From contig NZ_JBBIAB010000005.1 in the NCBI RefSeq assembly GCF_039634785.1, positions 186,001 through 250,000 on the forward strand: 64,000 nucleotides of DNA. Direction: 5' to 3'. The position numbers and the translations under genes were made by a program. The stretch's first letter is position 1, and the number at the start of each line of letters is the position of its first letter. The notes under the pieces were generated by a model. That model saw nothing but the letters and a program-made list of their open reading frames with translations. It was not told the DNA's origin and did not search any database. Shown here piece after piece: positions 1 through 64,000 of this stretch. This stretch comes from Tistrella mobilis (GTDB lineage: Bacteria; Pseudomonadota; Alphaproteobacteria; Tistrellales; Tistrellaceae).

Positions 1-399
1 GACGCCTTTGCGGCCGGTGATGTGGCCCTTGCCGCATCGGGCACGGTTACCCTGGAGCTGGCGCGACAGTCGGTGCCCATGGTGGTGGTCTACCGGATCA
101 ACCCGCTGACCTACAGCATTGCCCGGCGGCTGGTGACGGTGCGCCATGTCAGCCTGGTCAATCTGGTCATGGAGCGCGAGATCGTCCCCGAACTTATCCA
201 GGACAAGGCGACACCCGACGACATGGTCCGGACCCTGACCCCGCTGATCGAGCGTGCAGACCTGCGCGATGCCCAGCGTGCGGATCTTGCGGAAGCGCTC
301 AGCCGGTTGCGGGGACCTGCCGACGATCCGGCCCGACCCAGCGCTCGGGCAGCGCGGGTCGTGCTCGACCTTGCCGCACGACGGCTCGAAGGCGCATGA
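1..399 (+). CDS. lpxB: Lipid-A-disaccharide synthase, C-terminal part (cut by window edge)
   Basis: The reading frame is open from base 1 and ends at a TGA at 397-399, giving the last 132 residues of a GT19-family glycosyltransferase. LpxB joins UDP-2,3-diacylglucosamine to lipid X to make the lipid A disaccharide at the inner membrane. The recognisable family segments are AASGTVTLELA, followed by PMVVVYRINPLTY and NLVMEREIVPELIQ, which belong to the C-terminal nucleotide-sugar-binding half. The gene begins left of the window. lpxB close to gltX fits the usual alphaproteobacterial neighbourhood. The last 25 or so residues are Ala/Arg/Pro rich and probably unstructured. Confidence 0.9.
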   Translation, partial: DAFAAGDVALAASGTVTLELARQSVPMVVVYRINPLTYSIARRLVTVRHVSLVNLVMEREIVPELIQDKATPDDMVRTLTPLIERADLRDAQRADLAEALSRLRGPADDPARPSARAARVVLDLAARRLEGA

Positions 400-411
400 A
401 TATATTCAGCT

Positions 412-438
412 AAGCCTCTCGTTTGAAAGAGGCTGTTT
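412..438 (+). terminator. Rho-independent terminator after lpxB
   Basis: A 7-bp perfect stem AGCCTCT / AGAGGCT (413-419 with 428-434) with an 8-nt loop is followed by GTTT. It lies 13 bases after the lpxB stop. It also sits directly past the stop codon of the convergent gene at 437, so it may serve both directions, although the T run is short on either side. Confidence 0.6.
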
Positions 439-1825
439 AAAATCCCCAGGACTGGGATTGGACCGGCGCCGGGTCGTCGAGCTGATCGAGGCGATCGAGA
501 ACCTCCCGGAAAGTGTCGAGCTGCTCCAGCATCAGTTCCGCGTCCAGTTGCGGCAGAACATCGCCGGTACGGCAGAGATAGTCGGGGGCGGGGATCAGGG
601 CGAGGGCCGGGATGCCGACCTGAAACAGGGGCTGCCCCTCGCCGAAATGCTGCCGGTTGTGCGGCCGCAGAATGATGGATCTGGTTCTCGTGCGGCGGGA
701 AACGCAATCCTGGTAGAGCCGGGCCAACTGAGTATTGCCGGCATAGACCAGCTCGGGCGCAATCTCGCCGGTCGGCGTAAAGCCCTGCGGACTGTCCTGC
801 CAGTCCATACAGCCCAGATGTTCCAGCGTGATACCGGCAACGGCCTTCCGGTGGCCCTCGGCGCCGTCCCACCAGTCGCGGTGGTCCTGAAGCCAGCGTG
901 AGGTGGCCTGCCGGTGGCCGATGCCGAATTGGGGGATCTGGAAGTGGCCGGTCGTGAAGACGAAGACCATGCTCCGTCGCGGGGGGTGCGGGCGGCTGCG
1001 GAAATACCGCGCGAGGGCAATCAGGCCGATCGGGCCGTTCTCCTCGCAGGCATTCGGGCCGTCGGTATGGGTGTTGATCACGACCGTCTGACCCGCCTCG
1101 CGCCCCTCAAGCACGGTCCAGAGCGTTCGTGAGGTCGCGGGGCGGCGCTCGGCCCTGAGGGTGAGCGTGACCATGCCGCCGGCGTCGGCATGGGCGATCA
1201 GGCGGTCGCGGGCCTCGACATCGGCCCAGACCGCAGGGCAGCCCTGATACGGGGTGGTGAAGGGCAGGTACTGGTCGCGGGCATTCTCTGCCGACATGCC
1301 CTTCCAGACGCAGACCACACCCAGCACGCCCTGTGCTGCAGCCCGGCGCAGGTCCGGCGCCTTCAGGACGGAGGCGATGACCGCATTGCGGATCCGGCCG
1401 GGGAGGCGGAGATCAGCCGGAACCGACATGCGCCGGCGGAACAGCAGCCGGGCCGGGACGGCCGGCATGTCGACCTCGACCAGCGCAATGGCGCCCCGGG
1501 CTCTGGCGAGATCCCGCCGGCTGCGGCAACGGACCAGGCGTGCCGTCACCCCGCCATCGGGCGTTTCCCCCGAATAGGGAAAGACGCTACAGGGAATAGT
1601 GCCGCCATCCGGCAGATCGAGGCGCCAGCTCTCGGGCTGCCAGAGATCAAAGGCATGGACATCGCTTTCGACACTGAAACCAAAGCCTTGCAAGCGATCT
1701 GCGATCTGGTCGCTGAAGGCTTCATGCGCGGTACTTCCCGGCAGGCGGGGGCCAAGCGCATCCAGTTCCGTCTGCCAGCGCCAGAGTTCCGCCGCACTGG
1801 TCCAGATGGCATCCGCAGCCTGCAT
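437..1825 (-). CDS. M28-like metallopeptidase-related protein, metal ligands degenerate
   Basis: The frame encodes 462 residues from the ATG at 1825, which has AAGGA ten bases upstream. A frame opening at 1912 is longer but has no ribosome site and starts only nine bases past the gltX terminator. The C-terminal half resembles M28 aminopeptidases: HTDGPNACEENG (about residues 253-264 from this start) aligns with the usual H-x-D ... GAxDNASG segment, and ITLEHLG with the later Glu region. The central Asp of the DNASG motif is replaced by Glu/Asn, and the catalytic Glu-Glu pair appears as TGHFQ, so activity is doubtful. The N-terminal part could be a PA-like insert. No signal peptide is evident. 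The family assignment is by resemblance only and the substrate is unknown. Confidence 0.6.
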   Translation of the reverse strand: MQAADAIWTSAAELWRWQTELDALGPRLPGSTAHEAFSDQIADRLQGFGFSVESDVHAFDLWQPESWRLDLPDGGTIPCSVFPYSGETPDGGVTARLVRCRSRRDLARARGAIALVEVDMPAVPARLLFRRRMSVPADLRLPGRIRNAVIASVLKAPDLRRAAAQGVLGVVCVWKGMSAENARDQYLPFTTPYQGCPAVWADVEARDRLIAHADAGGMVTLTLRAERRPATSRTLWTVLEGREAGQTVVINTHTDGPNACEENGPIGLIALARYFRSRPHPPRRSMVFVFTTGHFQIPQFGIGHRQATSRWLQDHRDWWDGAEGHRKAVAGITLEHLGCMDWQDSPQGFTPTGEIAPELVYAGNTQLARLYQDCVSRRTRTRSIILRPHNRQHFGEGQPLFQVGIPALALIPAPDYLCRTGDVLPQLDAELMLEQLDTFREVLDRLDQLDDPAPVQSQSWGF

Positions 1826-1920
1826 CTTCGTCGCATCCTTCTCGTGCCGCCTGGATGTGTCGAGCCTGTCACGGAGCTGGTGCCAGGGCAAGCCGCGGCA
1901 TCGGATGGTCATGTCGATAA

Positions 1921-1948
1921 GAAAACGGCCATCCCGAGGGGATGGCCG
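1921..1948 (-). terminator. Terminator of gltX
   Basis: A perfect 10-bp stem (cggccatccc at 1926-1935 with gggatggccg at 1939-1948) has a 3-nt loop. On the minus strand it is followed by GTTTTC. It lies 26 bases beyond the gltX stop codon. Confidence 0.8.
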
Positions 1949-1973
1949 GTCTGCATTAACCGCCGATATGCGG

Positions 1974-3371
1974 TCAGAGTGCGGCGTCGATCCGCTTCAT
2001 GGCGTCCTCGCGGCCAAGCACGCGCAGTACCTCAAAGATCGGGGGCGAGACGGTGGTGCCGGTCAGGGCCGCCCGGAGCGGCTGGGCGACCGCTCCCAGC
2101 TTCAGACCGGTCTCTTCGGCATGGGCGCGGGCGATGTCCTCGAGAACCGCATCTTCCCAGGCGGTGGCCGCTTCGAGCTTGGGCTTCAGCGCCGTCAGCA
2201 CGTCGCGACCGCCGCTATCGAGGATCTTGGCGGCCTTGTCCGTGAAGCTGAACGGCGGCTCCACCGTGTAAAAGGCTGCAGACTCAGCCAGTTCAATCAA
2301 GGTCTTCGCGCGCTCTTTCAGCCCTGCCATACCGGCAAGCAGGCGGGCGCGACCGGTTTCGTCCACGGTTTTGCCCGTGCTCGCTTCGACGAACGGCACG
2401 ACCAGGTCGACGAGGCGGGCATCCTCGGCAGTGCGCAGGTAGTGGTAGTTCAGGTTGGTCAGCCGGGCCATGTCGAAACGCGCGGCGCTCCGGCCGATCG
2501 CCGGCAGGTCGAACCATTCGATTGCCTGAGCGTCGGAGATGATTTCGTCGTCGCCATGCGACCAGCCCAGACGCAGCAGGTAGTTCCGGACCGCCTCTGG
2601 CAGCAGGCCCATGTCGCGATAGGCATCGACCCCCAGCGCGCCATGGCGCTTGGACAGTTTGGCGCCGTCCGGGCCGTGGATCAGCGGGATATGGGCGAAG
2701 GTCGGCGTCGGCCAGTCATTCGCCTGATAGATCAGGCTCTGGCGTGCGGTGTTGGTCAGGTGGTCGTCGCCGCGGATCACATGGGTGATGCCCATGTCGT
2801 GATCGTCGACCACCACCGCCAGCATGTAGGTAGGGGTGCCGTCGCCGCGCAGCAGGACCAGATCGTCGAGCTGATCGTTCGAGAACCGGACCGTGCCCTG
2901 CACCTGATCGTCGACCACGGTCTCGCCTTCCGACGGCGCAAGCAGGCGCACCACCGGCTTCACGCCGGCCGGAACGGTCGCCGGGTCGCGGTGGCGGCAG
3001 CGGCCGTCATAGCGCACCGGCTTGCCGGCCGCACGCTGTTCGGCGCGCTGGGCTTCCAGTTCTTCGGGCGTGCACCAGCAGTGATAGGCACGGCCGCGCG
3101 CCAGCATGTCGCGGGCAACCTCGGCGTGACGTTCGGCGCGCGCGAACTGATAGGTCTCCGGGGCGTCCCAATCGAGGCCCAGCCACTTCAGACCATCAAG
3201 GATCGCGTCGATCGCCTCTTTGGTCGAACGCTGCCGATCGGTATCCTCGATCCGGAGTAGAAATTGTCCGCCGGTATGACGCGCATACAGCCAATTGAAC
3301 AGCGCGGTGCGTGCGCCGCCGATATGGAGGAAGCCGGTGGGCGAGGGGGCGAATCGGGTGACGACGGTCAT
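1974..3371 (-). CDS. gltX: Glutamyl-tRNA synthetase
   Basis: This class I aminoacyl-tRNA synthetase charges tRNA-Glu. In many alphaproteobacteria it, or a paralogue, also mischarges tRNA-Gln for the GatCAB route. The product is 465 residues from the ATG at 3371. The frame continues 20 codons upstream, but the family starts at [19 protein letters not shown]. The HIGH-type motif is HIGG at residues 16-19, and the KMSKS-type motif is KLSKR at 238-242. The catalytic core also shows the [11 protein letters not shown] segment and the zinc-region-like [12 protein letters not shown]. Length is normal for bacterial GltX. The gene is followed by its own terminator and is transcribed divergently from comEC. 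Confidence 0.95.
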
Positions 3372-3491
3372 GGAACACGGCTTTCGAATGGGCGCCGCGG
3401 CGGGCACGGCGAGTGGCCCTCTGATTAGCACGAAAAATCCGCGGGTGCAGCCCCGGGCTTGGCGTCATCGGCAGCAGATAGCGGGGATGGC

Positions 3492-5639
3492 ATGAGCCTG
3501 GTGGACGAGATCGGGGAGGAGCCGGTTGCAGTCCGCCGCCGTCGCAGCCTCGGTGGGCCGCTCCTTCGTGCCTTCATCGCCGAGCAGGATCGATGGCGGC
3601 TGTGGAGTGCGGTCTTCTTCGCGATCGGCTGCGGAGGCTATTTCGGCCTGGCGACGGAACCGCCCGTCTGGTTGGGGGCGGTGCTCACGTTCGGCGCGCT
3701 CGGCCTCGGCATCGCGCTCCGGTCGCGACTGCCCTGGGTCGCTCTGGCGCTCTTCGCCTGTGCCTGGACGGCGGCGGGGTTCTGGTCGGCGGTCACGGGA
3801 ACGCGACTGGTCGATGCCCCGATGCTGATGCGCCCGGTTCAGGGGGAGGTGACCGGCCGTGTGCTGGCGGTGGAGCCCGATGGTCGCGGTGGCGGGCGGC
3901 TTCTGATCGTTCCGACGGCGATCGACCGTGTCGCGGCAGAAGATCTGCCGGCACGGGTCCGGATCACCGTCCGGCAGGGGCCCGTGCCCCGTCCGGGGGA
4001 TGGGGTCCGGCTGCGCGCCAGCCTGTCACCCCCCTCGCTGCCCGTGGTGCCCGGCGGTCATGACTTCGCCCGAAGCGCCTTTTTTCAGCGGCTTGGCGGC
4101 ATTGGTTTTGCCTATGCGCAACCTGATATCGTGCCGGCCCCGGAGCCGTCGGAAATCCTGCAGACGGCGCGCGAAGCCGTGGAGCGGCTGCGCCTTGATC
4201 TGGATGCCGTCATACGTGGGGCGGCACCTGGCGAGGGCGGTGCAGTGCTCTCTGCCATGGTGACGGGGCTGAGAGGGGCGATCGGTGATGAGGCGGAAGC
4301 GGCGATGCGCGACAGCGGCCTCGCCCATCTGATCTCGATTTCCGGCCTGCATATGACCATGGTCGCGGGGCTGATCTTCGGCGCCGTCCGGCTGGTCATG
4401 GCCTTCCTGCCCCGTATTTCGGATCGTTGGCCGGGACGGAAGATTGCCGCCGTGGCGGCCCTGCTGGGGGCGGCTGCCTATCTTGCCGTCGGCGGCTTTG
4501 CGGTGCCCACGCAACGCGCCTTCGTGATGACCGCGCTGGGCCTGCTCGCCATCCTGACCGATCGGCCGGTGCTGTCGCTGCCGCTGGTGGCCAGTTCGGC
4601 GATCGTGGTGCTGGTGCTGCAGCCGGCGGCCCTGACCGGCCCCAGCTTCCAGATGAGTTTTGCGGCGGTCATTGCACTGATCGCACTCTATGAAAGCCCG
4701 ACCGTCCGGCGTCTTGCCGGTCTCGACGCCGGCACGACCCGCGGTCTGCCCATGCGGGCGGCGGCGTGGATCTTTGGCCTGCTTGCGACATCGATGATCG
4801 CCGGCGCTGCGACTGCGCCTTACGCCGCCTATGCCTTCGGGCGGGCGAGCGGCTACGGACTGGTTTCGAACCTGGTTGCCGTGCCCGTCACCGGCTTCTG
4901 GATCATGCCTGTCGCATTGACCGGAAGCCTGCTCAGTCTCGTTTCGGAAAGCGCGGCCGGCATCTGCTTTGCGCTCGCAGCACGGGGCATGGAGCTGGTG
5001 ATCGCAACCGCGACCACCGTTGCCGGCTGGCCGGGGGCGGTGGTGCCGGTCGCAGGCTTCGGCGTGACGGCCCTGTTGTTGATGACCTTCGGCGGGCTGT
5101 GGCTCGTGATCTGGCGACGGGCCTGGCGCTGGGCGGGGCTGGTGGCCATTGCGCTCGGAATGCTGCTGGCGGCCCTGCCGGCCCTGCCGGACCTGTTCCT
5201 GTCGGGGGATGGGCGGAGCGTGGCGCTGCGCGGGCCGGACGGCGCTCTTTACGCGATGACGCCGGAACGCGACCGCTTCGTGCTGGATCAGTGGGCGGAA
5301 AAGCTGGGGACGCTCACCATCCGCGATATGACCGAAGCCGTTGCATGTGATGGTGGGGATCTGTGCCGGCTTGAACGGGCGGGGCTTCGTATCGCCCTGG
5401 TCCGCGGACGCGAGCGTCTGGCAGAAGCCTGCGCCCATGCCGATCTCGTAATCGCCGGGGCCGATCCCCGTCGCGACACCCCCTATATCAGGCGACCGGG
5501 TGGCTGTGCTGCGATCACGCTGGTTGAACGCACGGGCCGCAACTTCGGGGGTGCCGCCGTGACGATCCGTCTCGACGAGGCAGGACCGGTGATCGAGGGG
5601 GTTGTGGGGCCGCGCGGCGACCGGCCCTGGACCCGGTGA
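3492..5639 (+). CDS. comEC: ComEC/Rec2-family DNA internalisation membrane protein
   Basis: The protein has 715 residues from the ATG at 3492, preceded by GCGGGGATGGC. A TTG at 3459 is in frame but poorly placed. ComEC forms the inner-membrane channel that imports single-stranded DNA in natural transformation. The family hallmark ISGLHMTMVAG lies at about residues 283-293 (SGLH at 284-287), followed by VPTQRAFVMT and a series of hydrophobic segments. The N-terminal part holds the DUF4131-like segment with two or three membrane helices. The C-terminal region is short, without a recognisable metallo-beta-lactamase HxHxDH motif, as in other short alphaproteobacterial ComEC proteins. It is convergent with lexA. 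Confidence 0.88.
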   Translation: MSLVDEIGEEPVAVRRRRSLGGPLLRAFIAEQDRWRLWSAVFFAIGCGGYFGLATEPPVWLGAVLTFGALGLGIALRSRLPWVALALFACAWTAAGFWSAVTGTRLVDAPMLMRPVQGEVTGRVLAVEPDGRGGGRLLIVPTAIDRVAAEDLPARVRITVRQGPVPRPGDGVRLRASLSPPSLPVVPGGHDFARSAFFQRLGGIGFAYAQPDIVPAPEPSEILQTAREAVERLRLDLDAVIRGAAPGEGGAVLSAMVTGLRGAIGDEAEAAMRDSGLAHLISISGLHMTMVAGLIFGAVRLVMAFLPRISDRWPGRKIAAVAALLGAAAYLAVGGFAVPTQRAFVMTALGLLAILTDRPVLSLPLVASSAIVVLVLQPAALTGPSFQMSFAAVIALIALYESPTVRRLAGLDAGTTRGLPMRAAAWIFGLLATSMIAGAATAPYAAYAFGRASGYGLVSNLVAVPVTGFWIMPVALTGSLLSLVSESAAGICFALAARGMELVIATATTVAGWPGAVVPVAGFGVTALLLMTFGGLWLVIWRRAWRWAGLVAIALGMLLAALPALPDLFLSGDGRSVALRGPDGALYAMTPERDRFVLDQWAEKLGTLTIRDMTEAVACDGGDLCRLERAGLRIALVRGRERLAEACAHADLVIAGADPRRDTPYIRRPGGCAAITLVERTGRNFGGAAVTIRLDEAGPVIEGVVGPRGDRPWTR

Positions 5640-5669
5640 GCATCTGCTTCCGAATGCTTCTTCCGACAA

Positions 5670-5707
5670 GAAAGCCGCCGCCCGCAGAGGTGCAGGCGGC
5701 GGCTTTC
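5670..5707. terminator. Bidirectional terminator between comEC and lexA
   Basis: A perfect 13-bp inverted repeat (GAAAGCCGCCGCC at 5670-5682, GGCGGCGGCTTTC at 5695-5707) with a 12-nt loop lies between the convergent comEC and lexA stops. The AAA/TTT ends of the stem give it a modest terminator signature in both directions. Confidence 0.7.
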
Positions 5708-5724
5708 CCAGGCTCGGAACGCGA

Positions 5725-6573
5725 TCAGGCGTAGCGGCGGAAGAGGGCGATCAGTTGCCCCTGCACCTTCACCTGATCCGGCCGGTAGATCCGGGTTTCG
5801 TAGTGCTGGTTCGCAGGCTCCAGCGCCACCGACTGCCCCCGCCGGCGCAGGCGCTTCAGCGTTGCCTCGCCGCCATCGATCAGCGCGACGACGATGGTGC
5901 CGTTGTCGGCGGTATCGGTGCGGCGGATGATGACGGTGTCGCCGTTCATGATACCGGCCTCGATCATCGAATCGCCTTCGACCTCGAGCGCAAAATACTC
6001 AGATCCGGCCGGAATCATGGTCGCCGGCACCTCGACGGTCCGGTCCCCGTCGGACAGCGCCTCAATGGGGGTACCGGCGGCGATCTTGCCGTAAAGTGGC
6101 AGCACCACATTGCCGTTGTCGTCCGAACGACCGGTGCGCGGCGGCGCATTCAACGGCGGTCGGGTCAGGCTGCGAAAGCGCTGGGGCTGAAGCTGGGGGT
6201 CCTGCGCGGCGACGGGCGCCCGCCCGGTGCCGATTTCGACCAGACGCGGCCCGCGCGGAGCCACGGGTGGGGTGACGAAGGGGTTGGCCGAGGCCAGACT
6301 GGCCGGTGCCGTAGAGGGGCTGTCACCCTGGCTCTGCCCCGGCATCTGGAACGGCCCGCCATCCGGCAGGCGGATGACTTCGATCGCCCGGGCACGATGG
6401 GCAAGCCTGCGGATGAACCCGCGCTCTTCAAGCCCAAGGATGAGGCGATGGATGCCTGACTTGGACTTAAGGTCGAGCGCGTCCTTCATTTCTTCGAAAG
6501 ACGGCGCCACCCCCGTGGCCCGCACCCGGTCCAGGATGAACCGCAGCAATTCGTGCTGCTTGCGTGTGAGCAC
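5725..6573 (-). CDS. lexA: LexA repressor, long-linker form
   Basis: This is the SOS-response repressor, cleaved autocatalytically when RecA filaments form. I chose the GTG at 6573 because GGGAGG sits five bases upstream and the protein then begins at the family consensus LTRKQHELL. The frame opens nine codons earlier. The product is 282 residues: winged helix-turn-helix at about 1-68, linker at about 70-155, S24 peptidase domain at about 158-282. The cleavage bond is A166-G167 (YGKIAAGTP), the nucleophile S202 (EGDSMIEAG) and the general base K240 (GEATLKRL). The usual LexA is about 200-240 residues, and the excess here is Pro/Ala/Gly-rich linker. It lies downstream of moeA but 249 bases away, so it probably has its own promoter. 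Confidence 0.95.
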
Positions 6574-6622
6574 CCGCGCCTCCCGGTGATCGCGCGGCAA
6601 AAACCGGCCCCGACCGGTCTTA

Positions 6623-6755
6623 GAACCGCAGACTGCTTGAACGAGACTGTTGTCGCACAGAACAAAGGCGCAACATCAATTTCAGGCTACGCCTGTCATC
6701 GCCACGCGTCAAGACGCTTGTCGTCTGTTCGTTTCAGTCTTGTTCGCACCTGTTC
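6623..6755 (-). promoter_or_regulatory. lexA upstream region with repeated GAAC/GTTC half-sites
   Basis: On the plus strand, GAAC occurs at 6623, 6639 and 6660, and TGTTCG at 6726, 6741 and 6751. Alphaproteobacterial LexA boxes are GTTC-N7-GTTC, or the same with GAAC. The closest pair here (6742 and 6752) has N6, so no canonical box is present. On the minus strand, TTGACG-N17-TAGCCT could be the lexA promoter and lies between the two groups of half-sites. This is a candidate autoregulatory region only. Confidence 0.3.
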
Positions 6756-6821
6756 GCGAAAATGCAACAGATAGGAGTTTATAACGGAAGGCTATTCCAG
6801 CAAGAGGTGTGAATCCTCAGA

Positions 6822-8057
6822 TCAGTCGAGCCGGTCGAGACGGAGAATGTCGACGAGCTCTCCGGGTTCGGCCGCGGGGGCATGGGGGCGGCGGAGAATC
6901 AGGGCATCTGCATCGGCCAGTGCCGACAGAAGCGAGCTGTCCTGATCACGAACCGGCAGCACCGTTTCAGCGCCATCGCCATCACGCAGAAGCCGTGCCC
7001 GCATATAGTGTTGACGCATGGCATTGGCTGCAACCGGCGCCGCCAGGGGCAGCCGTTCCGAGGCGGCATCGCGCGGCTGGCGCCCCGACAGCCGGTCGAC
7101 GAGCGGCAGGGCGAAGAGCAGGCTGCAGACATAGGCCGAAACGGGATTGCCCGGCAGGCCCAGCACCGGCATGCCGCCCAGTCGTCCGTACATCAACGGC
7201 TTGCCCGGACGCATGGCGATCTTCCAGAAGTCGATCTCTGCGCCCGCAGCCAGCAGCGCAGCCTGAACGAGGTCGTGATCACCCACCGACGCGCCGCCGA
7301 TGGTGACCAGAAGATCGGCGCCCCGCGCGGTGGCGATCTGGGCATCGATCCGGTCGCGCGCGTCAGGGGCGATGCCCAGATCGACGACATCGGCGCCGGC
7401 ATCGCCAAAAAGTGCGGTGAGGCAGGGGCTGACGGCGTCGACGATTGCATCGGGCCCGAGCGGCTCCCCCGGCCGCGCCAACTCGTCGCCGGTGGCGAGG
7501 ATCGCCACCCGCGGCCGCCTGTGCACAGGCAGCCAGGGATGTCCCATGGCGGCGGCAAGGGCGATCGCCCGTGCTTCCAGTCCTCTGCCGGCCTGAAGAC
7601 CGACCGCACCGGTCTGGAAGTCGATGCCGGCCGGCCGGATATTGTCCCCGGCCTCCGCGTCCGCACGCTCCCCGGTTATCTCGACGGCAGCAGGGGCGCC
7701 GCTGTCGTGATGGCCGGTCACCCTGGTATCCTCCTGGATCACCACCAGATCGGCCCCTGCGGGGACCGGCGCGCCGGTGAAGATCCGGACCGCCTCGCCG
7801 GGTCCGACATCGCCGCCGAAGCCCTCGCCCGCGCGGGCTTCGCCGATGACCCGGAAGGTTCGGTGCCCATGGCCAAGATCGGCACTGCGCAGCGCCCAGC
7901 CGTCCATCGCCGACATGGCCTGCGGCGGCTGGGTACGACGGGCGATGACATCGCGTGCGAGCACCCGGCCACGGGCGAGCCCCAGCGGCACCGTTTCGGC
8001 GCCGAGCGGCGTTGCGTCTGCAAGGATGCGGGCGCGGGCGTCGTCGACGGTGAGCAT
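6822..8057 (-). CDS. moeA: Molybdopterin molybdenumtransferase MoeA
   Basis: MoeA inserts molybdate into adenylylated molybdopterin in the last step of molybdenum cofactor synthesis. The protein has 411 residues, a normal length, starting MLTVDDARARILAD. Family signatures in order are PQAMSAMDGWALRSAD near residue 45, the molybdopterin-binding GGASVGDHDLV in the middle, and GLPGNPVSAYV after it. It is the last gene of the trpGDC-moaC-moeA run, 38 bases after moaC. Confidence 0.93.
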   Translation of the reverse strand: MLTVDDARARILADATPLGAETVPLGLARGRVLARDVIARRTQPPQAMSAMDGWALRSADLGHGHRTFRVIGEARAGEGFGGDVGPGEAVRIFTGAPVPAGADLVVIQEDTRVTGHHDSGAPAAVEITGERADAEAGDNIRPAGIDFQTGAVGLQAGRGLEARAIALAAAMGHPWLPVHRRPRVAILATGDELARPGEPLGPDAIVDAVSPCLTALFGDAGADVVDLGIAPDARDRIDAQIATARGADLLVTIGGASVGDHDLVQAALLAAGAEIDFWKIAMRPGKPLMYGRLGGMPVLGLPGNPVSAYVCSLLFALPLVDRLSGRQPRDAASERLPLAAPVAANAMRQHYMRARLLRDGDGAETVLPVRDQDSSLLSALADADALILRRPHAPAAEPGELVDILRLDRLD

Positions 8058-8095
8058 GATGTCGGGCTCCCGGTGCGTGAGGAGGGGCGTGTCGA

Positions 8096-8602
8096 TCAGC
8101 CGGCGTCGTCCGGGGTGGCCGCCTGCCAGTGCCCCGACCGGCCGCCACGCTTTTCGATCAGGCGGACGGTTTCGATGGACATGCCGCGATCGATCGCCTT
8201 CAGCATATCGTAGACCGTGAGGCTTGCTACACTCGCGGCGGTCAGGGCCTCCATCTCGACGCCGGTACGGGCCGTGACCTTGGCGGTGGCACGGATGACC
8301 AGGCCGGGCAGGGCGTCATCCGCCTCCAGGTCGAGCGTCACCGACTGCAGCGGCAGCGGATGGCAAAGAGGGATCAGGTCGGCGGTGCGCTTGGCACCCA
8401 TGATGCCCGCAAGGCGGGCGATGGCGATGACGTCGCCCTTCTTCGCATCCCCCCGCTTCACCACGGCCAGCGTCTCCGGTGCCATGCGCACCCGCGCTTC
8501 GGCCACGGCCACGCGCTCGGTCACATCCTTGGCCGATACGTCGACCATGACCGCGGCACCGCTCTCGTCGAAATGGGTAAGGCCGGATGTCATCGCCGTC
8601 AC
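8096..8602 (-). CDS. moaC: Cyclic pyranopterin monophosphate synthase MoaC
   Basis: MoaC converts the MoaA product to cyclic pyranopterin monophosphate in molybdenum cofactor synthesis. The frame starts at a GTG (8602) whose GTGA overlaps the trpC stop; an ATG three codons on (8593) is also possible, giving 168 or 165 residues. The family motifs [33 protein letters not shown] and [20 protein letters not shown] are present, with the catalytic Lys in the AIDRGM neighbourhood near the C terminus. The overlap suggests translational coupling to trpC. Confidence 0.93.
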
Positions 8603-9414
8603 TCCGCAGCAGCCGGCGCCCGCGCCGACAGCAGATGGCGGGTCGCCGCCTCGACGTCGTTCTGTCGCATCAGGCTTTCGCCGACCAGGAAGCGGAACAT
8701 GCCATGCCCCATCATCCGCGTGAGCGCCTCGGGGCCGTCGAGCCCGCTTTCGCAGACCAGTTCCCGATCGGCGGGCACCGCGGCCGCAAGCTCGATCGAT
8801 GTCTGAAGATCGACCACCAGGGTCTTGAGATTACGGTTATTGATGCCGAGAAGCGGGCTCTTCAGTCGAAGGGCACGATCGAGTTCCGGGCGATCGTGAA
8901 CCTCGATCAGCACATCCATGCCAAGCTCGAACGCCGCCGCTTCAAGCTCTGCCGCCTGACCATCGTCAAGTGCCGCCATGATCAGCAGGATGCAGTCGGC
9001 ACCGAGCGCCCGCGCCTCTACCACCTGATAGGGGTCGAGCATGAAATCCTTGCGCAGCACCGGCAGATCGACCGCGCCGCGCGCCGCGACCAGATAGGTA
9101 TCCTCACCCTGGAAATAGGGCGTGTCGGTCAGCACCGACAGGCAGGCCGCCCCCGCCGCGGCATACGCACGGGCAAGCGACGCGGGGTCGAAATCGGCGC
9201 GGATCAGCCCCTTGGAGGGCGAGGCCTTCTTGACCTCGGCGATCAGGGCCGGAAGGCCCTGCACCGTTCTGGTGGCCAGAGCCTTGCGAAAGCCGCGCGG
9301 CGCCGAGGCTTCGCCGAGCCGGGCCTCAAGTGCCGCAAGCGGCGTCCCGGCCTTCTGCTGGGCGATGTGGTCGCGCTTGTCGGCGCAGATCCGGGCGAGG
9401 GTATCGCCGGCCAT
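8599..9414 (-). CDS. trpC: Indole-3-glycerol phosphate synthase
   Basis: TrpC closes the indole ring in tryptophan synthesis. The product is 271 residues from the ATG at 9414, where the family-like start [17 protein letters not shown] occurs, four bases after the trpD stop. The open frame runs 49 codons further up but there lies inside trpD. TIM-barrel active-site segments seen: [32 protein letters not shown] and [11 protein letters not shown]. It is monofunctional, not fused to TrpF. Its stop overlaps the moaC start. Confidence 0.95.
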
Positions 9415-9418
9415 GTCT

Positions 9419-10459
9419 TCAGCCCTCCCGGCCGTTGGTGATCGCGATGACCCGGTCCAGAACCGCCTTGGCGCGGCCCTGATCCAGGGCGTCGCGGGCC
9501 ATGGCGATGCCCTGGCCGACATCGCCGGCAACGCCGGCCACCAGCAGGGCGGCACCGGCATTCAGCAGGGCGATGTCGCGGAGCGCGCCGGGCGTGCCGT
9601 CCAGCATCGCCAGGATCGCCGCGGCATTGGTCTGGGCGTCACCGCCCTTCAGCGCCTCTGCCGGATGCCGGGTGAGACCGAACATCTCGGGCGAGACCGT
9701 GAAGCTGGTGACCTTGCCGTCCTTCAGCTCCGACACGGCGGTCTCGTCGGTGACCGTGATCTCGTCGAGCCCGTCGCGACCATGGACCACCCAGGCGCGT
9801 TCCGAGCCCAGATTGCGCAGCACCTGAGCGACCGGCTCCACCCAGCGCTCGGCGAAGACGCCGATCAACTGGCGTGTGGCGCCCGCCGGATTGGCGAGGG
9901 GGCCCAGCAGATTAAAGATGGTGCGCGTGCCCAGCTCCACCCGGGGGCCGGCGACGTTCAGCATGGCGGCGTGGTGGCGCGGCGCCATCAGGAAGCAGAA
10001 ACCGGCATCGCGTCCCGCGCGTTCCACCCGCTCCAGATCGGCTTCGATATTGAGCCCCAGCGCCTTGAGCACGTCGGCCGAGCCGGATTTGGAGGAAAGG
10101 GCACGGTTGCCATGCTTGGCCACCGGCACGCCGCAGGCCGCCACGATCAGCGCGGCGGCGGTCGAGATGTTGTAGGTGCCGCGCGCATCGCCGCCGGTAC
10201 CGCAGGTGTCGATCGCCCCGGCCGGCACCCGGACGGTGGTGGCCTTGGCCCGCATCACCTCGGCGCCTGCGGTGATTTCCTCGACCGTCTCGCCGCGCAC
10301 GCGGAGTGCCATCAGGAAACCGCCGATCTGCGCCGGCGTCGCCTCGCCGCCCATCATCAGCCGGAAAGCCTGGCGGGCTTCCTCGCGGGTCAGGGCATGG
10401 CCGTCGGCGGTGCGGGCGATCAGCGCCCGGAAATCCGGGCTGGTGGTGTCGGAAGTCAT
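9419..10459 (-). CDS. trpD: Anthranilate phosphoribosyltransferase
   Basis: TrpD transfers phosphoribose from PRPP to anthranilate. It has 346 residues, the usual length, starting [17 protein letters not shown]. The PRPP-binding [19 protein letters not shown] and the [21 protein letters not shown] segment define the family. The start ATGA overlaps the trpG stop by four bases, and trpC follows after four bases, so the three genes form a tight operon. Confidence 0.95.
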
Positions 10460-11061
10460 GCGGTCTCCGTCGCGCGTGCGGTCCCGGAGGTGCGGACCGT
10501 CTTCAGGAAATTGCCGATCAGCTCGTGACCGTGGGCGGATGCGATGCTTTCGGGATGGAACTGCACGCCGTGGATCGGCAGTTCACGATGCGACAGCCCC
10601 ATGATGATGCCGTCGTCATCCTCGGCGGTCACCACCAGCGCGGCCGGCAGGCTTGCGCGCTCTACGACCAGCGAGTGGTAACGGGTCACGGGGAAGGTCT
10701 CGGGCAGGCCGTCGAACAGCGGACCGCCATGATGGTGGATGGCGGTCACCTTGCCATGCATCGGCTTCGGCCCGCGCACCACATGGCCGCCGAAGGCCTG
10801 GCCGATGGTCTGGTGACCCAGGCAGACGCCGAGCAGCGGCGTGCCGGTCCGGGCGGCTGCCGCGACCATGTCGAGACAGATACCGGCGCGATCGGGATCG
10901 CAGGGGCCGGGCGAGAGCAGAATGCCGTCGGGCCGGCGCGCCATGGCCTCGTCTGCGGTCATCTGGTCGTTGCGCACCACCTCGACCTCCGCCCCCGCCT
11001 CGCCCAGATAATGGACCAGGTTCCAGGTGAAGCTGTCGTAATTGTCCACCATCAGAATCAT
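10456..11061 (-). CDS. trpG: Anthranilate synthase component II (glutamine amidotransferase)
   Basis: TrpG supplies ammonia to TrpE for anthranilate synthesis. I chose the ATG at 11061, where the family start MILMVDNYDSFTWNL lies, rather than the frame opening 25 codons upstream; this gives 201 residues. The class I amidotransferase triad is visible as C80 (GVCLGHQ), H169 and E171 (VQFHPES). Unusually, its partner trpE is not adjacent but 5.5 kb away across the copper genes, on the same strand. Confidence 0.95.
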   Translation of the reverse strand: MILMVDNYDSFTWNLVHYLGEAGAEVEVVRNDQMTADEAMARRPDGILLSPGPCDPDRAGICLDMVAAAARTGTPLLGVCLGHQTIGQAFGGHVVRGPKPMHGKVTAIHHHGGPLFDGLPETFPVTRYHSLVVERASLPAALVVTAEDDDGIIMGLSHRELPIHGVQFHPESIASAHGHELIGNFLKTVRTSGTARATETA

Positions 11062-11224
11062 CGGGGTCGGGGTCCTCGCGCACGGAAGAATACCGGCCCA
11101 TACAGGGCCGCCGGAGGCACAGGAAACCCCCTGCATCCGCTGTCGTCAAGCCGCGGGATGCGGCCGTAGCACCGGCCGGTTGCCGGAACGCCGCGACAGG
11201 CGGTCGCAATCGGTGAGGGGGTGC

Positions 11225-11255
11225 TTGACCTTCCAGCGACTGGAAGGTGCAGACT
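11225..11255 (+). promoter_or_regulatory. CueR-type promoter/operator of copA-cueR
   Basis: A -35 element TTGACC (11225-11230) and a -10-like CAGACT (11250-11255) are separated by 19 bp, the over-long spacing typical of MerR-family promoters. A perfect 9-bp-arm dyad (ACCTTCCAG at 11228-11236, CTGGAAGGT at 11240-11248, 3-nt centre) sits between them. The ACCTTCC...GGAAGGT arms match the known CueR operator of E. coli copA. Copper(I)-bound CueR would be expected to activate here. The copA start is 77 bases downstream. Confidence 0.88.
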
Positions 11256-11331
11256 AGGCCGTGAAGGGATGCTCCATCCGATGCCGCCCGTCGGCGTCAC
11301 CCCCGCGGCGCATCCGAGAGAGGGTTGCGAA

Positions 11332-13592
<2,261 letters not shown>

Positions 13593-13596
<4 letters not shown>

Positions 13597-14057
13597 CCGG
13601 CCTGACCATCGGTGCGCTTGCCGAGGCTGCGGGAACCAATCCCAAGACGGTGCGCTATTACGAGGAGATCGGGCTGCTGCCGAAGCCGGCGCGCGCCGCC
13701 AACGGCTATCGCGACTATCCGGCGACGACACTCGATCGGCTGCGGTTCATATTGCGCGCCAGGCATCTTGGCTTCCCGGTGGATGACGTCCGCGACCTGC
13801 TGGCACTCTGGGATGATCGCGGACGGGCCAGCCGCGACGTCCGCCAGCTGGCCGAGGCCCGGATCACCGAGATCGATCGCCGGATGGCCGAACTCCGGAG
13901 CATGCGGCGCACCCTTGCCCATCTGGTCGCAAACTGCCATGGCGACGGTCGCCCGGACTGCCCGATCCTGGACGATCTGGCCGAGCACGACGGGCAGGAT
14001 CTGGCGGCCGGTCATGACGTGCAGGCCCATCGGCAGCGGCCGGACGATGGGCTATAG
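13593..14057 (+). CDS. cueR: CueR-like copper-responsive MerR-family regulator
   Basis: A 154-residue MerR-type activator: helix-turn-helix at the N terminus (IGALAEAAGTNPKTVRYYEEIGLL), a dimerisation helix, and the metal loop. C115 and C123 in CHGDGRPDC have the same eight-residue offset as the two Cu(I) ligands of CueR, and S80 occupies the position marking monovalent-metal sensors. About 25 extra residues trail after the metal loop. The start overlaps the copA stop (ATGA), so sensor and pump are co-transcribed and probably autoregulated. Confidence 0.92.
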
Positions 14058-14111
14058 TGCGCCCGCCGGCCGCGGGTCGGCCCAGGACCAGAGTGATTAC
14101 GGACCAGACGC

Positions 14112-15755
14112 ATGAGCAAGGGCGAGGACGGACGCCGCGACGGCGGCGCCGGCCGAAAGGGTGGCGGCACCCGCAAGGGCAGCGACGAGACCGGCACGGG
14201 CGGCCGCAAGGCGGCTGGCGGAAGCAGGCCGCGCAGTGGCGCCACTGGCGCGTCAAAGGCGTCGGTGTCGAAGGCGTCGGTGTCGAAGGCGGCTGGGGCG
14301 AAGGCAGGCGCGGCCAAGGGCGCCACCTCCAGGGCAGCGGCTGCAAAATCGGGGGCAGCTGCCGGCAAGACGGCATCCCGCAAGCCCGCATCTGGCGGCA
14401 CGGCGCGCAGCCTGCGTGGGCCGGTCCGGGCTTCCGGGGCTGACGGTCCCGGGTTTCTCGCTCGTTTCGGTTCAGCTCTGCTCGCCCGGCGGCGTTTTCT
14501 GGGCTATGGCCTGGTCGGCATCGCCCTGTTGGTGGTCGCAGGCGCCGTGATCGGGTCGCTGATCAAACCTGCGCGCTATGAACAGGTCGCCCGGCCGACC
14601 CTGCCTGCCGGTGCAGCCGTGACCGAGCCTGCCCGGCCCCAGGCCCCGGAGGCCCCGGCCGCAGCGCCCGACGCACCACGGAAGGAATGGACGCCGGATC
14701 TGGCCGGCAGCGGCGATACGATCACAGGCGCGGATGCGAGCCGTGAGTCGCAGCCCCAGGCCGCCGCGGCCAAGCCGCCCGCGCCGGCAGCAAAGCCTGA
14801 CCCGCAGCCGACAGTACCGAAAGCCGCGCCTGCGAAGCCGGCCGAGGCGCCGGCTGCCGCCGCCAAAGCTGAACCGGCGCCGCAGCAACTGGCGGCGATT
14901 CAACCGCCGGCGCCGGATGCCATCCGGCCGCCGGCCGACGGCAAGCCCGCCTGGCAGCGTTATGCGATGCCGGCACCGGTGGCACCCAAGGGGCCGCGGA
15001 TCGCCATCGTCATCGACGATATGGGGGTCAACAAGCCGCAGACCGCAGCCGCCATCGGCCTGCCGTCGCCGATCACATTCGCCTTCCTGCCCTATGCCCA
15101 GGACGTCGCCGGGCAGGCGGCCAAGGCGCGGGCAGCAGGGCATGAGTTGATCGTGCACATGCCGATGCAGCCGCAGGGCCCGGCCGATCCGGGGCCGGGC
15201 GCCCTGAATCCGGCGCTGCCGGTGGCCGAAAACGTCAAGCGGCTGAAGCACAATCTGGAGGCCTTCGGCGCCTATGTCGGGATCAACAACCACATGGGCA
15301 GCCGGGCGACCGAAGACACCCCGCTGATGGCGGCGGTGATGGCCGAGTTGAAGGCGCGGGGGCTGATGTTCCTGGACAGCCGGACGACCGCGAAGTCCGT
15401 GGGGTCGAAGGCGGCCATTTCGGCCGGCATCCCGAATGTTCAGCGCGACGTGTTTCTGGACCACGAGATCGACGAGCGCAAGATCGCGGCGCAGCTCGAC
15501 CGGCTGGAGGCGATCGCCCGGCGCCACGGGGCTGCGATCGCCATCGGCCACCCGCATCCCGAGACCCTGAAGGTTCTGAACCGCTGGCTGCCGGCGGCCC
15601 AGGCGCGGGGCATCGTTTTCGTGCCGCTGACTGCGCTGGTCGCGGTCCCCGGCGCCAGTGAACCGGCCGGTCCCCGCACCGCGTCGGACGAGGCGGCCCC
15701 CGCACGGGCCGAGGAGGGCCCGGTCTTTGCCGACGGGCCGGCAGTGAAGGAGTGA
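14112..15755 (+). CDS. Divergent polysaccharide deacetylase family protein with Lys/Ala-rich N-terminal tail
   Basis: The protein has 547 residues. Residues 1-120 form a Lys/Ala/Ser/Gly tail with SKASV repeats, resembling histone-H1-like tails. A membrane helix follows at about 129-151. Residues 160-290 are a Pro/Ala linker, and residues 295-520 match the divergent polysaccharide deacetylase (YibQ-like) family: IAIVIDDMG (D302, D303), HELIVHMPMQP (H349) and INNHMGSRATED. The predicted layout is tail in the cytoplasm and catalytic domain in the periplasm. The substrate is unknown; the family relates to carbohydrate esterase fold enzymes. It lies 54 bases after cueR and its end overlaps the region before the CopZ-like gene, so it may be co-transcribed with copper genes although a copper role is not evident. 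Confidence 0.82.
   Translation: MSKGEDGRRDGGAGRKGGGTRKGSDETGTGGRKAAGGSRPRSGATGASKASVSKASVSKAAGAKAGAAKGATSRAAAAKSGAAAGKTASRKPASGGTARSLRGPVRASGADGPGFLARFGSALLARRRFLGYGLVGIALLVVAGAVIGSLIKPARYEQVARPTLPAGAAVTEPARPQAPEAPAAAPDAPRKEWTPDLAGSGDTITGADASRESQPQAAAAKPPAPAAKPDPQPTVPKAAPAKPAEAPAAAAKAEPAPQQLAAIQPPAPDAIRPPADGKPAWQRYAMPAPVAPKGPRIAIVIDDMGVNKPQTAAAIGLPSPITFAFLPYAQDVAGQAAKARAAGHELIVHMPMQPQGPADPGPGALNPALPVAENVKRLKHNLEAFGAYVGINNHMGSRATEDTPLMAAVMAELKARGLMFLDSRTTAKSVGSKAAISAGIPNVQRDVFLDHEIDERKIAAQLDRLEAIARRHGAAIAIGHPHPETLKVLNRWLPAAQARGIVFVPLTALVAVPGASEPAGPRTASDEAAPARAEEGPVFADGPAVKE
14256..14291 (+). repeat. 15-bp tandem repeat inside the deacetylase tail
   Basis: Two perfect tandem copies of AAGGCGTCGGTGTCG (14256-14270 and 14271-14285) plus six bases of a third encode the KASVS repeats of the protein's N-terminal tail. 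As the unit is a multiple of three, copy-number change would keep the frame. Confidence 0.85.
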
Positions 15756-15760
15756 CGGAC

Positions 15761-15970
15761 ATGACCACCCAGACCTATCGTGTCGAGGGCATGACCTGCG
15801 ACGGCTGCGCAAAGGCGGTCCGCCGCGCCCTGGGCGCCCGCCTGCCCGAGGCCGGGATCGAGATCGACCGGCCGGCCGGCCTGGTCACGATCGCCGGCGC
15901 CCATGACGAGGCCGTGGTGCGCGAGGCGATCGACGATGCCGGCTATGACTTCGGTGGCAAGGCGGCCTGA
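15761..15970 (+). CDS. copZ: CopZ-like copper chaperone (single HMA domain)
   Basis: This small heavy-metal-associated protein has 69 residues from the ATG at 15761, which has AAGGAG eight bases upstream. A GTG at 15752 is in frame and overlaps the previous stop, but would lie too close to that site. The metal motif is GMTCDGC (C13, C16) in a ferredoxin-like fold. CopZ proteins carry Cu(I) to CopA, matching the pump encoded 2.2 kb upstream. The deacetylase gene separates it from copA-cueR. Confidence 0.85.
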   Translation: MTTQTYRVEGMTCDGCAKAVRRALGARLPEAGIEIDRPAGLVTIAGAHDEAVVREAIDDAGYDFGGKAA

Positions 15971-15977
15971 CGGCGCT

Positions 15978-16559
15978 CTACGGTCGCCGCAGGCGGTAGA
16001 ACACATGGCGGGCGAGGGGATGGTCCGGAGCAAGGCGCGGGTGATCGAAATCCAGCGCCGGATCCGGAACCATGCCCAGTCGCCGCATCACCGCCTGCGA
16101 GCGCCGGTTGGACGCGGCCGTGTAGGCCACGACCTCGTCAAGGCCCAGGGTTTCGAAGGCAAAGCTGCTTGCCGCCCGTGCGGCCTCGGTCGCAAGCCCC
16201 TGTCCCCACAGGGCCGGCGAGAGGGTCCAGCCCAGCTCGATGGCCGGCGTGAAGGCCGTCTCGAAGGGGATCGGCCGCAGGCCGCCAAAACCCGCGAAAT
16301 GCCCTGAGCGCCGGTCTTCCATCGCGAAGAAGCCCCAGCTGCGCCCGGCGATCTCCGTCGCCATCTGCTGCGCGAAGGCATGGGCCTGGTCTTCGGTGAG
16401 CGTGCCGCCGAGCGTCTCGCCCACCCGCACATCCCCGCGAAGAGCGGCAACGGGGCCCAGATCGCCATGCTGCCACTGGCGCAGGATCAGACGGTCGGTC
16501 TCGAGCCGGACCGTGGGCACCTCTGGCGGAGCCAGCGGATCGGTCGCGGATACCGTCAT
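15978..16559 (-). CDS. GNAT-family N-acetyltransferase, RimJ/RimL type
   Basis: The 193-residue product has the RimJ/RimL (acetyltransf_3) pattern: TVRLETDRLILRQWQHGDL near the N terminus, ELGWTLSPALWGQGLATEAARA (acetyl-CoA loop) in the middle, and AYTAASNRRSQAVMRRLGMVPD near the end. It would transfer an acetyl group from acetyl-CoA to an unknown amine, either a protein N terminus or a small molecule. Its ATG overlaps the trpE stop by four bases, so it is translated downstream of trpE, but no tryptophan role is implied by the sequence. Confidence 0.85.
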   Translation of the reverse strand: MTVSATDPLAPPEVPTVRLETDRLILRQWQHGDLGPVAALRGDVRVGETLGGTLTEDQAHAFAQQMATEIAGRSWGFFAMEDRRSGHFAGFGGLRPIPFETAFTPAIELGWTLSPALWGQGLATEAARAASSFAFETLGLDEVVAYTAASNRRSQAVMRRLGMVPDPALDFDHPRLAPDHPLARHVFYRLRRP

Positions 16560-18073
16560 CGGGCGAGGCCACCCGCATAGCGCCAGGCTTCGCCGGCAGC
16601 ACGGATCAGGGCCCGGGCCTTGGCGCGGGTTTCCTCGTATTCAGAGGTCGGGTCACTGTCGGCGACCACGCCGGCGCCGGCCTGGACGTGCAGTTCGCCA
16701 TCCTTGATCACCGCGGTGCGCAGCACGATGCAACTGTCCATGGCACCGCCGGCCGAGAAATAGCCGACACCACCGCCATAGACGCCGCGGCGGTCGGGCT
16801 CCAGCTCGTTGATGATCTCCATCGCCCGCACTTTGGGGGCCCCGGAAACCGTGCCGGCCGGGAAGCCGCCGATCAGGGCATCCAGTGCATCATGACGATC
16901 GGACAGCCGGCCCTCGACGTTGGAGACCAGATGCATCACCGCGCTGTAGCGCTCGATGATCATGTTCTCGGTGACCTTGACCGTGCCGATTTCGGCGAAG
17001 CGGCCGACATCGTTGCGGGCCAGATCGAGCAGCATCAGATGCTCGGCCACCTCTTTCGGGTCGGCCGCCAGCTCTTCGGCCAGCGCCTGATCTTCCGCGG
17101 CATCCTTGCCGCGCCGACGGGTGCCGGCGATCGGGCGCACGGTGATCACGTCATCGCGCACCCGGACCAGGATTTCAGGGCTGGAACCCGCCACCTGAAA
17201 GCTGCCGAAATCCAGATAGAACAGGAAGGGCGAGGGGTTCTGGCGGCGCAGCGACCGGTAGAAGGCGAAGGGCGGCAACCGGAAGGGCAGGGTGAAGCGC
17301 TGCGAGGGCACGATCTGGAAGGCGTCGCCGGCCAGGATGTAGTCCTTGGCGGTGCGGACCATCTCTTCGAAGCGCGCCTGACCGACATTGGAGCGCGGCT
17401 CTCCGGTCTGGCCAAGATCGGCCGCCGAGGGCGCAAGACCGACCGGCAGGCCGCGGCCCAGATCCGCCACCACATCCATCAGCCGTTCCCGCGCCAGCCG
17501 CCAGGCCATGGCGGCATCGCATCCTGCAGCCGGGCGGACGGGCGTCACCAGGGTGACGGTGCTGTCGACCGCATCGAAGATCGCCATCACGGTGGGACGT
17601 GTGAACACCCCGTCGGGTATGCCCAGCGCATCGTTCTTCGGGGCGGGCATGCGCTCCATGAAGCGCACCATGTCGTAGCCCAGATAGCCGACCAGGCCGG
17701 CCGCCATCGGCGGCAGGCCGTCCGGCAGGTCGATGCGGCTCTCAGCGATCAGCGCCCGCAGAGAGGCGATGGGGTCGGCGCCCTCTTCCGGCACGAAGGC
17801 ATCCAGATCCGCCCGGGCGTCGCGATTGACCTCGACCCGGCCGTCGACCACCCGCCAGATCAGATCGGGCTTGAGACCGATCAGCGAATAGCGGCCGCGG
17901 ACGGCACCGCCCTCGACCGATTCGAGCAGGAAGGAATAGGGCCGCCGGTCCGCGAGCTTGAGCATGGCCGAGACCGGCGTTTCCAGATCCGCGGCCAGGG
18001 TGGTGGAGACCACCTGTGCCCGGCCCTCGCCGTAGAGCGTCGCGAAGCGGTCGAAATCGGGCGCGATGTCCAT
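16556..18073 (-). CDS. trpE: Anthranilate synthase component I
   Basis: TrpE makes anthranilate from chorismate using ammonia delivered by TrpG. The product is 505 residues, normal for the family. The chorismate-binding C-terminal half shows RPIAGTRRRGKD, HLMLLDLARNDVGR, FPAGTVSGAPKVRAMEIINELE and YGGGVGYFSAGGAMD; the N-terminal part carries LLESVEGGAVRGRYSLIG, the region of the Trp feedback site. It starts 72 bases after ppiD. I see no leader-peptide attenuator in this short gap. The GNAT gene follows with an overlap. Confidence 0.95.
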   Translation of the reverse strand: MDIAPDFDRFATLYGEGRAQVVSTTLAADLETPVSAMLKLADRRPYSFLLESVEGGAVRGRYSLIGLKPDLIWRVVDGRVEVNRDARADLDAFVPEEGADPIASLRALIAESRIDLPDGLPPMAAGLVGYLGYDMVRFMERMPAPKNDALGIPDGVFTRPTVMAIFDAVDSTVTLVTPVRPAAGCDAAMAWRLARERLMDVVADLGRGLPVGLAPSAADLGQTGEPRSNVGQARFEEMVRTAKDYILAGDAFQIVPSQRFTLPFRLPPFAFYRSLRRQNPSPFLFYLDFGSFQVAGSSPEILVRVRDDVITVRPIAGTRRRGKDAAEDQALAEELAADPKEVAEHLMLLDLARNDVGRFAEIGTVKVTENMIIERYSAVMHLVSNVEGRLSDRHDALDALIGGFPAGTVSGAPKVRAMEIINELEPDRRGVYGGGVGYFSAGGAMDSCIVLRTAVIKDGELHVQAGAGVVADSDPTSEYEETRAKARALIRAAGEAWRYAGGLAR

Positions 18074-18145
18074 GGACGGCCATGTGCTTTCAAAGAGGGG
18101 GGCGGGCCGAGGCGGGGTCTGGTACCGATGCGGATGGCAGCCGGT

Positions 18146-20059
18146 TCAGGAGCCGGCAGCCGGATACATCTGGTTGATCAGGCCCTGATTGATCGAAGCC
18201 GGATGGCGGGCGCGCAGCACCTTCTCGTACTGGGTGAGGATGCTCTGGGACTGCGCCTGTTCCAGCCGCGCACCAAGAGCGGCTGCTTCCGCTCCTTCGG
18301 GCGCCTTGGGCACGATCACATCCGCCACGACCGCAACGATACGGCTGCCATCGCCGGTATCGGCGGCGACGGCATCGCCGGTCTTTGCAGCGAAGGCATC
18401 ACGGACCAGGGGCGCCGGCAGATTGGCGCGCTGCGGCTGCGCACCGGCGGCACCGGCGATCTGGCCGCGGCGATCGATCGCCGGCGGGGTTTCGACATCC
18501 AGGCCGAACCCGGCCGCCGCCGCGGCGAGTGCCGTACCGCCCTTCACCGCCTCGACCAGCTTCGCCGCACGCTCGGAGGCCTGCTTGCGGGCTTCTTCGG
18601 CCCGCCAGTCGGCGACGACGCGCTCGCGCACCTCGTCGAGCGGCCGGTCCTCGGGCTGGGTGATGCCGTCGACACGCAGGATGAAGTAGCGGCCGTTCTC
18701 CCATTCGGTCAGCGGCGTGGTAGCCCCTTGATCGGTGGAAAAGGCGAGGGCCGGAAAGCGGTCGGTCTCGGGCGCGCGGGCGACCGGATGACCCAGACCA
18801 TCGGTGCCGTCGGCTGCGATCGCGTCGATCTTCACCAGGTCCAGGCCGAACTGCTGCGCGACCTGCTCGATGGTCGCACCGCCGGCGATGCTGTCCTCGA
18901 TCCGGGTCGCTTCCTCATAGACCTTGTCGACCGCACGCTCCAGCTTCAGCTCTTCTTCAAGGCCTCGCCGGACCTCGTCGAAGCTCTGGGTCTTGCCTTC
19001 GACGACATTGCGCGCGGTCAGCACATGCCAGCCGAGGGGGCTCTGCACCGGTGCCGACACCTCGCCTTCGCCAAGTGCGAACGCTGCATCGGCAAGCTCG
19101 GGCAGCATCTGCTCGCGGGTGACGTCGCCCAGATCGATGGTCGAGGCGTCGAAGCCCAGCGCGCCGGCGACCTGGTCGAACGACTCACCGGCCGCAATCC
19201 GGTCGCGGGCGGCCTTGGCCGCGGCCTCGTCCGGGAAGGTCATCTGCAGCACCTGGCGGGTGGCCGGGGTGGTGTAGCGGTCGAGATGGGCCTCATAGGC
19301 CTCGCGCAGCGCCGCCTCGTCGACGGTGATCTCGGATGCCAGCGCCTCGGGGGTCAGCGTCGCGAAGCTGACGGCCCGCCGCTCGGGGATCGCATAGGCC
19401 GATTTGTTGGCATCGTAATAGGTGGCCAGCACCTCGTCGGACGGCGCCTCGATCGCGGCCGGATCGGCGGGGACACGCACCGTGATCAGCCGGCGCTGCT
19501 CGCCCTGGAACATGTGCTCCAGCGTCACCAGCGGCTCCGGGGCCGGAACGGGCGCCGCCAGGGCCGAGATCAGCTGCTGACGGCGCAGATCATCGGCGAG
19601 CGACGCCTCGTAGGTTGCCGGCGTATAGCCGTTGCGTGCCAGGACCTGCTCGTAGACCATCCGGTCGAACCGGCCGCCCATGCCACGGAAGGCCGGCGCC
19701 TCGGTGATCGAACGGGCGATCATGTCGTCGGTGACGCCGAGCCCGAGCCGCGCGGTCTCGGCGCGGATCATGGCATCGCCCACAGCCATGCCGACCGAGC
19801 GCTCCAGCAGGCCCATGCTGCGGGCCATGTTCTGGTCGAAGGTCGGGCCGAAGATCTGGCGGGCGCGCTGGATCTCACCCTGATAGATCCGGTCCAGCTC
19901 CTGCGGTGTCACCTCCACGCCGCCAACCTCGGCCACGACGGTGGAATTGCGGCCGCGGAAGATGTCGCCGATTCCCCAGACCGCGAAGCTGGCTGCCAGC
20001 GCGATGAGGAACACGCGGAACAGCCAGTGGCGGGACGCGGTACGAAACTGGTTGAGCAT
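18146..20059 (-). CDS. ppiD: PpiD-type membrane-anchored peptidyl-prolyl isomerase/chaperone
   Basis: A 637-residue periplasmic folding factor held by one N-terminal membrane helix (about residues 13-33, LFRVFLIALAASFAVWGIGD). A SurA-N-like chaperone segment follows. A parvulin (PPIC) domain occupies about 260-355, with the family segment PLGWHVLTARNV at its end. A long C-terminal region with a second, weaker parvulin-like section completes it. PpiD acts near the Sec exit on newly exported proteins. It is divergent from tpiA and may be co-transcribed with trpE, as ppiD-trpE is a common alphaproteobacterial order. Confidence 0.9.
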   Translation of the reverse strand: MLNQFRTASRHWLFRVFLIALAASFAVWGIGDIFRGRNSTVVAEVGGVEVTPQELDRIYQGEIQRARQIFGPTFDQNMARSMGLLERSVGMAVGDAMIRAETARLGLGVTDDMIARSITEAPAFRGMGGRFDRMVYEQVLARNGYTPATYEASLADDLRRQQLISALAAPVPAPEPLVTLEHMFQGEQRRLITVRVPADPAAIEAPSDEVLATYYDANKSAYAIPERRAVSFATLTPEALASEITVDEAALREAYEAHLDRYTTPATRQVLQMTFPDEAAAKAARDRIAAGESFDQVAGALGFDASTIDLGDVTREQMLPELADAAFALGEGEVSAPVQSPLGWHVLTARNVVEGKTQSFDEVRRGLEEELKLERAVDKVYEEATRIEDSIAGGATIEQVAQQFGLDLVKIDAIAADGTDGLGHPVARAPETDRFPALAFSTDQGATTPLTEWENGRYFILRVDGITQPEDRPLDEVRERVVADWRAEEARKQASERAAKLVEAVKGGTALAAAAAGFGLDVETPPAIDRRGQIAGAAGAQPQRANLPAPLVRDAFAAKTGDAVAADTGDGSRIVAVVADVIVPKAPEGAEAAALGARLEQAQSQSILTQYEKVLRARHPASINQGLINQMYPAAGS

Positions 20060-20133
20060 GCGGGACGGATCCTGATCTCTGTTCGGCCCGGCGGCACGGT
20101 CAGGCGGGCACGGCCGGGGTCACGGTCGCGCGC

Positions 20134-20163
20134 ATAATAGAAGGCGCGGCCTCTGCGTCGCAA
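20134..20163 (-). promoter_or_regulatory. Candidate promoter for ppiD
   Basis: On the minus strand, TTGCGA (20163-20158) and TATTAT (20139-20134) are 18 bp apart, 75 bases before the ppiD start. The match is 4/6 and 5/6 to sigma-70 consensus. Sequence match only. It lies in the 357-base ppiD-tpiA gap, which otherwise shows only the tpiA promoter candidate. Confidence 0.35.
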
Positions 20164-20217
20164 TCTTGAAACCCGCCCGCTGCATGTCGGGCCTGCGTTA
20201 TGTGCTGTCGCACCGAC

Positions 20218-20246
20218 TGGAAATGCCCCGCGAGGCGTGTTATAGC
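20218..20246 (+). promoter_or_regulatory. Candidate promoter for tpiA
   Basis: TGGAAA (20218-20223) and TATAGC (20241-20246) are 17 bp apart, which would give a leader of about 165 bases before tpiA. Each box matches consensus at four of six positions, so it is a plausible but unproven sigma-70 promoter. Confidence 0.35.
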
Positions 20247-20416
20247 AGCCCCGACCGGACGCGGAGGGCGCGTTTGCCGGGCGTGAATGCGTGCGTGGAC
20301 CTGATTGCCGCCGGCGATCATCCCGCGAATCCGCCGGCGAACCGGGCTTTCCTGCCGGAGAAGAGACCGACTCGTTTCTGCAGCCGCCTCTTATAAGATT
20401 ACGGGAGCTACCGGGT

Positions 20417-21175
20417 ATGCCGCATCGTCCCACGCCGCTGGTCGCCGGGAACTGGAAGATGAACATGCTGGTGGCCGATGGCCGCGCGCTTGCGGCCGAA
20501 GTCGCCGCCGGCGCCGAAGGCCTCGCCGCCGGGTTTGCCGTCTGCCCGCCCGCCGCACTGCTTCCGGTCGTGGGCGAGGCGATCCGCGGTTCGAAGGTTG
20601 CCCTGGGCGCCCAGGACTGCCACGCCAAGGCCTCCGGTGCCCATACCGGCGATCATGCCGCCGCCCTGCTCAAGGATGTCGGTTGCACCTATGTGATCGT
20701 CGGTCATTCCGAACGGCGCCAGGATCATGGCGAGACCGATGCCGTTGTCGCCGCGAAAGCGGAGGCGGCGGCAGCCGCAGGGCTCGTCCCGATCGTCTGC
20801 GTCGGTGAGACGCTCGATCAGTACAAGGCCGGCGAGGGCGTTGCGGTGGTGGAAGCACAGGTCGACGGCTCCGTCCCGGCCTCCGCCTCGGCCGACCGCC
20901 TGGTCGTGGCCTACGAGCCGGTCTGGGCGATCGGTTCCGGCCTGGTGCCCACGACCGACGATATCCGTGCGGTGCATGGCGCGATCCGTGCGCGCTTGGC
21001 GGCGCGCTTCGGCGATGCCGCCCAGGGCATCCGCATCCTCTATGGCGGCTCGGTGAAGCCCGGCAACGCAGCCGAGATCCTGGGGGTCGACGATGTCGAC
21101 GGCGCCCTGGTCGGCGGTGCCAGCCTCAAGGCCGCAGACTTCCTGGCCATCGGGGCGGCGGCGCCGGCCCGCTGA
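20417..21175 (+). CDS. tpiA: Triosephosphate isomerase
   Basis: TpiA interconverts dihydroxyacetone phosphate and glyceraldehyde 3-phosphate. The product is 252 residues from the ATG at 20417, preceded by GGGAG at a ten-base spacing. The frame extends 42 codons further up without family similarity. Active-site segments: GNWKMN (K14), IVGHSERR with the electrophilic His, and VAYEPVWAIGSG with the catalytic Glu, then ILYGGSVKPGNA. secG follows on the same strand, an order common in alphaproteobacteria. Confidence 0.95.
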   Translation: MPHRPTPLVAGNWKMNMLVADGRALAAEVAAGAEGLAAGFAVCPPAALLPVVGEAIRGSKVALGAQDCHAKASGAHTGDHAAALLKDVGCTYVIVGHSERRQDHGETDAVVAAKAEAAAAAGLVPIVCVGETLDQYKAGEGVAVVEAQVDGSVPASASADRLVVAYEPVWAIGSGLVPTTDDIRAVHGAIRARLAARFGDAAQGIRILYGGSVKPGNAAEILGVDDVDGALVGGASLKAADFLAIGAAAPAR

Positions 21176-21265
21176 CGCGGCGGCTCCCCCCTCTGAGAAA
21201 CCCGTGCGGTCCGGCAGAAAGCCCGGGCCTCGCGACCACACTTTCGAGAACGGACCACACGCCCC

Positions 21266-21691
21266 ATGGAAAGTGTTCTGCTGGTCATCCACCTGCTGCT
21301 GGCGATCGCGCTGATCATCACGATCCTTCTGCAGCGCAGCGAAGGCGGTGCGCTCGGCATCGGTGGTGGCGGTGGCGGCGGCGGGCTGATGTCGGTGCGC
21401 GGCCAGGCCAACCTGCTGACCCGTGCGACCGCGGTACTCGCCACGCTGTTCATCCTGACCAGCCTGGGCCTCGCCATCCTCGGCGGCACCCACAATCGGG
21501 GCGGCTCGGTCCTCGACCGCATCGACACCACCACGCCGGCGGGCCCGGCTGCGCCGATCACCCCGGCGACGCCGACGGCGCCCGTTGCTCCGGCCGCACC
21601 CGCTGAGACGCCTTCGGCGCCTTCGGCACCGGCGCCTTCGGGCGACACGGTGACGCCGCCTTCGGCACCGGCCGCTCCGGCCGCAAACTGA
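21266..21691 (+). CDS. secG: Preprotein translocase subunit SecG
   Basis: SecG is the small third subunit of the SecYEG channel. The product is 141 residues. Two membrane helices lie at about 3-22 and 52-72, separated by the Gly-rich cytoplasmic loop LQRSEGGALGIGGGGGGGG that is typical of the family. The last 55 residues are a Pro/Ala/Thr tail, as in other alphaproteobacterial SecG proteins. It lies 90 bases downstream of tpiA. Confidence 0.9.
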   Translation: MESVLLVIHLLLAIALIITILLQRSEGGALGIGGGGGGGGLMSVRGQANLLTRATAVLATLFILTSLGLAILGGTHNRGGSVLDRIDTTTPAGPAAPITPATPTAPVAPAAPAETPSAPSAPAPSGDTVTPPSAPAAPAAN

Positions 21692-21705
21692 CGACACTGC
21701 TTCGG

Positions 21706-21767
21706 GCCCCGCGCCGCTTCGGCCGCGGGGCTCGGAGCTTGATGGACCGGCCCGTCGGGGCCGGTCC
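21706..21767 (+). terminator. Two tandem stem-loops between secG and pyrG
   Basis: The first has 8-bp arms GCCCCGCG (21706-21713) and CGCGGGGC (21724-21731), with a further small hairpin inside. The second is a perfect 10-bp stem GGACCGGCCC / GGGCCGGTCC (21744-21753, 21758-21767) with a 4-nt loop. Neither is followed by a T run, so they may act as attenuators or mRNA-stability elements rather than simple terminators. Confidence 0.45.
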
Positions 21768-21846
21768 GCTCAAGGACTTCGAGGACGGGCCGGTGTGTCG
21801 ATCGCCGGCCGGGCCGCGCTTTCGGGGCGTGGCCTTCGCCCGTTGA

Positions 21847-23529
<1,683 letters not shown>

Positions 23530-23573
23530 CCGACAAGATCCCCCTGCTGCGGATATCCCAAGGAAGGCCCGAG

Positions 23574-24428
23574 ATGACCGAGACCCAGAACGGTATGCGC
23601 CGCGTGCGCGTCGGCGCGCTCGAGATCGCCAATGACCGGCCGCTGGTGCTGATCGCCGGCCCCTGCGTGCTGGAGAGCCGGGCCCACGCCCTCGAGGTCT
23701 CGGCGGCGCTGAAGGAGATGTCGGAAAAGCTCGGCATCGGCCTGATCTACAAGACCTCGTTCGACAAGGCCAACCGCACCTCGGCCAGTGCCGAGCGTGG
23801 CCTGGGCCTTGAAGACGCGCTGCCGATCTTCGCCGAGATCCGCGAGACCACCGGCCTGCCGGTGCTGACCGACGTGCATCTGCCCGAGCAGTGCGCCATC
23901 GCGGCCGAGGCCGTGGACGTGCTGCAGATCCCGGCCTTCCTTTGCCGGCAGACCGATCTTCTGGTCGCGGCGGCGAAGACCGGGCGGGTGGTCAATGTCA
24001 AGAAGGGCCAGTTCCTGGCACCCTGGGACATGACCAATGTGGTCGCCAAGCTGGATGCGGCCGGCAACCCCAACGTGCTGCTCACCGAGCGGGGGGCGAG
24101 CTTCGGCTACAACACCCTGGTGACCGATTATCGTGGCCTGCCGATCATGGCCCGCACCGGTTGCCCGGTGGTGTTCGACGCCACCCATTCGGTTCAGCAG
24201 CCCGGCGGTCTGGGCGGGCGCAGCGGCGGCCAGCGCGAATTCGTGCCGGTGCTGGCGCGTGCGGCGGCAGCGGTGGGTGTGGCGGCGATTTTCGCCGAGA
24301 CCCATCCCGACCCCGACAAGGCGCCGAGCGACGGCCCGAACATGGTGCCGCTGAAGGCGCTGCCCGAGATGGTGGCCGACTGGATGGCGTTCGATGCCGC
24401 CGCGAAGGCCCGCCCGCTGGCCGTCTGA
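23574..24428 (+). CDS. kdsA: 3-deoxy-8-phosphooctulonate synthase (KDO-8-phosphate synthase)
   Basis: KdsA condenses arabinose 5-phosphate with phosphoenolpyruvate to make KDO-8-phosphate for lipopolysaccharide inner core. The product is 284 residues from the ATG at 23574, with AAGGAAGG upstream. The frame continues upstream within pyrG. Family segments: LIAGPCVLESR, YKTSFDKANRTS, PAFLCRQTDLLVAAA, VKKGQFLAPWDM and FAETHPDPDKAPSDGPNM. A Cys sits in the metal-site AGPC motif, suggesting the metal-dependent type is possible but not decided. Confidence 0.95.
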   Translation: MTETQNGMRRVRVGALEIANDRPLVLIAGPCVLESRAHALEVSAALKEMSEKLGIGLIYKTSFDKANRTSASAERGLGLEDALPIFAEIRETTGLPVLTDVHLPEQCAIAAEAVDVLQIPAFLCRQTDLLVAAAKTGRVVNVKKGQFLAPWDMTNVVAKLDAAGNPNVLLTERGASFGYNTLVTDYRGLPIMARTGCPVVFDATHSVQQPGGLGGRSGGQREFVPVLARAAAAVGVAAIFAETHPDPDKAPSDGPNMVPLKALPEMVADWMAFDAAAKARPLAV

Positions 24429-25865
<1,437 letters not shown>

Positions 25866-25890
25866 TCCCCGCCATCGTCGATCCCGGCGA

Positions 25891-26952
25891 TCACGACCTG
25901 CACGAAGGCCCGTCCGGAGCGATCCGGGCGGGCCTTCGCCGTTCGGTACCCTGGCCTTGTTCGCTGCCCTGGCCTTCGGCACGGATGACCTGCGAGATGC
26001 CCCAGGCAGAGAGCGCGGTGCCGACCACCATCATCCAGGTGAGCGGTTCACCGAACATCGCCCAGGCCCAGACCAGGGTGACGGCCGGGCTCAGATAAAG
26101 AACCGTGGCCACCCGGGTGGGCGAGCTTCGGGCGAGGCAGAGCCAGTAGAGGCCATAGCCGCCGAGGCTGGACAGAAGCCCCGTCCAGAGCACCGCAACT
26201 GCGAATCCGGGTGTCGCCGGCGGTGCGAGACCACCATCGGCGCCGGCCAGACCGGCAAAGACCAGGGCTGAGACCACCGCGTGCAGCCAAAGCCGGGCCA
26301 GGGGGCCGGGGCCACCCCCGGCCGGCAGCCGGTCCTGCCAGAGTGTGGCGGTCGCCAGCGCCACCATGCCGCCGAGGGGCAGCAGTATCGCGAGGACCGG
26401 TATCTCGCCAGAAGCCAGTGCATCCTGGCCGACAATAGCGACCCCGATGCCACCGGCAACGAGGCCCGTCCAGCCGCGACCCGGCAGATACCGACCGAAG
26501 AAGGCGGCGCCGAGCAGAGCCGTACCGATGGGCAGGAGATCTGCGATCAGGGCCGCAAGCCCCGCGGGTACCCCCAACTCGATGCCTTTCGCGACACCGG
26601 CGAGATAGCCACCCATCGCGAGCGCGCCGATTGCGGCCTCGGCGCCGAGGCGTCGCCATCCCGATCTGCGGATCGGGCCGGTTCTGCGGATCTGGCGGAT
26701 GGCCCAGGGCAGCAGGATCAGGCTGACCAGAATGCACCGCCAGAATACGACCAGGAAAACCGGCGCATGATCGACCGCCAGGCGCGTGCCGACAAAGCCG
26801 GAACTCCAGCTGATCACCAGACCGGCTTCGAGCAGGGCCAAGGGCAGGCTGGTCCCCAGGTGGCGAAGCCTGGTGGATATCATGGTCATGGCACATTCCG
26901 TCGCAGAGGCTCGTGAAAAGAGCCTTGATCCTGCCGCGGGATTATCATTCAT
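25891..26952 (-). CDS. EamA/DMT-superfamily transporter
   Basis: This is an inner-membrane protein of the drug/metabolite transporter superfamily with two EamA repeats and about ten helices. The first repeat starts LPLALLEAGLVISWSSGFVG and the second near LLPLGGMVALATATLWQDR; YLSPAVTLVWAWAMFGEPLTWMM is the typical ending of repeat two. It has 353 residues from 26952; an in-frame ATG at 26889 is closer to the first helix and may be the real start. The last 25 residues are polar and overlap the eno terminator hairpin. The gene is divergent from a LysR regulator 43 bases away, which probably controls it. Substrate unknown. Confidence 0.82.
   Translation of the reverse strand: MNDNPAAGSRLFSRASATECAMTMISTRLRHLGTSLPLALLEAGLVISWSSGFVGTRLAVDHAPVFLVVFWRCILVSLILLPWAIRQIRRTGPIRRSGWRRLGAEAAIGALAMGGYLAGVAKGIELGVPAGLAALIADLLPIGTALLGAAFFGRYLPGRGWTGLVAGGIGVAIVGQDALASGEIPVLAILLPLGGMVALATATLWQDRLPAGGGPGPLARLWLHAVVSALVFAGLAGADGGLAPPATPGFAVAVLWTGLLSSLGGYGLYWLCLARSSPTRVATVLYLSPAVTLVWAWAMFGEPLTWMMVVGTALSAWGISQVIRAEGQGSEQGQGTERRRPARIAPDGPSCRS
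25904..25937 (+). terminator. Terminator hairpin after eno, inside the EamA gene end
   Basis: A 15-bp stem with one G-T pair (GAAGGCCCGTCCGGA at 25904-25918 with TCCGGGCGGGCCTTC at 25923-25937) and a 4-nt loop lies 38 bases after the eno stop. It overlaps the last codons of the convergent EamA-family gene. Confidence 0.65.
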
Positions 26953-26964
26953 TAAAACGAAATG

Positions 26965-26997
26965 ATTTGATCATCATGTTCGGAAAAATTTGATCAT
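26965..26997 (+). promoter_or_regulatory. Direct repeat ATTTGATCAT in the EamA-LysR divergent region
   Basis: Two identical 10-bp copies of ATTTGATCAT (26965-26974 and 26988-26997) have starts 23 bp apart. The first is part of the palindrome ATGAT-TTG-ATCAT, and the second covers the likely LysR start codon. The region is AT-rich compared with its surroundings. A LysR operator with autoregulation is the natural reading, unproven. Confidence 0.45.
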
Positions 26998-27844
26998 GCC
27001 GGCGATGCTCGATCTCGATCTTCTGCGCAGCTTTCACATGATCGCCCGGCTGGGGCGGTTCCGGGCCGCGGCCGAACGGCTCAACAAAAGCCCCGCTGCA
27101 ATCAGCGTTCAGGTTCAGCGTCTTGAGGCAGTGGCCGGCGGTCGCCTGTTTGAGCGTGACAACCGTGCCGTCGTGCTGACCCCCTTGGGCCAGCGTTTGC
27201 TCGCGGGGACGACCGAACTGCTTCGGGTCCATGACCGTCTTATGGACGAGCTTCAGGATACCGGACCTGCCGGGAAGGTCCGTCTCGGGGTGCCCGATGA
27301 ATATGCAGGGCATGTGATCCGGGACATCCTGCCCGTTATCGTGGCGCGATGGCCCAGGGTGGTGCTCGAGGTCGAAACGGCTGCAAGCGGTGTGCTGACG
27401 GATCAATTCCGGCGCGGGCGGCTGGACATGGCGGTGATCGTGCGGCCGGCCGGCGGAGAGCATGACGGGCGGTATCTTGTGGCGACGACGCCGGTCTGGG
27501 TGGCGGCGCCGGCGCTGGCTAAGGCGCTGCCCGACATTCTGCCGCTTGCTCTTCATGCGGCCGACTGCCCCTATCGGGATGCGATGCTGGAGGCGCTGAC
27601 ATCAGCCGGCCGGCCTTGGCGGGTGCTGCTCGCCAGCCCGTCGGCCGGTGCGGTCGAAACCTGTGTCGAGGCCGGGCTTGCCCTGTCGGTGGTCGACAGA
27701 TCCAGAGTGACGCCGGCGATGCAGATCGTGGAAATGCTACCCCAGATCGGTGTGCATCAGGCCGTTGTCCTTGCCCATTCATCGGACGGCGACGACGCCG
27801 TCGGGGCGATCGGCTCGGTGCTGGCGCAGCATTTCAGGTTATAG
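26996..27844 (+). CDS. LysR-family transcriptional regulator
   Basis: A regulator of about 282 residues from the ATG at 26996 (GGAAAAA upstream); TTG at 26990 and ATG at 27005 are alternatives. The N-terminal winged helix-turn-helix reads LDLDLLRSFHMIARLGRFRAA...NKSPAAISVQVQRLE. The effector-binding domain follows, with GKVRLGVPDEYAGHVIRDILP at the start of the periplasmic-binding-protein-like fold. It is divergently arranged with the EamA transporter, the usual pattern for a LysR regulator and its target. Confidence 0.88.
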   Translation: MPAMLDLDLLRSFHMIARLGRFRAAAERLNKSPAAISVQVQRLEAVAGGRLFERDNRAVVLTPLGQRLLAGTTELLRVHDRLMDELQDTGPAGKVRLGVPDEYAGHVIRDILPVIVARWPRVVLEVETAASGVLTDQFRRGRLDMAVIVRPAGGEHDGRYLVATTPVWVAAPALAKALPDILPLALHAADCPYRDAMLEALTSAGRPWRVLLASPSAGAVETCVEAGLALSVVDRSRVTPAMQIVEMLPQIGVHQAVVLAHSSDGDDAVGAIGSVLAQHFRL

Positions 27845-27859
27845 CCGCGGGCGGGGGTA

Positions 27860-28495
27860 TCAGTCCCTCAGGATGCGAACCTGCGGGCGGTAGGCCGTCA
27901 CCGGGCCGTCGAGCACGACAGTATAGCTGGCGACCCAGCCGGGCGTGCCGTCTGCGCGGGCAAGCGGCATGATCAGCCACTCTGCCATGCGCCACTCGCC
28001 ATCCGGCCAGGTTGCGCGATCGACGCCCCAGATGAGTGTGGCCTCGTCGATGGCGCGGTCATAGGCGCGCAGGATGTCGGCACAGCGATTGCCGTACCAG
28101 ATGCCGTCGACGAGATGGCCGGTGGCGTCGCGTCTGGCGAGCGCGACGATAACACTGCCGACATAGCGGTGCAGAAAGCCTCCGTCAGCCAGACGTTCAA
28201 TGACCAGAAGATTGGGGAGGGTTCTCGGCATATCGACCAGCAGATCGAAATCCCGCCGAAGCGGCATCGGACGCCCCATCCGTCGCGACCGCCAATACGC
28301 GATCAAAGCCTGGATCCGCGGATCAGGCGCGTGGGGGCCGCGGCCATCGAAGCCGGGATCTGTGGAGCCGGTGGTCATCATGCGATCATCGACCGGCCCG
28401 TCATTCGGGGCAAGTGCCTCGTGGTGCAGCGCTGTGGCAGCGATAGACATCCTCCCGGCCGACAACCGTGATATGATGATAAAGTTCGTAGCCAT
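27860..28495 (-). CDS. PAS-domain-like protein (PAS_5 / DUF1488-independent alphaproteobacterial family)
   Basis: The frame has up to 211 residues. From about residue 57, the pattern DPRIQALIAYWRSRRMGRPMPLRRDFDLLVDMPRTLPNLLVIERLADGGFLHRYVG...RDATGHLVDGIW resembles the PAS_5 family common in Rhodospirillales; I base this on memory of the pattern (W..RR.G..P.R.DFD, then GGF.YR..G). No output domain or membrane segment is present, so it may be a stand-alone sensor. Start uncertain: 28495 has no clear ribosome site, and ATG codons at 28450 and 28381 are possible. It is convergent with LysR and divergent from the FkbM gene. Confidence 0.6.
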   Translation of the reverse strand: MATNFIIISRLSAGRMSIAATALHHEALAPNDGPVDDRMMTTGSTDPGFDGRGPHAPDPRIQALIAYWRSRRMGRPMPLRRDFDLLVDMPRTLPNLLVIERLADGGFLHRYVGSVIVALARRDATGHLVDGIWYGNRCADILRAYDRAIDEATLIWGVDRATWPDGEWRMAEWLIMPLARADGTPGWVASYTVVLDGPVTAYRPQVRILRD

Positions 28496-28524
28496 CGCCC
28501 ATACGATCCGAGGGATTCTCTGCC

Positions 28525-29364
28525 GTGGCCGGCCTGAAAACCATCATTGAACGACGAATGCCCCGGCTCTATGCCCGGTTGATCGATTTCCGCGATCGCA
28601 TGGCCCCCGATTACGGCGAAAAGGAACTGGCGTTGGTGCCGATTCTGGCTGAGGCGGATGCCGACGCCTATGACATCGGTGCCAATCACGGTGCCTACAC
28701 GGCCCCCATGCTGCAGGCTGCCGGACGCGTCGTGGCCTTCGAGCCCAACCCCACCATGGGCAAGGTGCTGAAGACCCGGTTTGCCCGCGAATTGCGGGAG
28801 GGGCGGCTGGTGTTGATGCCGATGGCGCTGGGCGATGCCGAGGGGGAGGCGGTGCTGCATGTTCCCGAGGCCGGATCCGGTCTCGCCTCCATGAAGGAGG
28901 AGGCGGTGCGAAGCGTCAGCACGCCCGGGATGCTGCATATTGCCGTTGCCGTCCGGCGGCTCGACGATCTCAAATCCGAGATCGGCCGTGGCCGGCGTGT
29001 GGGCTTTGTGAAGATTGACGTCGAGGGGTTCGAAGGCACGGCACTTCGTGGTGCGGTCGAAACCCTGAAGACCCATCAACCCAGCCTGCTGATCGAGGCG
29101 GAGGAGCGTCACACGCCGGGTACCCTGGCCGAACTTCAGGCTTTGCTGGGACCGATCGGCTATCGTGGTCTCTACCTGCTCGACGGCCGTCTGCATGACA
29201 TGCCGGGCTTCGATATTGCCCGGCTCCAGGATCGCTCGGCCTTGAATGCAGAGGGAACCCGCCGGCTGCCCGACAGGGTCTACGTCAACAATTTCATCTT
29301 CGTCGCACGGCCCGAGCCGCTGGCCCGGCTGGAGGCGGCTTACGGCCCGGTGGTCTCTGCCTGA
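28525..29364 (+). CDS. FkbM-family methyltransferase
   Basis: A 279-residue SAM-dependent methyltransferase starting at GTG (28525) with GAGGG eleven bases upstream. The SAM-binding motif is YDIGANHGAYT, with the acidic FEPNP after the next strand, and the later FVKIDVEGFEGTALRGA segment is diagnostic of FkbM. Members methylate hydroxyl groups of polyketides or sugars; its place next to exopolysaccharide genes suggests a glycan substrate, which is inference. It converges on the GH18 gene. Confidence 0.85.
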   Translation: MAGLKTIIERRMPRLYARLIDFRDRMAPDYGEKELALVPILAEADADAYDIGANHGAYTAPMLQAAGRVVAFEPNPTMGKVLKTRFARELREGRLVLMPMALGDAEGEAVLHVPEAGSGLASMKEEAVRSVSTPGMLHIAVAVRRLDDLKSEIGRGRRVGFVKIDVEGFEGTALRGAVETLKTHQPSLLIEAEERHTPGTLAELQALLGPIGYRGLYLLDGRLHDMPGFDIARLQDRSALNAEGTRRLPDRVYVNNFIFVARPEPLARLEAAYGPVVSA

Positions 29365-29385
29365 TCCTGTTCTGCCCCGGTCGAG

Positions 29386-30405
29386 TTAAGGGAGAACCGC
29401 ATCGCATCCGTCGCGGCCGAAGCCCTCGCAGACGGCGCGCAGCATCATGCCACCGCTGGGTGTTGCGGCACTTGGGCCCGAGGGCGGTGTGCCAAGCATG
29501 CCATAGACCATCACCCCGGCCTGCTCCTGGTCTTTCAGGCGCGCGGCAAGGTCGCGAATGGCATCGATCGCCGGAACAGGCTGACCGGTCGGGTCAGGGG
29601 GCACGATCAGCCCAAGTGCCAGCGGCCCGTCCCAGATCGCCCGATAGGCTGCGAAGGCGCGTTCCGGATTGTAGGAGGGGCCGGCGGCATAGGCCATGAT
29701 GGCCACCAGGTCGACGGCGGCGGCTGCCTCGCGGTCGCGACCCAACCACAGCATGCTGCCGGTATAGGGGCCGCCGGGCGGCTCGGTCTGAAAGGCGCCG
29801 CTGCCATAGGCGCCCGTGCTCCAGCCAGGGATGCTCAGCATCATCGGGCGTGGAAGCACCGCGCGTGTGTCTGCGATCAGCCTGGACCAGGTGAGATCCG
29901 TGCGACAGACGACGGTGGGGCCCCTGCGCGCCTCGGCCGTCTGGCAATCCGGTTTTGCCGGCTCGTAATCCAGGTCGACGCCGTCGAGCCCAAGATCGGT
30001 GACCAGACGTGCCAGGGCCGCGGGATCATAGCGGCGCCAGCCGTCGACATAGCCGGACCCGCCGACCGCCAGCAGCACCTTCATCGCGGGTGCGCGTGCT
30101 TTCAGCGCCCGGACGGCATCGGCGAGGACGGGGCCGGGGACCGGCGCCTGCAGCCCCGTCTCGGTGAGGTCCAGCCCGCCTCGGTAAACGAGGTCCGGTT
30201 TGACGAAACCCAGCACCTGCACATCGACATGGTCCGGCGTCATCGCCAGACGCGTGGCGCTGCCGAGTGCCACGGGTATCTCTTCCCAGCTTTCGTAATA
30301 GGCCATCGAGAAGGGCTGGGGAAGCGTGACCCGCTCGGTGCCAGAGGCCGCCTGCGCGACCAGAAGACCGATCGTCGTCAACAGAAGGGTGCGCATCGTC
30401 TGCAT
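29386..30405 (-). CDS. Secreted glycoside hydrolase family 18 (chitinase-like) protein
   Basis: The product is 339 residues from the ATG at 30405; this ATG overlaps the stop of the sugar-transferase gene (TGATG), indicating coupling. A signal peptide covers residues 1 to about 22 (LLLTTIGLLVAQAASG). The GH18 catalytic motif DxxDxDxE is complete: D141, D144, D146, E148 in LDGVDLDYEP. A substrate-cleft segment IMAYAAGPSYNPERAF follows. GH18 enzymes cut beta-1,4-GlcNAc polymers by substrate-assisted catalysis. In a polysaccharide cluster it may trim the exported glycan rather than chitin, which is inference. Confidence 0.82.
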   Translation of the reverse strand: MQTMRTLLLTTIGLLVAQAASGTERVTLPQPFSMAYYESWEEIPVALGSATRLAMTPDHVDVQVLGFVKPDLVYRGGLDLTETGLQAPVPGPVLADAVRALKARAPAMKVLLAVGGSGYVDGWRRYDPAALARLVTDLGLDGVDLDYEPAKPDCQTAEARRGPTVVCRTDLTWSRLIADTRAVLPRPMMLSIPGWSTGAYGSGAFQTEPPGGPYTGSMLWLGRDREAAAAVDLVAIMAYAAGPSYNPERAFAAYRAIWDGPLALGLIVPPDPTGQPVPAIDAIRDLAARLKDQEQAGVMVYGMLGTPPSGPSAATPSGGMMLRAVCEGFGRDGCDAVLP

Positions 30406-31265
30406 CAGAACACATCCCGTCCGGCCATGCCGCCCAACAAAGTCCGGGCCATGATCCGGATATCGAACCACAGCGACCAGTTCTCGATATATTGCAGGTC
30501 CAGTTCGACCCCACGCCGGGCCTTGTCGGCGTCGTGGATGCCGCCGCGCATGCCGTTGATCTGTCCCCAGCCGGTGATGCCGGGCTTCACCCGGTGGCGG
30601 GCGGCATATTCCTGCACCGTCTCGAAATAGGTGCGCTCTCCGACCAGCATATTGGGGACATGGGCGCGGGGGCCGACCACCGACATCTCACCGCGCAGGA
30701 CATTGAACAGCTGCGGCAACTCGTCGATGCTGGTTTTGCGAATGAAGCGACCGATCCGGGTGATGCGCGGATTGTCCATCGGCGTGCCGCGCGACCCGTC
30801 GTCGGTGGGATCGACGGTCATCGACCGGAATTTGAACATGTCGAATTCACGGCCGTTGAAACCGACCCGCCGCTGCCGGAACAGGATCGGCCCGGGGCTG
30901 TCGAGCCGCACCAGGATCGCGACCACCAGCAGCAGTGGGGACAGCAGCAGAACGGCGATGCCGGCCACGATATAGTCCAGGATGCTCTTCAGAATTGCGT
31001 CGGTGCCCTTGAGCGGCCGGCGTGCGACCTGAAGAAAGGGCAGGCCGCCGACATTGAACAGCTGTGCACCGCGCAGATTGATCCAGTCCGCCTCGATCGG
31101 CAGCAGCACATCGGCCGGTATCGCGCAGAGTTTCCGCATCATTTCGGCAATGTGCTGGCCGGCGCGCCAGGGCAGGGCGATGATCACCACGTCCACGCGT
31201 TCCTGACGCGCCCGACGGGCTAGTTCATCGACGCCGTGAGTGACGGTGAGGCCCGCAATTTCCAC
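30405..31265 (-). CDS. Undecaprenyl-phosphate sugar phosphotransferase (WcaJ/WbaP/ExoY type), 5'-truncated
   Basis: The frame gives 286 residues from a GTG at 31265. The catalytic domain is intact: a membrane helix (LDYIVAGIAVLLLSPLLLVV), then RRVGFNGREFDMFKFRSM, SIDELPQLFNVLRGEMSVVGPRA, and GWGQINGMRG near the end. Full-length relatives have about 460-510 residues with four or five N-terminal helices and a nucleotide-binding-like domain. Here the similarity begins inside that domain at EIAGLTVTHGVDELARRAR, so roughly 180-220 residues are missing. The loss coincides with the truncated start of the Wzc-like gene on the other strand. ExoY-like enzymes work with the catalytic domain alone, so activity is possible. 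Confidence 0.8.
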   Translation of the reverse strand: MEIAGLTVTHGVDELARRARQERVDVVIIALPWRAGQHIAEMMRKLCAIPADVLLPIEADWINLRGAQLFNVGGLPFLQVARRPLKGTDAILKSILDYIVAGIAVLLLSPLLLVVAILVRLDSPGPILFRQRRVGFNGREFDMFKFRSMTVDPTDDGSRGTPMDNPRITRIGRFIRKTSIDELPQLFNVLRGEMSVVGPRAHVPNMLVGERTYFETVQEYAARHRVKPGITGWGQINGMRGGIHDADKARRGVELDLQYIENWSLWFDIRIMARTLLGGMAGRDVF

Positions 31266-31277
31266 TGCGCGACGTGC
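31262..31277. other. Junction of two 5'-truncated divergent genes
   Basis: Leftward similarity to sugar transferases runs up to about 31262 and rightward similarity to Wzc-like proteins begins by about 31277. No intergenic sequence, promoter or ribosome site lies between. This looks like a deletion or inversion breakpoint, or an assembly join. Confidence 0.6.
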
Positions 31278-32848
31278 TGCGCGATCTGGCGCGACACGGC
31301 TCCATCTATGCCAATCCGCGATCGCCCTTCCTGGAACAGGAAGCCGAAAAGTTTCGCCTGCAGATCGACCAGCTGCAGCGAAACCTGGCCGATGCCAAGG
31401 CGAAGTATAAGGTCCTTAATCTGGAGCAGGAGATCCTTCTGGCGGTGAACCAGGAGGACAGCATCATTCAACGCAGGCGCCATGTGATGGAGCGGCGCGA
31501 AGCGCTGCGCATCGAGGTGGCGAATGCGCAGGAGCGGCTGGCCAAGCTTCCGGAACGGGTGTTCGACTTCACGGAGCGGACGAACCGGACCGACAATTAC
31601 GAGGCGCGAAACGCCCGTATCAAGCTGCAGCTTGAACGGGACCAGTTGCGGGCGCGCTATCAGGACAACCATCCGCGCCTGCAGGAGATCGAGCGCCAGA
31701 TCAAGACGCTGGAACAGTTTCAGGAGAAGGAACGGCCGGTCTATTTTGCCGACCGGACCGTTCGCAATCCCGCCATCGCGTTCCTGACCAACCATCTGAT
31801 CCAGATTCAGCTGGAAGAGGAGGCGACGGCTCGTCAGCTGGAAGAGCTGGAGCGTCAGCGTGAGGTTGCGCGCATGCGCATCGCGGAACTGCGCGAGGGC
31901 GAGCAGGTGATCGGCGACCTCACGCGCAGCCTGGACGTGGTCGACAAGCTTTATCGGCAGGCGCGGGAACGCGCTGAAACGGCCGGCCTGGAAGAGGCAG
32001 CTGCCGACGAACGGGCGTCGAATGTGCGCGTGGTCGAATATGCTGATGCGCCTGCACGCGGAAGCAGCCAGGCGGCCAATCTGGTGGCGGCCGGTCTGTT
32101 CGGCGGCCTGCTTCTTGCCGCCGTTGCGGGGCTGGCGGCGGCCTGGAACCGCCGGGTATATCTCCTGCCGCTGGAGGTGGAGCGCGGGCTTGGGCTGCCG
32201 GTTCTCGCGACCTTCAACGAGGCCGGCGGCTTCGTGGGCGGTGGCGCCCAGGAGCAGATGATCTATTTCGTCGGGCGTCTGCTTGCGGGCCGTGAAGACG
32301 GCCAGTCGCTCAGATCGATTCAGGTCGTCTCCTCCGGTGAAACCGAAAACCGGGAGGGGTTCTCCAGGGCGCTGGCCACCGAACTGGCCGAAGGTCATGG
32401 CCGTCGGACGCTTCTGGTCGATCTCGATCGCGACGGCAATGGTCAGGCCGGCGCATTGCGCGCCGGGGATGCTGTTGAGCTGGGTGTCGACGGTATCCGG
32501 GCGGCGCCGACACGGATCCCCCGCCTTGACGTGACCGTGGATGCGGCGGGGTCGACCCTGGGGCGCATGCGTACCGAAGTGGGGGAGCTGGGCTCGCTGA
32601 TCGAAGGACTTGCCGGCCGCTACGACTTCGTCGTTGTCGATGCGCCGGCGACCCGGAACAGTTTCGTTGCCTTGCGGCTTGCTCCCGTCGTCGACGGCTC
32701 CATCCTTGTCGTACGTGCCGAACACACCCGCGCGCCGGTGGCCGGCAACACGCGCGATCAGATTCTGGATGCCGGCGGCGATATGCTTGGAGCTGTGGTG
32801 ACCGGCCGCCGATTCCACATTCCGAGGGCGATCTATCGATGGCTGTGA
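31274..32848 (+). CDS. Wzc/GumC-like polysaccharide chain-length and export protein, 5'-truncated, kinase domain degenerate
   Basis: The frame gives 524 residues from a GTG at 31274 with no ribosome site. It opens in the periplasmic coiled coil (EQEAEKFRLQIDQLQRNL) and continues through YQDNHPRLQEIERQIKTLEQF, a second membrane helix near residues 273-298 (LVAAGLFGGLLLAAVAGLAA) and a cytoplasmic domain. The first membrane helix and the Wzz domain (about 170-190 residues) are absent. In the cytoplasmic domain TLLVDLDRD and FVVVDAP look like Walker A' and B, but the Walker A site reads SSGETENREGFS without GKS/T, and there is no Tyr-rich tail. A functional tyrosine kinase is therefore unlikely. 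Confidence 0.78.
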   Translation: MLRDLARHGSIYANPRSPFLEQEAEKFRLQIDQLQRNLADAKAKYKVLNLEQEILLAVNQEDSIIQRRRHVMERREALRIEVANAQERLAKLPERVFDFTERTNRTDNYEARNARIKLQLERDQLRARYQDNHPRLQEIERQIKTLEQFQEKERPVYFADRTVRNPAIAFLTNHLIQIQLEEEATARQLEELERQREVARMRIAELREGEQVIGDLTRSLDVVDKLYRQARERAETAGLEEAAADERASNVRVVEYADAPARGSSQAANLVAAGLFGGLLLAAVAGLAAAWNRRVYLLPLEVERGLGLPVLATFNEAGGFVGGGAQEQMIYFVGRLLAGREDGQSLRSIQVVSSGETENREGFSRALATELAEGHGRRTLLVDLDRDGNGQAGALRAGDAVELGVDGIRAAPTRIPRLDVTVDAAGSTLGRMRTEVGELGSLIEGLAGRYDFVVVDAPATRNSFVALRLAPVVDGSILVVRAEHTRAPVAGNTRDQILDAGGDMLGAVVTGRRFHIPRAIYRWL

Positions 32849-33612
32849 TGCGGATCGCAAGGAACTGGGGGCGGCTTCTGGCTGCCATGGGGCTGATGCT
32901 GATGCTTGGCGCCTGCGAGACCGGCCAGGCCATTCGTCCGGTCGCGGCGGACTCGCCCCTCGCCTCCGGCACCTATAATCCGATCGCCTTCGCCGACTGG
33001 ACCGACGAATTGCCGCCCTATCGCATTGGCGAAGGGGACAAGCTCAAGGTCGGATTCTGGCGGACGCCGGAGTTCGATGAAGAGGTGACGGTCCGGCCCG
33101 ACGGCTATATCTCGCTCAAATCTGCCGGCGAGGTTCTGGTGGCGGACCTGACCCCGGCCCAGGCCTCCGAGCGTGTGGCCGGCCAGTCGACGCGGATCCT
33201 GAGGGATCCGGACGTGAATGTCGCCGTCGACGACGCCATTTCCGCCCGGGTCTATGTCGGCGGCGACGTCCGTGCGCCGGGGGTGTATCGCATCGTCGGT
33301 CGCATCGGTGTTGCCGAGGCCCTGACTCTGGCGGGTGGCATCACGCCCAATGGCCGGATGAACGAGATCGTGCTGATCCGACGGGATCCACAGGATCGAC
33401 CGATGATGCGCACCGTGGATCTGCGTGGGCTTCTGGAAGGCCGGTTGATCGACATTCCGATCGTGCAGGGCGACATCATCTTCGTCCCGCGCAGCCGGAT
33501 TGCAGAGGTCAATCTGTGGGTCGCGCAGTTCATCGAGGGTGTCGTGCCGTTCCAGCGGGTCTTCCAGTATTCGATCACCCGCAACGACACGACGAAGAAC
33601 ACGCCGTTCTAG
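32848..33612 (+). CDS. Wza-like outer-membrane polysaccharide export lipoprotein
   Basis: The product is 254 residues from the ATG at 32848, whose A overlaps the preceding stop (TGATG). An ATG at 32839 would add three residues. A lipoprotein signal ends at C23 (LMLGAC). The Poly_export domain follows (YRIGEGDKLKVGFWRTPEFDEEVTVRPDG), then SLBB-type segments (ARVYVGGDVRAPGVYRI, ALTLAGGITPNGRM). It is smaller than E. coli Wza (about 380 residues), like many GumB-type exporters. It would form the outer-membrane channel for the polysaccharide, coupled to the Wzc-like protein. Confidence 0.88.
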   Translation: MRIARNWGRLLAAMGLMLMLGACETGQAIRPVAADSPLASGTYNPIAFADWTDELPPYRIGEGDKLKVGFWRTPEFDEEVTVRPDGYISLKSAGEVLVADLTPAQASERVAGQSTRILRDPDVNVAVDDAISARVYVGGDVRAPGVYRIVGRIGVAEALTLAGGITPNGRMNEIVLIRRDPQDRPMMRTVDLRGLLEGRLIDIPIVQGDIIFVPRSRIAEVNLWVAQFIEGVVPFQRVFQYSITRNDTTKNTPF

Positions 33613-33631
33613 CGCAGGGAGGCACGACCGG

Positions 33632-34426
33632 ATGACCGCCGAGACCGCCTCCACGCCGGCCGCGGTGCCGCGGATCGACTTTCTCGGACTGGAGATCAGC
33701 GATCTAGACTGCGACCCGGCCGCAGCCGTGATCGCCGCGCGGGATCCTGCTGCCGGTTTCGCCTATGTGGTCACGCCGAACGCCCAGCACATGGTCCGGC
33801 TGGCGCGTGGTGCGCCGGCGTTCCAGCACGCCTATGAGGGCGCCTGGCTGGTGTTGTCCGATGGCAATGTGGTCCGCCGCTTTTCGCGCCTGGTGCTGGG
33901 ACAGGCACTGCCCCACGCCTCGGGAGCGGATGTGACCAGCCGCCTGTTTAACCATCATGTCCGTCCGGATGATGCCATCATGGTGGTGGGTGGCGACGAT
34001 CGGCTCATGACGGCGTTGCGCAGCCAGTTCGGTCTGACCAACCTTCATCAGCATGTGCCGCCGATGGGGTTCATCCGCGATCCGGCGGCGGTGGAGGCTG
34101 CGGTGACGGCGGTCCGGTCCCGGCCGGCGCGCTATGTCTTCATTGCCGTCGGGTCACCGCAATCCGAGCTGCTTGCACGGCAGATCGCGGATGCGGGCGG
34201 GGCGACCGGAACCGGGTTGTGCATCGGATCCTCTCTCCTCTTCGTCACCGGGCTGGTTCGCCGTGCGCCGGCCATCGTCCGCAAGCTCGGCCTTGAAGGC
34301 GGCTGGCGGCTGATGCTGTCGCCGGTAGGCCATTTCCGCCGGGTGTTTCACGAGAGCCTGCCCATCCTCGGCATCATCATCCGCGCGCGATTTGGTGGCC
34401 GCGGCATTCTGCAGCGACCGTCGTGA
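33632..34426 (+). CDS. WecG/TagA/CpsF-family glycosyltransferase (GT26)
   Basis: The product is 264 residues from the ATG at 33632, with GGGAGG upstream; the open frame begins earlier inside the export gene. The TagA-type catalytic residues are visible as T48 and N50 (VVTPNAQHMV) and D77 (LVLSDGNV), followed by RYVFIAVGSPQSELLARQIAD, the nucleotide-sugar-binding area. Members add N-acetylmannosamine or a related uronic acid to undecaprenyl-linked glycans, consistent with repeat-unit assembly in this cluster. The exact sugar cannot be read from the sequence. Confidence 0.87.
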   Translation: MTAETASTPAAVPRIDFLGLEISDLDCDPAAAVIAARDPAAGFAYVVTPNAQHMVRLARGAPAFQHAYEGAWLVLSDGNVVRRFSRLVLGQALPHASGADVTSRLFNHHVRPDDAIMVVGGDDRLMTALRSQFGLTNLHQHVPPMGFIRDPAAVEAAVTAVRSRPARYVFIAVGSPQSELLARQIADAGGATGTGLCIGSSLLFVTGLVRRAPAIVRKLGLEGGWRLMLSPVGHFRRVFHESLPILGIIIRARFGGRGILQRPS

Positions 34427-35859
34427 GAACCGGCGGCGGAAAGAAAGCGGTTCTGTCGCGCCGTCGCGGCCGGGTCGTGGCACCCGGCCCCGCTGTCGAT
34501 GCGGCTATCTCCGCCGATCTGGCAGAGAGGGTCCTTGCGACCTCCGGGGGGGCGGACCGGTCGACCGGGCGGCTCGAGATCCTGCTGCTCGTCGCCGCAT
34601 TGCCGATGTTCGGGCAGGTCTTCCACTACATCATCGACGCGGGGCCGTTCTATTATCTCTCCAAGGCCTGGCCGTTTCTGACCCTGCCACTGGCACTCCA
34701 CGGCGCCTTCCGGCTGAGCGGACGTCATCATCCGCTCTATGCCATCGTGCTCGGCTATGTCATCGGGATCACCCCGGCCCTGTCGATGCTCTGGCTGGGC
34801 AATGCCTTTATCGACGCGTTCGGCACGACGATCAAAGTCTGGCCGATCACCTATTATTTCAGCGTGCTCTCGACGCTGGCACTGCTGCGTCCGTCGCCGG
34901 ATCTGCTGCGCCGGATCCTTCTGTCTTTCGGTGTGGCGACCTTCCTGCTGATGTGGCTGCTCTGGTTGATCGTGCCCCGCACGCACTATGCGGTGGATGC
35001 CACACAGAGCAAGCTGTTCATGTACGAACTGGAGCGCGGCTACCGCATCTACATGCCGATGGTCTTCGGCGTGCTCTCGCTGCTTTATCTCGTCCGACGG
35101 ATGAGCGTCTCTCCGCGGCTGCTCTATGTGGCGCTGTATCTGGCCGGGCTGATGACGATGGTGCTCATCTTCAAGCAGCGGATCAGCATTCTGGCTCTGC
35201 TGCTGATCAGCGCCTGGGTGCTCTACCGCAATCTGCCCAAGCTGCCCCGATCGCTGGTGACGCTGGGGCTCGGGATCGGTGTGCTGGTCTTGGCGATCAC
35301 GGTTCTGATCCCGGCGGTCGAGGCCGTGGAGAAGAGCCTCGGCAACTCGCTCTCGATCCGGGCCCGGTCGCTGTCCCTGGCATTCGACTACATGCTGGCG
35401 GATGTCTGGCGCTGGCTCTTCGGCGTGGGGTCGATCACCCGCTTCAGCGCGGTGACCCTTTTCGACCTCTTCGGCACCAATCACTTCTATCTGGCGGATA
35501 TCGGCTGGGTCGGCATCGTCTTTGAATATGGCGTGGTCGGGGCGCTGCTGATCTTCGGTCTTTATGTCGCGGGGTTGCGCGACGCCTATGGCCGGCGGGC
35601 GCGGGCGCCCGAGCGGCAGCTCGCCGACCCGCGTGCCGAAGCCATGGCAGCGGCTCTCGGCGATTATGTGCTGTTCCTGCTGGCGGCGAGCGCCGTCTAT
35701 TCGGCCGTCTTCACGCCGGGGGAACTCGCGACGGTGACGGCTCTTCTCGTCTATCTGCGGGGGTTCTGGTCGACCCAGGCTGCAATGGGGCCGCGCACGA
35801 CGCACCAGCCGGACGAGCATGTCCCGGTGCCCGGCCGTGGTGGCGTCGTCCGGCTCTGA
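34423..35859 (+). CDS. Polysaccharide polymerase / O-antigen ligase-like membrane protein
   Basis: A 478-residue protein with about ten hydrophobic segments starts at a GTG that overlaps the previous stop (GTGA). Residues 1-50 are basic and probably cytoplasmic. The later part (SLGNSLSIRARSLSLAFDYMLADVWRWLFGVGS) matches the layout around the large periplasmic loop of Wzy polymerases and EpsK/O-antigen ligase-like proteins, with NHFYLADIGWVGIVFEYGVVGALLIFG following as in that family. It would polymerise lipid-linked repeat units. Sequence similarity in this group is weak, so Wzy is inferred mainly from topology and context. It converges on ureG with six bases between stops. Confidence 0.7.
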   Translation: MRTGGGKKAVLSRRRGRVVAPGPAVDAAISADLAERVLATSGGADRSTGRLEILLLVAALPMFGQVFHYIIDAGPFYYLSKAWPFLTLPLALHGAFRLSGRHHPLYAIVLGYVIGITPALSMLWLGNAFIDAFGTTIKVWPITYYFSVLSTLALLRPSPDLLRRILLSFGVATFLLMWLLWLIVPRTHYAVDATQSKLFMYELERGYRIYMPMVFGVLSLLYLVRRMSVSPRLLYVALYLAGLMTMVLIFKQRISILALLLISAWVLYRNLPKLPRSLVTLGLGIGVLVLAITVLIPAVEAVEKSLGNSLSIRARSLSLAFDYMLADVWRWLFGVGSITRFSAVTLFDLFGTNHFYLADIGWVGIVFEYGVVGALLIFGLYVAGLRDAYGRRARAPERQLADPRAEAMAAALGDYVLFLLAASAVYSAVFTPGELATVTALLVYLRGFWSTQAAMGPRTTHQPDEHVPVPGRGGVVRL

Positions 35860-35865
35860 TCCGTA

Positions 35866-36582
35866 TCAGGCGGCGGCCTCGGCTCTGGCCGCGGCGACAT
35901 CCAGCGGTGCCGCAGACGACACGCCCAGACGATCATCCAGCCCGCCCAGGTCCAGCAGTCGGGCGATCAGGGCGTCGACGCCGGCGCCACTCTTCATATT
36001 GGTGAACAGGAAGGGGCGGCGGCCGCGCATGCGGGTGGCATCCCGCTCCATGATCCCGAGATCGGCGCCGACCAGGGGGGCCAGATCGACCTTGTTGATC
36101 ACCAGCAGATCCGATCGGGTGATGCCGGGGCCGCCCTTGCGCGGGATCTTCTCGCCCGCCGCCACATCGATCACATAGACCGTGATATCGGCAAGCTCGG
36201 GCGAGAAGGTCGCCGACAGATTGTCGCCGCCGCTTTCGACGAAGATGAGCTCCAGATCGGGGAAGCGGGTGCTCATCTCCGCCACGGCGGCGAGATTGAT
36301 CGACGCATCCTCGCGGATCGCAGTATGCGGGCAGCCGCCGGTCTCCACTCCCATGATCCGCTCTGATGCCAGCGCACCGGCCCGCGTCAGGATCTGCGCG
36401 TCTTCCTGGGTGTAGATGTCGTTGGTGATCGCCGCGATGCGATAGCTGTCGCGCAGCCTGCGGCAGAGCACTTCGAGAAGGGCGGTCTTGCCCGAGCCGA
36501 CGGGGCCGCCGACACCGATGCGCAAGGGCCTGGAACTGCGCTCAGGGGTGAGCGGGATGGGCGCGGGGGAGAGTGTGGTCAT
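35866..36582 (-). CDS. ureG: Urease accessory GTPase UreG
   Basis: UreG is the SIMIBI GTPase that drives nickel delivery to apo-urease with UreE, UreF and UreD. The product is 238 residues from the ATG at 36582, overlapping the ureF stop (ATGA). Motifs: P-loop [15 protein letters not shown], the metal-binding Cys-Pro-His in [33 protein letters not shown], and [13 protein letters not shown] for guanine recognition. It is the last gene of the urea operon. Confidence 0.95.
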
Positions 36583-37334
36583 GAGCGGAACAGCCTGGAA
36601 TAGAGGGTTTCGTGTCGAAGGGCGGCAATGTCGGCAAGAATGGCAGCCCCGCCGGGAGCGGCCTCCGGCCTGGCGCGGGCGGCGGTGGCCACGGCACCGA
36701 TCACAGGCCCCAGCGCCGCCAGCACCCGCTGGCCATCGGTCTGCCCCAGCGGCACCAGCCGGACGCCCGCTGAGACGAGATTGGCGGCAAAGGCGTGGAC
36801 AAGGGCTTCGATCAGCATGTCTTCGGGCAGGCCGGCCCATCCGCCACAGGCGCCTGCGGCAACCGGCAGGGTGACGGGAACCTCCACCGCGTCGAGCTGC
36901 GCCGCCAGGTCCGCGGCTTTGCCGAGCGCCCAGCCGCGCGCAACCGCATCGAGGAACGACCGCCCCTGCTGGCGTGCCTCCAAGGCGCGTTCGCCGGCGG
37001 GGACCAGGGCGGATGAGACGATGGCGGTTTCCACAAGGCCGGCCATATCGCCGGCACGGGCCTGGCGGGCGGCGCGCACGGCGAAACCGGCATCCGTCCG
37101 CCCGGCCCCGAAGCGCAGGACGCCGTCGATCCAGGCGGCGAGCGTTTCTGCCGTGCCGACCGTGCCGTCTTCGACCGCCTGTTCCAGCCCGTGACTGTAG
37201 CTGAAGGCACCGATGGGGAAGCTGGGGCTGGTCCAGGCGAGCAGCTGGTGGAGGCCCTGCGCATCGGTCGAGACCGCACAAGCTGCGGGTCCGTCGGTCC
37301 ATCCGTAGAGCAGGGCCTGTCCTTCGGCGGTCAT
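36579..37334 (-). CDS. ureF: Urease accessory protein UreF
   Basis: UreF bridges UreD-urease and UreG and acts in the nickel-insertion complex. The product is 251 residues from the ATG at 37334, seven bases after the ureE stop; an ATG at 37367 would overlap ureE. The all-helical family pattern is clear: [30 protein letters not shown] near the N terminus and [14 protein letters not shown] at the C terminus, the segment that binds UreD/UreG. The stop overlaps the ureG start by four bases. Confidence 0.92.
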
Positions 37335-37341
37335 GGCGGGA

Positions 37342-38187
37342 TCAGTGGTGATGGCCGTGATCGGCATAGGCACCGGGTTCAGGCTCGAAGGCATCTGCCG
37401 CCGGCAGAACACGCAGCCCCAGCGCGGCGGCGATCCGGCGGACCAGCGGTTCATCCGAGGCCCGGATCCGCCAGCCGTCCACCACCTGCACCGGCCGATG
37501 CCGGTTGCCGATCTGCCAGGCCGCACGGGCGGTGTCGGCACCGGTGCCGCCGACCAGATCGACCGCGGCGCTCGCCTTCATGGCATGGCCGTGATCGTGA
37601 TGCCCGTGATCGTGATGCCCATGGCTATGACCGTGCTCGTCCCCCGCCGCGATGCCGGCGGCCCCCAGGATCGGTTCCGGATCGAAGGGGGCGACGGTCT
37701 CCGTCAGATGCGCCCCCAGCCGGCCGAGCAGGTCGCGGGCAACCAGATCGCGGGAAATGCGCAGCCGCGGCGTGACAATATGGGTGGTAACGGCCAGCGG
37801 CACATGCCGGTTGCCCAGATGCCAGGCGATGCGGACGAGATCCCGCCGATCCGCGGTTTCGGCTTCGATCACCGCTTCGGGCGCCGCCCGGACCACCACA
37901 TGGCCACCCTGGTCCAGCATCAGCCGGTCACCATCGGCCAGCCTGACCGCCTCGCGCAGATCCAGCAGGAAGGACCGGCCGTCATCGGTGGCAAGCCGGA
38001 TCCGCCGGCGATGGCGGTCGGCATGCGGCAGGGTGATCGTGCCCCAGGCGGCATCCGGGCCCAGAACCGGCAAAGCAGCGGTCACCACCTGCACGGCCCT
38101 GGGCATGACCGACTGAGGGGCTTCGGGAACCAGGGGCGTGATTTTCTCGACGGCGGCGGCCGTGGCGGAAAGCTGGGTCATCTTCAT
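37342..38187 (-). CDS. ureE: Urease nickel chaperone UreE with a duplicated C-terminal domain
   Basis: UreE carries nickel to the urease assembly complex. This one has 281 residues, against about 150-200 usually. After the N-terminal domain (about 35-105), a normal metal-binding domain covers about 114-178, with the conserved GNRH at 125-128 and FDPEP at 168-172. A His-rich stretch follows (185-201). Then a second copy of the C-terminal domain appears at about 216-272, with AAWQIGNRH (GNRH 227-230) and FEPEP at 267-271, and the protein ends in DHGHHH. The second copy is shorter in its middle. Both potential nickel-binding His of GNRH are present. Confidence 0.9.
   Translation of the reverse strand: MKMTQLSATAAAVEKITPLVPEAPQSVMPRAVQVVTAALPVLGPDAAWGTITLPHADRHRRRIRLATDDGRSFLLDLREAVRLADGDRLMLDQGGHVVVRAAPEAVIEAETADRRDLVRIAWHLGNRHVPLAVTTHIVTPRLRISRDLVARDLLGRLGAHLTETVAPFDPEPILGAAGIAAGDEHGHSHGHHDHGHHDHGHAMKASAAVDLVGGTGADTARAAWQIGNRHRPVQVVDGWRIRASDEPLVRRIAAALGLRVLPAADAFEPEPGAYADHGHHH
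37589..37618 (-). repeat. 15-bp tandem repeat encoding the UreE His-rich stretch
   Basis: Two perfect tandem copies of CCGTGATCGTGATGC (37589-37603 and 37604-37618, plus strand) encode the repeated His-Asp-His-Gly-His pattern. The unit is a multiple of three, so slippage would change the number of His residues without shifting the frame. Confidence 0.85.
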
Positions 38188-38298
38188 GGGAACCGGTCTC
38201 CTGCGTGGCGACGCGATGCGGCTGTCGCATGCGGATCGTGCATCGGGACGGGGGGGTTGATCGGTGATCTTTCGGTGTGCCTCCCTGGAAAAGCTGTG

Positions 38299-40008
<1,710 letters not shown>

Positions 40009-40012
40009 GGGT

Positions 40013-40411
40013 TCAACCCTCCCCGCCCTTGGGCGCCGCGGCGCCGAGTGCGCCCGACACCTTGCCGTCGAAGCCATGCACCACCCGGTCGCCCTGATAC
40101 GCGACCAGGCGCACGCTGCGGGTCTGGCCGGGTTCGAACCGGACGGCCGAGCCGGCGGGGATGTCGAGCCGCATGCCCCAGGCAGCGGCACGGTCGAATG
40201 CGAGGCCGGTATTGGTCTCGTAGAAATGATAGTGCGAGCCGACCTGGACCGGCCGGTCGCCGGTGTTCGCGACCTCGATCTCTATGGTCGGGCGGCCGGC
40301 ATTCAGGGTGATCACCCCGGCGGCGGGGATGATCGCGCCCGGCGCCAGGCCTTCGGCGTCGGGAGAGAACGGCGTATCCGCGGCAGCGCGGGGCGGGGTG
40401 GTGTCGGTCAT
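40013..40411 (-). CDS. ureB: Urease beta subunit
   Basis: A structural subunit of the UreABC complex, 132 residues. The family core is [20 protein letters not shown], then [31 protein letters not shown] and [25 protein letters not shown]. The N terminus has about 20 extra residues and the C terminus an Ala/Gly/Lys tail. It lies ten bases after ureA and four bases before ureC. Confidence 0.95.
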
Positions 40412-40421
40412 CCTGGCCCCC

Positions 40422-40724
40422 TCAGCGGATCGGGTTGTGGACGGTGACCAGTTTGGTCCCGTCGGGGAAGGTCGCTTCGACCTGGATCTGTTCGATCATC
40501 TCGGGGATGCCCGGCATCACCTCGTCGCGGGTGAGCACCCGGCCGCCCGCCGCCATCAGATCGGCGACGCTGCGGCCGTCGCGGGCGCCTTCGACCACGA
40601 CATCGGTGATCAGGGCAATCGCTTCCGGATAGTTGAGCTTCACGCCGCGGGCACGGCGCTTTCGCGCCACTTCGGCCGCCATGGCGATCAGCAGTTTTTC
40701 CGTCTCCCGAGGGCTCAGATGCAT
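40422..40724 (-). CDS. ureA: Urease gamma subunit
   Basis: The smallest urease subunit, exactly 100 residues as in Klebsiella. It begins [20 protein letters not shown] and contains [28 protein letters not shown], then [21 protein letters not shown], all family hallmarks. The gene follows ureD after 70 bases. Confidence 0.96.
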
Positions 40725-40794
40725 GCGGCGGACGCTCCCTGGCCGTTCCCTGTATCGTTGTTCAACCTGTCGCCTCTGGCGGGCGGATTTCAGT

Positions 40795-41751
40795 TCAGCC
40801 GCGACGGATGCGCGGCAAACGCGGTGGATGATGAAGAAGTTCCGACCGCGCCACCACCCACAGCCGGTCGAAAACCCGCTTCAGACGGGCGGCATCGCTC
40901 CCCGCCATCCGCACCACCAGACACCCGTCGACGAGACCGACCCCGACGATGGGACGGGTGAGGGCATCCGGATCCGCAGCGGACCCTGTCACATTTGATG
41001 CATGTTTCGTGCCGAAAGCCGGCTCCGGCCCCTCGGCGGCTTCCAGTTCCTGCCGCAACCGGTCGCGGAGCGCCTGGCCTGCGGCCTCTCCCGGGCTGCC
41101 GATTCCGCAGAATCCTGCGATTGCGGTCATGCCGCCCAGTGCGGAGGGGCTGGCGATGGCGGCGGCGAAATCCTCTTCCGCCAGGTCGAAGGCATCGGCG
41201 AGCACAAGCCTCCCTGCACGCTCGATTGCCCAGGCATCGCGCAATCGTGCTCTGAGGACGCTCTCGCCATGGGCAGTCCGCCCGAGCACGAGCATCTCGC
41301 CGATGAGGGCGCGGGAGGTCTGATCGGCAAGCACCAGCCGGGTGCGTCGCTCGAAACGCGCCTGATCGTAGATGATCGTTTCCTGGGGCAGCCACTCGAA
41401 GCGGGCGCCGCTGCCCACCCGGAACAGATTGTCGACGGTCGAAACCGGGCCGGTGGTGCGATAGACCCGCTCTGCCGCCTGCGGCATCAGCAGCAGCCGG
41501 GCCCCGTCCTCGACCGTCACGTCCAGCCCCAGCCGGTCGCCGCCCACGATACCGCCCGAGGTGCTGGTGACCACCACCATCGGCGGCTCGCCGGGTTCTG
41601 CATGGGGGAAGAGCGCCCGATAGGGCACCTGCTGGACAAGGTCGCGCAGACCGCGCCTGGCAGTGGGGGCGGGGCCCATCACCAGGGTCAGACGGCCGTG
41701 ATCAAGGGCGGCACGCCGGGCACGGGCCGCATCGTCTTTGGGAATCTGCAC
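40795..41751 (-). CDS. ureD: Urease accessory protein UreD (UreH)
   Basis: UreD binds apo-urease and recruits UreF and UreG for nickel insertion. The product is 318 residues, somewhat longer than the usual 270-290. Family segments: [57 protein letters not shown] and [13 protein letters not shown]. It starts 18 bases after the urtE stop, joining the transporter and urease halves of the operon. Confidence 0.92.
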
Positions 41752-41769
41752 CTTCGGGGGCTACCGGTA

Positions 41770-42465
41770 TCAGACGGTGAGGTGGCGACGGATGTCGTCG
41801 TCGAGGGCTGCCCCGTCTCCGGCGGCGATCACCTCACCGCGATCCAGCACGATGAAACGATCCGCAAGCTCCTGGGCAAAATCGAAATACTGCTCAACAA
41901 GGACCACCGCAAGCCCCCGTTCCCGGGCAAGCAGCCGGATCACCCGGCCGATATCCTTGATGATCGAGGGCTGGATGCCCTCGGTCGGCTCGTCCAGGAC
42001 CAGCAGCTTGGGGGCGGTAACGAGCGCCCTGCCGATGGCGAGCTGCTGCTGCTGGCCGCCGGACAGGTCGCCACCCCGGCGGCCGAGCATGGATTTGAGC
42101 ACGGGGAAGAGCGCGAAGATGTCGTCCGGAATTTTCCGCTCCAGCTTGCGCGGCCGGGCGGCGAGGCCGGTGCGCAGGTTCTCTTCCACCGTCAGCAGCG
42201 GAAACACCTCGCGGCCCTGGGGCACGAAGCCGATGCCGGACCGGGCCCGGTCATAGGGCGCGCGGCCGGCAAGATCGGCGCCATCCAGCCTGATGCTGCC
42301 GCCCGAGGGCTTCAGATGGCCGGTGATCGCGCGCATCAGCGTGGTCTTGCCGACACCGTTGCGGCCGAGCACGCAGGTGACCTCGCCGGCGCGGGCCTCG
42401 ATCGAGACGCCCTTGAGCGCCTGGGCCGAACCGTAATGCACGTCCAGCGCATGAACGTCGAGCAT
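41770..42465 (-). CDS. urtE: Urea ABC transporter ATP-binding protein UrtE
   Basis: A LivF-type ATPase of 231 residues for high-affinity urea uptake. Walker A is GRNGVGKTTLM, the signature LSGGQQQQLAIGRAL, and Walker B KLLVLDEPTEGIQPS; the IQPSII ending is frequent in UrtE. It pairs with UrtD to energise the UrtBC permease. It lies 15 bases after urtD. Confidence 0.92.
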   Translation of the reverse strand: MLDVHALDVHYGSAQALKGVSIEARAGEVTCVLGRNGVGKTTLMRAITGHLKPSGGSIRLDGADLAGRAPYDRARSGIGFVPQGREVFPLLTVEENLRTGLAARPRKLERKIPDDIFALFPVLKSMLGRRGGDLSGGQQQQLAIGRALVTAPKLLVLDEPTEGIQPSIIKDIGRVIRLLARERGLAVVLVEQYFDFAQELADRFIVLDRGEVIAAGDGAALDDDIRRHLTV

Positions 42466-42480
42466 GGGGGCAAGCCTCCG

Positions 42481-43284
42481 TCAGCGGCCGAGATAGACGT
42501 CCACGACCCGCTGGTCTGCCTGGACATGGTCGAGAGAGCCTTCGGCGAGCACCGAGCCTTCGTGCAGCACGGTCACCTTGCAGTCCAGATCGCGCACGAA
42601 GCCCATATCGTGCTCGACCACGATAACCGCATGAGACTGCGCCAGGCGCTTCAGCAGCACGGCGGTCTGCGAGGTTTCGGCATCGGTCATACCGGCTGCC
42701 GGTTCGTCGACCAGCAGCACCCGCGGCTGCTGCATCAGCAGCATGCCGATTTCCAGCCACTGCTTCTGGCCGTGGCTGAGACGGCCGGCGGGTTCATGGG
42801 CGCGGTGGGCGAGGGCGATGTCTTCGAGAACCGCCTCGATCCGCGCGGCCTTGTCGGCGGTGCGCCGGAATTTGAGAGCCGCGAAGGGGCTGCGATCGCC
42901 GGCAAGCGCAAGTTCCAGATTGTCGACCACGGTATGGGTCTCGAAGACGCTGGGCTTCTGGAATTTGCGGCCGATGCCGAGGGTGGCGATGCGCGCCTCG
43001 TCGAGCTTCGTGAGATCGATCGAGCCGTCGAGAAGGACCTTGCCCTTGTCCGGCCGGGTCTTGCCGGTCATCACGTCCATCATCGTGGTCTTGCCGGCGC
43101 CGTTGGGGCCGATCACGGCGCGAAGCTCGCCGTGATCGACCACCAGCGACAGCTCGTTCAGGGCCCGGAAGCCGTCGAAGCTGACGGTCACGCCGTCGAG
43201 ATAGAGGGCACTGCCCCGGGGGCTGCGGGCACCGTCGGGCGCGGTGCCGGTATCTGCCAGCAGGTCGGCGGTATGCACGGTCAT
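42481..43284 (-). CDS. urtD: Urea ABC transporter ATP-binding protein UrtD
   Basis: A LivG-type ATPase of 267 residues. Walker A is IGPNGAGKTTMMDVMTGKTRP, with the signature RLSHGQKQWLEIGMLLMQ and Walker B RVLLVDEPAAGMTDAET. The SHGQKQWLEI variant is what separates UrtD from branched-chain amino-acid LivG. The ATG overlaps the urtC stop by four bases. Confidence 0.92.
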   Translation of the reverse strand: MTVHTADLLADTGTAPDGARSPRGSALYLDGVTVSFDGFRALNELSLVVDHGELRAVIGPNGAGKTTMMDVMTGKTRPDKGKVLLDGSIDLTKLDEARIATLGIGRKFQKPSVFETHTVVDNLELALAGDRSPFAALKFRRTADKAARIEAVLEDIALAHRAHEPAGRLSHGQKQWLEIGMLLMQQPRVLLVDEPAAGMTDAETSQTAVLLKRLAQSHAVIVVEHDMGFVRDLDCKVTVLHEGSVLAEGSLDHVQADQRVVDVYLGR

Positions 43285-44483
43285 CCGCGGTCCTCCGTGG
43301 CGGCGGGGGGAACGGCCTCGCGGCGGCGGCCGAAGGTGGGGAAGGCCGGCAGCCGGCCGACCAGCCCCTTGGGCAGGAACAGCGTCACCGCGATGAACAG
43401 CGCCCCCAGGGCGAAGAGCCAGAATTCAGGCAGGGCGCCGGTGAACCAGGTTTTGGCCCAGTTGACCGCGATGCCGCCGAGGGCGGCGCCCCAAAGCGTG
43501 CCGCGGCCGCCGACCGCCACCCAGATCACGGCTTCGATCGAGTTGGCGGGAGCGAACTCGCCCGGATTGATGATGCCGACCTGCGGCACATAGAGCGCAC
43601 CGGCAATGCCGGCCAGCATGGCCGAGAGCACGAAGACGAAGAGCTTGTAGTGCTCCACCCGATAGCCCAGGAAGCGCACCCGGCTTTCGGCGTCGCGGAT
43701 CGAGACCAGCACCTTGCCGAGCTTCGAGGTCACCACGATGCGCGAGAGCGCATAGGCGCCGACCAGGGCGATGGCGGTGGCGGAATAAAGCGCCACCCGC
43801 ATTTCGGGTGCCTGCAGGCTGTAGCCGAACAGGTCCTTGAAGTCCGTGAGACCGTTATTGCCGCCGAACCCCATGTCGTTGCGGAAGAAGGCGAGCAGCA
43901 GGGCGTAGGTCATGGCCTGGGTGATGATCGACAGATAGACGCCGGTCACCCGCGACCGGAAGCACAGCCAGCCGAGCACGAAGGCGAGCAGGCCGGGCAC
44001 GACCAGTGCCATCAGAATGGCAAACCAGGCCATGTCGAAGCCATGCCAGTACCAGGGCAGCTCCTGCCAGTTCAGGAAGACCATGAAGTCGGGCAGAACC
44101 GGGTTGCCATAGACGCCGCGCGGGCCGATCTCGCGCATCAGATGCATGCCCATGGCATAGCCGCCCAGGGCGAAGAAGGCGCCGTGGCCCAGGCTGAGGA
44201 TGCCGCAATAGCCCCAGACCAGATCGAGGGCGAGGGCAAGCAGCGCATAGCAGAGATACTTGCCGAAGAGCGACACCATGTAAGACGGGATCGCCAGCGG
44301 ATGCTCTGCCGGCAGCACCAGCGCCGAGATCGGCATCAGCACGGCGGAGGCCGCGATCAGCCCCATGAAGATCAGCCCGCCACGATCGCCGAGCAGGGCC
44401 AGGAGGATCGGCCGGCGCGGGCCGCGTGCCAGGCCGCGCGGGGCCTGGCGGGGAGCGGCGGCGGGTTCGGTGGTCGATGCCAT
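43281..44483 (-). CDS. urtC: Urea ABC transporter permease UrtC
   Basis: A LivM-type permease of 400 residues with about ten membrane helices. DLVWGYCGILSLGHGAFFALGGYAMGMHLMRE and the following NPVLPDFMVFLNWQELPWYWHGFD insert are typical of UrtC; the EAA-like region is near AVIWVAVGGRGTLWGAALGG. A basic N-terminal tail of about 30 residues precedes the first helix. It lies four bases after urtB and overlaps urtD. Confidence 0.92.
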   Translation of the reverse strand: MASTTEPAAAPRQAPRGLARGPRRPILLALLGDRGGLIFMGLIAASAVLMPISALVLPAEHPLAIPSYMVSLFGKYLCYALLALALDLVWGYCGILSLGHGAFFALGGYAMGMHLMREIGPRGVYGNPVLPDFMVFLNWQELPWYWHGFDMAWFAILMALVVPGLLAFVLGWLCFRSRVTGVYLSIITQAMTYALLLAFFRNDMGFGGNNGLTDFKDLFGYSLQAPEMRVALYSATAIALVGAYALSRIVVTSKLGKVLVSIRDAESRVRFLGYRVEHYKLFVFVLSAMLAGIAGALYVPQVGIINPGEFAPANSIEAVIWVAVGGRGTLWGAALGGIAVNWAKTWFTGALPEFWLFALGALFIAVTLFLPKGLVGRLPAFPTFGRRREAVPPAATEDRG

Positions 44484-44487
44484 GGGA

Positions 44488-46227
44488 TCAGGCCTCCACC
44501 GCGCGGCCCTTGAGCGCGAACAGTCCGCGCGGCCGCTTCTGGATGAACAGGATGATGGCGATCAGCACCAGGATCTTGGCGAGCACGGCTCCGGCGAAGG
44601 GTTCCAGCAGCTTGTTCACCACACCCAGGGCGAAACCGCCGATCAGCGTGCCCCAGAGCGTGCCGACACCGCCGAACACCACCACCATGAAGCTGTCGAT
44701 GATGTAGCCCTGGCCGAGATTGGGGCTGACATTGTCGATCTGGCTGAGCGCCACACCGGCAATGCCGGCGATCCCTGAGCCGAGGGCGAAGGTGAGGGCG
44801 TCGATCCGGCCGGTCCGGATGCCCATGGACGATGCCATGGCCCGGTTCTGCGTGACGGCGCGGACATGCAGGCCGAGGGGCGTCTTGCGCAGAAGCAGTG
44901 CCACGCCGCCGACCACGACCAGGGAGAAGGCCAGGATCCAGAGCCGGTTATAGGTCAGCGTGATGCCGCCGGCGATCTCGAAGGCGCCGCTCATCCAGTC
45001 GGGGCTGGAGACTTCGCGATTGGTCGGCCCGAAGATGGAGCGCACGGCCTGCTGAATGATCAGGCTGAGCCCCCAGGTCGCGAGCAGGGTTTCGAGCGGC
45101 CGGCCATAGAGCCAGCGGATCACGCTGCGCTCGATCGCGAAACCAGCGGCCCCCGAGACCAGAAAGGCTGCGGGCAGAGCGATCAACAGCGATACCGGCA
45201 TCAGGGCCGGCGCCGCGGCCGCGATGCCCTGCTGGACCAGATAGGTCGTATAGGCGCCGAGCATCACCATCTCGCCATGGGCCATGTTGATCACGCCCAT
45301 CACGCCGAAGGTGATGGCAAGACCGACGGCGGCAAGGACGAGAACCGATCCGAGGCTCAACCCCTGATAGACATTGCCGACGAGCGCCCACATTTCGAGC
45401 TTGGCTTCGACGGCGGCCAGCGCATCGATCGCCGCACCCTTCACCGCCTGGGCGGCATCCGGGGACAGCCCTTCCGGTGTACCGTCTGCGATCCGGCCGA
45501 GCAGGCTGCGGACCTGCGGGTCGGCATAGTCGCCCAGGGTTTCGATCGCCTGGAGGCGTTCCTCCGGGTTCTCGGCATAGAATGCCTGCACGGCGGCCAG
45601 CGCCTTGGTCAGTGCGTCGCGGGCGCGGCTGTCGGTCTCGGTCTCGATCACCTGGGTGAGCAGTGGCAGTGCCGCCGCATCCGGCGACTTGATCAGGCCG
45701 TCGGCCGCAGCAATGCGCCGTTCCGGCCGTTTTGCCCTGAGATCGATCAGGCCCATCGCGGCGCGGGCCTCGACCCGCACCCGGTTGTTGACGCGGATGC
45801 GCTCGACCTGGCCGCGTTCGGCCTTGCCGAGATCCTCGCCGGTCACCGGATCACGCATGTCGGCATCGTTGCCGCGGCCTTCCAGGATCACCAGACCGCC
45901 ATCGTTCAGGCGGCCGAGATTACCGGACTGGAGGGCATCGATCGCCCGGGCGGCACGGGCATCGCCCGTGGCGGCCAGGGCGCGAATCAGTGCCAGCGCG
46001 CCGTCGAAGCCACTGCCTTCGGTGGCGAGTGCGGCGCGCAGCTGTGCATCCTCTTCCGCGGTCGGTGCGGCATCGGTCGTCTGGGCGACGGCCACGCCTG
46101 CGGGAGAAAAGGTGGATGGGCCGGTGGCGAACGGCAGGATCAGCAGCACCGCGGCCAGCGCGAGGGCGCGCAGCAGCGTGGCGGGGCCGCCGGCAGGCCG
46201 GCGGGGAGAAATCGCTTGTCCGGGCAT
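44488..46227 (-). CDS. urtB: Urea ABC transporter permease UrtB with N-terminal extracytoplasmic domain
   Basis: The product is 579 residues from the ATG at 46227. The frame extends 57 codons further upstream through the intercistronic hairpins, without family similarity. A signal-anchor helix (LLRALALAAVLLILPFA) leads into a periplasmic helical-repeat region of about 270 residues (EARAAMGLIDLRAKRPERRIAAAD...), and then a LivH-type permease (VYQGLSLGSVLVLAAVGLAITFGVMGVINMAHGEM). This long N terminus is normal for UrtB and distinguishes it from LivH. It is separated from urtA by 272 bases holding two stem-loops. Confidence 0.92.
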   Translation of the reverse strand: MPGQAISPRRPAGGPATLLRALALAAVLLILPFATGPSTFSPAGVAVAQTTDAAPTAEEDAQLRAALATEGSGFDGALALIRALAATGDARAARAIDALQSGNLGRLNDGGLVILEGRGNDADMRDPVTGEDLGKAERGQVERIRVNNRVRVEARAAMGLIDLRAKRPERRIAAADGLIKSPDAAALPLLTQVIETETDSRARDALTKALAAVQAFYAENPEERLQAIETLGDYADPQVRSLLGRIADGTPEGLSPDAAQAVKGAAIDALAAVEAKLEMWALVGNVYQGLSLGSVLVLAAVGLAITFGVMGVINMAHGEMVMLGAYTTYLVQQGIAAAAPALMPVSLLIALPAAFLVSGAAGFAIERSVIRWLYGRPLETLLATWGLSLIIQQAVRSIFGPTNREVSSPDWMSGAFEIAGGITLTYNRLWILAFSLVVVGGVALLLRKTPLGLHVRAVTQNRAMASSMGIRTGRIDALTFALGSGIAGIAGVALSQIDNVSPNLGQGYIIDSFMVVVFGGVGTLWGTLIGGFALGVVNKLLEPFAGAVLAKILVLIAIILFIQKRPRGLFALKGRAVEA

Positions 46228-46384
46228 CGGGCTCGTCTTCTGCGACCGCGTGCGGAGCCGCCGGTAAAGCTGACCGGCCGATCCGGGGCGGCAAGGGCAG
46301 GGTGGGGCTTCGGCAGTCGTGATGCCTTGGGCGGCGGGAGAGCGTACCGCGGCCACAGGCAGACAGCCGAAGCCCCGTCCTCCG

Positions 46385-46481
46385 CGATCGGGCGGCACGG
46401 GCCGCCGTCCGATCGGTGAAGACTTTCCGTGAAGATGCTGCTGCGCCAGGCCAAGCCGGGGTTGGCCCGGCCCGGCGCAGC
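46385..46481 (-). other. Two intercistronic stem-loops between urtA and urtB
   Basis: One stem-loop has arms GCTGCGCC (46440-46447) and GGCGCAGC (46474-46481) with further pairing inside. The other has CGATCGG (46385-46391) with CCGATCG (46409-46415) plus an inner GCGGC/GCCGC pair. They fill part of the 272-base gap. Such loops after a binding-protein gene usually reduce read-through or protect the upstream mRNA, giving more UrtA than permease. The rest of the gap shows nothing clear. Confidence 0.5.
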
Positions 46482-46499
46482 CGCCGTGATGTCAGCGCA

Positions 46500-47771
46500 T
46501 CACTTGTACTTCGGCGTCTCGCAGTTGCCGCAGACCCAGGGATAGGTCCAGTCGGCGGTCAGTTTGGCGCTTTCCGGGATGTAGTCGGACCAGGCATCGC
46601 CGACGATCGGACCATCGGTCTTCCACACGGTCGAGAACTGGCCATCCCCCTGGATCTCGCCGATCAGCACCGGCTTCGAGAGGTGGTGGTTGACGTTCAT
46701 GACCGCGGTGGTGCCGGTCAGCGACGGCACTTTCTGGCCGTACATGGCCTGGCGCACGGCATCGACGTCGGTGGTACCGGCCTGCAGCACCGCCTGGCTC
46801 CACATCTTGAAGCCGATATAGGTCGCTTCCATCGGGTCGTTGACGACGCGCTTGTCGTCCTTGATGAAGGCGTGCCACTTCTTGATGAAATCGGCGTTCT
46901 CGGGCGTGTCGACCGACATGAAGTAGTTCCAGGCGGCCAGATGGCCGACCAGCGGACCGGTGTCGAGGCCGGCCAGTTCTTCCTCGCCCACCGAGAAGGC
47001 GACGACCGGAATGTCGGCGGCATCGATGCCCTGGTTGGCCAGTTCTTTGTAGAACGGCACGTTGGCATCGCCGTTGATGGTGGAGACCACGGCGGTCTTC
47101 TTGCCGGCGCTGGCGAACTTCTTCACGTCAGAGACGATGGTCTGCCAGTCGCTGTGGCCGAAGGGCGTATAGCTCTCCATGATGTCGTCATCCGAGACAC
47201 CCTTGGAGTGCAGGAAAGCCCGCAGGATCTTGTTGGTCGTGCGCGGATAGACATAGTCGGTGCCGAGCAGAACCCAGCGTTTGGCCGCTCCACCATCCTC
47301 GCTCATCAGGTATTCGACGGCCGGGATGGCCTGCTGGTTGGGGGCGGCACCGGTGTAGAAGACGTTACGCGAGCTTTCCTCACCCTCGTACTGCACGGGG
47401 TAGAACAGAAGCCCGTCCAGCTCTTCGAATACCGGCAGCACGGATTTGCGCGAGACCGAGGTCCAGCAGCCGAAGACGACGTCGACCTTGTCCTTCTCGA
47501 TCAGTTCGCGGGCCTTTTCGGCGAACAGCGGCCAGTTCGACGCCGGATCGACGACGACCGCTTCAAGCGGACGGCCGAGCAGGCCGCCGCTCTTGTTCAC
47601 CTCGTCCACCAGCATCAGCACGGTGTCCTTAAGGGTGGTCTCGCTGATCGCCATGGTGCCGGACAGCGAGTGCAGAACGCCCACCTTGATGGGTTCTGCG
47701 GCAGTGGCGGCGCTGACGGCGGCTGCGGCGAGAATGGCGCCGCTGGCGATGGTGCGGACGATGAGTTTCAT
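46500..47771 (-). CDS. urtA: Urea ABC transporter substrate-binding protein UrtA
   Basis: A periplasmic binding protein of 423 residues from the ATG at 47771, with GGAGG upstream. The signal peptide covers about 1-24 (MKLIVRTIASGAILAAAAVS). Family segments: IKVGVLHSLSGTMAISE, VVFGCWTSVSRKSVLPVFEELDGLLFYPVQYEGEESS, and VNHHLSKPVLIGEIQGDGQF. The CWTSVSRK and YPVQYEGEE segments are characteristic of urea-binding rather than amino-acid-binding proteins. It is the first gene of the twelve-gene urea block, downstream of a sigma-54 promoter. Confidence 0.95.
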   Translation of the reverse strand: MKLIVRTIASGAILAAAAVSAATAAEPIKVGVLHSLSGTMAISETTLKDTVLMLVDEVNKSGGLLGRPLEAVVVDPASNWPLFAEKARELIEKDKVDVVFGCWTSVSRKSVLPVFEELDGLLFYPVQYEGEESSRNVFYTGAAPNQQAIPAVEYLMSEDGGAAKRWVLLGTDYVYPRTTNKILRAFLHSKGVSDDDIMESYTPFGHSDWQTIVSDVKKFASAGKKTAVVSTINGDANVPFYKELANQGIDAADIPVVAFSVGEEELAGLDTGPLVGHLAAWNYFMSVDTPENADFIKKWHAFIKDDKRVVNDPMEATYIGFKMWSQAVLQAGTTDVDAVRQAMYGQKVPSLTGTTAVMNVNHHLSKPVLIGEIQGDGQFSTVWKTDGPIVGDAWSDYIPESAKLTADWTYPWVCGNCETPKYK

Positions 47772-47817
47772 TGACGGCCTCCGGTAGGGCGCGTTGTTCC
47801 GATCCATGAGCCAGAGC

Positions 47818-47833
47818 AGCAAGAAGCGGACCA
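47818..47833 (-). promoter_or_regulatory. Sigma-54 (-24/-12) promoter of the urt-ure operon
   Basis: On the minus strand the 16-mer TGGTCCGCTTCTTGCT matches TGGCACG-N4-TTGCW at ten of twelve fixed positions. The invariant GG and GC dinucleotides are 10 bp apart. Transcription would start near 47807, about 35 bases before the urtA start. This predicts nitrogen control through RpoN and probably NtrC; I could not find a clear NtrC site upstream. Confidence 0.7.
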
Positions 47834-48114
47834 AACATGCTTGGGTAGGAAGACGCCGGGCTGCAGTCCGCAGGTCTCCGCGGTTCTCTCCGGGGAAGAT
47901 TACGTAGAAGGCGACAGGCGCGCAGGTGTCCGAACGGTGTCGGGCTCGCTTAAAAAACCGTCAGATGACATGGCATGGTTAAAATTTAGCCATATTTGTG
48001 ACGGCCCATGGAATGAGCCGGCGCGGCGACCGCGCCACAGGCGCCATGACAAATATCGGACGGGCCGGCCTGCGCCGCGAAGGCTGATTGACGCCGTGAC
48101 AACTGCGTGATTCC
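47834..48114. promoter_or_regulatory. urtA-ftsB intergenic region with nested dyads
   Basis: The gap between the urtA and ftsB starts has no convincing gene. At 47975-47993 there is a 19-bp near-palindrome ATGGTTAAAATTTAGCCAT. Next to it an 8-bp inverted repeat ATATTTGT (47992-47999) / ACAAATAT (48049-48056) encloses a perfect 7-bp hairpin GGCGCGG-cga-CCGCGCC (48020-48036). The AT-rich part stands out from its GC-rich surroundings. A small open frame at 47841-48110 spans these repeats and looks spurious. Confidence 0.45.
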
Positions 48115-48540
48115 ATGCACCCCATGTCGATGCAAAGGGATATAACGCGCCGCTTGCGCCAGATCGCGCCCCAGATTTTCTGGGGGTGCCTGGTCAGCTA
48201 TTTTGCGTTCCACGCGGTTCAGGGTGACCGCGGGGTCGTGGCCTGGCTGCAGATGCGCCAGCAGCTGGCGGCACTTGACCATCAGCTCGACGACGCCCGG
48301 GCGGAACGGCAGCGGCTGGAGAAGCAGGTGGCCCTCATGCGCGCAGAGAGCCTGGATCCCGATATGCTGGACGAGCAGGTCCGCCGGGTGCTCGGTTACA
48401 CCGATGCGCGGGATCGCGTTGAATTCTACGACGCAGCCGCACCCGTCACGCCCGAGGCGTCGAGTGAACGGCCGGCTCCGGGCGCCGCGGAGTCTGGGGC
48501 CCCCAGCGTTCTGGACGTTCTGCCCGAGACGCCCCGCTGA
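48115..48540 (+). CDS. ftsB: FtsB/DivIC-family septum formation initiator
   Basis: A small bitopic division protein, 141 residues from the first of three in-frame ATGs (48115, 48124, 48130). One membrane helix lies at about 21-36 (IFWGCLVSYFAFHAVQG), followed by a coiled coil at about 45-80 (QMRQQLAALDHQLDDARAERQRLEKQVALM) and SLDPDMLDEQVRRVLGY, the conserved DivIC ending. A Pro/Ala tail follows. In alphaproteobacteria a gene of this type usually lies just before pdhA; here three extra loci separate them. Confidence 0.85.
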   Translation: MHPMSMQRDITRRLRQIAPQIFWGCLVSYFAFHAVQGDRGVVAWLQMRQQLAALDHQLDDARAERQRLEKQVALMRAESLDPDMLDEQVRRVLGYTDARDRVEFYDAAAPVTPEASSERPAPGAAESGAPSVLDVLPETPR

Positions 48541-48640
48541 TCCCCGGGTCAATGCCATCATGTGACGACCCGGTGATTGGAGACCTCTGCGTTTTGCGGT
48601 AGGCTTTCCATCAGGGGTTCACAGGCGTGGAGCGGCTGCC

Positions 48641-49624
48641 GTGATGATTTACTTCTCCACCGCCACCCAGGGCCGGGCCATGATTTCGGGCCCGCTGGCG
48701 GATGCGGTTCAGACCCTGTTGAACCGGAAAGGGGCGCGCCTGGTTGTCGACGGCCGGTTCGGCCCAGCGAGCGCCCGGGCCATGAATGACTGGCAGACGG
48801 GAAACGGTTTTCCCGCCTCCGCCACCTTTCTCGAGGATGAGTGGCAGTCCCTCTCGACGCTGGGGCCACTCACCGCCTTCGACCGGGTGTTGAATCCAAC
48901 CGTCGCCTTCGAGGGCACCTATTTTACCGGTGCGGTGGGGGCCTTCGATTCGGGCGGGCTTACCTGGGGCATTCTGGGCTTCACCCTGTCCTCAGGGGCG
49001 CTGCAGCAGCTGTTCTCGGATATCGAGACCAGGGCCCCCGGGCTGATTGCCGGCATCTTCGGGGCTGAATACGATCAGATGATGCAGGCCCTGCCGCTCC
49101 GCGGCCAGGCTGCGGTCGACTGGGCGAAGACGATTTCGACAGGGGCCAACAACACCCAATTGATTGATCCATGGGCGGCCCATTTCTCCGCGCTTGGCAA
49201 TCAGGGGGCGGCCAAATCGGTTCAGATGGACCATGCCTTCGCGACCTGGTTCGGTCGGGCGGTCGGCTATCTCAACCGCTATATGCCGGGGCGGCAGGTC
49301 TCTCTGCTCGACATCGCCTTCTGGTTCGATGTGGCGGTGCAGACCGGTGTGAGCAGTGCGGTTTCGGCCGATCTGCTGGCGGTCGATACGGCCGGGCTCG
49401 ACAATGCCGGCTGCCGGGCAGCCTTTGCGCAGGTCATCGCCAACCACGCCGCCGCCCAGTGGCGGAACGACGTGCTGAGCCGCAAGATGACCTTTGCCAC
49501 CGGTCGGGGCACGGTCCATGGGGCGGTTTATGACCTTGCAGACTGGGGGATCACCGATGAGGTGGTGCCGACGCCCGACGCGGAGACCCGGCCGGTGTTG
49601 TCGGCAATGTTCGCCGCCAGCTGA
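48641..49624 (+). CDS. Peptidoglycan-binding / lysozyme-like hydrolase, uncertain
   Basis: The product is 327 residues from a GTG at 48641 (GGAG eight bases upstream), or one codon later from ATG. Residues about 18-70 read like a PG_binding_1 domain (VDGRFGPASARAMNDWQTGNGF). The rest has FEGTYFTGAVGAFDSGGLTWGILGF near residue 90, with Glu and Asp placed as in GH46-like/lysozyme-superfamily enzymes, and SLLDIAFWFDVAVQTGV further on. No Sec signal peptide or membrane helix is seen. It could be a cell-wall hydrolase released in another way, or of phage origin, but I cannot confirm the family. Its 3' end overlaps a convergent regulator gene by 97 bases. Confidence 0.6.
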   Translation: MMIYFSTATQGRAMISGPLADAVQTLLNRKGARLVVDGRFGPASARAMNDWQTGNGFPASATFLEDEWQSLSTLGPLTAFDRVLNPTVAFEGTYFTGAVGAFDSGGLTWGILGFTLSSGALQQLFSDIETRAPGLIAGIFGAEYDQMMQALPLRGQAAVDWAKTISTGANNTQLIDPWAAHFSALGNQGAAKSVQMDHAFATWFGRAVGYLNRYMPGRQVSLLDIAFWFDVAVQTGVSSAVSADLLAVDTAGLDNAGCRAAFAQVIANHAAAQWRNDVLSRKMTFATGRGTVHGAVYDLADWGITDEVVPTPDAETRPVLSAMFAAS

Positions 49625-49998
49625 TTATCGCTCCCTGCGCGAATGGCGGCGGCCAGTGCGGCGACTGCCTTCAGATATTGCGCGCGGGCTGGCGAGCTTT
49701 CGGGCAGCGTGGAAAGCGCTGCCTGCAGGGCCATCACTTCGCGATCATCCGTGGCGGCGGCCTGTCGGGGGGACTCGATGTCGAGAAGATGGCTTGCGGT
49801 GGTGTTCAGCAACCGTGCAAGCGCCGGAATCGCTGCGGCTGGCACACGATTGACGCCGCGCTCGTATTTCTGGACCTGCTGAAAGGTGATCTCCAGAACA
49901 TTGGCGACGTCGCTCTGACTGAAGCCGCGCAGCCGGCGCAGTCGCTTGATCTTCTGGCCGAGTATCACGTCGGCCTGACTGACGAGCCTGCCTGCCAT
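49528..49998 (-). CDS. XRE-family (Cro/C1-type HTH) regulator
   Basis: A 156-residue protein with a Cro/C1 helix-turn-helix at about 14-67: LGQKIKRLRRLRGFSQSDVANVLEITFQQVQKYERGVNRVPA. The QKYERGxNR pattern is common in alphaproteobacterial SinR-like regulators. The C-terminal half is helical and Ala-rich with no known domain. The ATG shares one base with the stop of the enoyl-CoA hydratase (TGATG), implying coupled translation. The 3' 97 bases overlap the opposite-strand hydrolase gene. Confidence 0.88.
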   Translation of the reverse strand: MAGRLVSQADVILGQKIKRLRRLRGFSQSDVANVLEITFQQVQKYERGVNRVPAAAIPALARLLNTTASHLLDIESPRQAAATDDREVMALQAALSTLPESSPARAQYLKAVAALAAAIRAGSDNQLAANIADNTGRVSASGVGTTSSVIPQSARS

Positions 49999-50801
49999 CA
50001 GCGCTCTCCATCCTGCCGGGAAGAGGTCTTGTCGAGAAAGCGGGCGAGCCTGGGCCCGGCCTCGCCAAAATCGCCAAGGCTCGAATAGCCGTAGAGGGTT
50101 TCCAATCTGAGGGCATCGTCGAGGGGGCGGCCGATCAGTTCCAGCACGGTCTCCTTGGCCGAGCGGACGGCGGTGCGGCCATTGGCCCGGATGCGTGCGG
50201 CCGTCTCCAGCGCTACGGTCATGAGGTCAGCGCGCGGCACCACCCGGGAGACCAGGTGCAGACGCAGGGCTTCGGCCGCGTCGACCGGCCGGCCGGTCAG
50301 GGTGAGATCGAGCGCCGTGCCGATGCCGGCGATGGCCGAAAGTCGCACGAGCCCGCCATCGCCCTGGTGCAGTCCATAGCGCAGCTCGAAGACGCCGAAG
50401 CTGGCATCCTCTGCGGCAATGCGGATGTCGCAGGCAAGAGCAAGTTCAAACCCGCCACCGATGACATGGCCGTGCAGGGCCGCCACCACCGGTTTGACCA
50501 GGCGGTGGCGGCCGCGGGTGAGCCCGCCGCCGATGCCGGTTGGCATATTGCGGCGCGGTGCCATCATGTCGGCACCCTGCCAGCGCGGAATGAAGCTCTT
50601 CAGATCAGCACCGGTACAGAAGGCCCGACCTTCACCCGAGAGCACGGCGACATCCGCCGCATCATCTGCCGCGAAGCGGTCCCAGGCGACGGCCAGGGCA
50701 TCATTGAGCCGATCGTCGAGCGCGTTCAGCGCTTCGGGCCGGTTCATGGTGATCCGGGCGATGCCCTCCTCAACCATGTACAGCACCAGATCTTCGCGCA
50801 T
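49998..50801 (-). CDS. Enoyl-CoA hydratase/isomerase family protein
   Basis: A crotonase-fold enzyme of 267 residues from the ATG at 50801, chosen for GGAG nine bases upstream; the frame opens 20 codons earlier. Family segments: ITMNRPEALNALDDRLNDAL, the oxyanion-hole GEGRAFCTGADLKSF, and HGHVIGGGFELALACDIRIAAEDASFG, then LRYGLHQGDGGLVRL. Typical hydratases have a catalytic Glu pair; here the second region reads FELRYGLHQGDGG, so the precise reaction (hydratase, isomerase or other) is open. It is coupled to the XRE gene and divergent from a LysR regulator. Confidence 0.87.
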   Translation of the reverse strand: MREDLVLYMVEEGIARITMNRPEALNALDDRLNDALAVAWDRFAADDAADVAVLSGEGRAFCTGADLKSFIPRWQGADMMAPRRNMPTGIGGGLTRGRHRLVKPVVAALHGHVIGGGFELALACDIRIAAEDASFGVFELRYGLHQGDGGLVRLSAIAGIGTALDLTLTGRPVDAAEALRLHLVSRVVPRADLMTVALETAARIRANGRTAVRSAKETVLELIGRPLDDALRLETLYGYSSLGDFGEAGPRLARFLDKTSSRQDGER

Positions 50802-50935
50802 TGCCGGGATCTCCTGAACGGTGATGGCGCCTCTTACCAGGGCGTTCTCTGGCGCCATCATAGAAAGCAGCCTAAACTTAAGGAAAATGGATTATCTGGA
50901 TCTTATCGATCTGAAAATTGGATGGAGGAACCGCC

Positions 50936-51829
50936 GTGACCCTCAGGCAATTGCGCTATCTGATTGCGGTGGTGGCGGCGGGCAGCATCACCGGCGGCGC
51001 ACGCTCTCTGAACGTGTCTCAACCGGCGCTCTCGGCCGGGTTGGCGGCGCTGGAAGATGAACTCGGTACGCCACTGCTGGAGCGGCAACGCGGCGCGGTG
51101 CGGCTGACGGCTCTGGGGCGCCGGTTCCATCGGCGTGCCCTGGGCATCGTGCGCGACGCTGATCTTGCGCGTCAGGAGGTGCGACGCGGGCTGGAGCAGA
51201 GCGTGTTGACGCTGGGCGTGCTGCCGACCGTGCCGATGGGGCTGGTTCTGGGGCTGGCGGAGGCCTTGCGCCGGCATCTGCCGGCGGTGGAGCTGACCAT
51301 CCGTGAAGCGCGGGAACCACGGCTTGCCGAGGCGGTGGGGCTGGGACGGATGGATGCAGCCTTGACCATCTCGGATCGTGCGGCCGATGGCTGGTGGGTG
51401 CCGGTGCGGGACGATCCACTGGCGGTGGTGTGCCCGCCCGGCCATGATTTCGCCCGGCGCGGCTCGGTGCGGGTGGCCGATCTGGACGGGGAGGCTTTCG
51501 TTTTGCGTATGCATTGCGAGCGGGGCAGGGATGCGCAGGGACTGCTCGATTCGCGTGGGATCCGGCTTCGCCCGTCGTTTGCCACGGATCAGGACGCACG
51601 AGCCTTTGCTGCAGTGCGGGCCGGGTTGGGCGTGACGATCGCTCCGCGGACGCTGGTACCGGAAGGCCTTGGTTTCGTTGCGATTGAAGATCTGGGGCTC
51701 ACCCGTCGTCTGGGCTTGCAGCTGTCGGTCGGTCTTGATGAACGCTTGTTGGGCGCTCTGGTTGCTGCGCTGCGAGATGCCGAAGCCGCGCAGATGGTCA
51801 TTCCAGACGCGAATGTGTCAATTAACTAA
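50936..51829 (+). CDS. LysR-family transcriptional regulator
   Basis: The product is 297 residues from the GTG at 50936, with GGAGG seven bases upstream, so it starts MTLRQLRYLIAVV. Helix-turn-helix: GSITGGARSLNVSQPALSAGLAALEDELGTPLLER. The effector domain follows from SVLTLGVLPTVPMG. The resemblance is to OxyR/HcaR-type activators in sequence style only. It is divergent from the enoyl-CoA hydratase-XRE pair, with a 134-base AT-rich gap, and probably regulates it. Confidence 0.9.
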   Translation: MTLRQLRYLIAVVAAGSITGGARSLNVSQPALSAGLAALEDELGTPLLERQRGAVRLTALGRRFHRRALGIVRDADLARQEVRRGLEQSVLTLGVLPTVPMGLVLGLAEALRRHLPAVELTIREAREPRLAEAVGLGRMDAALTISDRAADGWWVPVRDDPLAVVCPPGHDFARRGSVRVADLDGEAFVLRMHCERGRDAQGLLDSRGIRLRPSFATDQDARAFAAVRAGLGVTIAPRTLVPEGLGFVAIEDLGLTRRLGLQLSVGLDERLLGALVAALRDAEAAQMVIPDANVSIN

Positions 51830-51841
51830 AAACAAGTTAAT
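51821..51841. repeat. AT-rich inverted repeat at the end of the LysR gene
   Basis: Perfect 7-bp arms ATTAACT / AGTTAAT with a 7-nt A-rich loop overlap the LysR stop codon. It may be a weak terminator or a protein-binding site upstream of pdhA; there is no T run. Confidence 0.35.
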
Positions 51842-51887
51842 CATCTCTATTGCGCCGCAGCACAAGGATTTGCGGCCCGTGTTTCGC

Positions 51888-51916
51888 TTGCCAGCGGCGG
51901 ATGTGGGGCTTAGGTT
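51888..51916 (+). promoter_or_regulatory. Candidate pdhA promoter
   Basis: TTGCCA (51888-51893) and TAGGTT (51911-51916) are 17 bp apart, matching sigma-70 consensus at five and three of six positions. The leader to pdhA would be about 60 bases. Confidence 0.4.
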
Positions 51917-51983
51917 CAACTCCACCTAGGCGCTCCGGAGCCGGCTCGTGCGGCTCCCGCGCGTCACATCCGGGGAGGACCGC

Positions 51984-53006
51984 ATGGCGACTTCGCGCCG
52001 TAAGCCCTCGGGCTCGCAGAGCAACGCGCTCGCACCCGAGAACAGCACCATCGAACAGCTGGTCCACTACTACCGAGAGATGCTCCTGATCCGGCGCTTC
52101 GAGGAGAAGGCCGGCCAGATGTACGGCATGGGCCTGATCGGCGGCTTCTGCCACCTCTATATCGGCCAGGAAGCCGTCGTGATCGGCATGCAGGGCAGCC
52201 TGGTCGACGGCGACAGCGTCGTCACCAGCTACCGCGACCACGGCCATATGCTCGCCTGCGGCATGGAAGCCCGCGGCGTGATGGCCGAACTCACCGGCCG
52301 CCGCGACGGATATTCGCGCGGCAAGGGCGGCTCGATGCATATGTTCTCGGTCGAGAAGGGCTTTTTCGGCGGCCATGGCATCGTGGCGGCCCAGGTGCCG
52401 ATCGGCACCGGCCTCGGCTTCGCCCACAAGTACAAGGAAGACGGCAAGGTCGCCGTCACCTATCTGGGCGACGGCGCGGTCAATCAGGGCCAGGTGTACG
52501 AGAGCTTCAACATGGCCAGCCTCTGGCACCTGCCGGTGGTCTATGTCATCGAGAACAATCTCTACGGCATGGGCACCTCGGTGGCGCGCGCCAGCGCCGT
52601 GACCGAACTTTACCGCCGCGGCGAGAGCTTCGGCATTCCGGGTTTTGCGGTCGATGGCATGGACGTGCGGACCGTGCGCGGTGCTGCCGAATTCGCCGTC
52701 GAGCATGCCCGCAGCGGCAAGGGCCCGATCCTGCTGGAGATGAAGACCTATCGCTTCCGCGGCCATTCGATGTCCGACCCGGCCAAGTACCGGTCCAAGG
52801 ACGAACTGAACCGCATGAAGGCCGAGCGCGACCCGATCGAGCTGGTCAAGAAGCTGCTGATCGACAGCGGCGAGTGGGACGAGGCGAAGCTCAAGGGCAT
52901 CGACCGGGAGATCAAGGACATCGTCGTCGACGCCGCCGATTTCGCCCAGGAGAACCCCGAGCCCGATCCGTCGGAGCTGTGGACGGACGTGCTGGTCGAG
53001 AGCTGA
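51984..53006 (+). CDS. pdhA: Pyruvate dehydrogenase E1 component, alpha subunit
   Basis: With PdhB it forms the thiamine-diphosphate E1 that decarboxylates pyruvate. The product is 340 residues from the ATG at 51984, with GGGGAGGAC upstream. Thiamine-diphosphate motif: GDGAVNQGQVYESFNMASLW...VIENNLYGMGT. The phosphorylation-loop-like YRFRGHSMSDPAKYRSKDE follows. It opens the pdhA-pdhB-pdhC-lpd-lipA row. Confidence 0.96.
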   Translation: MATSRRKPSGSQSNALAPENSTIEQLVHYYREMLLIRRFEEKAGQMYGMGLIGGFCHLYIGQEAVVIGMQGSLVDGDSVVTSYRDHGHMLACGMEARGVMAELTGRRDGYSRGKGGSMHMFSVEKGFFGGHGIVAAQVPIGTGLGFAHKYKEDGKVAVTYLGDGAVNQGQVYESFNMASLWHLPVVYVIENNLYGMGTSVARASAVTELYRRGESFGIPGFAVDGMDVRTVRGAAEFAVEHARSGKGPILLEMKTYRFRGHSMSDPAKYRSKDELNRMKAERDPIELVKKLLIDSGEWDEAKLKGIDREIKDIVVDAADFAQENPEPDPSELWTDVLVES

Positions 53007-53102
53007 TCGAGGCTCTGCCGGCTCAAGGTTTTCACAGGAGACCGGGGCAGGGCGCGTCGGCGCCGCTCCGGTGACGGATTTCAGAGAGAAACGGGTCCAT
53101 AC

Positions 53103-54089
<987 letters not shown>

Positions 54090-54130
54090 GCCGGCATCGC
54101 CGGACCCCATCGAGAATCCGAGGACCGAAC

Positions 54131-55528
54131 ATGGCTCAGACCATCCTGATGCCGGCCCTGTCGCCGACCATGACCGAAGGCACGCTCGCCAAGTGGCTGG
54201 TGTCGGCCGGCGACAAGATTGAAAGCGGGCAGGTGATCGCCGAAATCGAGACCGACAAGGCCACCATGGAGGTGGAAGCGGTCGATGAAGGCGTGCTGGC
54301 CGAGATCCTGGTGCCGGAAGGCACCGAGAATGTTGCCGTGAACACGCCGATCGCCGTGCTCAAGGAAGAGGGTGACGACGATGCGGCGGTGGCGGAAGCC
54401 GCCGCCGGTGCCGGCGCGCCTGCACCCGCCGCCCAGGCCGAAGAGGCCGAGGCCGAAGGTGACGATGCCAGTGAGGCGGAAGCCGCAGCGGCCCCCGCTC
54501 CCAAGGCGTCGGCGAAGCCGGCGGCCGATGGCGAGGGCGGCCGGATCAAGGCGAGCCCGCTCGCCCGCCGCATCGCATCTGAAGCCGGTCTGGATCTCTC
54601 GGGCCTCGAGGGCACCGGTCCGCATGGCCGGATCGTGAAGGCCGATGTCGAGGCGGCGATCGCGCCGGGTGCGAAGCCCGCCGAGGCATCGAAAGCCCCG
54701 GGCCGCAGCGACGCCGCTCCGGCCGCCGAGGCGCCCAAGGCGACCCCGGCGCCGGCCCAGCAGACCGCTGGCGGTTACAGCGTGGCGGCGATCTCCGCCG
54801 CGGCTTCCGCCCAGACCCGCGATCTGGTCGACAAGCTGGGCATGCCGTACGAGGCCGAGGCCAATAACGGCATGCGCAAGACCATCGCCCGCCGCCTGCT
54901 CGACGCCAAGCAGACCGTGCCGCATTTCTACCTGACGGTGGACTGCGTCATCGACCGGCTGCTGGCGGTGCGCAAGGAGCTCAACGAGCGTGCCGGCGGC
55001 GGCGTGAAGATCAGCGTCAATGATTTCGTGGTGCGGGCCAGCGCCCTGTCGCTGCGCAAGGTGCCGGCGGCCAATGCCGCCTGGACCGACGAGGCGGTGC
55101 TGCGCTTCAAGGATGTCGACGTGTCCGTGGCCGTTGCGATCGATGGCGGGCTGATCACCCCGATCATCCGCAAGGCCGATACCAAGGGTCTGGCCGCGAT
55201 TTCGTCGGAGATGCGCGACCTCGCCACCCGTGCCCGCGACGGCAAGCTGAAGCCCGAGGAATATCAGGGCGGCACCTTCTCGGTCTCGAACCTCGGCATG
55301 TACGGGATCAGGGAGTTCTCGGCGATCATCAACCCGCCGCAGTCGGCGATCCTGGCCGCCGGTGCCGCCGAGCAGCGGCCGGTGGTGAAGGATGGCGCGC
55401 TGGCGATCGCGACGGTGATGACGGTTACGCTCTCCTGCGACCACCGGGTGGTGGACGGCGCCGTCGGCGCCCAGTTCCTGGCCGCCTTCAAGAAGCTGAT
55501 CGAGGACCCGCTGTCGATGCTGCTCTGA
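54131..55528 (+). CDS. pdhC: Pyruvate dehydrogenase E2, dihydrolipoamide acetyltransferase
   Basis: The core acetyltransferase of the complex, 465 residues. One lipoyl domain at about 1-80 has the lipoylated K43 in [11 protein letters not shown]. An Ala/Pro/Glu linker follows, then the E1/E3-binding domain at about 139-175 ([36 protein letters not shown]). A second linker leads to the catalytic domain from about 235 ([23 protein letters not shown]) with the active-site [11 protein letters not shown] near the end. It lies 41 bases after pdhB. Confidence 0.96.
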
Positions 55529-55586
55529 GCGGCATCCCGCGGTTCATCCTTCGAGACACACACGAGACGGACGGGAGACCCATCCC

Positions 55587-57410
55587 ATGCCGATCAAGGT
55601 TCTGATGCCGGCGCTGTCGCCGACCATGACCGAAGGCACCCTGGCCCGCTGGCTGGTCAAGGAAGGCGACACGATCGAAAGCGGTCAGGTGATCGCCGAG
55701 ATCGAGACCGACAAGGCCACCATGGAGGTCGAGGCGGCCGACGAGGGCGTGCTGGCGAAGATCGTGGTGCCGGAAGGCACCGAGAACGTCGCGGTCAATG
55801 CCCTGATTGCGGTCCTCGCCGATGAAGGCGAGGATCCGGCCGAGGCGGCAAAGGCCGCTGCCGGCGGTGCCGAGCCGCCGAAGGAAGCCCCCAAGGCCGC
55901 CGAGGCCGCGAAAAAGCCCGAACCCCCGAAGAAGCCTGAGCCCTCGAAGAAGGCCGAGGCGCCCAAGGCCGAGGCCAAAAAGCCGGCGCCGAAGACGGCC
56001 TCGGGACCGAAGAGCGGTGACGACTATGACGTGATCGTCATCGGCGGCGGCCCCGGCGGCTATGTCGCGGCGATCCGCGCCGGCCAGTTGGGCCTCCGCA
56101 CGCTGGTGGTCGAGGAAAAGCACCTGGGTGGCATCTGCCTGAACTGGGGCTGCATTCCGACCAAGGCGCTGCTGCGGGCGGCCGAGGTGTGGACCCTGGT
56201 CAACCATGCCAGGGAATTCGGCATCACGGTCGAGAAGCCGAGCTTCGATCTGTCCGCGATCGTCAAGCGCAGCCGTGACGTGGCCAAGACCCTGTCGCAG
56301 GGCGTGGCGCATCTGCTGAAGAAGAACAAGGTCGAGGTCGCAGACGGCCGCGGCCGTCTGAACGGCCCGGGCAAGGTCGTGATCGAGGGCGCGAAGGGCA
56401 AGCGCAGCGTCACCGCCGATCACATCATTCTGGCGACCGGTGCCCGTGCCCGCGTGGTCAAGGGGCTGGAGCCCGATGGCGAGCGGGTCTGGACCTATCG
56501 CGAAGCCATGGTGCCCGAGAGCCTGCCCAAGTCGCTGCTGGTGGTCGGTTCCGGCGCGATCGGCATTGAATTCGCGAGCTTCTATCGCGCGCTCGGCGTC
56601 GAGGTGACCGTGGTCGAACTGCTCGACCGCATCCTGCCGGTCGAGGATGCCGAGATTTCGGGCCTCGCCCGCAAGGCCTTCGAGAAGCAGGGGATGAAGA
56701 TCCTCACCGGCACCCAGGTCAAGGCGCTCGACAAAGGCCGGGACGGGGTGACCGCAACGCTCGAAGACGGCAAGGGCAAGGCCCAGACCCTGAAGGTCGA
56801 CCGCGTGATCGTGGCGATCGGCATCGTCGGCAACACCGAGGATCTGGGGCTGGAGACGACGAAGGTGAAGGTCGAGAAGGGCCAGATCCAGGTCGGTCCG
56901 TATCTCGAAACCGACGAGTCGGGCATCTACGCGATCGGCGACGTGGCCGGCGCACCCTGGCTGGCTCACAAGGCCTCGCATGAAGGCGTGATCTGCGTCG
57001 AGGCCTTCGCCGGTGTCGAACATGTCCACCCGATGACCCGCGAGAACATTCCGGGCTGCACCTATGCCACCCCGCAGGTGGCCTCGGTCGGCATGACCGA
57101 GGCCAAGGCGAAAGAGGCCGGCTACGACGTCAAGGTCGGCCGCTTCCCCTATCGGGGGAATGGCAAGGCCCTGGCGCTGGGGGAACCCGAGGGGCTGGTC
57201 AAGACGGTGTTCGATGCGAAGACCGGCGAGCTGCTGGGTGCCCATATGATCGGTGCCGAGGTGACTGAGCTGATCCAGGGCTACACGGTCGCCAAGACCA
57301 TGGAAGGCACCGAGCTCGACCTGATGCACACCATCTTCCCGCATCCGACCCTGTCCGAGATGATGCACGAGTCCGTGCTTGACGCCTTCGGACGGGCCAT
57401 CCATTTCTAA
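55587..57410 (+). CDS. lpdA: Dihydrolipoamide dehydrogenase (E3) with N-terminal lipoyl domain
   Basis: E3 reoxidises dihydrolipoamide with FAD and NAD. The product is 607 residues: a lipoyl domain at about 1-80 (K43 in [11 protein letters not shown]), a Lys/Pro/Glu/Ala linker (about 81-144), and a complete flavoprotein from about 147. FAD motif GGGPGG is at 153-158, the redox disulfide C184-C189 ([13 protein letters not shown]), the NAD site [12 protein letters not shown], and the catalytic dimer-interface [12 protein letters not shown] near the end. By my count 66 of the first 81 residues are identical to the E2 lipoyl domain next door. Confidence 0.95.
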
Positions 57411-57480
57411 CCCGAAATACCCTCAGCGCCCTGCGACAGGCACGCCTGTAGCGCGGTCGACTGTGGTATGCTCGACCAAA

Positions 57481-57514
57481 GGCCCGGCTCCCGATCACCG
57501 GTCGGGGCCGGGCC
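57481..57514 (+). terminator. GC-rich stem-loop between lpdA and lipA
   Basis: GGCCCGGCTCCCGA and TCGGGGCCGGGCC pair with one bulged base around a short loop. There is no T run after it. It may reduce read-through from the pdh genes into lipA, or be a processing element. Confidence 0.4.
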
Positions 57515-57544
57515 TCAACCCATCCAGGCCGGGGGACATCGCAC

Positions 57545-58501
57545 GTGGCCGTGATCATCCATCCCGTCGAGACGGCGCCAGCCAGCACCACGCCAGCCCA
57601 GCGTCAGCGCAAGCCCGACTGGATTCGCGTCAAGGCGCCGACCTCGCCACAGGTGGCGGAAATGCGCCAGCGCATGCGGCGCCTCAACCTCTTCACCGTC
57701 TGCGAAGAGGCCGCCTGCCCGAATATCGGCGAGTGCTGGACCCAGAAGCACGCCACCGTGATGATCCTGGGCGATATCTGCACCCGCGCCTGCCGGTTCT
57801 GCAATGTCGCGACCGGCATGCCCCGCGCGGTCGATCCGGACGAGCCCGCACATCTGGCGGAAGCGGTGGCCGAGATGGGGCTGGCGCATGTGGTGGTGAC
57901 CTCGGTCGATCGCGACGATCTCGACGATGGCGGCGCCGGCCAGTTCGTCCAGGTGATCCGCCGCATCCGCGAGATGTCGCCCGAGACCACAATCGAGGTG
58001 CTCACCCCCGATTTCCAGCGCAAGAAGGGCGCGCTCGAAGCGGTGGCCGAGGCGCGGCCGGATGTGTTCAACCACAATCTGGAAACCGTGCCGCGGCTCT
58101 ATGCCGATGTCCGGCCGGGGGCGCGCTATTTCCACTCGCTCAAGATCCTGTCGATGGTGAAGGATGTCGACCCCTCGATCTTCACCAAGTCGGGCATCAT
58201 GGTCGGCCTGGGTGAGACCAAGGGCGAGGTTCATCAGGTGATGAACGATCTGCGCGCGGCGGATGTCGACTTCATGACCATCGGCCAGTATCTGCAGCCG
58301 ACGCCCAAGCATCTGCCGGTCGACCGCTTCGTCACGCCCGAGGAGTTCCAGTCCTATGCGACCATGGGGCGGGCCAAGGGGTTCCTGCTGGTCTCGTCCA
58401 GCCCGCTGACCCGCTCGTCGCATCACGCCGACAAGGACTTCGCACAGCTGAAGGCCGCACGCGAGGCGCAGCTTGCAGCGGGTACCGCTCAGACCGTATA
58501 G
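57545..58501 (+). CDS. lipA: Lipoyl synthase
   Basis: A radical-SAM enzyme that inserts two sulfurs into octanoylated lipoyl domains, such as those of the neighbouring E2 and E3. The product is 318 residues from a GTG at 57545 with GGGGGA upstream. The auxiliary [4Fe-4S] ligands are C53, C58 and C64 ([12 protein letters not shown]); the radical-SAM cluster is C79, C83, C86 (CTRACRFC). The C-terminal Ser of the [12 protein letters not shown] segment is the third type of auxiliary ligand. Position next to pdh genes is functionally consistent. Confidence 0.96.
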
Positions 58502-58529
58502 AGAGACGGTCCGCCACGGCACCGTGGCA

Positions 58530-58559
58530 GCAGCCCCCGTATCGCGCGGGGGGAGCTGC
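58530..58559 (+). other. Stem-loop between lipA and the coq10-like gene
   Basis: GCAGC (58530-58534) with GCTGC (58555-58559) encloses CCCCG/CGGGG. A further small hairpin CCACGG-ca-CCGTGG precedes it. No T run; role unknown. Confidence 0.35.
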
Positions 58560-58610
58560 CCGGCTGCCGTCCGCCCGACGATTCTCGCCAACGGGAGTTA
58601 GCGTTCGACG

Positions 58611-59111
58611 ATGCCGTCCTTCAGCGAAAAGCGCGTACTGCCCTACGCGCCCGACCAGCTTTTCGACCTCGTTGCCGCCGTCGACCGCTATCCGGAATTC
58701 CTCCCCTGGTGCATTGCCTCGCGCATCCGCACGCGTGAGAGCTTCACCGACGCCGAGGGGCACAAGCGCGAGCGCATGGAGGCCGATCTGGTGATCGGCT
58801 TCAAGATGATCCGCGAGCGTTTCACCTCGAAGGTCGAACTCCTGCGCCCGCATGAGGTGCTGGTGACCGACGTGACCGGGCCGTTCGAACATCTGCGCAA
58901 TCGCTGGTGTTTCGAGCCGCACCCCGAAGGCTGCCTGGTCGATTTCGAAGTCGATTTCAAATTCCGCTCGCGCCTGCTCGACAATGTGATGGGCGCGCTG
59001 TTCGGCGAGGCCACCCGGCGCATGGTCAAGGCTTTCGAGGCCCGGGCCGCCGATCTTTATGGGCGCGAGCCTCTGCATCGCGGCCAGGCGCCGCGGCCCG
59101 CCGAGCCCTGA
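58611..59111 (+). CDS. Coq10/RatA-family ubiquinone-binding START-domain protein
   Basis: A 166-residue SRPBCC (START-like) protein. Family pattern: SEKRVLPYAPDQLFDLVAAVDRYPEFLPWC at the N terminus, then FTSKVELLRPHEVLVTDVTGPFEHLRNRW and SRLLDNVMGALFGEATRRMVKAFEARA at the C-terminal helix. Such proteins are thought to bind ubiquinone or its precursors. A place just after lipA is common in alphaproteobacteria, and no toxin partner is present, so the RatA toxin name should not be applied. Confidence 0.87.
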   Translation: MPSFSEKRVLPYAPDQLFDLVAAVDRYPEFLPWCIASRIRTRESFTDAEGHKRERMEADLVIGFKMIRERFTSKVELLRPHEVLVTDVTGPFEHLRNRWCFEPHPEGCLVDFEVDFKFRSRLLDNVMGALFGEATRRMVKAFEARAADLYGREPLHRGQAPRPAEP

Positions 59112-59147
59112 TCCCGGCTCTTCCTCCGCGGCTTCTCGATTTTTCGA

Positions 59148-59194
59148 TGTGACATCGCGATCCGGGATGTCACAGGATGTCCGGGGTGGACGTC
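59148..59194 (+). promoter_or_regulatory. ECF41-type promoter with overlapping palindrome
   Basis: TGTCACA (59168-59174), a 16-bp spacer and CGTC (59191-59194) reproduce the published ECF41 promoter consensus exactly. A perfect inverted repeat with 9-bp arms (TGTGACATC at 59148-59156, GATGTCACA at 59166-59174, 9-nt spacer) overlaps the -35 element. The start of the GyrI-like gene is 36 bases downstream. The sigma factor encoded second in the operon is the expected user, giving positive autoregulation; the palindrome may bind a further regulator. Confidence 0.82.
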
Positions 59195-59229
59195 TTTCCG
59201 GCAGCGTCTCCCTGTCGAAGGACGATCCG

Positions 59230-59694
59230 ATGACCGACATCGCCACGCCGCCTGCGGGTTTCAGCCGCTGCCGCTCCGGCGGTTTTGCCGTGACCGGCCT
59301 TGCTGCCATCGTCTCGAATGACGATCCGGACGCGATCGGCGTCCTGTGGGGGCGCTGGTTTGCGGAGCGGCCGCTGGAGGGGCAGCCCTGCGCCGATGCT
59401 GCGACCTATGCCGTCTATGATCGGTATCAGGGCGACCACAGCGCCCCTTTCCGGCTGACCATCGGCCGGGTTCTGGTGCCCGGTCTGCCGGTGCCTGACG
59501 GGCTGATCCGGATCGATCTGGCCGCGGCCGATTTTCTGGTGCTGCGGACCGCCGGCCCGCAGCCGGCGGCGCTGGCCGCAGGCTGGGCCAGGATCTGGCA
59601 AACCCTGCCGGACCGTGCCTTTCGGGCCGATTTCGACAGATGGCCGGATGCCGAGCCGGACCGGGCGGACATTCATGTGGAGCTGCGCGCATGA
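59230..59694 (+). CDS. GyrI-like / effector-binding-domain protein, partner of the ECF41 sigma factor
   Basis: The product is 154 residues from the ATG at 59230, with GAAGGA upstream; the frame opens earlier without similarity. The whole length resembles the small-molecule-binding domain found in GyrI, Rob and AraC-type effector-binding proteins: IGVLWGRWF, YAVYDRYQGDHSAPFRLTIGRVLVPG and the late RAFRADFDRW. There is no DNA-binding domain. The stop overlaps the sigma factor start (ATGA), so the two are coupled. It may sense a ligand for the sigma factor or be a regulon product; neither is shown by the sequence. Confidence 0.75.
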   Translation: MTDIATPPAGFSRCRSGGFAVTGLAAIVSNDDPDAIGVLWGRWFAERPLEGQPCADAATYAVYDRYQGDHSAPFRLTIGRVLVPGLPVPDGLIRIDLAAADFLVLRTAGPQPAALAAGWARIWQTLPDRAFRADFDRWPDAEPDRADIHVELRA

Positions 59695-60665
59695 GCCTGA
59701 CCACAAGCGCCATGCCGGGAACCTCCGCAGCCCGGACCGATGCCTTTCTCGCCCATGCACCGGCGGCCTGGGCGCAGGCCTACCGGTTGACCGGCAGTTC
59801 GGCCGACGCCGATGATGTGATGCAGGATGCCTGGCTGCGCTGGCAACGGGCCGAAGCCGGCGCCGAGGCCGGCCGGCCGCGTGAACCGCGGGCTTTTCTG
59901 CTGTCGGTGGCGACCCGGCTTGCACTTGACCGCCTGCGCAGCCGCCGGCGGGCCCGGACCGGCTATCCCGGCCCCTGGTTGCCGGAGCCGCTGGTGTCCG
60001 ACATCGTGGCGCCCGAGGCGGGCCTCACCGAGACGACCGAGACCCTGTCGCTGGCGCTGCTCCGGCTGATGGAGCGGGTGCCGCCATCGGAACGCGCCGC
60101 CCTGCTTCTGGTCGAGGTGGCGGAAATGGAGGCCGACGAGGCGGCCGATGCGCTCGGCATTACCCCCGTGGCCTTGCGTCAGCGGCTGTCGCGCGCCCGG
60201 CGCCGCCTGGCGGCCGCCCGGGCGGAGCTGCCGGCGGCGGCAGATCCGCTGCTCGACCGCAGCCCCGGCAGCGGCAGCGCCGATCCCGAGGCGGCGCGTG
60301 CGCTTGCCGAAGCGGTTCTGAAAGCGGTGGCAAGCGGCGACGAGGTCATGCTCCGACGCCTGCTTGCCCCTGAAATCGTGCTGGAGAGCGATGGTGGGGG
60401 CAAGGCGGCGGCGGCGCTGAACCCTATCCGCGGCATCGACAAGGTGGTGCGGTTCCTGATCTCGATCACCCGCAAGCACCCGGCGCAGAGCGTGCGCCTC
60501 GCCCTGGTCAATGGTGCACCCGGCTTCATTCAGGATTTTCCCGACGGCAGCATGAGCGTCAGCGCGCTCGTCCTCGACGGGCAGGGGCGGGTGGGCGCCA
60601 TTCTTACGATGCGCAATCCCGACAAACTCGGCGCCGTCCGCCGTCTGCTCGACGGGCGCGGCTGA
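59691..60665 (+). CDS. ECF41-group RNA polymerase sigma factor with SnoaL-like C-terminal domain
   Basis: The product is 324 residues from the ATG at 59691. Sigma-2 occupies about 15-88 (AYRLTGSSADADDVMQDAWLRW) and sigma-4 about 115-175 (PPSERAALLLVEVAEMEADEAADALGITPVALRQRLSRARRRL). A SnoaL-like domain lies at about 200-324. The three ECF41 hallmarks are present: WLPEP (96-100) between the sigma domains, DGGGK (234-238) and NPDKL (309-313). In this group the C-terminal domain replaces a separate anti-sigma factor. Known ECF41 genes usually neighbour carboxymuconolactone decarboxylase, oxidoreductase or epimerase genes; here the only partner is the GyrI-like gene. Confidence 0.9.
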   Translation: MSLTTSAMPGTSAARTDAFLAHAPAAWAQAYRLTGSSADADDVMQDAWLRWQRAEAGAEAGRPREPRAFLLSVATRLALDRLRSRRRARTGYPGPWLPEPLVSDIVAPEAGLTETTETLSLALLRLMERVPPSERAALLLVEVAEMEADEAADALGITPVALRQRLSRARRRLAAARAELPAAADPLLDRSPGSGSADPEAARALAEAVLKAVASGDEVMLRRLLAPEIVLESDGGGKAAAALNPIRGIDKVVRFLISITRKHPAQSVRLALVNGAPGFIQDFPDGSMSVSALVLDGQGRVGAILTMRNPDKLGAVRRLLDGRG

Positions 60666-60690
60666 CCACCCGTCCGGGGCCTGGCCGGGG

Positions 60691-61182
60691 TCAGTCCGCC
60701 AGGGCGTCGAGCAGCATATCGAGCGCCACCGCGACGCTCTGGGCCCGCACGGCCTGACGGTCGCCCGGGAAAACATGCCGGCGATGGGTGACCGTGCCGC
60801 CGCGCCGCGCACAGGCAAGATAGACCAGTCCCACGGGCTTGGTGGGCGTGGCGCCGCCGGGCCCGGCAATGCCGGTGATCGACACGGCAAGATCGGCACG
60901 CGACCGGGCAATGCCACCGGTCGCCATCGCTTCGGCGACCGGCCGGCTCACCGCGCCCTCGGCCTCGATCAAGGCTGCCGGAACGCCGACCATCTCGGTC
61001 TTGGCCTCGTTGGAATAGGTCACGAAGCCGCGATCGACCACATCCGAAGAGCCGGCGACGGCGGTGAGCGTGCCGGCAACCAACCCGCCGGTGCAGCTTT
61101 CGACCGTGGCGATCTTCAGGCCGCGGTCCCGTGCCCGGGACAGAACAAGCTCTGCGGTCTCGATCAGGCTGTCAGTGAGCAT
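60691..61182 (-). CDS. pncC: Nicotinamide-nucleotide amidase (CinA C-terminal domain / PncC)
   Basis: A 163-residue stand-alone CinA C-terminal domain from the ATG at 61182 (GGAG nine bases upstream); a start at 61215 would overlap pgpA. It deamidates nicotinamide mononucleotide in pyridine nucleotide recycling. Motifs: VESCTGGLVAGTLTAVAGSSDVVDRGFVTYSNEAK (active-site Ser in ESCTGG) and SITGIAGPGGATPTKPVGLVYLA. It lies 22 bases after the pgpA stop, in the usual ispDF-pgpA-cinA order. Confidence 0.92.
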   Translation of the reverse strand: MLTDSLIETAELVLSRARDRGLKIATVESCTGGLVAGTLTAVAGSSDVVDRGFVTYSNEAKTEMVGVPAALIEAEGAVSRPVAEAMATGGIARSRADLAVSITGIAGPGGATPTKPVGLVYLACARRGGTVTHRRHVFPGDRQAVRAQSVAVALDMLLDALAD

Positions 61183-61204
61183 GGGCAGGTGCTCCGGCGT
61201 GCGA

Positions 61205-61726
61205 TCAAAGGGCAATGCCGGCCATGTCGAGGCCGGAGGCCAAAGCGACGAGCAACAGAATAGCGTAGACCCCGGCGATCAGGTCGTCGAGGATCACGCC
61301 CAGCGCGCCGCGGACATGGCGGTCGGCCCATCCTACCGGAAAGGGTTTGGCGATGTCGAAGGCACGGAAAGCGATGAAGGCCGCAAGCCACCAGTGCCAG
61401 TCGCCGAGCCGCCCGAGAGGGGCCAGTGCTGCCAGCGTAATCCAGAGGCCGGCCAGCTCGTCGATGACCACGCGTCCGGGGTCGTGGACCCCGTCATGAG
61501 CGGTGACCAGGCGGATGGCCCACCAGCCGGCGATGACCGCAAGCACGGCACCGATCAGCAGCGCCGGGGCACCACCCGCCCAGGCGACCGGGATGCCGAT
61601 GGCCAGGGCGGCGACGGTACCGACGGTGCCGGGTGCGCGCGGGGCGTTGCCGCTGCCGAGCACGGTCGCGATCAGCTCTGCCGGATGATGGGCCGGCAGA
61701 TGCTCGCGATGGCGGCGGGGGCTCAA
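61205..61726 (-). CDS. pgpA: Phosphatidylglycerophosphatase A
   Basis: PgpA removes phosphate from phosphatidylglycerol phosphate in the inner membrane. I propose a TTG start at 61726 whose TTGA overlaps the ispDF stop, giving 173 residues, normal for the family. The frame runs further upstream only as a shadow of ispDF. Segments: ELIATVLGSGNAPRAPGTVGT, DPGRVVIDELAGLWITL (catalytic acidic residues) and AFRAFDIAKPFPVGWADRH, with helices between. No ATG is available near the proper start. Confidence 0.85.
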   Translation of the reverse strand: MSPRRHREHLPAHHPAELIATVLGSGNAPRAPGTVGTVAALAIGIPVAWAGGAPALLIGAVLAVIAGWWAIRLVTAHDGVHDPGRVVIDELAGLWITLAALAPLGRLGDWHWWLAAFIAFRAFDIAKPFPVGWADRHVRGALGVILDDLIAGVYAILLLVALASGLDMAGIAL

Positions 61727-62982
61727 ACCACCGGCTCCGAAGCGGAGAGATCGGGGAGCAGCACCGTGGCGGTCGCCATGGCCGCCAGCCCTTCGCGGCG
61801 CCCGGTGAAGCCCAGCTGTTCGGTGGTGGTGGCCTTGACCCCGATCCGGGCGGGCGGCAGCCCGGTCAATTCGGCAAGGCGGCGGCGCATCGCCTCGCGA
61901 TGAGGACCGACCTTCGGCCGTTCGCCGATGATGGTCACGTCGCAATGCACCAGCCGGCCGCCGATCGCGCCCATCAGGGCCAGAGCGTGGATCAGGAAGC
62001 GGTCGGACGAAGCGCCGCGCCAGCGGGCATCCGTCGGCGGAAAATGACGGCCGATATCATCGGCGGCGATGGCACCCAGCACCGCATCGGTCAACGCATG
62101 CAGGGCGACATCGGCATCGGAATGGCCGGACAGCCCCTGATCATGCGGCACACGAACACCGCAGAGCCAGACATGGTTGCCGGGGGCGAAGGCGTGGACA
62201 TCGAAGCCGCTGCCGGTGGCCGGGAGCAGGGCGGCCGTCTGACCGCGCCGCGCCAGCAACTGCCGGGCCCTGTCCATATCCGCGGCCGTGGTGATCTTGA
62301 AGGCGGCCTCGTCGCCGTCGACCAGCCGGACGGCATGGCCAGCCGCCTCCATCACCGCCGCATCATCGGTCAGCGCGTGGGGCAGCGTGTGTCCGGCCGC
62401 GGCGCGATGAGCCGCAAGCAGCAGGTCCAGCCGTGCCCCTTGAGGGGTTTGCGCCCGCCAGAGGCCGTCGCGCGACACGGTCCCGGCGACCGTCATCGCC
62501 TCGCCCCGCTTCAGCGTGTCGGTGACGGCGAGGGCCGGCAGGGCTGCCGGCGCGTCACCCAGAGCCTTCAGGACCCTGTCGATCATCCCGGCCGGCAGGA
62601 AGGGGCGGGCGGCGTCGTGAACCAGCACGAGATCGATGTCACCACGCGCCGCCAGCGCTTCCAGGCCGAGGCGTACCGAATCCTGCCGCTCCGCGCCGCC
62701 GATGACCGGCGGCGCCACCTCCAGCCCCGCCAGCGCCCGGTCGTGCAGGTCCCGGTCATCCGGGCCGATCACGACCTGGACGAGATCGATCCGCGGGTGG
62801 GCAAGAAAGGCGGCAGCGGCATGGGCGAGCAGGGCACGGCCCCCAAGGGCCTGATACTGCTTGGGAACGCCGCCGCCGAACCGCCGGCCGCGTCCGGCCG
62901 CGACGATGAGTGCCGCCGCGCGGCCGGGCGGCGGAGCGTCGCCGACGGGATCGTCGGATGGCTGCGGCCGGGTCGGGGTCAT
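61723..62982 (-). CDS. ispDF: Bifunctional IspD/IspF of the MEP isoprenoid pathway
   Basis: A fusion of MEP cytidylyltransferase and 2-C-methyl-D-erythritol 2,4-cyclodiphosphate synthase, 419 residues from the ATG at 62982 (GGAG nine bases upstream); ATG at 62991 lies too close to that site. IspD part about 20-240: AALIVAAGRGRRFGGGVPKQY, VHDAARPF, TDTLKRG and FKITTAADM. IspF part about 257-419: GSGFDVHAF (metal ligands D261, H263), LSGHSDADVALHALTDA and GVKATTTEQLGFTGRREG. The fusion is typical of alphaproteobacteria. It is divergent from dusB. Confidence 0.95.
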   Translation of the reverse strand: MTPTRPQPSDDPVGDAPPPGRAAALIVAAGRGRRFGGGVPKQYQALGGRALLAHAAAAFLAHPRIDLVQVVIGPDDRDLHDRALAGLEVAPPVIGGAERQDSVRLGLEALAARGDIDLVLVHDAARPFLPAGMIDRVLKALGDAPAALPALAVTDTLKRGEAMTVAGTVSRDGLWRAQTPQGARLDLLLAAHRAAAGHTLPHALTDDAAVMEAAGHAVRLVDGDEAAFKITTAADMDRARQLLARRGQTAALLPATGSGFDVHAFAPGNHVWLCGVRVPHDQGLSGHSDADVALHALTDAVLGAIAADDIGRHFPPTDARWRGASSDRFLIHALALMGAIGGRLVHCDVTIIGERPKVGPHREAMRRRLAELTGLPPARIGVKATTTEQLGFTGRREGLAAMATATVLLPDLSASEPVV

Positions 62983-63169
62983 CTGGCGCATCTCCTGGTC
63001 GGGCAGGGCGGGGCGGGGCTTCGAAACACCGCAGTGTCCTTCGATACCGGGGTCGGCCGATGGTTGCAAGCGCGGCCGACGCTTGCACCGCGCGGGCCGG
63101 CTCAATACACTTCGCCTAAACTTTATGCACTCAGCTCGGGCAATTGCCCAGCCCATGACCAGGAACCCG

Positions 63170-64000
63170 ATGATCGATCGGCTTTTCTCACCCGACAGAG
63201 CTGCACCTCCGGTGCTGCTGGCACCCATGGCCGGTGTGACCGACCGTCCGTTTCGGACGATGGTGCGGCGCTTCGGCGTGTCGGCGACGGTGTCCGAGAT
63301 GATCGCCGGCGGCACCCTGGTCGAGGGATGCCGACGCACCCTGTCGATGATCGACCTGGCGGGTGAGCCGGGGCCGGTCGCGGTCCAGCTGGCGGGGCGC
63401 GACCCCGAGGTGATGGCCGAGGCGGCGGAGAAGGCTGTCGAGGCGGGGGCGGCCTGGATCGATATCAACATGGGCTGTCCGGCAAAGAAGGTGATCAGTG
63501 GCGCCTGCGGCGCCGCATTGATGCGCGAACCCGACCGTGCCGAGGCCATCGTTCGGGCCGTGATCCGTGCGGCCGGCCCGGTGCCCGTCACGGTCAAGAT
63601 GCGGCTGGGCTGGGCCGAAGGTGAACTCTCGGCGCCCGATCTGGCTGCACGGCTTGAACAGATCGGCGTCGCGATGATCACCGTGCACGGTCGAACGCGC
63701 GCCCAGCTCTATAAAGGTTCGGCCGATCCCGCGGGCATTGCGGCAGTGCGGCGGCGGGTTCGCGTGCCTCTGATCGCCAATGGCGACGTTGCAAGCCCTG
63801 CCGATGCGCGGCGGCTTCTGGACCGGACCGGCGCGGACGGGGTGATGATCGGACGCGCCACCATGGGGCGGCCCTGGCTGCCGGCGCTGGTGATGGCGGG
63901 TCTGGCGGGGCGTAGCGTCGCCATGCCGGACCCGGCCGCCATCTGGGCACTTGCCCGGGCGCATTACGATCTGGCACTCGACCACTACGGCGAGGCCCAT
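63170..64000 (+). CDS. dusB: tRNA-dihydrouridine synthase B, N-terminal part (cut by window edge)
   Basis: The frame is open to the window end and gives 277 residues from the ATG at 63170, which has AGGA five bases upstream; ATG at 63155 would add five residues. Dus enzymes reduce uridine in tRNA using FMN and NADPH. Motifs: VLLAPMAGVTDRPFR, VAVQLAGRDPE, WIDINMGCPAKKV (catalytic Cys at about residue 103), VTVKMRLGW, ITVHGRTRAQLYKGSAD, IANGDV and GVMIGRATMGRPW. The divergent gap to ispDF is 187 bases; I saw no clear regulatory site in it. dusB followed by ntrBC is common in the class, outside this view. Confidence 0.93.
   Translation, partial: MIDRLFSPDRAAPPVLLAPMAGVTDRPFRTMVRRFGVSATVSEMIAGGTLVEGCRRTLSMIDLAGEPGPVAVQLAGRDPEVMAEAAEKAVEAGAAWIDINMGCPAKKVISGACGAALMREPDRAEAIVRAVIRAAGPVPVTVKMRLGWAEGELSAPDLAARLEQIGVAMITVHGRTRAQLYKGSADPAGIAAVRRRVRVPLIANGDVASPADARRLLDRTGADGVMIGRATMGRPWLPALVMAGLAGRSVAMPDPAAIWALARAHYDLALDHYGEAH

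Follow-up and report, generated by a model that had tools for sequence, protein, structure and literature searches.

A single deletion has probably removed the centre of an exopolysaccharide locus in a genome of Tistrella mobilis

The DNA analysed here, referred to as the window, is a stretch of 64,000 nucleotides (positions 186,001–250,000 of contig C5) from a genome of Tistrella mobilis. The genome has 6.16 Mb in 62 contigs and is listed as 100% complete, with 0.53 contamination. The window has a GC content of 67.7% and contains no Ns. It carries a set of genes for an exopolysaccharide of the Wzx/Wzy type, which are listed in Table 1. In pathways of this type, WcaJ starts the unit by transferring a first sugar phosphate to undecaprenyl phosphate, and the second sugar is added by WecG; once Wzx has flipped the unit, Wzy polymerises it, and Wzc together with Wza controls length and export. 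The wza gene overlaps the wzc remnant, and is presumed to lie in the same operon. The start of wecG is taken to be an ATG inside the 33,500 open reading frame.

Table 1 Features of the exopolysaccharide locus, with positions in the window
Feature	Position	Strand	Basis
FkbM-family methyltransferase, at the left end of the region and present in G001 too	28525..29364	+	Profile, locus comparison
Glycoside hydrolase 18-like gene, downstream of wcaJ; presumed start	29386..30405	-	Weak PF00704 match
wcaJ-type undecaprenyl-phosphate hexose-1-phosphate transferase, 3' remnant, 286 aa	30405..31265	-	Pfam/NCBIfam, full L018 protein, hydropathy
Wzc-like polysaccharide copolymerase, 3' remnant, 524 aa from GTG	31274..32848	+	ORF, relative's protein, profiles, hydropathy
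Probable deletion junction; 3-bp overlap ATC, assignable to either flank	31284..31286		blastn ends and base-level alignment
Wza-type polysaccharide export protein (Poly_export and SLBB)	32839..33612	+	Pfam
WecG/TagA/CpsF family glycosyltransferase	33632..34426	+	PF03808; NCBIfam all below curated cut-offs
O-antigen ligase/Wzy-like membrane protein, overlaps wecG	34423..35859	+	Weak Wzy_C match below Pfam cut-off; homologues in same cluster elsewhere

The PF00704 match of the glycoside hydrolase 18 (GH18)-like gene is below the cut-off in the window and above it in G040, one of the genomes compared below. A gene of this kind is also found beside wcaJ in six of the nine other loci compared (KA081020-065, G040, G351, G183, G318 and G170), and is apparently part of such polysaccharide clusters.

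The two divergent genes in the middle of the locus are both truncated. For the wcaJ remnant, the first usable start is the GTG at 31,265, with homology running on to 31,286. The full protein in T. mobilis KA081020-065 has 478 residues, and codons 1–185 are lost in the window. With TIGR03023 (453 positions), the match of the remnant begins only at 174 and scores 360 bits, below the cut-off of 410.75; that of the intact KA081020-065 protein begins at position 2 and, at 425.5 bits, is above it. The broader TIGR03025 is still passed by the remnant (339.8 bits, cut-off 295.55). Most of the PF13727 (CoA_binding_3) domain is gone, only positions 120–173 of 175 being matched, and the catalytic Bac_transf domain (PF02397) is retained (1–174 of 179, 222.6 bits). 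A hydrophobic stretch at residues 99–117 is kept, and the N-terminal hydrophobic stretches are lost. Measured against the large monotopic phosphoglycosyl transferases (WcaJ/WbaP type), the remnant has the catalytic domain with its membrane helix, and lacks the N-terminal four-helix bundle and the PF13727 domain characteristic of the class. The HfsE model gives 249–289 of 750 bits at this locus, with 289 for the intact KA081020-065 protein.

For the wzc remnant, homology begins at 31,284, and residues 1–187 of the 707-residue KA081020-065 protein are absent. The lost part includes the first hydrophobic helix (about residues 37–55) and the whole of a Wzz-like match, which is itself weak in the full protein (PF02706, 19.2 bits, below the cut-off). 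The remnant has a single hydrophobic helix (270–288) and the full protein two; a Wzc-type copolymerase has two transmembrane helices around a periplasmic Wzz or coiled-coil region, an arrangement that the remnant lacks. A degenerate kinase-like domain is retained. These results bear out the description in an earlier note on this DNA, in which a WcaJ without its N-terminal membrane and nucleotide-binding-like part and a Wzc without its first helix and Wzz domain were said to have lost their 5' ends at one shared junction.

The reference used for comparison was the complete chromosome of T. mobilis KA081020-065 (NC_017956.1), which is labelled as the same species as the genome of the window. The stretch compared, L018, wholly contains the stretch representing this strain (as G163) in the genome survey described below. 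A scan of contigs with the Wzc-like remnant gave 10 loci, KA081020-065 being among them with 97% over residues 5–524. Positions 1,974–64,000 of the window are collinear with the KA081020-065 chromosome at 96% identity in two blocks (blastn), with one large interruption (-3/+3,154 bp). By blastn and base-level alignment, the left block ends at 31,286 and the right block begins at 31,284, and the 3,154 bp absent at this point are L018 6,845–9,998. Between 29,000 and 36,000, nucleotide identity is about 87–99% in most 250-bp steps. The exopolysaccharide locus of KA081020-065 has the same genes, order and flanks as the window, but is intact, with wzx and full wcaJ and wzc. The sole other large difference from KA081020-065 in the window is at 1,826–1,973, where 148 bp stand against 1,091 bp; this place is near the left edge, and adjoins a stretch of 80% identity.

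The missing 3,154 bp comprise wcaJ codons 1–185, the whole gene for a Wzx-type flippase, the divergent intergenic region (608 bp in KA081020-065) and wzc codons 1–187. The flippase has 458 residues from a likely ATG at L018 8,831, and matches PF01943 with 47.4 bits (cut-off 28.2); the loss of this complete gene was beyond the reach of the earlier note. The Wzx query used for searches (L018:7458-8789, 444 residues) lacks the first 14 codons of the gene, and the Wzc query (L018:9437-11560) starts one codon ahead of the ATG at 9,440, from which the residue numbers are counted. On the basis of these alignments we propose, with a probability of about 0.88, that a single deletion of 3,154 bp, recent relative to the split from KA081020-065, took the centre of a Wzx/Wzy-type exopolysaccharide locus.

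A single deletion was one of three alternatives in the earlier note, and is the one that fits a same-species chromosome that is collinear on both sides and has the additional DNA exactly at the junction. Another, an inversion breakpoint, is ruled out over these 62 kb, order and strand being the same as in KA081020-065 on both flanks. The third, an assembly error or chimeric join in which the strain really carries the 3.15 kb and the assembler dropped it, has in its favour that the genome is a draft of 62 contigs, but we consider it very improbable: the 3-bp overlap at the join is far shorter than any assembly word, the window has no Ns, the genome is listed with the completeness and contamination given above, and the missing DNA is found on no contig. 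When the 3,154 bp were searched against the 62 contigs of the genome, with 40 of 268 first-pass candidates scored, there was a single match of 37 bp at 86%. The 444-residue Wzx part had no match in the genome in a search whose first pass diverged copies could escape. PF13727 occurs in the genome nowhere but in the wcaJ remnant, and PF01943 and PF13440 occur in one place each, in the same gene, which is MurJ (PF03023, 397 bits). The one PF02706 match, on contig C52, was considered as the lost Wzz half, but belongs to a different protein of 316 residues on DNA of 49.5% GC; similarly, a second sugar transferase on contig C7 is a separate short transferase and not the lost half of WcaJ. The search for the missing WcaJ and Wzz N termini suggested in the earlier note thus found them nowhere else in the genome. 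Contig C52 itself (3.2 kb, 49.5% GC) encodes Wzz-like and O-antigen-ligase-like proteins, and is a foreign island or a contaminant. Among plasmid records, 156 had matches at 60–90% identity, and in none did a single place cover 80% of the query.

A comparison of two genomes alone is without direction, and would equally allow the 3.15 kb to be an insertion in KA081020-065, with the window form ancestral. The KA081020-065 Wzc was searched in 385 genomes drawn evenly from the class (Alphaproteobacteria), with two candidates per genome scored at E 1e-20 or better, a limit that weak or short relatives could escape. Matches were found at 26 places in 23 of the 385 genomes. In 25 of the 26 places, including KA081020-065, the match begins no later than residue 39; the window's own begins at 188. 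In many of the 26 the match ends near residue 500, the copolymerase there lacking the kinase-like part. Nine loci (KA081020-065, G040, G351, G343, G183, G318, G136, G043 and G170) were also compared gene by gene, with one tblastn piece, the best, taken for each protein. All nine have a full-length Wzc and seven a full-length WcaJ, the exceptions being G170, where the match is near the end of the stretch, and G343, a 7.2-kb contig without wcaJ or wzx matches. The pair wcaJ-wzx is divergent from wzc in KA081020-065, G040 and G351, and the order differs in the other loci: in G318 and G136, wzx and wcaJ are ahead of wzc on the same strand, and no wzx was found within the 16 kb taken in G183, G043 and G170.

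Because Wzc homologues in other Alphaproteobacteria keep the N-terminus, the intact, long form is judged from these alignments to be ancestral, and it is the window that lost DNA. The chance that the 3.15 kb is an insertion is negligible, since with it two proteins reach the full length that they have in distant loci, and since G040 and G351 have a homologue of its Wzx-like gene in the corresponding place. The possibilities raised in the earlier note that the short forms are shared by close strains, or that members of the family naturally start at these residues, are answered by the same data: both proteins are long in KA081020-065, and only the window's own match among the 26 starts there.

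As to how the deletion arose, the 3-bp overlap is unremarkable, an overlap of at least 3 bp being expected in about 7% of random joins; it would fit an illegitimate deletion, by end-joining or template-switch. The sequence GCGCGACGCG is present in KA081020-065 within 25 bp of both break points; sharing of at least 10 bp, as here, occurs in about 6 of 1,000 random pairs. Simple slippage at this direct repeat was rejected, the join being out of register and both copies being kept in the window, with one changed base each. The event is a clear but ordinary pseudogenising deletion. Simple loss-of-function deletions knock out surface polysaccharides in bacterial loci; different here is that starter, flippase and copolymerase were all struck at once, along with the upstream region between the divergent genes.

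Wzc-type tyrosine autokinases carry a Walker A motif (GK[ST]) in their cytoplasmic domain. This motif is absent from the Wzc cytoplasmic domain in all nine compared loci, KA081020-065 included; at the aligned place a lone Lys is found in one of the nine (G183), and an Arg in KA081020-065. The Wzc-like family of these loci is therefore likely to be a pseudokinase fused to a copolymerase (window 32,250-32,850; L018 11,000-11,560). There is a parallel in EcpK, a tyrosine kinase-like protein of Myxococcus exopolysaccharide synthesis, which is judged to be a pseudokinase in the available part of PMC12004946. Both are kinase-like proteins in an exopolysaccharide pathway; in contrast to EcpK as described there, the kinase-like domain found here is fused to the copolymerase and is known from its sequence.

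Compared with KA081020-065, the wzc remnant has 136 synonymous and 18 nonsynonymous changes (dN/dS 0.037) and the wcaJ remnant 29 and 4 (dN/dS 0.044). Neither contains stops or indels, and both dN/dS values are within the range of twelve other genes (0 to 0.174); for flanking genes the coding limits were placed manually, and the first codons may be off. Values near 0.04, together with the open frames, imply either that the loss is recent or that the pieces are still constrained. If they have been neutral since the loss, the time elapsed is by a simple clock no more than about 11% of the branch for wzc or 20% for wcaJ, counting all nonsynonymous changes as post-loss and assuming equal branches and no recombination. 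However, dS is raised in wzc (0.44) and wecG (0.77) relative to the other genes (0.04–0.29). Part of wecG (window 33,750-34,250) has 76–78% identity to KA081020-065 in a background of 96%. Parts of the locus, likely including wecG, have probably been exchanged with other lineages, and since recombination into the locus is probable, the clock is weakened.

The locus probably no longer makes its Wzx/Wzy-type polymer. A Wzx is part of any Wzx/Wzy-dependent pathway, and by searches with the Wzx protein, PF01943 and PF13440 it is absent from the window's genome and present in KA081020-065; with the flippase gone, the polymer would be off. The coiled-coil part of the Wzc remnant should not reach the periplasm, the first transmembrane helix being absent. 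The genes wza-wecG-wzy would be cut from their native upstream region, and the WcaJ remnant, which keeps its catalytic domain, would be without its native upstream region and a visible ribosome site. By eye, there is no Shine-Dalgarno-like stretch in the 25 nt before either GTG. A promoter scan found no sigma-70-like site in 30,900–31,700, but is uninformative either way, because the intact intergenic region of KA081020-065 scans empty as well. The earlier note had stated that neither promoter nor ribosome site is left between the genes; we agree as to the ribosome site, and the scan does not speak to the promoter. Judging from position, the promoters of both gene sets would have been lost with the divergent intergenic region.

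The reading of the locus as dead needs some caution, because in the Sphingomonas prm cluster a deletion of wzx (prmI) is tabulated as still mucoid in PMC11340318. The same table gives wza-, wzz- and wecG-type deletions as EPS-negative, and WecG-type enzymes are described in that source as thought to catalyse the committed step. One might also suppose that the truncated genes are still used, as a transferase of the catalytic core only and a short Wzc-like protein expressed from new promoters. The low dN/dS and open frames of both remnants would agree with this, as would the complete Bac_transf domain; transferases with just the catalytic core are known (PglC is one), and small monotopic ones of this kind are described in the available part of PMC10942596, which also cites a title reporting that the C-terminal domain of WbaP is sufficient for catalysis. 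Continued use nevertheless seems distinctly improbable: the flippase is gone with no Wzx-type replacement by two Pfam models, the Wzc remnant has one transmembrane helix and not two, no ribosome site is seen, and a starter still active in a cell that lacks flippase and copolymerase should sequester undecaprenyl phosphate, going by the accessible text of PMC12826051.

In its parts (a WcaJ/HfsE-type starter, a WecG/HfsJ-type transferase, Wzx, Wzy, Wza and a Wzc/Wzz-type copolymerase) this kind of locus resembles the Caulobacter holdfast hfs genes and the Sphingomonas promonan prm cluster, as presented in the portion of PMC11340318 available. It differs from them in that the window is without wzx and has two truncated genes, that the HfsE score is far below the cut-off of 750 bits even in the intact KA081020-065 protein, and that it is known from its genes alone. 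No title on this locus was found in the Tistrella exopolysaccharide literature or, among the matches listed, in the Tistrella mobilis genome literature, and the word 'polysaccharide' was not found in the accessible part of PMC9964501.

A further genome labelled as the same genus, G001, has lost the locus in another way. The flanks are present, with FkbM on one side and 88–90% identity from window position 35,703 on, and 124 bp stand in place of about 5.5 kb of the window (L052, G001:C4:2368000-2380000, about 5,964–6,483). The stubs comprise the last 48 GH18 codons (65% aa), a 69-bp GH18 piece (80%) and the last 52 Wzy-like codons (88% aa). Because these stubs remain, the ancestor of G001 must have had the locus, and because the end points differ, the losses in G001 and in the window are separate. 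Two of the three Tistrella genomes seen would be disabled in this locus, by different deletions; three genomes give no rate.

It is of interest that in the E. coli colanic acid pathway, wzxC, wzc and wza are listed as sequestration-associated and wcaJ as sequestration-independent (PMC12826051, in the part available). A deletion that also hits the starter might on this ground be a milder way to lose the pathway, which we put forward as an idea only. More generally, though we think it rather unlikely, Tistrella may repeatedly drop its WecG-type locus, with flippase and copolymerase lost together with the starter or its front; loss in one step may be favoured because loss of the flippase alone would trap undecaprenyl phosphate.

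The kind of event is ordinary, and the window offers a clean example of a common form of gene loss. It defines a precise difference between strains: the locus is complete in one T. mobilis strain and hit by a single deletion in the other, and its loss in a third Tistrella genome was separate. This would provide a natural comparison for the role of the polymer in attachment, biofilm and phage reception, and would put to a small test the view that the first step is where such pathways are best closed.
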